NCBI GenBank assembly: GCA_947630215.1
Contig: CANRGX010000027.1
Coordinates: 1-32,549 of the forward strand
DNA from: an uncultured Eisenbergiella sp.
Lineage (GTDB): Bacteria > Bacillota > Clostridia > Lachnospirales > Lachnospiraceae
Direction: 5' to 3'
Length of the DNA: 32,549 bases
In this document: positions 1 to 32,549 of the stretch, one piece after another
Layout: each line of letters starts with the position of its first letter
Numbering within the stretch: position 1 is the first letter of the stretch
Program-made: the position numbers and the translations under genes
The notes under the pieces: model-generated
Told to the model about the DNA's origin: nothing
Databases searched by the model: none
The model's input: the letters and a program-made list of their open reading frames with translations, nothing else

Positions 1-608
1 CGCGTTTCATCCGCATAGACCCGAAAGCCGTATCCCCTCTCCTGCCCCAGATAGATCGGGGCCGTGGCGGTACCGTACCGGATCGTCGCCAGTCTCCCGG
101 CGTTGCAGTGGGTCAGGATCCCGTCTCCCGGCTTTACCAGGGTCAGGCCGTATTCCCCAATCGCCCTGCACACCGCAATATCTTCCTCCCGGATGGCAAG
201 CGCCTCCCGGCGCAAAAGTCGCTTGATCTCTGGCACGCCCTTCTCTCTGTTTTCCTGTACCACGCGCTCCATCCGGTTCAGCGCCCAGGACAGATTGACC
301 GCCGTGGGACGGGCGGATTCCAGATAGGCCTTCTGCCTGCCGAACTGTTCGCAGAACGAACCGTAATCCTGCGTCTGTATGTCCTCGGCCAACACATAGA
401 TGCCAAGGGCGGCCGCTACGCCGATGGCGGGCGCGCCGCGCACCTTCAGCAGATAAATGGCTTCCCAAATCTCCCGGGCTGTCCGCAGGCGGAGCAGCTC
501 CATCTTTCCCGGCAGCTTCGTCTGATCGAGAATGAGCACGGCGGGTTCCGTCTCATCCAGCGCCACCGTCTCGTACTCTGTGATGCCATTCCTTCTTGTT
601 TCATCCAT
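1..608 (-). CDS. mtnA: S-methyl-5-thioribose-1-phosphate isomerase, partial (C-terminal part beyond left edge)
   Basis: The first 202 residues are present; the family is usually about 345 residues, so the rest lies beyond the left window edge. MtnA isomerises methylthioribose-1-phosphate to methylthioribulose-1-phosphate in methionine salvage, in the cytoplasm. Visible family motifs are VRGAPAIGVAAALG at about 57-70, RPTAVNLSWAL at about 100-110 and ILTHCNAG at 164-171. Cys168 in the last motif corresponds to the catalytic cysteine of the family. The start is the ATG at 606-608, preceded by AAGGA about 11 bases upstream. An ATG in another frame at the same site closes after eight codons. The gene lies 24 bases after a small membrane-protein gene and is probably co-transcribed with it. 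The catalytic Asp of the C-terminal half cannot be checked here. The related eIF2B-like isomerases are the main alternative, but the motifs fit MtnA well. Confidence 0.93.
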   Translation of the reverse strand, partial: MDETRRNGITEYETVALDETEPAVLILDQTKLPGKMELLRLRTAREIWEAIYLLKVRGAPAIGVAAALGIYVLAEDIQTQDYGSFCEQFGRQKAYLESARPTAVNLSWALNRMERVVQENREKGVPEIKRLLRREALAIREEDIAVCRAIGEYGLTLVKPGDGILTHCNAGRLATIRYGTATAPIYLGQERGYGFRVYADET

Positions 609-632
609 TTTGAATAAAATCCTTCATTTTAG

Positions 633-824
633 TCAATCCAACCCTTTGGAAGAACCCGGCACCTTCTCCCGGAAAATACGGGTAACAGCGGCCGCCAGAA
701 ACGCCAGAAAGCAGGAAAGAATCAGGCACAGATCCAGTCCGCCGTTGATTTTCTTCCATCTCTTTCTGCGCTGTTTCTCCTTCTTCCTGCGCATTTTTTT
801 CTGTAGTTTTTCCTGCTTGTCCAC
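633..824 (-). CDS. Small Lys/Arg-rich single-pass membrane protein (63 aa), hypothetical
   Basis: No family is recognised. The first 28 or so residues are very rich in Lys, Arg, Gln and Glu. One hydrophobic segment follows at about 30-51 (LDLCLILSCFLAFLAAAV), then a short basic tail. By the positive-inside rule the N-terminus should be cytoplasmic. The start is a GTG at 822-824, supported by AAAGGAG five bases upstream, which is better than the start of any overlapping frame. The gene sits 39 bases after the flavin reductase-rubredoxin gene and 24 bases before mtnA, consistent with one transcript. The ribosome binding site, the tight spacing and the clean transmembrane segment support a real gene. 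Its function is unknown. Confidence 0.6.
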   Translation of the reverse strand: MDKQEKLQKKMRRKKEKQRRKRWKKINGGLDLCLILSCFLAFLAAAVTRIFREKVPGSSKGLD

Positions 825-863
825 GCCCTCTCCTTTCCGCCGGCCATATGCGCGGACGCCTTC

Positions 864-1499
864 TCATTTCTTTTCAAAAACGGACTTGGGCTGTTTGCAG
901 ATCGGACAGACGAAATCCTCCGGCAGTTCCTCAAAGGGCGTCTCCCCATCATAGACATATCCGCAGACGCTGCACACCCACTTCTGCCCGCTCTGTGTTT
1001 CCTCCGGAATATAGGTAGGCGCGTTCTTCGGGCTCTTTCCCTTCACCACCTTATGGTAATACGCATAGGTCATAGGGTCGCCTCCCTTTAAGACGTCGGC
1101 GTCCACTACCTTCCCCAGGAAAACCGTGTGCGTTTCCGTCTCCATTTTGTCGATCACTTCGCAGACAAGATAGGCGCAGGCGTCTTCAATTACGGGCAGA
1201 TTCCCCCGGATCGCATACGCGGTATCTGCAAACTTGTCTGTCTTTTCCCCGGACTGAAAGCCGAAAGTGCCGATAATGGACGGATCGGTCTGCTCCGACA
1301 GCACCGCAATCGCAAAGCGTCCGCAGTCTGCGATGCACCGGTTGGTATAGTTGTCATGGTTGATGCTGACCGCGACGGTGGCCGGACTGGATGTGATCTG
1401 CATGGCGGAATTGGCGACACAGCCCGTGGCTCTGCCCCTGTCCCAGGTGGAAACCACATACACCCCGTAAGATAAGGTTCTGAATGCGTTGGTATTCAT
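864..1499 (-). CDS. Flavin reductase-like domain fused to rubredoxin (high-molecular-weight rubredoxin type)
   Basis: This 211-residue protein has an FMN-binding flavin reductase/flavoredoxin domain at about 1-155, with [14 protein letters not shown] at 26-39 typical of the split-barrel fold. A short rubredoxin domain follows at about 172-211. Cys176, Cys179, Cys198 and Cys201 form two CxxC knuckles that would bind one iron. The rubredoxin is of the shortened type, lacking the usual loop between the knuckles. The same architecture occurs in Moorella Hrb, which passes electrons from NAD(P)H to the A-type flavoprotein FprA for NO or O2 reduction. A role in oxidative or nitrosative stress is inferred from that family; no fprA lies in this window. 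The start ATG follows AGGAGG about 10 bases upstream, and a sigma-A promoter lies further up. Confidence 0.9.
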
Positions 1500-1552
1500 T
1501 TCTTTACTCCCTCCTTTTTTGACGTTTCAAAAGAAAAAGATTTTCTGATTTG

Positions 1553-1581
1553 ATTATAGTTTACCCTCTCCGAAAAAGCAA
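1553..1581 (-). promoter_or_regulatory. Sigma-A promoter of the flavin reductase-rubredoxin operon
   Basis: On the minus strand the -10 is a perfect TATAAT (1553-1558). A weaker -35, TTGCTT (1576-1581), lies 17 bases upstream. The predicted transcript starts near 1546, about 45 bases before the start codon, and includes AAAAAAGGAGGG. Confidence 0.65.
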
Positions 1582-1625
1582 ATGATATTCCTTCGCTTTC
1601 CGTTTTTACCGCCGGTTTTCCATAC

Positions 1626-1658
1626 AAAAAACTGCCCGCTTTTGACGGGCAGTTTTTC
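1626..1658 (-). terminator. Intrinsic terminator after etfA
   Basis: An 8-bp stem (ACTGCCCG at 1631-1638 with CGGGCAGT at 1646-1653) has a 7-base loop and is flanked by an A run on the left and a T run on the right. On the minus strand it reads as a hairpin plus a U run about 40 bases after the etfA stop. Its symmetry means it could also stop plus-strand transcripts. Confidence 0.88.
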
Positions 1659-1698
1659 CTTTCCGGCAGGAAGGCCTGTAGAATATGCCTTCCGCCGA

Positions 1699-2742
1699 TT
1701 ATTTCTGGGCCTTCGCCTCTTTGATTTTCTCGGTCAGCATCGGGACGATCTTGTTTAAGTCGCCTACCACGCCATAGTCCGCCACATCGAAAATGGGGGC
1801 CGTCTCGTCCTTGTTGATGGCGATGATAATGTCGGATTCCTCCATGCCCGCCAGATGCTGAATGGCGCCGGAAATGCCGACGGCAAAGTAGACGTGGGGC
1901 CGCACGGTCTTACCGGTCTGGCCCACCTGCAGCGCCTTGGGCTTCCAGCCCGCGTCCACCACCGCACGGGAGCAGCTCACGGTGCCGCCCACCGCGTCCG
2001 CCAGATCCTCCAGCAGCTTGAAGTTCTCGGGGCTTCCCACGCCGCGGCCGCCGGATACCAGAATCTTGGCGTCCATAATGTCCTCGATATCGGAAACCGC
2101 TTTTACGATCTCCAGGATTTCCACATATTTATTGTCGGGCGTAAAGCCGGGATTGAACTCCTCGATCACCGCCTGCGCGCCTTCCACGCGGGGCGCTTTC
2201 TGCATGACGCCGGGACGGACCGTCGCCATCTGCGGACGGAAATCCGGGCAGGCAATGGTGGCAATGGTGTTGCCGCCGAAAGCCGGACGGGTCATCAGGA
2301 GCTGGTTGTGCTTCTGCTCCTTGCCGGGAACCGGATTGATGGGGAAATCTCCGATATCCAGCTGCGTGCAGTCCGCAGTCAGACCGGTATGGATTCTCGC
2401 GGATACGCGGGGCCCTAAGTCGCGGCCGATGGCCGTCGCGCCAATCAGCATGATTTCGGGCTTATACTTGCGGATTACCTCGGCCAGGGCGTGGGCGTAA
2501 GGCTCCGTCCTGTATTCCTTCAGTTCGGGATCGTCCACCACGATGATCCTGTCTGCGCCGTACTCCGCCAGCTCGGTGCAAAGTCCCTTTACCTGACTGC
2601 CGATTAAGACCGCCGTCACCTCTGTTCCCAGATCCTTTGCCAGATCCTTTCCTTTGCCCACCAGCTCCAGAGCGATCCCGCTCAGTTCGTTGTCCACCTG
2701 CTGCGCAAAGACAAATACGCCTTTATATTCTTCTAAGTTCAT
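1699..2742 (-). CDS. etfA: Electron transfer flavoprotein alpha subunit (butyryl-CoA dehydrogenase partner)
   Basis: EtfA pairs with EtfB and Bcd in the cytoplasmic complex that reduces crotonyl-CoA to butyryl-CoA. In anaerobes this complex bifurcates electrons from NADH to crotonyl-CoA and ferredoxin. The N-terminal domain carries GADRIIVVDDP and IGATAIGRDLGPRVSARI. The C-terminal FAD domain carries SGGRGVGSPENF, VGQTGKTVRPHVYFAVGISGAIQH and a terminal AINKDETAPIFDVADYGVVGD segment, all ETF-alpha signatures. I chose the ATG at 2740-2742 (347 residues, MNLEEYKG), which has a GGTGA-like site upstream. A GTG four codons earlier lacks a ribosome binding site, and close butyrate-producer homologues begin MNL. 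It is the last gene of the thl-crt-hbd-bcd-etfB-etfA operon, followed by a terminator. Confidence 0.96.
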   Translation of the reverse strand: MNLEEYKGVFVFAQQVDNELSGIALELVGKGKDLAKDLGTEVTAVLIGSQVKGLCTELAEYGADRIIVVDDPELKEYRTEPYAHALAEVIRKYKPEIMLIGATAIGRDLGPRVSARIHTGLTADCTQLDIGDFPINPVPGKEQKHNQLLMTRPAFGGNTIATIACPDFRPQMATVRPGVMQKAPRVEGAQAVIEEFNPGFTPDNKYVEILEIVKAVSDIEDIMDAKILVSGGRGVGSPENFKLLEDLADAVGGTVSCSRAVVDAGWKPKALQVGQTGKTVRPHVYFAVGISGAIQHLAGMEESDIIIAINKDETAPIFDVADYGVVGDLNKIVPMLTEKIKEAKAQK

Positions 2743-2771
2743 CTCATTCACCACGCTTTTCTTTTTATTTG

Positions 2772-3554
2772 TTAAATCACATGTTTGGTCAGCAGCTTAT
2801 CCATGATATAATCCACGGATTCCGCGGGATCCAGGACAACCTTCTCGCCCGCGCCCTTGCGCACCTTATCGGAGGCCTTGGCGATCTGGGTCGGGGAGCC
2901 TTTCAGCCCCAGGTTGGAATCCAGCGTATCCACCAGATTCGCCCTTCCCCATACGGTAATTTCGGCGTCGTAAGCGTCGAAAATGCCGCCGGGCGTCATA
3001 TAGCGGGGCTCGTTTAATTCTGCCAGCGCCGTGATCAGGCAGGGCATTTTCGCCTTGAGCACATGGTATCTGTCGTCATACTGGCGCTCCACGATGACGG
3101 AGTCCCCGTCGATCTTGATGTTCTGCGCATAGCTGATAACCGGTATGTTCAGATGTTCGGAAAGCTGCGGCCCAACCTGCGCGGTATCGCCGTCGATGGC
3201 CTGCCGTCCCGTGATGATCAGATCGTATTCCAGATTGCGGATGGCGCCCGCCAGCGTCTGGCTGGTAGCCCAGGTGTCCGCGCCGCCCAGCACCCTGTCC
3301 GTCACCAGGATTCCCTTGTCCGCGCCCATGGCCATCGCCTCGCGCAGCACTTCTTCCGCCTTGGGAAGTCCCATGGTGATGACGGTCACTTCCGCACCGT
3401 ACTGATCCTTTAATCTCAATGCGGCTTCCAGTCCCGCCTTGTCGTCCGGGTTCATGATTGCCAGCATCGCGCTTCTGTCCAGCGTACCGTCGGGATTGAA
3501 TTTCACGCCGCCCTTGGTATCGGGAACCTGTTTAATACAAACAACGATTTTCAT
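2772..3554 (-). CDS. etfB: Electron transfer flavoprotein beta subunit
   Basis: This 260-residue protein begins MKIVVCIKQVPDT, the canonical ETF-beta opening. It contains MGADKGILVTDRVLGGADTWATSQTLA at about 97-123 and LIITGRQAIDGDTAQVGPQLSEHL at about 131-154, which match the ETF signature region. EtfB binds the flavin that receives NADH electrons in bifurcating Bcd-Etf complexes; the length fits that group. It sits between bcd and etfA with short gaps, matching the subunit order of clostridial butyrate operons. Bifurcation is inferred from family and context and is not proved by the sequence alone. Confidence 0.96.
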   Translation of the reverse strand: MKIVVCIKQVPDTKGGVKFNPDGTLDRSAMLAIMNPDDKAGLEAALRLKDQYGAEVTVITMGLPKAEEVLREAMAMGADKGILVTDRVLGGADTWATSQTLAGAIRNLEYDLIITGRQAIDGDTAQVGPQLSEHLNIPVISYAQNIKIDGDSVIVERQYDDRYHVLKAKMPCLITALAELNEPRYMTPGGIFDAYDAEITVWGRANLVDTLDSNLGLKGSPTQIAKASDKVRKGAGEKVVLDPAESVDYIMDKLLTKHVI

Positions 3555-3605
3555 TGTATGAATCTCTCCTCACTTTCGTTTTGCAAGATATAGGAACCGC
3601 TTTGC

Positions 3606-4757
3606 TTATTTCAGCAGGGCGCTGGAAATAACCATTCTCTGCACTTCGCTGGTACCTTCGTAAATCTCGGTGATCTTCGCGTCGCGCATCATACGCTCCA
3701 CTTCATATTCCCTGGTGTAACCGTAACCGCCGTGCAGCTGAACCGCCTTGGTGGTGACTTCCATTGCCACTTCCGCCGCATACAGCTTTGCCATAGCCGC
3801 TTCCACGGAATAGGATTTCTGTGTGGCCTTGGCCACAGCCGCCTTGTAGACCAGAAGCTGCGCCGCCTGTACCTTGGTGGCCATATCCGCCAGCTGGAAC
3901 TGGGTATTCTGGAACGCCGCAATGGCCCTTCCAAACTGCTTTCTTTCCTTTACATAGGCGATGGTGGATTCCAGCGCGCCCTCCGCGATGCCCAGCGCCT
4001 GGGAAGCGATCCCGATACGGCCGCCGTCCAGCGTGTGCATGGCGATGTTGAAGCCCTTGCCCTGCTGCCCCAGCAGATTCTCCTTCGGGATCCTGCAGTC
4101 CTGGAAGATCAGCTCATAGGTGGAAGAACCGCGGATACCCATTTTCTTTTCCTTCGTGCCGAAGGTAAAGCCGGGCGTTCCCTTTTCCACGATAAAGGCG
4201 GAAATTTCCTTCTGCATCCTGCCGCGCTTCTCCACCATACCGGTCACAGCGAAAATCACATAGACGTCCGCTTCCTTCCCGTTGGTGATAAAGCACTTGG
4301 AACCGTTTAAGACCCACTCGTCCCCGTCCAGAACCGCCTTGGTCTGCTGTCCCTGGGCATCGGTGCCGGCGCCGGGCTCCGTCAGACCGAAAGCGCCCAG
4401 CTTCTCGCCCTTGGCCAGCGGAACCAGATACTTCTGCTTCTGTTCTTCCGTGCCGAAGGTCATAATCGGGTCACAGCACAGGGAGGTGTGGGCGGAAACG
4501 ATAACGCCGGTGGTGCCGCATACCTTGGAGAGCTCCTCTACGCACATCGTATAGGTCAGCGGGTCACAGCCCTGTCCGCCGTACTCCTTGGGCACCGGAA
4601 TCCCCATAAATCCCGCCTTGACCATTTTGTCTACGGTAACTCTGGGAAATTCCTCCGTCTCATCCACTTCCTGGGCCAGAGGTTTTACTTCTTTTTCGGC
4701 AAACTCTTTAAAGAGCTGTCTTGCCATTTCATGTTTCTTATCCAACACAAAATCCAT
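3606..4757 (-). CDS. bcd: Butyryl-CoA dehydrogenase (short-chain acyl-CoA dehydrogenase)
   Basis: This 383-residue acyl-CoA dehydrogenase has the expected family length. FAD and substrate motifs include [38 protein letters not shown] and [23 protein letters not shown]. The C-terminal [11 protein letters not shown] places a glutamate at residue 367, the position of the catalytic base in short-chain enzymes such as that of Megasphaera elsdenii. It reduces crotonyl-CoA to butyryl-CoA with the EtfAB encoded immediately downstream. The operon context (hbd upstream, etfB downstream) makes butyryl-CoA a far better assignment than branched-chain or long-chain substrates. Confidence 0.96.
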
Positions 4758-4786
4758 GTCTCTCTATCCTCCAAAAATTTTCTCGC

Positions 4787-5626
4787 TTATTTTGCGTAGT
4801 CATAAAACCCGATACCGGTCTTTTTCCCCAGCTTGCCGGCGCGCACCATCTTGCGCAGCAAAGGATGCGGACGGTACTTGGGATCGCCGGTCTCGGCCTG
4901 CAGCACCTCCATGATCGCCAGCACAATATCCAGGCCCACCAGATCGCCCAGTGCCAGAGGCCCCATGGGGTGAGACGCACCCAGCTTCATGGCGGTGTCA
5001 ATATCCTCTGCGGAAGCGATGCCGTCCGCGTAAATGCCGATGGCTTCGTTGATCATCGGAATCAGAATCTTGTTGACCACAAACCCGGGCGCTTCCTTTA
5101 CTTCCACAGGGGTCTTCCCGATCTGGACGGCAATGTCCTTGATCCGGGCCACCAGCTCGGCGGGCGTGTTCTCTCCGGCGATCACCTCCACCAGCTTCAT
5201 GCGGTCCGCCGGGTTAAAGAAGTGCATCCCGATCAGCGGCCTGTCCAGTCCCGCGCCCATTTCCGTCAGGGACAGGGAGGAGGTGTTGGAAGCAAAAATG
5301 CAATCCGGCTTTACAATCGACATCAGCTCCTTAAACGTGGTCTTCTTAATTTCCATTTTTTCCGGCGCGACCTCAATCACCAGATCGCAGTCCGTGCAGA
5401 TGTCCTTCAGACCGCAGACAATCTTGCCCATGATCTCCTCGCCCTTTTCGGCGGTAATCTTTTCCTTGCCCACCAGGAAGTTGATATTCTTCTGGATCCT
5501 GGCCTTGCCGCCCTCGGCAAATTCCATCGAAATATCGCAAAGGCAGACTTCGTAACCGTCCGTCATTGCAAAAGCCTGTGCAATTCCGGCACCCATGGTG
5601 CCCGCACCGATAACGCCAACCTTCAT
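4787..5626 (-). CDS. hbd: 3-hydroxybutyryl-CoA dehydrogenase
   Basis: This 279-residue enzyme reduces acetoacetyl-CoA to 3-hydroxybutyryl-CoA using NAD(P)H. The N-terminus has the dinucleotide-binding motif [30 protein letters not shown] and [17 protein letters not shown] follow, the latter containing the catalytic His of the HFFNP motif. The C-terminal dimer domain has [37 protein letters not shown] and the terminal [11 protein letters not shown]. The size and motifs are those of clostridial Hbd. The gene is separated from bcd by 29 bases and from crt by 45 bases, consistent with a single transcript. Confidence 0.97.
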
Positions 5627-5671
5627 TGTGTTGTCCTCCTGTCCTGATAATTGATTTCTGTTTTTATAACA

Positions 5672-6457
5672 TCAGCGGTTCTGAAAGGGTTCTTTGACCT
5701 TTTCCTTGTTTTTGTCCAGGAAAAACGCCATGCCGTACTTCTGATCCTGCGTTTCAAAGCAGTCTCCGAACAGCTTTTCCTCCAGCGCCACAGCCTGATC
5801 CATATCCAGATCCAGCCCCTCGTTGATGGCCTTCTTACAGTTGCGCACGGCAATGGGCGCATTCTTGGCGATCCCGGCCGCCATCTTTTCCGCCGCCGCC
5901 ATCAGCTCCTCCTGCGGATAGACCGCGTTTACCAGCCCGATGCGCAGCGCTTCGTCGGCCTTGATGTTGCGCGCGGTATAGATCATCTGCTTGGCCATTC
6001 CGGCGCCCACCAGACGCGCCAGCCGCTGCGTGCCGCCGAACCCGGGCGTAATGCCCAGTCCCACTTCGGGCTGTCCGAACACCGCGTTGTCGGAGCAGAT
6101 ACGGATGTCGCAGCTCATGGAAATCTCACAGCCGCCGCCCAGGGCAAACCCGTTTACTGCGGCAATGACGGGAATCGGGAACGTCTCCAGCTTGCGGAAC
6201 ACGTCGTTGCCCTTTTTCCCAAACGCCTGGCCCTCTGCCTTGGTCAGCGTGCTCATCTCGCCGATATCCGCGCCGGCCACAAAGGATTTCTGCCCCGCGC
6301 CGGTCAGAATCAGGCACCTCACCACGGAAAGATCCACGTTGTCCAGCGTCTGATCCAGTTCTTCCAGCACCGTGGAATTGAGCGCGTTGAGCGCTTTCTC
6401 CCGGTTGATGGTGAGAATGGCGTAGCTGCCCTTTTGCTCGTATAAAATATACTCCAT
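5672..6457 (-). CDS. crt: 3-hydroxybutyryl-CoA dehydratase (crotonase)
   Basis: This enoyl-CoA hydratase dehydrates 3-hydroxybutyryl-CoA to crotonyl-CoA. The oxyanion-hole and active-site segments are visible as SFVAGADIGEMS, NGFALGGGCEISMSCD and FGQPEVGLGITPGFGGTQRL. The two catalytic Glu positions of the crotonase family fall in GGGCE and PEVGLG. I chose the ATG at 6455-6457 (261 residues, MEYILYEQ), the normal length for clostridial Crt, with GGAG six bases upstream. Two in-frame upstream ATGs would add up to ten residues without a better ribosome binding site. It follows thl after an unusually long 160-base gap containing two strong hairpins. Confidence 0.96.
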   Translation of the reverse strand: MEYILYEQKGSYAILTINREKALNALNSTVLEELDQTLDNVDLSVVRCLILTGAGQKSFVAGADIGEMSTLTKAEGQAFGKKGNDVFRKLETFPIPVIAAVNGFALGGGCEISMSCDIRICSDNAVFGQPEVGLGITPGFGGTQRLARLVGAGMAKQMIYTARNIKADEALRIGLVNAVYPQEELMAAAEKMAAGIAKNAPIAVRNCKKAINEGLDLDMDQAVALEEKLFGDCFETQDQKYGMAFFLDKNKEKVKEPFQNR

Positions 6458-6490
6458 CTTTCTCTCCATTCCGAAGCGTTTCAACAACGG

Positions 6491-6567
6491 GACGGCGCAG
6501 GCGCCGCAAACGCGTCTCCTGCGCCCGTCATCGGGGCTGTCCGGGACGCTCCGACCCAGACAGCCCC
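6491..6567 (-). other. Two tandem strong hairpins in the thl-crt intercistronic gap
   Basis: Hairpin A pairs GACGGCGCAGG (6491-6501) with CCTGCGCCCGTC (6518-6529), an 11-bp stem with one bulged C. Hairpin B pairs GGGGCTGTC (6533-6541) with GACAGCCCC (6559-6567), a perfect 9-bp stem. Neither is followed by a U run on the minus strand, so they are unlikely to be terminators. They may protect or process the thl and crt messages separately; that role is inference. Confidence 0.6.
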
Positions 6568-6616
6568 GCGAACGAAGTCCGTTTTTTTAAAGGAATCTGC
6601 CAATTTCCGATTCGGT

Positions 6617-7798
6617 TCAGTCTCTCTCTACGATGGTCGCGCAGCCCATGCCGCCGCCGATGCAGAGGGTCGCCAGACCCTTTTTCGCATCCTTTGCTTC
6701 CATCTCATGCAGCAAGGTCACCAGAATCCGGCAGCCGGAAGCGCCCACCGGATGTCCCAGCGCGATGGCGCCGCCGTTGGGGTTGAGCTGTTCGTCCGTA
6801 AAGCCCAGCTCTCTCTGTACCGCCACGGACTGTGCCGCAAACGCTTCGTTGGCCTCGATGATATCGAAGTCTTCAATCTTCATGCCCGTCTTGGCCATGA
6901 CCTTCTTCGTGGCCGCCACCGGGCCGATGCCCATGATGGCCGGATCCACGCCTGCCAGCGCGCCCGCTACCCAGGTTGCCATGGGCTTGACGCCCAGCTC
7001 TTTTGCCTTTTCCTCGCTCATCACCACAATGGCGGCCGCGCCGTCATTGATACCGGAAGCGTTCCCCGCGGTCACCAGGCCGTCCTTCTTGAAAGCGGGA
7101 CGCAGCCTCGCGATGCCCTCGGCCGTGGTGCCGGGACGGGGTCCCTCGTCCTTATTGAAAATCACCGTGGTCTTTTTCTGCTTCACTTCCACCGGCACGA
7201 TCTCCTTGTCGAAAGCGCCGGATTCCTGTGCCGCTACCGCCTTCTGCTGGGAGTTGGCCGCGAACTTGTCCAGTTCCTCGCGGGTGATGCCCCATTTCTC
7301 GCAGATATTCTCCGCCGTGATACCCATATGGTAATCGTTGAACGCATCCCAAAGGGCGTCGTGCACCATGGTATCCACCAGCTTGCCATCGTTCATGCGG
7401 TAGCCGTAACGGCCCTGCATCACAGCGTAGGGAGCCATGGACATATTTTCCATACCGCCGGCCACCACGATGTCCGCGTCGCCTACGGCGATCATCTGCG
7501 CGGCCAGATTCACACAGTTCAGACCGGAACCGCACACCACATTGATCGTAACCGCGGGCGTCTCAATCGGCAGCCCCGCCTTGATGGATGCCTGGCGCGC
7601 CACATTCTGTCCCTGTCCGGCCTGGATGACACATCCCATATATACCTGGTCAACCTGATCGGCAGGCACGCCCGCCCTGTTCAGCGCTTCCTTGATAACG
7701 ATGGAACCCAGCTCCACGGCCGGGACCGTGCTCAGCGTACCGCCCATCACTCCGATGGCCGTGCGGCATGCGCCTGCCAGTACAATTTTCTTTGCCAT
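6617..7798 (-). CDS. thlA: Acetyl-CoA acetyltransferase (thiolase)
   Basis: This 393-residue biosynthetic thiolase condenses two acetyl-CoA into acetoacetyl-CoA, the first step of butyrate formation. The nucleophilic Cys89 lies in [44 protein letters not shown] and [17 protein letters not shown] carry the family signatures, and the C-terminal [15 protein letters not shown] supplies the second active-site cysteine. It is the first gene of the butyryl-CoA operon. ACGGAGGT lies about seven bases before the ATG, and an excellent sigma-A promoter is roughly 70 bases upstream. The length and biosynthetic context argue against a degradative thiolase. Confidence 0.97.
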
Positions 7799-7871
7799 TT
7801 TTTTACCTCCGTAAGGATATCGAATTGCAGTTCCGAGTTTGTTAATTTTTTATCATTCACTCGTTGAATTT

Positions 7872-7900
7872 ATTATAGCACACTCCTACAGACAGGGCAA
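7872..7900 (-). promoter_or_regulatory. Sigma-A promoter of the thl-crt-hbd-bcd-etfBA operon
   Basis: The -35 is TTGCCC (7895-7900), the spacer is 17 bases and the -10 is TATAAT (7872-7877), extended by TGC directly upstream. Transcription should begin near 7865, giving a leader of about 65 bases. The promoter lies just after the stop codon of the M23 peptidase gene. No terminator is visible between the two, so some read-through from that gene is possible. Confidence 0.87.
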
Positions 7901-7909
7901 GGAAAACTT

Positions 7910-8995
7910 TCACTTCTTTGCCGCTTCTGCCGCGGGATCCCGGATCTGCAGAACCCGCTTCCATTCCTTCGTTCCTTCCACCTTTGCCACGCCGCTGCGG
8001 TGCCTGCGCAAAAACTGGCTCAGCTGATAACAGTCGATCCAGATCTCGTTGTCGGACTCCTTCTGGGATTCGTCAAAAATCAGTTCCAGCCCCCAGTGCA
8101 AATGCGTGGTCTTGATGTTATTCACGTTTTCCTCTGTGCTGTAGCCCGTATGGCCCATATAGCCGATGACCTGTCCGGCGGTCACCACGCTGCCCTCCTC
8201 CAGATCCGACTGGTAGGGATAGTTCTGGCGCAGATGGGCGTAATAATAGTAGCGCTTTCTGTCAAAGCTGCGGATGCCGATGCGCCAGCCGCCGTACTGG
8301 TTCCAGCCCAGCACCTCCACATAACCGGACTCAATAGCGATGATCGGCGTCCCCACCAGACCCATCATATCGTGCCCCAGATGGGGACGGCTGTATCCGT
8401 AGCTGCGCGCCGCGCCGAAATCATCGTAATCCGAATAGTCGAATCCCTTGGCGATGGGCGAATAGGCCTTCAGCCCGTAAACCTGCTGCCATGTTACAGT
8501 TCCATCCTCTCCTTCTATCTGCGCTTCATAGGGCCCCACCATACCGGAGAGCACCGCTTCGTAGGCTTCCTTATAATAAGGATAATATTTCAGTTCCCTG
8601 CCCGCTTCTTCGATGACATCCGTGGCCGTGCGCTGCCCGTCTGCTTCTTTAAGGGCCTTTTTTGCCATATCCTTCATGGTCTGCATCGCCTGTCTGGAAA
8701 ACTCCCCGCCCCACCTGGCTGCAGTATAGGCCAGGAGGGAAATCCAGTTTAGTTCTGTGCCCGCTTCATGCGCCAGGATATCCTGCTCACAGGCATATTC
8801 CAGCGCCTGACTGGACACGGTAAAATCCACCCATTTGATGTAGTCCTTTTTCCCTTCCTTTGTTTCCGTCTGCCCGATCTCAATGTTGTCGGAAAAGACG
8901 GGAGCCTTCTGTCTGTCCGCATATCGGCCGCACAGAAGCAGAAAAAGAAGAAACAGTTCCACAAGGATCGCTGCCTGACAGATTCTCGAACGCAT
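7910..8995 (-). CDS. Membrane-anchored or secreted M23 family metallopeptidase
   Basis: From the ATG at 8993-8995 the protein has 361 residues. It begins with MRSRICQ and a hydrophobic stretch (AAILVELFLLFLLLCG) that acts as signal peptide or anchor. The C-terminal half is an M23 (lysostaphin/LytM) domain. GHDMMG carries the first zinc His and Asp, SGYVEVLGWNQYGGWRIGIRS is the barrel core, and THLHWGLEL carries the HxH motif. Such enzymes cut peptidoglycan cross-bridges or have spore-wall roles. The open frame extends upstream to 9148, but that start lies inside the hpf terminator (9131-9165), so the downstream start with a real signal sequence is preferred. A ribosome binding site is weak here (GGGCGGA). 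The central 160 residues are helical and not assigned to a family. Confidence 0.85.
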   Translation of the reverse strand: MRSRICQAAILVELFLLFLLLCGRYADRQKAPVFSDNIEIGQTETKEGKKDYIKWVDFTVSSQALEYACEQDILAHEAGTELNWISLLAYTAARWGGEFSRQAMQTMKDMAKKALKEADGQRTATDVIEEAGRELKYYPYYKEAYEAVLSGMVGPYEAQIEGEDGTVTWQQVYGLKAYSPIAKGFDYSDYDDFGAARSYGYSRPHLGHDMMGLVGTPIIAIESGYVEVLGWNQYGGWRIGIRSFDRKRYYYYAHLRQNYPYQSDLEEGSVVTAGQVIGYMGHTGYSTEENVNNIKTTHLHWGLELIFDESQKESDNEIWIDCYQLSQFLRRHRSGVAKVEGTKEWKRVLQIRDPAAEAAKK

Positions 8996-9130
8996 GGGGT
9001 GTCCGCCCGTTTCCGCGCGCCAACGGCACCGCCGTTTTGAAAAAAGCACGCCGCATTTGTTGATCTCATTGTATGAAAGGGGCCGCCGTTCCAGAACTTC
9101 CGGCAGCGTATCCGGCATGGCCTCTTTTGC

Positions 9131-9165
9131 AAAAAAGCCGGGAAGCAATCCGCTCGCTTCCCGGC
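9131..9165 (-). terminator. Intrinsic terminator after hpf
   Basis: A perfect 10-bp stem (GCCGGGAAGC at 9137-9146 with GCTTCCCGGC at 9156-9165) has a 9-base loop and is followed on the minus strand by six U (9131-9136). It lies about 40 bases after the hpf stop and separates hpf from the M23 peptidase gene. Confidence 0.92.
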
Positions 9166-9205
9166 TGTCTGTCTGCTGTCTGTCAAACGTTCTCCTGCAG
9201 GGTGT

Positions 9206-9733
9206 TCAGTCCTCCGGCTCAATCAGCCCGTAGGTGCCCCCTTTTCTCTTATATACCACATTGACCTGATCCGTCTCCGCGTTGCAGAAGACGAAAAAGC
9301 TGTGTCCCAAAAGCTCCATCTGCACGCACGCGTCCTCCGGATACATGGGCTTGATGTCAAATTTTTTCGTTCTGACAATCCGGACTTCTTCCTCCTCCTC
9401 GTAGTCGTTCTCCAGATAGGAAGGCTGGAAGCTGCTGTTGGCCTGCTGCTGTGCGATCAGCTTGTTCTTATACTTTTTGAGCTGCCGCTCGATGATCTCC
9501 TCCACCAGATCGATGGACACATACATATCGCTGCTTGTCTGTTCGGAGCGGATGATATTCCCTTTTACCGGGATCGTTACCTCAATCTTCTGCCTGTCCT
9601 TCTCGACGCTCAAGGTCACAAATACCTCTGTGTCCGCTGAAAAATACCGATCCAGCTTCCCCAGCTTGCGCTCCACTGCGCTGCGCAGCGTCTCTGTCAC
9701 GTCGATGTTCTTACCGCTGATAATCATCCTCAT
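9206..9733 (-). CDS. hpf: Ribosome hibernation-promoting factor, long form
   Basis: This 175-residue protein has the long HPF layout. An N-terminal domain (about 1-105) begins MRMIISGKNIDVTETLRSAVERKLGKLDRYF and binds the 30S decoding channel. A charged linker with EEEEE follows, then a C-terminal domain (about 118-173) with KFDIKPMYPEDACVQMELLGHSFFVF and the ending VVYKRKGGTYGLIEPE. The C-terminal domain pairs two ribosomes into inactive 100S dimers. It is a single-gene unit with its own strong promoter and terminator. In Firmicutes this gene responds to stationary phase and stringent signals; nothing in the sequence shows that directly here. Confidence 0.96.
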   Translation of the reverse strand: MRMIISGKNIDVTETLRSAVERKLGKLDRYFSADTEVFVTLSVEKDRQKIEVTIPVKGNIIRSEQTSSDMYVSIDLVEEIIERQLKKYKNKLIAQQQANSSFQPSYLENDYEEEEEVRIVRTKKFDIKPMYPEDACVQMELLGHSFFVFCNAETDQVNVVYKRKGGTYGLIEPED

Positions 9734-9805
9734 AACCCATCATCCCTTCTGTCCAAAGATTAGGCGCAAAGCCCTTCCCTCCGTCCGGCCCCGGCCTGTA
9801 ACTGT

Positions 9806-9834
9806 ATTATACCATACCCCGCTTCTCGGGGCAA
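9806..9834 (-). promoter_or_regulatory. Sigma-A promoter of hpf
   Basis: TTGCCC (9829-9834), a 17-base spacer and TATAAT (9806-9811), with TGG just before the -10. It has the same -35 and the same extended -10 style as the thl promoter. The leader would be about 65 bases. Confidence 0.87.
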
Positions 9835-10160
9835 TATTTTCTGATTCTTGAAATAAATAATCAGAATTTTCAGATAACTATTTTTATTCGTTTTTCCGCA
9901 TACTTTTCTTCTCTTTGGCATAAGCGCACAAAACAAATGTTTCAATAATTCCATTTTTCGTAATAGAATTACTTCTTTTTTGACTGTGGAAAATGTGTAT
10001 AATTCCGTGTATAAGTCAGGAATCCCAAAAATAAAGGATTCTCAATGTGGATAACTTTTTCCTTCGCAGGAAGGCGCTTCCCCTGGATTGGCGCAAAATT
10101 TTGTGCAAGTTTACAAAAACCGGCTTTCTTTTACAAAAAGAAACTTTCTGACAACCGGCA
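9835..10160. other. Gene-free AT-rich region between hpf and the pentose operon
   Basis: No convincing coding frame is present. A 64-codon minus frame at 9760-9954 overlaps the hpf promoter and looks spurious. The stretch is clearly more AT-rich than its surroundings. It contains a DnaA-box cluster (9985-10054), a 6-bp inverted repeat GAATCC/GGATTC (10020-10025 and 10036-10041), and a near-perfect 16-bp palindrome, GCGCAAAATTTTGTGC (10091-10106). I see no recognisable structured RNA. Confidence 0.6.
9985..10054 (+). promoter_or_regulatory. Cluster of four co-oriented DnaA-box-like sites
   Basis: Read as complements of TTATCCACA, the sites are TGTGGAAAA (9985-9993, one mismatch), TGTGTATAA (9994-10002, matches TTATNCACA), CGTGTATAA (10006-10014, one mismatch to TTATNCACA) and TGTGGATAA (10046-10054, perfect). 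All point the same way, and the second and third repeat at a 12-base interval. Genes on both sides run on the same strand and no dnaA or dnaN is near. A non-origin DnaA-binding cluster is therefore more likely than oriC. Confidence 0.55.
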
Positions 10161-10184
10161 AAAAAAGGACGCCCGCAGGCGTCC
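10161..10184 (-). terminator. Intrinsic terminator of the pentose operon
   Basis: GGACGCC (10167-10173) pairs with GGCGTCC (10178-10184) around a 4-base loop. A run of U (six or more) follows on the minus strand. It begins six bases after the stop of the Cys-rich protein gene. Confidence 0.9.
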
Positions 10185-10189
10185 TTTTC

Positions 10190-10447
10190 CTATTGCCACT
10201 TTTTATAGGGGCATTTGTTCTTTTTTACCGCGGCACGCAGCTCCACATAGCAGCCGCAGGCCAGACAGGTCCCTGCCTCCAGGTAATCGCAGGTTTTACA
10301 GACGGCCAGTCTTTCCTCATAAAGGGCCTCGGCTGTCTTTACGTCGCCATCCAGCAGTTCGATGTAGCGGTGCAGCTTTTCCAGATAGGCGCGCTCGTCC
10401 ATCTCCCTGAGCAGGCATTTGAGACAGGGTTTTTTCTGCGTTTCCAT
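10190..10447 (-). CDS. Small cysteine-rich protein (DUF6171-like)
   Basis: This 85-residue protein has eight cysteines in metal-site spacing: CLKC at 8-11, CKTC at about 50-53, CLACGC at about 61-66 and a final CPYKKW. The pattern suggests zinc or iron-sulfur binding. The layout resembles the DUF6171 family of Clostridia, an assignment from memory that I could not verify. There is no signal peptide or membrane segment. It is the last gene of the pentose operon, only nine bases after the arabinofuranosidase gene, although nothing in it suggests a sugar-related role. Its function is unknown. Confidence 0.8.
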   Translation of the reverse strand: METQKKPCLKCLLREMDERAYLEKLHRYIELLDGDVKTAEALYEERLAVCKTCDYLEAGTCLACGCYVELRAAVKKNKCPYKKWQ

Positions 10448-10456
10448 TTCTGTCCC

Positions 10457-11959
10457 TTACCGGATGCGAAGGCTCACCACGCTGCAGGCGGGGATCGTCA
10501 GGGACAGTCCCTTTTCCGTCTGCGCCACGCCCTCAAAAGCCGTTTCCTTCACCACGTCGGGGTTCTCAAAGGTATTGTGCGCCTGCATGGTGCCGGTCAG
10601 GATCGCCGCCGTTACCTGCTGCGCCTTTCTGTCCGCGAACACAATCTCCACCGGCGCGCTGTCCGAAGCGGAAAGGTTGGCCAGCGTCACACAGATCGTG
10701 CCGTCCGACTGCTCGGAAACCGACTCCTGCAGATTTGGCACACTGTCCTCTCCTCCGATCTGCTCCGTGCCCGTCAGGGTGCTGTCCAAAAGCGTGGCGC
10801 CTTGATGGTACTTATACATATGGAAGACATGATAGGTGGGCGTCAGAATCATTTTGTCGCCCTCCGTCAGGATGACCGACTGCAGCACATTGACCAGCTG
10901 GGCGATGCACGCCATCCGCACGCGGTCGCAGTGCTTGTTGAAAATATTCAGGCTGACGGCCGCCACCAGCGCGTCCCGCATGGTGTTCTGCTGGTATAAA
11001 AAGCCGGGGTTGGTGCCGGGTTCCACATCGAACCAGTTGCCCCACTCGTCCACCATCAGTCCGATCTTCTTTTCGGGATCGAACTGGTCCATTACGGCGG
11101 AGTGCATATGGATCAGGGTATCCACATAGAGCGCCTTGTGCAGCGTTTTGTACCATTCGGCCTCGTCAAAGTCCGTGGCGCTGCCTTTTTTCTGCCAGTC
11201 GCCCGGCACGGTATAATAGTGCAGGGAAAGGCCCTCCATGAACCCGTGGGCTTCCGGCGGCGCCGGGTGGGCAAAGCAGGTCTTTAAGACCTCCTGCGTC
11301 CAGCGCACGTCCCCGGCGTTGGGGCCGCAGCAGATCTTCTGAATGGGAGCCGCGCCGTGGTAGTGGCGGATAAAGTTCTGGTAGCGGCGGTACAAATTGC
11401 CGTAGTACTCCGGCGTCATATTGCCGCCGCAGCCCCAGTTTTCGTTCCCCACGCCGAAATAGTCCACCTTCCAGGGCTTTTCGTGCCCGTTTTCCTTGCG
11501 CCGATCCGCCATGGGAGACACGCCGTCGAAGGTCATGTATTCGATCCACTCCGACATTTCCTGGACGGTGCCGCTGCCCACATTGCCGTTGATATACGTC
11601 TTGCAGCCCAGCTGTTCGCACAGTTCAAAGTATTCGTGGGTGCCGAAGCTGTTGTCCTCCACTACGCCGCCCCAGTTGGTGTTCACCATCTTCTTACGGG
11701 TCTCTTTCGGGCCGATTCCGTCCTTCCAGTGGTACTCGTCCGCAAAACAGCCGCCGGGCCAGCGCAGCACCGGGATCTGCATTTCCTTTAAGGCCTCCAC
11801 CACGTCCGTGCGCATCCCGTTTTTGTTGGGAATCCCGGAATCCTCCCGCACATAGAGTCCCTCATAGATACATCTGCCCAGATGCTCGGAAAAATGTCCG
11901 TAGATTTCGGGGCTGATCGTTCCCTTTTTCTTTTTGTCGTTGATATAGAGTGTCGCCAT
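10457..11959 (-). CDS. Intracellular alpha-L-arabinofuranosidase, GH51
   Basis: This 500-residue protein lacks a signal peptide, so it should act in the cytoplasm on imported arabino-oligosaccharides, releasing L-arabinose. GH51 hallmarks are [17 protein letters not shown] at 21-37, [21 protein letters not shown] at 64-84, [11 protein letters not shown] with acid/base Glu173, and [13 protein letters not shown] with nucleophile Glu305. The length is normal for the family. It lies downstream of transketolase subunits and araD, so the arabinose it frees can be used by enzymes of the same operon, provided an isomerase is encoded elsewhere. GH51 also includes some endoglucanases, but this motif set is that of the arabinofuranosidases. 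Confidence 0.94.
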
Positions 11960-11986
11960 AGTCTCTCCTCGTCCGATCCCTTCCTG

Positions 11987-12934
11987 TTATGCTTTCCCAA
12001 GGAACGACCGGATCTGCCGGTAAACGCCTTCGCCGTCCAGTTCATATTTTTCCAGCAGCGCCGCCGCAGAACCGGATTCCCCGAACACGTCGCGGATACC
12101 GATGCGGCAGACGGGCACCGGGGCGCCCTCGCAGAGCGCTTCGCACACAGCGCCGCCCAGGCCGCCGATGATGGAGTGTTCCTCCGCTGTCACAACCCTT
12201 CCGGTCTTTTTGGCGCTCCGGATGATCAGCTCCTTGTCCAGGGGCTTGATGGTGCAGATATTGATGACCTCGGCCGAAACACCGTCCGCTTCCAGCTTCG
12301 CGGCCGCTTCCAGGGCGGAATTGACCAGAATGCCCGTGGCCACCACGGTCACGTCCGTGCCTTCCTTTAAAAGCTGTCCCTTGCCGATTTCAAAATGATA
12401 GTCCGGTCTGTCGTTGATCACCGGCACCGCCGCCCGGCCGAAGCGCATATAAACCGGTCCCACATAATCCAGCGCCGCCTTCACGCAGGCTCTGGCCTCC
12501 ACCGCGTCGGAGGGGTTTAAAATGGTCATGCCCGGGATGGTACGCATCAGCGCAATGTCTTCGTTGCACTGATGGGAAGCGCCGTCCTCACCTACGGTGA
12601 TCCCCGCATGGGTAGCGCCGATCTTGACGTTCAGATGCGGATAGCCAATGGAGTTGCGCACCTGCTCAAAGGCGCGTCCCGCCGCGAACATGGCGAACGT
12701 GCTGGCCACCGGGATCTTGCCGGTCAGGGAAAGTCCCGCCGCGATGCCCATCATATTGGCCTCCGCGATACCGCAGTCGATATGGCGCTCCGGGAATTTC
12801 TTCCGAAATACGCCGGTTTTGGTGGCCGCCGCCAGATCCGCGTCCAGCACTACCATATCCGGATAGCTTTCTCCGAACTCCGCCAGCGCGTTTCCGTAGG
12901 CTTCTCTGGTTGCAACTTTTTTCACTTCTGACAT
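11987..12934 (-). CDS. Transketolase, C-terminal (pyrimidine-binding) subunit
   Basis: This 315-residue half-transketolase carries the pyrimidine-binding and C-terminal domains. The expected segments are VATREAYGNALAEFGESYPDMVVLDADL, DCGIAEANMMGIAAGLSLTGKIP (with the Glu that activates thiamine diphosphate) and GATHAGITVGEDGASHQ. It pairs with the N-terminal subunit encoded just upstream to move two-carbon units between pentose and other sugar phosphates. Its start overlaps the end of the N-terminal subunit gene by 13 bases, suggesting translational coupling and equal stoichiometry. A DXP synthase is the other family with this layout, but that is normally one longer chain. Confidence 0.94.
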   Translation of the reverse strand: MSEVKKVATREAYGNALAEFGESYPDMVVLDADLAAATKTGVFRKKFPERHIDCGIAEANMMGIAAGLSLTGKIPVASTFAMFAAGRAFEQVRNSIGYPHLNVKIGATHAGITVGEDGASHQCNEDIALMRTIPGMTILNPSDAVEARACVKAALDYVGPVYMRFGRAAVPVINDRPDYHFEIGKGQLLKEGTDVTVVATGILVNSALEAAAKLEADGVSAEVINICTIKPLDKELIIRSAKKTGRVVTAEEHSIIGGLGGAVCEALCEGAPVPVCRIGIRDVFGESGSAAALLEKYELDGEGVYRQIRSFLGKA

Positions 12935-13761
12935 AATGCTTCACCGATCCTTTCCAGATCCGCCATGGCGATCTCAAATTCTGCGTCGTTGGGCGCCTTG
13001 CCGTGCCAGTCCACGCTGCCCTCCATGAAGGAAACGCCTTTGCCCTTTAAGGTGTGGGCGATGATGGCCGTGGGCATTCCCTTGGTGGCGCGGGCCTCGG
13101 CAAAGGCCGCGCGGATCTGATCCATATCGTTTCCGTCCTTTAAGTTGATGACATGGAAGTTGAACGCTTCAAACTTCTTGTCGATGGGATTGGGCGAACA
13201 CACCTGATCGATGGGGCCGTCGATCTGCAGGCCGTTGTTGTCCACGATGACCACCAGATTGTCCAGCTTCCGGTGCCCCGCGAACATGGCCGCTTCCCAG
13301 ACCTGTCCTTCTTCAATTTCCCCGTCTCCCAGCAGAGTGTAGACGCGGAACTCCTTCCCGCTCATGCGGGCGCCCAGCGCCATGCCCACCGCAGCGGAAA
13401 TGCCCTGTCCCAGAGAGCCGGAGGACATATCCACGCCCGGCACATGCTGGAGGCAGGGATGGCCCTGCAGATAGGAGCCCAGATGGCGCAGCGTAGGCAG
13501 ATCCTCCACCGGGAAATAGCCCCGGTTGGCCAGCGCCGAATACAGGCCGGGCGCCGTATGTCCCTTGGAAAGGACAAAGCGATCCCGGTTCTCCATCTTC
13601 GGGTTTTTCGGATCGATGTTCATTTCCTCAAAATAGAGAAATGTGAAAATGTCCGCGGCGGACAGAGACCCGCCGGGATGACCGGCCTTGGCGCCGTGTA
13701 CCGCCGCAACGATTCCCTTGCGGACATCGTTGGCGTGCTTCATGAGTTCTAAATTGTCCAT
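12922..13761 (-). CDS. Transketolase, N-terminal (pyrophosphate-binding) subunit
   Basis: This 279-residue subunit has GAKAGHPGGSLSAADIFTFLYF at about 24-45. SKGHTAPGLYSALANRGYF follows, then the thiamine diphosphate motif beginning LGDGEIEEGQVWEAAMFAGH and ending near VIVDNNGLQIDG. Split transketolases are common in Firmicutes and archaea. With its partner it converts xylulose-5-phosphate and ribose-5-phosphate to sedoheptulose-7-phosphate and glyceraldehyde-3-phosphate. It follows araD by 15 bases, so the xylulose-5-phosphate made by AraD has an immediate outlet in the same transcript. Confidence 0.95.
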   Translation of the reverse strand: MDNLELMKHANDVRKGIVAAVHGAKAGHPGGSLSAADIFTFLYFEEMNIDPKNPKMENRDRFVLSKGHTAPGLYSALANRGYFPVEDLPTLRHLGSYLQGHPCLQHVPGVDMSSGSLGQGISAAVGMALGARMSGKEFRVYTLLGDGEIEEGQVWEAAMFAGHRKLDNLVVIVDNNGLQIDGPIDQVCSPNPIDKKFEAFNFHVINLKDGNDMDQIRAAFAEARATKGMPTAIIAHTLKGKGVSFMEGSVDWHGKAPNDAEFEIAMADLERIGEALCQK

Positions 13762-13776
13762 TTTGCCTCTCCTTCT

Positions 13777-14484
13777 TTATTTTTCCTGGCCGGACTGGCC
13801 ATAATATGCGTTCGCTCCGTGCTTGCGGTAGTAATGCTTATCCTGCAGCGACTGCGGGGCCGGCTGAATCCGGGGATTGATGCTCTCTGCCCGGTACGCC
13901 ATCTTCGCCACTTCCTCCAGCACGACGGCGTTGTGCACCGCCTCGTTGGCGTCCTTTCCCCAGGCGAAGGGGCCGTGGTTTTTGCACAGCACCGCCGGTA
14001 CCGCCATGGGGTCCTTTCCCATCCGCGCAAATTCGCTCACGATCAGACGGCCGGTATTCTCCTCGTAGGCCGCTTCGATCTCCTCCGCGCTTAAACAACG
14101 CAGGCAGGGGACTTCCCCGTAAATGTAATCCGCATGGGTGGTGCCGTAGCAGGGGATGGCCCGTCCCGCCTGGGCCCAGCTGGTAGCATAGGAGGAATGG
14201 GTGTGCACGATGCCGCCCACCTCCCCAAACGCCTTATAGAGTTCTATGTGGGTGGCCGTGTCGGAGGACGGTTTGTACCTGCCCTCCACCCGGTTGCCGT
14301 CCAGATCCATGACGACCATATCCTCCGGCGTCAGCCGGTCATAGGCCACGCCGCTGGGCTTGATGACAAACAGACCGCTTGCCCGGTCGATACCGCTGAC
14401 GTTGCCCCAGGTAAAGGTCACCAGGCCGTAGGCCGGCAGCGCCAGATTGGCTTCAAAGACCGCTTGTTTGAGTTCTTCCAGCAT
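13777..14484 (-). CDS. araD: L-ribulose-5-phosphate 4-epimerase
   Basis: This 235-residue class II aldolase-fold enzyme epimerises L-ribulose-5-phosphate to D-xylulose-5-phosphate. Visible signatures are [13 protein letters not shown] at about 21-33, [10 protein letters not shown], the zinc ligands in [12 protein letters not shown], and CYGTTHADY and [10 protein letters not shown]. The C-terminal [15 protein letters not shown] is typical of AraD. Related fuculose and rhamnulose aldolases share the fold, but this length, the C-terminus and the neighbours (sugar kinase upstream, transketolase downstream) fit AraD. Confidence 0.95.
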
Positions 14485-14539
14485 ATCTGCGTTTTCCTTT
14501 CTCTTTGCTGTGTGTTTCCTATACAGAAGGCTTCTGCCC

Positions 14540-16135
14540 TTACAGGCTGTCCACCGCCGCCCTCTCCACGGGCAGGCAGGCCCTGTATTGGACGATAAAG
14601 GCGTCGAACCCTTCCACGTCCGCCGGATCGGGATGCATGGTCTGGGCCTTCCTGTCTGCGAATACCTTTTGATCCAGATAAGCGCCCAGGCTCTGTCCTT
14701 CTTCCCGATAGCGCATATAGGCCGCCAGCAGCGCTACGCCCCAGGCGCCGCCCTCTCCCGCCGTCTCCATGACGGAAATCGGCGCGTTCATGGCCGCCGC
14801 CAGAATGCTCTGGCCCACGCCCTTCGTCCGGAACAGTCCGCCGTGGCCGGTGATGGAATCGATCTGCACGTCCTCCTCCTTCAGCAGGATATCCAGCCCA
14901 ATCTTTAAGGCCGCCAGCGAAGAATACAGGTGCGCGCGCATGAAATTTGCCAGCGTAAAGTGACTGTCGGGCCTGCGGACAAACAGCGGGCGCCCCTCCT
15001 CAAAGCCCGTGACGGGCTCGCCGGAAAAATAGTTGTACGCAACCAGGCCGCCGCAGTCCTTGTCCCCCTCCATCGCCTTATGGTAGAGGGTTTGGTAGAG
15101 ACTGTCTCTGTCCAGCTTCCCAAACAGACTCAAAAATTCTCCGAACAGATTCACCCAGGCGTTCAGATCGGAAGTACAGTTGTTGCAGTGTACCATGGCC
15201 ACCGGTTCGCCGGAGGGCGTGGTCACCATATCGATCTCGGGGTGCATTTTGGCAAGGGGCTTTTCCAGTACGATCATGGCAAACACACTGGTACCGGCGG
15301 ACACGTTGCCCGTGCGCTTTTCCACGCTGCGGGTGGCCGCCATACCGGTGCCCGCGTCCCCTTCCGGAGGACAGATCGGAATACCCGCCTGCAGTTTGCC
15401 GGAAGGATCCAAAAGCCGCGCGCCCTCCTCTGTCAGCCTGCCGCCCTCCTGCCCGGCCACCAGTACCTTGGGCAGAATGTCCTTGAGCTTCCACGAAAAG
15501 TGCCTGTCTTCTACCAGCGCGTCGAAACTGCGCATCATTTTGGCGTCATAATCCAGCGTTTCGGAATCGATGGGAAACATCCCGGAAGCCTCTCCGATGC
15601 CCGCCACTTTCTGACCCGTCATTTTCCAATGGATATAGCAGGCCAGCGTGCTCAGATAGGAAATCCGGCCCACGTGATCCTCGTTGTTTAAAATCGCCTG
15701 ATAAAGATGGGCGATGCTCCACCGCTGGGGAATGTTAAATCCAAATTCCTCCGACAGCCTGGCCGCCGCTTCCTCCGTAATGGTATTGCGCCAGGTGCGG
15801 AAGGGAACCATCAGCTCCCCCTTCTCGTCAAAAACCATATACCCGTGCATCATGGCCGAAAACCCGATGGCCCCGATGACGGTCAGATCCTCCCCGTACT
15901 GTTTTTTCACATCTTCCGCCAGATCCCGGTAGCAGTCCTGAAGTCCTGTCCAGATGTCCTCCAGACTGTAGGTCCAGATCCCGTTTTCCAACCGGTTCTC
16001 CCACTCATGACTGCCGGAAGCGATGGGCGCGTGTGTCTCGTCCACCAGCACCGCCTTGATTCGGGTGGAACCAAACTCGATTCCCAGCACGGTTCTCCCC
16101 TCACGGACAGCCAAAGCCCTGTTCTCCATACCCAT
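14540..16135 (-). CDS. FGGY-family carbohydrate kinase, probable L-ribulokinase (AraK-like)
   Basis: This 531-residue FGGY kinase opens with [18 protein letters not shown], the ATP/phosphate-binding loop. It continues with [29 protein letters not shown] in the sugar site and a C-terminal [24 protein letters not shown] in the second nucleotide-binding lobe. I chose the ATG at 16133-16135, with AAAAGGAG ten bases upstream. The frame stays open to 16264, but that would run through the promoter. As first gene before araD, ribulokinase is the expected activity. The sequence looks closer to the clostridial AraK type than to classical AraB; this is judged from context and memory. Xylulokinase is the main alternative. 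Confidence 0.82.
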
Positions 16136-16211
16136 AAGAAATCTTCTCCTTTTCTGATTTGACAGGGATGCCTTTGATTCTGCGTCCAAAAAACATATCT
16201 GTCCAATTACA

Positions 16212-16240
16212 ATACTATTCCATAGCCCCCCGTTTGTCAA
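16212..16240 (-). promoter_or_regulatory. Sigma-A promoter of the pentose operon
   Basis: A perfect -35 TTGACA (16235-16240), a 17-base spacer and -10 TAGTAT (16212-16217). The leader is about 70 bases. I did not recognise a clear AraR or CRE operator near it. Confidence 0.8.
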
Positions 16241-16262
16241 ACATCTTGTCGGCGCCGGACGC

Positions 16263-16293
16263 AAAAAAAGACGGCGCGCGATGCGTGCCGTCT
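16263..16293 (-). terminator. Intrinsic terminator after the NlpC/P60 gene
   Basis: AGACGGC (16269-16275) pairs with GCCGTCT (16287-16293), and the stem continues inward as GCGC/GCGT for about 11 pairs in total around a GAT loop. A run of U follows on the minus strand. It lies just upstream of the pentose operon promoter. Confidence 0.9.
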
Positions 16294-16343
16294 CTGTATG
16301 CTCTGTGATATCAGATATCCCTTCCCGGATCGGGTCAACTCCA

Positions 16344-17657
16344 TCAGAAGATCCGCCGGATGGCCAGAATCTTTCTGTAGGTGGCTTCCGAAACCTTAAT
16401 GCCGGAGCGCTCCGTGCTGGCGTGTACGATCTGGCCGTTGCCTATGTAAATGCCCACGTGGCCGGAATAGCAGAGGATATCGCCGGGCTGCGCCTCGGAA
16501 AGGCCGCCGACCGAATATCCCACGCTCCGATCCCCCGAAGAAGAATGCGGCAGGGTCACGCCGAAATTCCGATACACGCTCATGACAAACCCGGAACAGT
16601 CCGTGCCGTTTGTCAGACTGGAGCCGCCGTATACATAAGGATTCCCCACAAACTGCAGGGCATAATTCACAACTGCCTGTCCCAGACTGGAAGCTGCCGC
16701 CACAGGTACTTCCTGCTGCGTCTCAGCAGACGTCTCCGGCGCTTTGGCCTCCTCCTGCTCCTGGGCCTCCTGCTCTCTTTCCTGTTCTTCCTGACGCAGA
16801 ATCTTTTCCGCTTCCCGCGCCGCCTTTTTGGCGTCCGCCTTCGCCTGGGCTTCCTTTTCCAGACGTTCCTTTTCCTCCTTCACGGACTCGGCCGTCACAT
16901 ACTCGGTCTCCAGGATCACATACTCCATGGATACCCAGCCGTCGCCTTCTTCAATGCTGACCTTTACAAAGCCGTTTTCCTCATCCAGCACCGTCAGTTC
17001 TTCCCCGCCGGGCACCAGGCCCAGCACCGGCGCCTCCAGGCTCGGCTCCGTCCTGACGCGCAGCGTCTCCGTATTGACGGTGGCGATCCGATCCCCTACC
17101 TGATCGGCGATCTCCTTCGCGCGATCCCCGGTCTCAAAAAACTCCGCTTTCACATATCCTTCCACGTTGCCGGACTTCATCAAAAACCAATCGCCCTCCA
17201 CGCGGATCAGATAGCCGACGGAATTTTGGTACAGCTTGCCCAAAATCTCCCCGTCCGTGCTGGGGATGCTGCGGATATTCACATAATCCGTCACCTGTGC
17301 AATGATCAGAGTGCCTTCTTCCAGCCCATCGGCTTTCTGCTCCTCTGTCTCCTGCCCATCCGGCGCGCTCTCCTCTCCTTCCTGGATCGATTCGGTTTCT
17401 TCCGTTCCGTTCTCTGTCTCCAGGATCGTCTCCTGCGCGTCCTCTGTCCCCTGCTCTGTCTGTATCTCCTGTTCCGTCTGGGTTTCCGGTTGGCTCTCCC
17501 CAAGGCCTTCCCTAAGCTGGGAAAGAGATGTGCCATCCCCCAGCACCAGACCCAGTCCCGCCGCGGGCAGATTCGACATTGCCTCCGCCTGCATCGGACT
17601 GCAGGCCAGACAAGCCGCCACCGCGCAGGCGGTCATCTTCACCAGTGTATTTTTCAT
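16344..17657 (-). CDS. Secreted NlpC/P60 peptidoglycan hydrolase with two SH3b domains
   Basis: This 437-residue protein starts with a signal peptide ([20 protein letters not shown], cleavage probably near PMQAEA). A very acidic Gln/Glu/Thr-rich linker spans about 52-113. Two SH3b domains follow at about 115-175 ([17 protein letters not shown]) and 190-250 ([15 protein letters not shown]), then a charged coiled coil at about 255-305. The NlpC/P60 domain spans about 322-437. Its catalytic triad is Cys354 in TDCSGF, His400 in [10 protein letters not shown] and His412 in VHAS. It should cleave stem peptides outside the cell, with the SH3b domains binding the wall. It is monocistronic, with its own promoter and terminator. 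The ribosome binding site GGGGGAG is unusually close to the ATG. Confidence 0.95.
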
Positions 17658-17705
17658 AAACTCCCCCGAGTATACGATCTCATGTGTTTAAAAACTTGTT
17701 TCATT

Positions 17706-17722
17706 TGTTACAAATTTATTAC
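17706..17722 (+). promoter_or_regulatory. WalR (YycF)-like half-site pair in the hydrolase leader
   Basis: TGTTAC (17706-17711) and TATTAC (17717-17722) are spaced by five bases, one mismatch from the WalR consensus TGTWAH-N5-TGTWAH. The pair lies at about +5 to +21 of the predicted hydrolase transcript, where a bound regulator would repress. An overlapping perfect palindrome, ATTTGT-T-ACAAAT (17703-17715), offers an alternative operator. Confidence 0.35.
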
Positions 17723-17733
17723 GTCCATGAAAT

Positions 17734-17762
17734 AATATAACATCGGGTCGTCCGTTTGTCAA
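17734..17762 (-). promoter_or_regulatory. Sigma-A promoter of the NlpC/P60 hydrolase gene
   Basis: A perfect -35 TTGACA (17757-17762), a 17-base spacer and -10 TATATT (17734-17739). The -35 overlaps the trxB stop codon (17759-17761). The leader is about 70 bases and contains the putative regulatory palindrome. Confidence 0.85.
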
Positions 17763-18682
17763 TCCGCAATTTCCGCTTTTCTTTGTAAATATTCTTCTAC
17801 GGATGCCACCGCGTTGGCGCCGTCCGCCACCGCCGTCACGATCTGGCGCATCCGCTTGGTCCGGATGTCCCCGGTGGCAAAAATGCCCGGTGCGCTGGTC
17901 ACGCAGTCCTCCCCGGCGATCAGATATCCGTTTTCATCTCTTTTTACCAGTCCCGCAAAGACCTCCGATTCCGGCACGATGCCCACCGCGACGAACACGC
18001 CGTCTACCTCCAGCAGACGCTCCCGTCCGTCCCGATCCTGCACCAGCACGCCCGTCACTTTTCCGTCCCCTCTGATTTCCCGCACCACCGTGTTCCATAC
18101 CGGCTCCACGTTGCCGCAGGCCAACAGCCTGTCCTGCAGGCTTTTGGCGGCGCGGAATTTGTCCCGGCGATGCACGGCGTATACCTTTTTGCAGAGCCGG
18201 GAAAGAAAGATCCCGTCCTCTGCGGCCACATCGCCGCCGCCCACCACCACTACGGTCTTTTCTTTATAAAACGCGCCGTCACAGGTAGCGCAGTAGGAGA
18301 CGCCCCGTCCGGCAAATTCCTCCTCTCCCGGCACTCCCAGCTTGCGGTGGACGGCCCCGGTGGCAAGGATCACCGCCCTGGCCTCATAATCGCCGCTTTC
18401 CGTCCGCACGGTTTTTTTCTCCGCGCCGTCCGTCACGCCGGTCACCCGGGTCTGCAGAAACTGCGCGCCCAGCCGCTTTGCGTGCTCCTCAAACCGCACG
18501 CCCAGATCAAAGCCGTTCTCTCCCGGCAGGCCCAAATAGTTATCCACCTCATAGGTGTTCATCACCTGTCCGCCGCCCATGGGGAGCTTTTCCAGCACCA
18601 GTGTGGAAAGGCCCGCCCTCCGGGCGTACACCGCCGCGCTCAGCCCCGCCGGGCCGGAACCAATAATAATCAGATCGTACAT
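17759..18682 (-). CDS. trxB: Thioredoxin-disulfide reductase
   Basis: This 307-residue flavoprotein reduces thioredoxin with NADPH. FAD binding is shown by DLIIIGSGPAGLSAAVYARRAGL at the N-terminus. The redox-active pair is in GVSYCATCDGAFY, NADPH binding by VVVVGGGDVAAEDGIFLSRL, and FAD again by GIFATGDIRTKRMRQIVTAVADGA near the C-terminus. I chose the ATG at 18680-18682 because GGGAGG sits six bases upstream. The ATG two codons earlier would abut the ribosome binding site. The SDR gene runs divergently from it. I found no convincing -35 for trxB, only TATTAT/TATAAC-like sequence at about 18704-18712. Confidence 0.96.
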   Translation of the reverse strand: MYDLIIIGSGPAGLSAAVYARRAGLSTLVLEKLPMGGGQVMNTYEVDNYLGLPGENGFDLGVRFEEHAKRLGAQFLQTRVTGVTDGAEKKTVRTESGDYEARAVILATGAVHRKLGVPGEEEFAGRGVSYCATCDGAFYKEKTVVVVGGGDVAAEDGIFLSRLCKKVYAVHRRDKFRAAKSLQDRLLACGNVEPVWNTVVREIRGDGKVTGVLVQDRDGRERLLEVDGVFVAVGIVPESEVFAGLVKRDENGYLIAGEDCVTSAPGIFATGDIRTKRMRQIVTAVADGANAVASVEEYLQRKAEIAD

Positions 18683-18711
18683 TGCCATCCTCCCACGTCC
18701 AATGTTATAAT
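18682..18711 (+). promoter_or_regulatory. Sigma-A promoter of the SDR gene
   Basis: TTGCCA (18682-18687), an 18-base spacer and TATAAT (18706-18711), extended by TGT. It overlaps the trxB start codon on the other strand, so the two divergent genes probably interfere with or influence each other. Confidence 0.65.
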
Positions 18712-18777
18712 AACAGCAGAAAAACCGCTGTCTGAAGCTGCGTTTAGTTTACCCCTTTTGGGGAAAGGAAAACCGTC

Positions 18778-19500
18778 ATGAGAAGAAAAACTGCGCTGAT
18801 CACCGGCGCCTCCCGCGGCATCGGCCGCGCCATTGCCCAGGCCTACGGCGCCGCCGGATACGACCTGTTCCTGACCTGTCTTACCTCGAAACAGGCGCTG
18901 CAGGATCTCTGCACCCAGATATCCGGCGCATACGGCGTCTGTACCCACGCCTGCTGCATGGACATGGGGGACTGGCCCAGCGTACAGGATCTCTTTTCCG
19001 GCATCGGAGAGCTGGACGTTCTGATCAACAACGCGGGCATCTCCCATATCGGCCTGCTGTCCGACATGACGCCGCAGCAGTGGCGGCGGGTCATGTCCAC
19101 CAACCTGGACGCCTGCTTTTATACCTGTAAGCTGGCGGCGCAGAAGATGGTGGCGCAGAAACGCGGCCGTATCCTCAACATTTCCTCTGTGTGGGGCATT
19201 TCGGGCGCTTCCATGGAAACCGCCTATTCCGCTTCCAAGGGCGCGCTCAACAGTCTGACCCGGGCGCTGGCCAAAGAACTTGCGCCCAGCAACGTACAGG
19301 TCAACGCCATCGCCTGCGGCGTCATCGATACGGATATGAACCGCTGTTTTTCGGACGAAGAAAGACAGGCCCTCATCGACGCCATCCCGGCGGATCGCTT
19401 CGGCACGCCGGAGGAAGTGGCTGCCCTGGCGCTGCAGCTGGCCGACGCTCCCGCCTACCTGACCGGACAGATCCTGACGCTCGACGGCGGCTTTCTGTGA
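18778..19500 (+). CDS. Short-chain dehydrogenase/reductase, FabG-like
   Basis: This 240-residue SDR has the NAD(P) motif TGASRGIGRAIA at about 9-20, NNAGIS at about 84-89, and the catalytic Ser-Tyr-Lys. The Ser is in LNISSVWG, and Tyr and Lys are in AYSASKGAL. It ends LTGQILTLDGGFL, as FabG proteins do. The nearest assignment is 3-oxoacyl-ACP reductase, but no fatty-acid genes are adjacent, so the substrate is uncertain. It stands alone on the plus strand between trxB and a membrane-protein gene, with its own promoter, an AAAGGA ribosome binding site and a strong terminator. Confidence 0.9.
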   Translation: MRRKTALITGASRGIGRAIAQAYGAAGYDLFLTCLTSKQALQDLCTQISGAYGVCTHACCMDMGDWPSVQDLFSGIGELDVLINNAGISHIGLLSDMTPQQWRRVMSTNLDACFYTCKLAAQKMVAQKRGRILNISSVWGISGASMETAYSASKGALNSLTRALAKELAPSNVQVNAIACGVIDTDMNRCFSDEERQALIDAIPADRFGTPEEVAALALQLADAPAYLTGQILTLDGGFL

Positions 19501-19526
19501 AGCCCGGTTTCATCAAAATCCGTTTC

Positions 19527-19556
19527 AAAAAGGGCCCCCTCACAGGGCCCTTTTTT
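19527..19556. terminator. Bidirectional terminator between convergent genes
   Basis: GGGCCC (19532-19537) pairs with GGGCCC (19545-19550) around a 7-base loop, flanked by AAAAA on the left and TTTTTT on the right. It serves both the plus-strand SDR gene and the minus-strand membrane-protein gene, whose stop codon is two bases away. Confidence 0.92.
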
Positions 19557-19557
19557 A

Positions 19558-19998
19558 TCATTTTTTCCGAACCCCCTTGGGGAACGGCTTGTTTTGCTGC
19601 ATCTGCTGCTGTTTTTGCGCCCGTCCGATGAACTTCTTCAAAAAATAACAGATGTAACCGGTCTGCAGATAGTTGATCTCCATCCCCCAGCCGATCTGTT
19701 TATAAAGAACCAGCTCGGAAACCGCGTAGAGCACAATGTAAGCCAGCGGTATCCAGACGCTGTATCTGGACGGGAAACGGTTGGACTGCCAGCCCACCAC
19801 CCCAATGAAAATCTGATTGAAAATCATCATCAGAAGCAAAAGCCCGTTGACCCGTATGACCTCCGGCATCCGGCCCAGAAGCAGCGGCAGGACAAAAAAC
19901 ATCAGAACCGCAGCCGCGGTAAAAAGGATCAGTCTCTTTTTGTTTTCCGGGGTCAGCGCCAGTTCTTCCTGCTGCTCGGTGTTCTTCTCTTTTTCCAT
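19558..19998 (-). CDS. Hypothetical membrane protein (146 aa)
   Basis: No family is recognised. A charged N-terminal tail (about 1-21) is followed by three hydrophobic segments, at about 22-42, 50-70 and 79-99. A basic, Gln-rich C-terminal tail (KKFIGRAQKQQQMQQNK) ends the protein. The ATG follows GGGAG by about seven bases, and a good promoter lies upstream. It is downstream of greA without a visible terminator in between, so it may also receive read-through from that operon. Confidence 0.75.
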   Translation of the reverse strand: MEKEKNTEQQEELALTPENKKRLILFTAAAVLMFFVLPLLLGRMPEVIRVNGLLLLMMIFNQIFIGVVGWQSNRFPSRYSVWIPLAYIVLYAVSELVLYKQIGWGMEINYLQTGYICYFLKKFIGRAQKQQQMQQNKPFPKGVRKK

Positions 19999-20049
19999 CG
20001 TCTTCTCCCTTCACCTTTGGGACACAAACCGCCTTTTTCTTCCGGATTC

Positions 20050-20078
20050 AGTATACCGCCTTTTCCTGTCTTTTTCAA
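20050..20078 (-). promoter_or_regulatory. Sigma-A promoter of the 146-aa membrane protein gene
   Basis: TTGAAA (20073-20078), a 17-base spacer and TATACT (20050-20055), located between the greA stop and the membrane-protein start. Confidence 0.75.
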
Positions 20079-20117
20079 GTAGAACCGTATGCTGCGCTGC
20101 CCGGCTGCCGTCCGCCC

Positions 20118-20618
20118 TCAAAAGCTGCGGATGGCGTCGCCGTCGTCGCCGGTCTTCTCGATAGAACGGATCTGCACATAATAGCCCGCGTCCCTGCCCA
20201 TCTCCACAAAGACCCGATCCTGCGCCTTGTGTCCCATCAGCGCCTTTCCCAGCGGGGATTCCGTGGAAATCAGCCCCTCCAGGGAGTTTTGGCGCATGGT
20301 CGTCACAATTTTGAAGGTGTCCGTCTCCTGATCTTCCTCAAAATAGACCTCCACCCGGTCATTGATCCCCACCTCGTCCGCCGCGGACACGTCCGAAACC
20401 ACCTCCGCCGTCCGGATCATCCGCTCCAGAAACCGGATGCGGCTCTCGTTGGCATTCTTGAATTTTTTCGCGGCATAGTACTCGAAATTTTCCGACAGAT
20501 CCCCCTGGGCCCTGGCAGTTTTCACATCCTCCAGCGCCTCTTTGCGGACCACCAGTTTCCGGTACTCAATTTCCTCCTGCATTTTTTGGATATCGCTTTG
20601 CGTCAGCTGATTGTGCAT
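20118..20618 (-). CDS. greA: GreA/GreB-family transcription elongation factor
   Basis: This 166-residue protein has the Gre layout. An N-terminal coiled coil (about 1-80) carries the tip signature ARAQGDLSENFEY, whose acidic residues enter the RNA polymerase channel. A C-terminal FKBP-like domain contains SPLGKALMGHKAQDRVFVEM. Gre factors stimulate cleavage of backtracked RNA. The sequence is more divergent than a typical housekeeping GreA, for example KTGDDGDAIRSF at the C-terminus, so it may be a second Gre paralogue dedicated to this operon. It is the last gene of the unit headed by the GTPase-nuclease fusion, 25 bases after the phosphodiesterase gene. Confidence 0.88.
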   Translation of the reverse strand: MHNQLTQSDIQKMQEEIEYRKLVVRKEALEDVKTARAQGDLSENFEYYAAKKFKNANESRIRFLERMIRTAEVVSDVSAADEVGINDRVEVYFEEDQETDTFKIVTTMRQNSLEGLISTESPLGKALMGHKAQDRVFVEMGRDAGYYVQIRSIEKTGDDGDAIRSF

Positions 20619-20643
20619 CTTCTTTTCCGGTTCCTTTCTAACC

Positions 20644-21444
20644 TCAAGGTCTGAAGCCCTCGAATATAAAATAATCGTAGTAGTCCCGGCACTCCTCCAG
20701 CTGTCCGGGACTTTTCACCGTCCAGGCCACGGATGGGCAGCGGTACAGACGCCGGCACAGATTTTTGGAAAGCGCCCGCCGGGCGCGGCAGTCGTAGGCG
20801 ATAAAATCGGGCCGGGTCAGAAAATTGGTCAGCAGAAAGCGCATGATATAATGCACCACGTTTTTCTGGCCGTCGTCCCGCTGGAAATTCATGGAAAGCT
20901 GTCCCCGGCAGATTTGGGGATAGTGGCGTTTATACCAGAACAGAACCCCCGGGTAAAAGGATTCCACGCAGTAAACCCCCCGGTAGTTTTGCAGGATTTC
21001 CTGCGTTTTTTGACAAATATCGCTATTTTTCTTGTATTTCAGTTCCACGATCAAAGGCACGCGGCCGTTCACCAGCCGCAGCACATCGGTAAAAAGCGGG
21101 ATATGCTGGTCGCTGCCGTAGACGGGAAACTGCCGCAGCTGCTCGTAGGGAAACGAGTCGATCTGCCCCTCTCTCCCGCAGAGCCGCTTCAGATCCAGAT
21201 CGTGGGCCACCACGACCTGACCGTCCTTTGTCAACTGCACATCCAGTTCGATGCCGTATCCGGCTTCCACCGCCTTTTGGAAAGCGGCGAGGGTATTCTC
21301 CGGCGCGTCCGATTCGTTGTCGTGCAGCCCCCGGTGCGCGTAATAGACTTTTGGCATCCGCGCCGGACGGTGCGTCAGCCGCGGACAGATGGCAAACAGA
21401 TACGCGCCCGCCGCCATGCCGGCCTTCCACAGTTTCTTTTTCAT
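20644..21444 (-). CDS. Glycerophosphodiester phosphodiesterase family protein
   Basis: This 266-residue GDPD TIM-barrel enzyme hydrolyses glycerophosphodiesters to glycerol-3-phosphate and an alcohol. Motifs are YYAHRGLHDNESDAPENTLAAF, with the catalytic first His, then GIELDVQLTKDGQVVVAHD, with metal ligands and the second catalytic His. VPLIVELKYKKN and the C-terminal VAWTVKSPGQLEE complete the barrel. The hydrophobic N-terminus (LWKAGMAAGAYLFAICP) may anchor it to the membrane. AGGAGG lies five bases before the ATG. Its link to the translation-related genes upstream is unclear; it may respond to membrane lipid turnover under the same stress. Confidence 0.9.
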   Translation of the reverse strand: MKKKLWKAGMAAGAYLFAICPRLTHRPARMPKVYYAHRGLHDNESDAPENTLAAFQKAVEAGYGIELDVQLTKDGQVVVAHDLDLKRLCGREGQIDSFPYEQLRQFPVYGSDQHIPLFTDVLRLVNGRVPLIVELKYKKNSDICQKTQEILQNYRGVYCVESFYPGVLFWYKRHYPQICRGQLSMNFQRDDGQKNVVHYIMRFLLTNFLTRPDFIAYDCRARRALSKNLCRRLYRCPSVAWTVKSPGQLEECRDYYDYFIFEGFRP

Positions 21445-21477
21445 ATTCTCCTCCTATCCGGGACCCGATCTGTTTTT

Positions 21478-22023
21478 TCACCGGTTGTCCTGCCTGCCCC
21501 AGATCTCTCCCGCTTTAAATCCCAGAATCATCAGTTCCAGCATCTGCGGATCGTACTGCCTGTATTTCAGATAGTAATACAGCGTATCCAGATAGTTTAA
21601 AAACGCCCTTTTGTCCTCCTGGGCCAGCACCAGCCCCTTTTGCTCCTTTACCAGAAAGGCCGCAATGCGGGAGAACACGAATTTTTCGTTCACAAAGGCC
21701 AGTACGTCGTCCTGCTGGCTCTCCGCTATCACCTGCAAAGGCTTGCGCCGCAGAAGCCAGAAGCTCTCATAGGCCATTACCTTGATCTCGTTGATATGGT
21801 GAATGTGATGGAATTTTTTCAGCCGCGACACGTCCGAAAAATAGTCCAGCACCGCGTGCATCAGAAGCACCTCGTTGACGACCGTCTGTCCGGACAAATT
21901 CTGACTCTCCAGAAAATCCAGACACTCCTTATACAGGAAAGCGTACCGGCTGCTGATGACGTCGTCTCCAAATTCGTCCAGCAGTTCTCCGTAGTTTAAA
22001 TACACGCTCTCAATGTTCTTCAT
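21478..22023 (-). CDS. Hypothetical helical protein (181 aa) of the GTPase-nuclease operon
   Basis: No family is recognised. The protein appears entirely alpha-helical and soluble, with a His-rich stretch (KKFHHIHHINEIK) near residue 70. Many Tyr, Leu and Phe residues occur in the C-terminal half (YLDTLYYYLKYRQYD). I chose the ATG at 22021-22023, with AAGGGG nine bases upstream; the frame stays open to 22056. This start lies inside the end of the preceding 76-residue gene (14-base overlap), indicating translational coupling. Conserved position between a (p)ppGpp synthetase gene and a phosphodiesterase gene would be its best functional clue. Confidence 0.72.
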   Translation of the reverse strand: MKNIESVYLNYGELLDEFGDDVISSRYAFLYKECLDFLESQNLSGQTVVNEVLLMHAVLDYFSDVSRLKKFHHIHHINEIKVMAYESFWLLRRKPLQVIAESQQDDVLAFVNEKFVFSRIAAFLVKEQKGLVLAQEDKRAFLNYLDTLYYYLKYRQYDPQMLELMILGFKAGEIWGRQDNR

Positions 22024-22240
22024 GGCATTGTTCCCCTTCCAGATGCAGGATGTCATAGCCCAGTTTGGTCTTTAGAAAATTGGAATAGCTGTTCATTCCC
22101 CGGTATTCTATGGTTCCATAGCGGGTCTGGGAGGTGTCCCCCAAAAGATGCTGTTTGATCCTGCCTTCCTTGGTCAGAAGCAGCATCCGCCCCGCGCTCT
22201 CAAAAATACCGGCGGGTATGCCCATAAACGTATTTTGCAT
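22010..22240 (-). CDS. Hypothetical small protein (76 aa) of the GTPase-nuclease operon
   Basis: No family is recognised. From the ATG at 22238-22240 the protein has 76 residues and no membrane segment. It contains GIPAGIFESAGRMLLLTKEGRIKQHLLG-like hydrophobic-basic sequence early and a Cys/His-containing tail (EGEQCHEEH). The start is decided by a very strong AGGAGG four bases upstream. An in-frame GTG nine codons earlier overlaps the synthetase stop and lacks a ribosome binding site. It lies 23 bases after the alarmone synthetase gene and overlaps the next gene by 14 bases. Confidence 0.7.
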   Translation of the reverse strand: MQNTFMGIPAGIFESAGRMLLLTKEGRIKQHLLGDTSQTRYGTIEYRGMNSYSNFLKTKLGYDILHLEGEQCHEEH

Positions 22241-22263
22241 AGTTCCTCCTGTTCCTTTGTCCC

Positions 22264-23175
22264 TCACCGGGAAATTACCAGTTGGATCGCGTCCTCCACC
22301 GTGGCGATCTGCTCCGGTTCAATCCGGGAAACCACCTTGCGGCGGGGCACATATTCCCTGCGCACCTCCACCACCGAACGCTTGTCGGGAAACGCGTCTC
22401 CCGGCACCTGGCTGAGCCGCCGGTAAAAGGACGCCATTTCGTCGCCCATGCCCGCCAGCCGGTTCAAAAGCTCCGAAAACTCCGTCAGCATGGGATCCTG
22501 TTTCTTGTAAGGATAGAGGATGTGATGGTCGATCTCTCCCCATCCCTCCTCAAACAGCGTCCGCACCTGCACCTCCAGATAGACGCCCCGGTATTTCAGA
22601 ATATAGTGTACGGAACGATAATACTTCTGGTCGTAAATGTGGTCGCTGGAAATCCAGTCGGCGTAAATGTCCCCGAAATCGCCGGGCCTCATATGCACCT
22701 TGGGCGCTTCCGCCATATAGCAGTCCCGCTCGTCGGAAAAATCCTTCAGCGCGTCGTTGACATACCATTCCTGCCGGTTTTCAAAATGGGCGGTGAGATA
22801 TTTGTGAAAGATCACCCAGTTTTCCCGGTACAGCAAAATCCCGCGAAAGCCGATGAGATCCGTCACAAACCGCATATAATTCTCCCGGTTCAGATCCCGG
22901 TACTTCAAATAATTTTCAATTCTGCGGCGAATGATTTTCTCCACCAGGTGTTCCGGCGTCTTTACCCGGGTGCGGTAGGAATGCAGTCCCGCCTCCTCCT
23001 CCCGGTTCTCAATATATTCCCGCACGAACAGATCGCGGATCCGGTACAGCTGCTCCAGGCGTCCCTCGTAATCCTGCGCGATGGCGCACAGTTCCTCCCA
23101 GGAAATGGCCGCCTCCTCAAACTGGGCCTGGGTGATCGCGTACTTTTTCAGAAATTCCGCACAATCCATCTGCAT
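22264..23175 (-). CDS. RelA/SpoT-domain (p)ppGpp synthetase (small alarmone synthetase-like)
   Basis: This 303-residue protein has a synthetase domain at about 55-222 and no HD hydrolase domain, TGS domain or ACT domain. Motifs are YRTRVKTPEHLVEKIIRR (68-84), DLIGFRG (106-112) with the catalytic Asp, YYRSVHYIL (185-193) with the GTP-stacking Tyr, and EVQVRT (201-206) with the second catalytic Glu. It should transfer pyrophosphate from ATP to GTP or GDP. It is longer than typical small alarmone synthetases, with an N-terminal helix region and an unassigned C-terminal tail of about 80 residues. Its AAAGGAG ribosome binding site overlaps the stop codon region of the GTPase-nuclease gene 13 bases away, implying coupled translation. 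Confidence 0.88.
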   Translation of the reverse strand: MQMDCAEFLKKYAITQAQFEEAAISWEELCAIAQDYEGRLEQLYRIRDLFVREYIENREEEAGLHSYRTRVKTPEHLVEKIIRRRIENYLKYRDLNRENYMRFVTDLIGFRGILLYRENWVIFHKYLTAHFENRQEWYVNDALKDFSDERDCYMAEAPKVHMRPGDFGDIYADWISSDHIYDQKYYRSVHYILKYRGVYLEVQVRTLFEEGWGEIDHHILYPYKKQDPMLTEFSELLNRLAGMGDEMASFYRRLSQVPGDAFPDKRSVVEVRREYVPRRKVVSRIEPEQIATVEDAIQLVISR

Positions 23176-23188
23176 ACATAAACTCCTT

Positions 23189-25978
23189 TTACGGGCCGTC
23201 GGGCAGTCTGTCCCTGCCGGGATCCCTTCTGCCCAGCCGCACCTGTTCCATCCACTCCGCCATATCTCCGGAAAGCTGATCGAACAGATAATTCTTTTTG
23301 TCTTCCCTTTTGTTTTCCCACGTCTCCCGGATCTGCGCCCGCGTCTTCTCCACTTCGTCCCAAAGCTCCCGCGCGGACATCCGGCGCGCCCCTTCCCCGT
23401 AGATGATCACCTGTTCCAGCGCGTCGGAAGTGGCCACCGTGATGGAAGCGTCCCTTCCGATCCGGTGAACGGTTTTTTCAATATACTGATCCGCCGTCTC
23501 CGCTTCCTTGGTAAACACCACGTACAGATTCTGGTACTTGCTCACGCTGCCCTGTCCGCCCTCCACCCGGTAGGCGTCAAACACCAGGATCACCGTACAG
23601 CCGTGGTAGCCCTGATAGTTGGAAAGCACGTCCGCCAGACGGCTCCGGGCGCCCTCGAGGGTCGTCTCCGACAAAAGCCGGAGCTCCTCCCAGGCAAAAA
23701 TCACGTTATAGCCGTCCACCAGAAGATAGGTGTCCTCCCGGGCAGCCGGCCGCGGCCGGCTTTTGTGTTCCGTCGGCTCCAAGAGCCGTTTTCTTCTGTA
23801 TCCGGTTCGTTCTCCGCCCCCGCTGCGGTAGGTGCGCAGAAAAATTTCTTCCAGTTCCTCCTGGGAAACCGAAGCGGTCTTTTCTTCCTTCCGGAGCGGC
23901 CGCGCTATCGCGTTCTCTCCCGGAAAGCCCCCGGACGGCAGACCCCCGTCCGCCCTGTTTTCCGCCTTTAACACGCTCTCCAAGTGCATATACTGTTCCA
24001 CCTGATCCCATGATACCACAAAACCGGCTCCGTGTGCACAAAAAACGGAAGACGCGGGATTTTCCGTATCCTGCTCGGGATCGTAGCCGATGGCGGCCAC
24101 CACCTGCCGGGCGTCGTGGCAGGGCTCATACCCCTTTAGGGCGCAGCTCAGCCTGCCCCGTCCGTGGCTGTAGGCGGTCACTTCCTTCTGATAGCCCGTC
24201 ATCTGCGCCGCCGGCGCGCTGCCGGTAAAAACGGCCAGTTCTCCCTCTAAAAACGGGCCGTCAAAGCTGCCGTGCATATTCTGAATGTCGTGCATGGCCC
24301 GCCCGGTATTTTCGGAGGGCACCACAAGCCGGAAGGAAAAGACCGGCTCCAGCAGTACGTTTTGGGCTTTCATCAGCCCCTGCCGCAGGGCCCGGTAGGT
24401 GGCCTGCCGGAAATCCCCGCCTTCCGTATGCTTCAAATGGGCCCGGCCGGCCGCCAGCGTGATCTTCATGTCCGTGATCTCGCCGCCCACCAGCACGCCC
24501 CGGTGTTTCTTTTCCTCCAGGTGGGTCAGCACCAGCCGCTGCCAGTTCCGATCCAGCACATCCTCGCTGACGGCGGTGGCAAACTGCAGGCCGCTGCCCG
24601 GTTCTCCCTCCTCCAGTAAAAGATGCACCTCCGCGTAGTGGCGCAGCGGCTCGAAATGCCCCACGCCCTCGGAGATCCCTGCGATGGTTTCCTTATAGAC
24701 GATGCTTCCCTCCGAAAATTCCACCAAGATGCCGAATCGATCCCGGATCAGGCTCTGCAGAATCTCCATCTGCACATCCCCCATGACCTGGGCGTGGATC
24801 TCCTGCGTCTCCTCCTGCCAGAAAACGGCCAGCTCCGGTTCCTCCTCCTGCAGCTGCTTCAGCTTCAGAAACACTCCGTGGGGGTCCTGCTTCACATCGT
24901 CCTCCAAAATCCGGATCCGATAGGTCAGAACCGGCTCTAGGACCGGCAGCACCGTTTCCGTCTCTCCTCCCAACCCCTGTCCCGCAAAGGTTTTCGTCAG
25001 ACCCGTCACCGCACAGATCCCACCGGCCGCCACCTCCGGAAGCGTCCCATAGGACGCGCCGGAATACTGCCGGATCTGATCTGCCTTTTCCTCCCAGACC
25101 TCCTCTGCCGCCATGCCTTCCCGCCGGTTGGTCAGCGGCATCTTCACCCGCAGGCTGCCGCCCGTGATTTTCATGTGGGTCAGACGGCTGCCCTGGGCGT
25201 CCCGGGTAATCTTAAACACCCGCGCGCCGAAGGCGGCCGGATAGGAGGGCGTGCGCATATAGCGCGAAAGTCCTTCCAGCAGTTCCTTCACGCCAAACCC
25301 TTTCAGCGCGGATCCGAAATAGCAGGGAAACAGCTTCCGGTCCGCGATCAGCCCTGCGATCTCCTCCTCCGTTATCTGTCCCCCTTCCAGATACCGTTCC
25401 AGAAGCGCGTCGTCGCAGACCGCCACTTCCTCCCAGAAATCCGCCGGACGGCGCATGGACGCGCCATCCTCCGTTTCGGGTACGCAAAAGGCGACGCACC
25501 GGCCATCCAGCCGGCGCTTCAATTCTTCTAACAGCGTCCGGGCCTGCGTTCCCGGCTGATCCATTTTGTTGACAAACACAAAGACCGGAATCCGATAGTG
25601 GGCCAGCAGCCTCCAGAGCGTTTCCACATGCCCCTGCACGCCGTCCGCGCCGCCGATCAGCAGCACGGCATAATCCAACACCTGCAGCGTGCGCTCCATC
25701 TCCGCCGAAAAATCCGTATGGCCCGGCGTGTCCAGAAGCGTCACCTGACGTCCCTCTAGGGAAAAGACGGCCTGTTTGGAAAAAATGGTTATGCCCCTGG
25801 CCTTTTCCATGGCGTCCGTGTCCAGAAAGGCATCCCGGTGATCCACGCGGCCCAGCCTGCGGATGCTGCCAACAGTATACAGGATGTGCTCCGCCAGCGT
25901 GGTCTTCCCGGCGTCCACATGGGCCAGCAGGCCCACGCAGACGGCCTCCTTCTCCTTTTGGGATCGTATTTCGTTCAT
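23189..25978 (-). CDS. EF-G/TetM-like ribosomal GTPase fused to a Rae1 (YacP)-like NYN endoribonuclease
   Basis: This 929-residue protein has two parts. Residues 1 to about 625 are a translational GTPase of the TetM/EF-G type: G1 AHVDAGKTT (19-27), G2 GITI (62-65), G3 DTPGH (83-87), G4 NKMD (137-140) and G5 SAL (223-225). Domain III/IV segments follow, GDVQMEILQSLIRDRFG (400-416) and HTEGGDFRQATYRA (517-530), and the GRGRLSCALKGY ending (606-617). After a linker (about 640-745), residues 749-915 match full-length Rae1/YacP. They show LLVDGYN (Asp755), VFDAYR (Asp801), VFTKEAETADQYIEK (821-835), VATSDALEQ (848-856) and the basic helix plus C-terminal MAEWMEQVRLG. Bacillus Rae1 cuts mRNA in the ribosomal A site; TetM-type factors bind the same site. 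The Ser-Pro-Val-Ser drug-site loop of TetM is not conserved here. It heads a six-gene operon and has GGAG four bases before the ATG. Confidence 0.92.
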   Translation of the reverse strand: MNEIRSQKEKEAVCVGLLAHVDAGKTTLAEHILYTVGSIRRLGRVDHRDAFLDTDAMEKARGITIFSKQAVFSLEGRQVTLLDTPGHTDFSAEMERTLQVLDYAVLLIGGADGVQGHVETLWRLLAHYRIPVFVFVNKMDQPGTQARTLLEELKRRLDGRCVAFCVPETEDGASMRRPADFWEEVAVCDDALLERYLEGGQITEEEIAGLIADRKLFPCYFGSALKGFGVKELLEGLSRYMRTPSYPAAFGARVFKITRDAQGSRLTHMKITGGSLRVKMPLTNRREGMAAEEVWEEKADQIRQYSGASYGTLPEVAAGGICAVTGLTKTFAGQGLGGETETVLPVLEPVLTYRIRILEDDVKQDPHGVFLKLKQLQEEEPELAVFWQEETQEIHAQVMGDVQMEILQSLIRDRFGILVEFSEGSIVYKETIAGISEGVGHFEPLRHYAEVHLLLEEGEPGSGLQFATAVSEDVLDRNWQRLVLTHLEEKKHRGVLVGGEITDMKITLAAGRAHLKHTEGGDFRQATYRALRQGLMKAQNVLLEPVFSFRLVVPSENTGRAMHDIQNMHGSFDGPFLEGELAVFTGSAPAAQMTGYQKEVTAYSHGRGRLSCALKGYEPCHDARQVVAAIGYDPEQDTENPASSVFCAHGAGFVVSWDQVEQYMHLESVLKAENRADGGLPSGGFPGENAIARPLRKEEKTASVSQEELEEIFLRTYRSGGGERTGYRRKRLLEPTEHKSRPRPAAREDTYLLVDGYNVIFAWEELRLLSETTLEGARSRLADVLSNYQGYHGCTVILVFDAYRVEGGQGSVSKYQNLYVVFTKEAETADQYIEKTVHRIGRDASITVATSDALEQVIIYGEGARRMSARELWDEVEKTRAQIRETWENKREDKKNYLFDQLSGDMAEWMEQVRLGRRDPGRDRLPDGP

Positions 25979-26028
25979 AGGCTCCTTCTCCTGTCGGCAG
26001 CGCTGCGCCTGCGGCGCCGTTTTTTCAT
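25975..26028 (-). CDS. Putative arginine-rich leader peptide overlapping the GTPase-nuclease start
   Basis: A 17-codon frame encodes MKKRRRRRSAADRRRSL, with nine arginines. Its ATG (26026-26028) sits at or within two bases of the predicted transcription start, so translation would be leaderless. Its stop TGA overlaps the GTPase ATG as ATGA (stop 25975-25977, start 25976-25978). Several arginine codons are AGG, AGA or CGG, rare in many bacteria. Part of the Arg run follows automatically from the purine-rich ribosome binding site, so chance is a real alternative. No independent evidence of translation is visible. Confidence 0.35.
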   Translation of the reverse strand: MKKRRRRRSAADRRRSL

Positions 26029-26035
26029 CGGATCC

Positions 26036-26064
26036 ATTATAACGTGCCTTCCCCTTTTAGGCAA
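26036..26064 (-). promoter_or_regulatory. Sigma-A promoter of the GTPase-nuclease/alarmone operon
   Basis: TTGCCT (26059-26064), a 17-base spacer and a perfect TATAAT (26036-26041). The predicted start at about 26029 leaves only about 50 bases of leader before the GTPase ATG, most of it GC-rich. No other promoter is visible within the operon. Confidence 0.82.
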
Positions 26065-26072
26065 TCCTTTTG

Positions 26073-26110
26073 CCCGGGATGGGGCCGTCTGCATCCGGAC
26101 GCATCCCGGG
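26073..26110. repeat. 38-bp inverted repeat just upstream of the GTPase operon promoter
   Basis: CCCGGGATG (26073-26081) pairs perfectly with CATCCCGGG (26102-26110); an inner CGTC/GACG pairing is possible. It ends nine bases from the -35. It has no U run on the minus strand, so it is not a simple terminator. It could back up the metY terminator next to it or act as an operator. Confidence 0.6.
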
Positions 26111-26111
26111 T

Positions 26112-26155
26112 AAAAAATCCCGGAACCAGACGCAAATGGCGCGGCTCCGGGATTT
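26112..26155 (-). terminator. Intrinsic terminator after metY
   Basis: AAATCCCGGA (26115-26124) pairs with TCCGGGATTT (26146-26155); GG/CC pairing next to one mismatch extends the stem. On the minus strand a run of U follows. It lies about 30 bases after the metY stop. Confidence 0.88.
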
Positions 26156-26186
26156 CTTTTTTCGCGTTGTCGGATCTGGGGTTGGA

Positions 26187-27473
26187 TCATTCGATGGCTT
26201 CCAGCGCCTGGGCCAGATCCGCAATCAGATCCGCCTTGTCCTCCAGGCCGCAGGAGATCCGGATCAGCCCCGCGGGCACCCCGGCCTGCTGCAGCTGCTG
26301 TTCGTTCATCTGCCGGTGAGTGGAAGTGGCGGGGTTCAAGCAGCAGGTTCTGGCGTCCGCCACATGCGTTTCAATCGCCGCCAGCTTCAGATGCTTCATG
26401 AAGCTTTCCGCCGCCGCTCTGCCGCCTTTGAGTTCAAAGGAAACGACGCCGCATCCGCCGTTGGGCAGATACTTCCGGGCGCGCTCGTAATACTTGTCGG
26501 TTTTCAGGCCCGGATAATTTACGGTCTTTACCTTGGGATGGGCCGCCAGAAATTCCGCCACGGCCTGCCCGTTTTCCACGTGCCGGGGCATCCGGACATG
26601 CAGAGATTCCAGCCCCAGATTCAAATAAAACGCGTGCTGGGGCGACTGGATACAGCCCAGATCCCGCATGAGCTGAGAGGTGGCCTTGGTGATAAACGCC
26701 CCTTCTTTCCCGAACTTCTCCGCGTAAGTGACGCCATGATAGGAGTCGTCCGGCGTACACAGCCCCGGGAACTTGTCCGCGTGCGCCATCCAGTCAAATT
26801 TCCCCGCATCCACAATGGCGCCGCCCACGGCCACGCCGTGTCCGTCCATATATTTGGTGGTGGAGTGGGTCACAATATCCGCGCCCCATTCGATGGGACG
26901 GCAGTTTACCGGCGTAGGGAACGTGTTGTCCACAATCAGCGGTACCCCGTGGGCATGGGCCGCCCGGGCGAACCGCTCGATATCCAGCACCGTCAGCGCC
27001 GGGTTCGCGATGGTTTCCCCGAATACGGCCCTGGTGTTGTCCTGAAACGCCTCTTCCAGCTCCTCATCGGTGCAGTCCGGCGATACGAAGGTGGCCTGAA
27101 TCCCCATTTTGGCCATGGTCACCGAAATCAGATTGAAGGTGCCGCCGTAAATGGACGAGGACGACACAATATGGCTCCCCGCTTCGCAGAGGTTGAACAG
27201 CGCCATAAAGTTTGCCGCCTGTCCGGAGGAGGTCAGCATCGCCGCGGTTCCGCCCTCCAGCGCCGCAATCTTGGCCGCCACCCTGTCGTTGGTGGGATTC
27301 TGCAGTCTGGTGTAAAAATAGCCGGACGCCTCCAGATCAAACAGCTTTCCCATGTCCTCGCTGGTTTCATAGCGAAAGGTGGTGGACTGCACAATGGGGA
27401 TCTGCCTGGGTTCCCCATTGCCCGGCGTATAGCCTGCCTGCACACACTTTGTTCCGATAGAATCTGCCTTCAT
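26187..27473 (-). CDS. metY: O-acetylhomoserine aminocarboxypropyltransferase (sulfhydrylase)
   Basis: This 428-residue Cys/Met-metabolism PLP enzyme makes homocysteine from O-acetylhomoserine and sulfide. Signatures are IPIVQSTTFRYET, YFYTRLQNPTNDRVAAKIAALEGG, VDNTFPTPVNCRPIEWGADIVTHSTTKYMDGHG with PLP Lys207 and Asp182, and CLNPATSTHRQM near the C-terminus, which is typical of MetY rather than cystathionine synthases. I chose the ATG at 27471-27473; the longer frame to 27587 would overlap the upstream gene. The start is preceded by repeated AAGGAA. It is the last gene of a three-gene unit with an aldolase-family gene and a membrane-protein gene. Confidence 0.94.
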   Translation of the reverse strand: MKADSIGTKCVQAGYTPGNGEPRQIPIVQSTTFRYETSEDMGKLFDLEASGYFYTRLQNPTNDRVAAKIAALEGGTAAMLTSSGQAANFMALFNLCEAGSHIVSSSSIYGGTFNLISVTMAKMGIQATFVSPDCTDEELEEAFQDNTRAVFGETIANPALTVLDIERFARAAHAHGVPLIVDNTFPTPVNCRPIEWGADIVTHSTTKYMDGHGVAVGGAIVDAGKFDWMAHADKFPGLCTPDDSYHGVTYAEKFGKEGAFITKATSQLMRDLGCIQSPQHAFYLNLGLESLHVRMPRHVENGQAVAEFLAAHPKVKTVNYPGLKTDKYYERARKYLPNGGCGVVSFELKGGRAAAESFMKHLKLAAIETHVADARTCCLNPATSTHRQMNEQQLQQAGVPAGLIRISCGLEDKADLIADLAQALEAIE

Positions 27474-27525
27474 TTCCTTTTCTTCCTTTTCTTCCTTTCC
27501 GCCGTCTCCCGGTCTTTTCTCTATC

Positions 27526-28041
27526 TCAGCCGTTCCGGATTCTTCCCGTATAGGTGTTAAAGAGATTGACCAGCAAAATTCCTGCAAGCAGCACGATCCC
27601 CAAAAGCATCCGGGGACTTTCCTCCTTCTGACAGAACGATGCCAGGACGCACAAAAAAACCAGGTGTATCCCGTAGGCCAGCCCCATCAGAATCCGATAC
27701 GCCAGAAAATGCCCCGGCGCCTTCTGAACCAGAAAATACGCCAGCAGCAAAAGCGCCAGTAAAAGAATGGCCGCAGACGCTGCAAGCAGCGCCACAAAAT
27801 ACAGAATCGCCGCCCCGAAAACGCCCAGTCCGGCTCCCATCCCCTGTATCAGAATCCCCCAGCCCACAGGATCGCTGATCTCTCCCTGGCGCAGCTCATT
27901 TGCAGAATCCCAGATCTGTTTTGCGCCCTGCTGTATGGCATTCGCGTGCATCCCGAAAAAACCGGCTGTCCCTGCCAGCGCCAGAACCACTGCCAGCATC
28001 AGCAGCAGGTTCTGATTGGCCGGCCGTCTTAAAAATTTCAT
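27526..28041 (-). CDS. Hypothetical polytopic membrane protein (171 aa)
   Basis: No family is recognised. Hydrophobic segments lie at about 11-32, 60-82 and 83-107, then 113-135 and 145-163, suggesting four or five membrane spans. A soluble loop (AIQQGAKQIWDSANELRQGEISDP) follows the first span and may lie outside. The ATG is preceded by CCGGAGAGA and lies 15 bases after the aldolase-family gene. metY follows 52 bases downstream, so all three are likely co-transcribed. Transport of a sulfur or amino-acid compound is possible but not supported by any motif. Confidence 0.78.
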   Translation of the reverse strand: MKFLRRPANQNLLLMLAVVLALAGTAGFFGMHANAIQQGAKQIWDSANELRQGEISDPVGWGILIQGMGAGLGVFGAAILYFVALLAASAAILLLALLLLAYFLVQKAPGHFLAYRILMGLAYGIHLVFLCVLASFCQKEESPRMLLGIVLLAGILLVNLFNTYTGRIRNG

Positions 28042-28056
28042 TCTCTCCGGTTTCCT

Positions 28057-29040
28057 TTAAAGCGCGTTGTCGATGAGTTCCTGATAGAACATGGCGTAGT
28101 CCGTCCGCTTCTGCTTGATGAAATTGATGGCGGAAGACGGATGGGTGTTCAAAATGCCGGTCAGCAGATAGGGAATGTCATAGCCCCAGACCACGCCTTC
28201 CTCCTTCAGCTTCAGAATGTGTTTTTCCACAAAGCTCATGATGGCCACCTTATTGTACCTGGGGTTGCGCAGAAAGCTCAGCAGAAGCTCCATATAGCAG
28301 TTGCCCGCGCCGCGGCCCATGCCGCTGACCGTGGCGTCCAGATAGCTGGCGCCCAGGGAAAGACCTTCAATGGTATTGGCAAAGGCCAGCTGCTGGTTGT
28401 TGTGGGCATGGATCCCCACCTTCTTGTTATATTTTGCCGCCACATCCAAATATTTGCTGCACAGCCGCTCCATCTGCTCCGGGTAAAAGACGCCGAAGCT
28501 GTCCACCACGTAGAGCACGTCCACACTGCTCTGCGCCAACAGCTCCAGGCCGCCTTCCAGATCCTCCTCGTTGACCTTGGAAACCGCCATCAGATTTACC
28601 GTCGTTTCATAGCCCTTTTTCTTGGCGTCCTCCAGCATCTCTATGGCCGCTGGGATCGTGTTGATATAGGTAGCGACCCGGACCATATCCACCACGCTGT
28701 CCTTGCGGTTGGGAATGTCCTTTTTATAATCGGTGCGCCCCACGTCCGCCATGACGGAAATTTTCATATCGGTCTTGTTGTCCCCCACGACAGAACGGAT
28801 GTCCTGTTCCGCGCAGAATTTCCACTTTCCGAATTTGTCCGGATCAAAGATCTCCCGGGAAGCCTTATAGCCAAACTCCATATAATCCACGCCGGCCTTG
28901 ATGTTTGCCAGGTACAGATCCCGCACAAACTCGTCCGTAAAATAAAAATTATTGACAAGCCCGCCGTCGCGCAGCGTGCAGTCCACAACCTTGATGTCCG
29001 GCCGAAAGGATACAATCGACCCCTGCCTGTCTCGGCTCAT
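28057..29040 (-). CDS. Aldolase/HMGL-like TIM-barrel protein
   Basis: This 327-residue protein belongs to the HMGL-like (DRE-TIM) superfamily. The N-terminal VVDCTLRDGGLVNNF gives the catalytic Arg-Asp (24-25), and GIHAHNNQQLAFANTIEG at about 209-226 supplies the metal-binding HxH. VVDSFGVFYPEQM and GMGRGAGN are also family segments. The nearest named relatives are 4-hydroxy-2-oxovalerate aldolases and isopropylmalate or homocitrate synthases, but it lacks the C-terminal regulatory domain of the synthases. The substrate is unknown. I chose the ATG at 29038-29040, eight bases after GGAGG. An ATG eight codons upstream has its AGAG abutting it. It is the first gene of the unit containing metY. 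Confidence 0.88.
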   Translation of the reverse strand: MSRDRQGSIVSFRPDIKVVDCTLRDGGLVNNFYFTDEFVRDLYLANIKAGVDYMEFGYKASREIFDPDKFGKWKFCAEQDIRSVVGDNKTDMKISVMADVGRTDYKKDIPNRKDSVVDMVRVATYINTIPAAIEMLEDAKKKGYETTVNLMAVSKVNEEDLEGGLELLAQSSVDVLYVVDSFGVFYPEQMERLCSKYLDVAAKYNKKVGIHAHNNQQLAFANTIEGLSLGASYLDATVSGMGRGAGNCYMELLLSFLRNPRYNKVAIMSFVEKHILKLKEEGVVWGYDIPYLLTGILNTHPSSAINFIKQKRTDYAMFYQELIDNAL

Positions 29041-29075
29041 GTTCCATTCCTCCTCATCCCACATCTCTTTTGCGG

Positions 29076-29093
29076 TTTTCGTACTTTTCGTAC
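29076..29093. repeat. Two tandem 9-bp repeats in the leader of the aldolase-metY operon
   Basis: TTTTCGTAC occurs at 29076-29084 and again at 29085-29093 (GTACGAAAA twice on the minus strand). They lie about 25-40 bases after the predicted transcription start and before the ribosome binding site, a position suited to a repressor or RNA-binding protein. Confidence 0.6.
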
Positions 29094-29122
29094 TTTAAAC
29101 TATTAAAGCAAACTGTAATCGC

Positions 29123-29151
29123 ATGATAATACATTCCTTACGTTTTGTCAA
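29123..29151 (-). promoter_or_regulatory. Sigma-A promoter of the aldolase-metY operon
   Basis: A perfect TTGACA (29146-29151), a 17-base spacer and TATCAT (29123-29128). The leader is about 75 bases and contains the tandem repeats. Confidence 0.83.
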
Positions 29152-29259
29152 GGGCCGTCGCCGGATCCCGCCCGATTTCATACAAAAAAATCCGTTCAGA
29201 AAACAGTGGCGTTTTTTCTTTGCTTCTGTCATAATAAAAGAAAAAAAGGAGACAGCAGT

Positions 29260-30843
29260 ATGTATAAGCAGATCTTTGTGAATCAGTGCGGTTATCTGCC
29301 GCGCATGGCCAAAAAGGCAACCTTTCGTTCCGACGGCCCGACAGGCTTTTCTGTGGTCTCCACGGACGGACGGCGCGTTTACCGGGCGACAGCCACAGAG
29401 CGCGTAAAAACCGTCTCCGCAGGGGAAACGGTCTATGTCGGGGACTTTTCCGCCGTCACAGAACCGGGACGGTATTACCTGCTGGCCGACAACGGCGGAG
29501 AATCCGATACCTTCGAGATCGCGGAGGGAATTTACGGGGAGGTGTTTGAGAAAGCGTTTTCTTTCTTTTATCTGCAGCGCTGCGGCTGCGCGCTTTCTCC
29601 GTCCCGGGCGGGCGCCTTTGCCCATAAGGCCTGTCATACCGGGCTGGCGGTCGTCTACGGCACCGCAGAAAAACGGGAAGTGTCCGGCGGCTGGCACGAC
29701 GCGGGCGACTACGGGCGCTATATCGTCCCCGCCGCCATGACGGTGGCCCAGCTTCTGTACGCCTGCGAGGACAATCCGGCCCTTGCCTCTCTTTACCGGG
29801 CAGCGCACCCGCAGTCCTGTCTGGAGGAGATCCGCTATGAACTGGAATGGATGCTCAAGCTGCAGCGCCGGGACGGCCAGGTCTATCACAAGGTCACCTG
29901 CCGCAGCTTCTGCAATTTTGTCCTGCCCGAAGAAGAACAGGACGAACTGGTGCTCAGTCCGGTTTCCGTCACCGCGACCGCGGATTTCGCGGCGGCCGCC
30001 GCCATGGCGGTACGCTTCTACCGCGATGGGAACCCGGCCTTTGCCGACAGACTGGCCGACGCTGCCAAAAAGGCATACGCTGCCCTTTCTTCCATGGATC
30101 TGCCGGGCGGCTTTCACAATCCGGCCGATATCCGCACCGGCGAATACGGCGACGACTGCGACGCGGACGAGCGCTACTGGGCGGCGGCAGAGCTCTACAA
30201 GGCCTTTGGCGATCCCCAATACCGGGCGGACTTTGAACGGCTGGCGAATCAGAAAATCTATCACGGATACGGCTGGGCCGATGTGGGCAGCTTTGGCAAC
30301 CGCGCCTACCTGACCGCGGATTTTCCCACGGATCCGGCTCTGGCGGATCGGATCCGCGCTTCCATGATCGAAACCGCCCAAAAGCGGATGGAAGCGTCGG
30401 CCGCAGACGGTTACGGCACCGCCCTGTTTCCCGACGAATATGTGTGGGGCAGCAACATGACCGTGGCAAACAACGGCCTGCACCTGTTCGACGCCTACCG
30501 CTTTACCGGCGATACGGCCTATCTGGACTGCGCCGCCCACCAGCTGCATTATCTTCTGGGCCGCAATCCCATGGGCCTTTGCTATCTCACCGGATGCGGC
30601 ACGGACAGCATCAAGCATCCCCACCACAGGCCCTCCGTTTTTCTGGGCAAGGCCATGCCCGGTATGCTCTCCGGGGGCCCCTGCGGCAGACGGCTGGATC
30701 CGGCGGCCAAGGGACTGCTTCCGGAAGATTTTCCGCCTGCCAAGGCGATTGTGGATATGTCCGGCAGCTACTCCACCAACGAGGTGGCAATCTATTGGAA
30801 CTCCGCTTTTCTCCTGCTGCTGGCCAGCGTGACGGCGGTGTAA
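29260..30843 (+). CDS. Intracellular glycoside hydrolase family 9 protein
   Basis: This 527-residue protein has an N-terminal Ig-like cellulase domain (about 1-90: FVNQCGYLP and KKATF, ending near FEIAEGIYG) and a GH9 (alpha/alpha)6 barrel. GGWHDAGDYGRY carries the catalytic Asp147/Asp150, HPHHR (453-457) is a substrate-binding motif, and STNEVAIYWN carries the acid Glu508. I chose the ATG at 29260 with AAAGGAG eight bases upstream; the frame stays open to 29206. There is no signal peptide, so it should act in the cytoplasm on imported beta-linked oligosaccharides, perhaps as an exo-acting glucosidase or glucosaminidase. The gene is divergent from the aldolase operon; only a weak promoter (CATAAT at 29230) is visible. 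No terminator was seen after it. Confidence 0.9.
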   Translation: MYKQIFVNQCGYLPRMAKKATFRSDGPTGFSVVSTDGRRVYRATATERVKTVSAGETVYVGDFSAVTEPGRYYLLADNGGESDTFEIAEGIYGEVFEKAFSFFYLQRCGCALSPSRAGAFAHKACHTGLAVVYGTAEKREVSGGWHDAGDYGRYIVPAAMTVAQLLYACEDNPALASLYRAAHPQSCLEEIRYELEWMLKLQRRDGQVYHKVTCRSFCNFVLPEEEQDELVLSPVSVTATADFAAAAAMAVRFYRDGNPAFADRLADAAKKAYAALSSMDLPGGFHNPADIRTGEYGDDCDADERYWAAAELYKAFGDPQYRADFERLANQKIYHGYGWADVGSFGNRAYLTADFPTDPALADRIRASMIETAQKRMEASAADGYGTALFPDEYVWGSNMTVANNGLHLFDAYRFTGDTAYLDCAAHQLHYLLGRNPMGLCYLTGCGTDSIKHPHHRPSVFLGKAMPGMLSGGPCGRRLDPAAKGLLPEDFPPAKAIVDMSGSYSTNEVAIYWNSAFLLLLASVTAV

Positions 30844-30927
30844 ATACAACTTTGACATTTATAATTGTTATATTTTGTCGAAAAATGTATTTTATCAGTT
30901 ATACCTTATAAAATTTATTTCGTTCCC

Positions 30928-30956
30928 TTGATTTTTTACCGTATCTGATATATACT
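30928..30956 (+). promoter_or_regulatory. Sigma-A promoter of the AAA ATPase gene
   Basis: TTGATT (30928-30933), a 17-base spacer and TATACT (30951-30956), within an AT-rich gap after the GH9 gene. A separate TTGACA at 30852 has no well-placed -10. Confidence 0.75.
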
Positions 30957-30986
30957 GAGAGCGGTTACAGGAAAGGGCTGATTTTT

Positions 30987-32201
30987 ATGATAAAACGGGA
31001 AACCTATATGAGCCGTATCCGCCCCTTTATCGGGAACGATCTGATTAAAGTTATGACCGGTATCAGGCGAAGCGGGAAATCCGTCATGCTGGAGCTGGTA
31101 AAGGAAGAACTGACGGAATCCGGCATCCCGGCCGGGCAATTCATCTCTGTCAACTTTGAGGATATGAGGAACTCCCGGCTTCTTACCGCAAACGCTCTCC
31201 ACGAAGAAATTCTGAAAAGGGCAAAGGATATTGAAGGGAAAGCGTATCTGTTCTTTGATGAAATTCAGGAAGTGGCAGATTGGGAAAAGTGTATCAATTC
31301 GCTCCGTGTCTCCCTCGACTGCGACATTTATATCACCGGTTCGAACGCAAAGCTTTTGTCCGGGGAGCTTGCGACGTATCTTGGCGGGCGGTATGTGGAA
31401 TTTGTGATCTATCCGTTTTCTTTCTCCGAGTTTTTAAAACTCTATCACACGGTTGATCCCAATGCCACGATACAGCAAAGTTTCCAGAAGTATCTACTGT
31501 CCGGCGGAATGCCGTATCTCGCAAACCTTCAATATGCCGAAGAACCGTCCCGGCAGTACCTTACCGATGTTTTCAACTCCGTCCAGCTCAAAGATATTGT
31601 CAAACGGAACAAGGTGCGCGATGTCGATCTGCTGGAGAGGATTATTTCCTATGCAATGGCGAATGTCGGAACTACCTTCTCTGCAACTTCCCTTGTGAGA
31701 TTTCTCAAAAGCGAACAGCGCACCGTCGCGGCAGAGACTGTTCTGAACTACATCAAATACTGCTGCGACGCCTACCTTCTGTATCAGGTCAAAAGGGAGG
31801 ATTTGCAGGGGAAGCAGATTCTCGCATCCAACGAGAAATACTACATTGCCGACCACGGCATCCGCGAAGCGGTGTTTGGCGGAAATATGCGGGACATCAA
31901 CCTGATCCTGGAAAACATCGTCCACATGGAGCTTCTCCGGCGCGGATACACGGTCACCGTCGGCAGATTTGGAAACCGGGAAATTGATTTTGTCTGTCAC
32001 CGGCACGGGGAGAAGCTCTATGTTCAGGTCGCCTATCTGCTTGCCACTCAAGATACGGTTGCACGGGAGTTTGGCGTCTACGACCTCATACGGGACAATT
32101 TCCCGAAATACGTCGTCACGATGGACGAGATCGACATGAGCCAAAACGGGATCAAGCACCGGAATATCCGGGATTTCCTGACCGCAGACGAATGGAATTG
32201 A
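30987..32201 (+). CDS. AAA ATPase with C-terminal DUF4143 domain
   Basis: This 404-residue protein has Walker A TGIRRSGKS (24-32), Walker B AYLFFDEIQEV (86-96), a sensor TGSN (117-120) and GGRYVEF (133-139) in an AAA_14 domain. A DUF4143 region follows, with a nuclease-like core REIDFVC and YVQVAYLL. These stand-alone ATPases are very common and often occur in many copies per genome. Their role is poorly known, though defence or mobile-element links have been suggested. The base composition looks somewhat lower in GC than the neighbouring metabolic genes, which would fit recent acquisition. The ribosome binding site (AAAGGG, about nine bases) is fair. No toxin-antitoxin partner is visible next to it. 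Confidence 0.9.
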   Translation: MIKRETYMSRIRPFIGNDLIKVMTGIRRSGKSVMLELVKEELTESGIPAGQFISVNFEDMRNSRLLTANALHEEILKRAKDIEGKAYLFFDEIQEVADWEKCINSLRVSLDCDIYITGSNAKLLSGELATYLGGRYVEFVIYPFSFSEFLKLYHTVDPNATIQQSFQKYLLSGGMPYLANLQYAEEPSRQYLTDVFNSVQLKDIVKRNKVRDVDLLERIISYAMANVGTTFSATSLVRFLKSEQRTVAAETVLNYIKYCCDAYLLYQVKREDLQGKQILASNEKYYIADHGIREAVFGGNMRDINLILENIVHMELLRRGYTVTVGRFGNREIDFVCHRHGEKLYVQVAYLLATQDTVAREFGVYDLIRDNFPKYVVTMDEIDMSQNGIKHRNIRDFLTADEWN

Positions 32202-32312
32202 CAGGGATGCCTATTGGACTATGGTTCCCTCCGGATCACATCATAGGCAAAGAAATAGTTCATTCTAACCATTCTTGTCAATCTCTTTGGTTAAAATGGG
32301 TCGGCATGGCAT

Positions 32313-32549
32313 TCATTTTTGAGGTTTGGGAAAAGTGACCGTGACGGTAGTGCCCTTTCCTTCTGTACTGTTTAGTTCAATTCTTGCGTGATGCAGCCTG
32401 GCGGCGTGCTTCACAATGGACAGTCCCAGTCCCGTTCCGCCAAGCTCTTTCGAGCGGCTCTTATCTACCCGATAGAACCTTTCAAAAATGCGTTCCTGAT
32501 GTTTAGGCAAAATGCCAATCCCCGTATCGGCAACGGACAGTATCACGCA
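32313..32549 (-). CDS. Sensor histidine kinase, C-terminal fragment (cut by right window edge)
   Basis: The last 78 residues of a histidine kinase ATP-binding domain are present; the start lies beyond the right edge. The G1 box DTGIGI, the F box ERIFERFYRVDKSRS and the G2 box GGTGLGLSIVKHAARLH are all intact. The ending GKGTTVTVTFPK is typical of PhoR/VicK-type kinases. The partner response regulator would be expected upstream (to the right, outside the window). The paired signal cannot be told from this fragment. The stop codon lies 111 bases from the end of the convergent ATPase gene, and I saw no clear terminator in that gap. Confidence 0.92.
   Translation of the reverse strand, partial: CVILSVADTGIGILPKHQERIFERFYRVDKSRSKELGGTGLGLSIVKHAARLHHARIELNSTEGKGTTVTVTFPKPQK

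Follow-up and report, generated by a model that had tools for sequence, protein, structure and literature searches.

A translational GTPase–Rae1/YacP nuclease fusion as the usual form of Rae1 in Lachnospiraceae

The fusion gene and its surroundings

The window—the whole stretch of 32,549 nucleotides analysed here, from an uncultured Eisenbergiella sp.—carries on its minus strand an intact open reading frame that begins with ATG and encodes, in one 929-aa chain, a TetM/EF-G-type GTPase followed by a complete NYN domain. This architecture, read from the letters alone in a first-pass annotation, was confirmed by Pfam. The features of the locus are as follows.

23189..25978, minus strand: Tet/EF-G-type GTPase, linker and Rae1/YacP NYN nuclease, 929 aa (ORF, Pfam domains, relatives, structure model)
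25256..25948, minus strand: G domain, aa 11–241, GTP_EFTU, with conserved G motifs and His87 (Pfam and alignments)
24983..25228, minus strand: domain II, aa 251–332 (Pfam below cut-off; the fold match spans domain II)
24713..24934, minus strand: domain III, aa 349–422, EFG_III (Pfam)
24362..24706, minus strand: domain IV, aa 425–539, A-site-facing in TetM/EF-G, with tip loops of its own and the best-conserved domain of the subfamily (Pfam and alignments)
24110..24358, minus strand: domain V, aa 541–623, EFG_C, containing Cys620 (Pfam; Cys620 from alignment)
23981..24109, minus strand: C-terminal extension, aa 624–666, with conserved Cys647 and His665 (alignment)
23732..23980, minus strand: linker, aa 667–749, mostly at pLDDT below 50 (predicted structure)
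23828..23863, minus strand: conserved helix in the linker, aa 706–717 (model and motif count)
23231..23731, minus strand: Rae1/YacP NYN domain, aa 750–916, with D755, D801, D830 and D852 intact (Pfam, PDB match, alignment)
26036..26064, minus strand: promoter-like TTGCCT-17-TATAAT, about 58 nt before the start codon of the fusion (pattern scan)
22264..23175, minus strand: RelA_SpoT-domain protein, 303 aa, 13 bp downstream of the fusion (Pfam)

Pfam matched GTP_EFTU to residues 11–241 (E 1.7e-49), EFG_III to 349–422, EFG_IV to 425–539 (6e-16), EFG_C to 541–623 (7e-16) and NYN_YacP to 752–914 (8e-54; 182.5 bits against a cut-off of 24.6), with EF-G_D2 (251–332) at 19.6 bits, under its cut-off of 27. 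Among PDB sequences, TetO (8e-74), TetM (8e-73) and the YacP entry 5mq9 (2e-26), which we take to be the B. subtilis protein, were matched; the NYN_YacP and 5mq9 matches bear out the kinship with Rae1 proposed at first pass. The residues of the G motifs, likewise named there, and His87 fall among the invariant or near-invariant columns of alignments A1 and A2. The C-terminal extension, which carries the GTPase to about residue 665, is an addition to that earlier description.

The possibility that two separate genes had been joined by a frameshift fell away once relatives were compared. A single frame encodes GTPase and NYN in every one of the 43 fused loci that were read (20 of them chosen beforehand by frame length) and in 79 of the 80 named contigs that were best by NYN similarity. 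Among these 79, contig ends truncate L188, L193 and L209, and the GTPase of L213 is only partly in frame; the exception, L253, starts at a contig end. Judged by frame length alone, more than 250 genomes among the matches listed have the fusion. In three genomes (G119, C41:19732-22382; G655, C121; G474, C2) the GTPase and NYN parts lie in different frames, as broken or misassembled copies. The 43 wider loci and the 79 named contigs together give the 122 fused rows used below, at least two of which (L039, L182) come from the same contig.

A predicted structure of the full-length chain superposes on TetM across 618 residues; with a pTM of 0.56, the model does not fix how the two halves are placed relative to one another. 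The linker lies mostly below pLDDT 50 and contains helix H706-717, whose motif—a pattern written after the alignment had been inspected—recurs in 41 of the 43 fused loci and 67 of the 79 named ones, as against 23 of 2150 shuffled linkers (1%).

Upstream, the promoter-like site is one of six in the scanned stretch, where 1.6 would be expected; no long attenuator or leader was seen before the fusion, and an Rfam scan returned nothing. Downstream, the RelA_SpoT gene is probably co-transcribed with the fusion, and its product may be a small alarmone synthetase that shares a transcript with a ribosome factor. This neighbour was found in 5 of the 122 fused loci (L039 and L182, on the same contig, among them), all in the Eisenbergiella-like clade, and 13 of the 122 have a greA-like gene no more than 3 kb away; no neighbourhood of the fusion is conserved class-wide. 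Elsewhere in the window, positions 1699–9148 (minus strand) encode ETF alpha, acyl-CoA dehydrogenase, 3-hydroxyacyl-CoA dehydrogenase and thiolase—presumably a butyrate-type set—and then an M23 peptidase, and a 587-aa frame at 29095–30858 (minus strand) had no Pfam or NCBIfam match at the limits used.

Distribution, origin and the loss of yacP beside rlmB

Within Lachnospiraceae, NYN_YacP occurs in 270 of 298 genomes, and 136 of the 150 listed occurrences fall in frames of at least 864 aa, with ten of standalone size and four ambiguous. The fusion is the usual form of Rae1 in this family and not an accessory resistance gene. It is the only YacP in its own genome, and its closest named relatives are copies from Eisenbergiella MAGs (L182 and, in G266, L039), both of 928 aa and with the same identities.

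Beyond the family, counts rest on frame lengths, both parts having been read in the 43 loci and the named set. Among the matches listed, 98 of 293 clostridial genomes hold the GTPase in a frame of at least 840 aa and with a score of at least 640 bits (in a few, stops were read through), five more (G474, G500, G581, G596, G655) hold shorter or split GTPase pieces, and 19 hold an unfused GTPase above 600 bits. In the phylum sample, 16 of 249 genomes are fused by frame length, 11 of them outside Clostridia, and two are unfused. Two order genomes carry a fused and a standalone copy each (G396, whose fusion is cut by the contig, and G412). No viral contig matched the fusion with the patterns used, and the NYN part matched 23 plasmid records; of the 15 listed, two are fused, both large and non-mobilizable.

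In the GTPase tree, the 43 fused rows cluster together within a set of unfused relatives, except that an unfused copy from Ligilactobacillus salivarius falls inside the cluster; this copy reads as one later loss of the NYN domain. The copy (L157) sits on a plasmid near rpsN (S14) and is annotated as TetM/TetW family, and 33 Ligilactobacillus plasmid records match at 1e-50. On the sequence evidence, the fusion arose mainly once. The order's 20 standalone copies group together in the NYN tree with support of 91/91, under the tool's mark of 95, and the long-branch fusions L114 and L115 are placed oddly and unstably there, so that a second fusion event is possible.

Standalone yacP usually lies in the order cysS-mrnC-rlmB-yacP-sigH. 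Around the 20 standalone copies whose stretches were fetched, with families checked, rlmB and cysS were each found in 15, sigH in 14 and an RNase III-domain gene, which we take to be mrnC, in 13. The fusion's own genome shows ispF, a hexapeptide transferase (presumably cysE), cysS, mrnC and rlmB, followed not by yacP but by another ORF and a Barstar gene. Twelve further fusion genomes had no yacP within 1.5 kb of rlmB (12 of 12), with cysS and mrnC preceding rlmB in ten and sigH as the next match after it, within 300 bp, in seven; yacP is therefore missing beside rlmB in all 13 fusion genomes examined. Rae1 has thus left its usual place and survives as a domain, and gene order, compared in this way, shows the fusion as a replacement of standalone yacP.

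The GTPase clade, its link with YacP and the Rae1 tail

The GTPase scored 417.3 bits against the NCBIfam tetracycline-protection family (NF012153, tet_protect; cut-off 775) and 285.1 bits against the EF-G family (TIGR00484; cut-off 659.4). In a quick tree of 89 proteins with SH-aLRT support only, fused and unfused rows grouped together (SH-aLRT 99), apart from TetM, TetO, TetQ, OtrA, TetB(P), other Tet-like rows and EF-G. By this phylogeny, the clade is shown as distinct from the tetracycline-protection proteins compared. A further Tet-like group (L135, L148, L150, L151) has a His-rich domain IV tip ending in DF that is neither TetM-like nor fusion-like.

The domain IV tips of the clade read GHFEPLxHYAE and GRxHxKHTxGGDFR, the latter in place of the YSPVS-type loop III of TetM. 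Between fused and unfused members, domain IV averages 59% identity and the G domain 45%, with domain IV higher in 1264 of 1290 pairs, as against 44% and 46%, respectively, in 91 pairs of Tet proteins by the same measure. Since domain IV is the clade's best-conserved domain, we read its conservation as pointing to a specific A-site function. A second mark of the clade is the extension (residues 624–666), present in unfused relatives and a gap in the aligned Tet proteins, with Cys647 (40 of 43 fused, 29 of 30 unfused) and His665 (40 of 43, 28 of 30), together with Cys620 (43 of 43, 30 of 30, and also four of nine other Tet-like rows); one idea is that the three residues form a candidate zinc site.

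Fused or not, GTPase and YacP go together inside Lachnospiraceae. An unfused GTPase of the same clade was present in 9 of 11 genomes with YacP outside a clear fusion (ten standalone and the ambiguous G054) and in none of the 20 tested among the 28 YacP-less ones (p 2.7e-6, a value that, like those below, overstates the association, as the genomes are related and kinship is uncorrected). The GTPase was in none of the ten stretches fetched around standalone yacP in family genomes. In the order outside the family, 11 of 34 tested standalone-YacP genomes (of about 79) hold the GTPase, six of them from one genus (g334), as against 1 of 15 without (p 0.075); that one copy (G368) has its start 21 bases from the end of its contig and could be a truncated fusion, and without it the counts become 11 of 34 and 0 of 14 (p 0.02). 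Across Clostridia, YacP occurs in 13 of the 19 unfused-GTPase genomes as against 76 of 171 others, a figure obtained by subtraction from tallies (p 0.055). The 23 of 34 order genomes with standalone YacP and no GTPase count against the reading that we favour below, as do the 6 of 19 class genomes with an unfused GTPase and no YacP; since the latter exist, the GTPase must have some job without the nuclease. Thus the split forms are kept or lost together inside Lachnospiraceae and the link is weak beyond it: class-wide, each part also turns up without the other, often in the case of Rae1 and sometimes in that of the GTPase.

In the nuclease half, D755, N758, D801, D830, E834 and D852 do not vary across the 122 fused and 24 standalone rows of the alignment, which upholds the earlier reading of an intact acidic site. 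B. subtilis Rae1 is described, in the passages drawn on from PMC6613710, PMC12320835 and PMC10100781, as a ribosome-associated endonuclease that cuts translated mRNA in the A site, and among these passages R166P appears as a suppressor change with inferred loss of function. The Rae1 tail is present in the window's protein, where R914 corresponds to R166 by counting from D7 = D755, the PDB alignment as printed ending at residue 138. An Arg stands at this position in 24 of 24 standalone copies and 79 of 79 named fused ones, but in only 8 of the 43 wider fused loci, 18 of which have a gap there. On a quick full-length tree the tail changed six times, at least three of these being forced by well-supported branches. 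After the NYN core, fused loci vary widely, from nothing to unrelated sequence (L111, L112, L114 and other tail-less loci). From these alignments, the fusion seems to free the nuclease from needing the Rae1 tail; we infer that the GTPase took over part of the tail's ribosome-docking work, which could explain the loss of the tail in many fusions.

A proposed GTP-gated nuclease and its rivals

Four observations give indirect support to a GTPase that brings the nuclease to ribosomes: the fusion is the sole YacP in its genome, yacP is gone beside rlmB, the split forms are kept or lost together in the family, and the tail is lost in many fusions as against 0 of 24 standalone copies. Our best reading, in which we place middling confidence, is that the fusion serves this lineage as its Rae1: a dedicated translational GTPase would carry an mRNA endonuclease, dock it on stalled ribosomes and drive it by GTP; docking and cleavage are both projected from sequence. 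The A site is where both Rae1 and domain IV of TetM and EF-G are placed. The first-pass annotation had taken this shared site as simple support for the fusion; the two should instead exclude each other there, and their competition for one site is the weak point of the mechanism. Because they should not fit together, a sequential or displaced model is needed. By our estimate, a linker with some 60 disordered residues would let the nuclease get to the mRNA from nearly any position on the factor, so that timing, not reach, would be the limit.

The GTPase would dock in its GTP form on ribosomes with an empty A site, stalled or paused, where the conserved domain IV tip would probe the decoding centre as TetM and EF-G do. 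Through this docking, the flexible linker with its conserved helix would keep the NYN domain at the ribosome, and the GTPase would assume part of the docking work of the Rae1 tail. GTP hydrolysis would withdraw the GTPase, and the tethered nuclease would then enter the A site and cut the mRNA there, after which rescue and decay could follow. For this order of events, GTPase first and nuclease after hydrolysis, we see the case as evenly balanced. The wider proposal is more tentative, and we lean somewhat against it: that across much of Clostridia a one-chain, GTP-gated mRNA endonuclease uses a purpose-made domain IV tip to sense the empty A site, hands that site to Rae1 upon GTP hydrolysis, and provides a family-wide rescue route beside tmRNA.

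Should this reading hold, mRNA cutting would be coupled directly to a translational GTPase in a major family of gut bacteria, with mRNA cleavage as the output of that GTPase. Many core genes labelled tetracycline resistance would need renaming, and gut metagenome surveys of resistance that count TetM-like matches could be inflated by a core gene. How Rae1 enters and chooses stalled ribosomes becomes testable; nature offers one function in three versions for comparison: fused, split into a pair, and as Rae1 without the GTPase.

Among the alternatives, the one that survives best—unlikely in our view, yet a serious contender—is that the two enzymes share a ribosome and not a reaction: the GTPase would act alone, for example in back-translocation or in removing a stalled factor or small molecule, the NYN domain would be an ordinary Rae1, and fusion would tie together expression and location only. 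The unfused GTPases without YacP (6 of 19 class genomes), the L. salivarius copy inside the fused clade without NYN, and the free Rae1 of B. subtilis, as the cited passages describe it, all fit such a division of labour; joint presence and absence inside Lachnospiraceae, the linker helix conserved in 41 of 43 loci and the retention of the fusion across many families are harder to square with it.

We give little credence to a tetracycline ribosome-protection variant with an added RNase, the possibility raised in passages of Atkinson et al. 2015 (PMC4342817). TetO and TetM are the closest solved relatives by sequence, and some copies are annotated as TetM/TetW/TetO/TetS family—the mislabelling foreseen at first pass, found for instance in Agathobacter rectalis, the Monoglobus copy being called 'translation factor GTPase family protein'. 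A TetM loop III-tip triple mutant can be active, according to a passage of PMC4750697, so a differing tip alone decides nothing. The low tet_protect score (417 bits against 775), the separate clade (apart from TetM/O/Q/OtrA/TetB(P)) with different tip loops and C-terminus, and the lack of any leader or attenuator seen nevertheless argue against resistance, as does a near-universal, not patchy, presence in Lachnospiraceae (YacP in 270 of 298 genomes, with 136 of 150 listed places of fused length). Among the plasmid records listed, fused copies are confined to the two large non-mobilizable ones, and one genome (G471) has the fusion plus a 98% tet(M).

Equally improbable is a factor that cuts or matures rRNA or tRNA on ribosomal subunits, a type of role that the same passages of Atkinson et al. 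2015 (PMC4342817) cite for the NYN domain from Anantharaman and Aravind. The NYN active site is intact, the GTPase could give access to the ribosome, and the neighbours of standalone yacP include an RNase III-domain gene and the 23S methyltransferase gene rlmB; B. subtilis Rae1 is, however, described in the passages cited above as cutting translated A-site mRNA, and the fusion has left the rlmB operon. Finally, an annotation, frameshift or assembly artefact, for which the different-frame parts in G119, G474 and G655 and the partly out-of-frame GTPase of L213 might speak, is already refuted by the single frame in 43 of 43 loci, 79 of 80 named contigs and, by frame length, more than 250 genomes.

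Compared with known systems, the GTPase falls far under the EF-G family cut-off, and the genome has an EF-G of its own, judging by size, in a 729-aa frame beside a 400-aa one of EF-Tu size. TetM and TetO have the same five-domain layout, but differ in domain IV (29–31% identity, the fusion having no YSPVS tip); the fusion adds a Cys/His C-terminal extension and is a core gene of a separate clade. With B. subtilis Rae1/YacP the window's protein has in common a homologous NYN domain, the catalytic acids and the R166 equivalent; Rae1 is a free protein of about 170 aa beside rlmB (yacO), whereas the version here sits at a different locus as the last domain of a GTPase, with no yacP beside rlmB. 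Rae1 acts in B. subtilis, which to our knowledge has no such GTPase, and this too tells against the reading that we favour. The nearest precedent is the group of Tet proteins with a YacP-like NYN RNase domain that passages of Atkinson et al. 2015 (PMC4342817) report from ten clostridial species: the same two parts in the same bacterial group. The window's protein likewise joins a Tet-type GTPase to a YacP-like NYN domain in a clostridial genome and very likely belongs with those proteins. The first-pass annotation knew of no experimental description of the architecture, and none was found on the fusion in the open-licence full-text literature searched; the architecture itself is not new, having been described computationally in print in 2015. 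New here, relative to those passages, are its core distribution as the usual form of Rae1 in the family, the separate GTPase clade, the replacement of Rae1 through loss of yacP beside rlmB, the co-occurrence of the split forms, and the loss of the tail.
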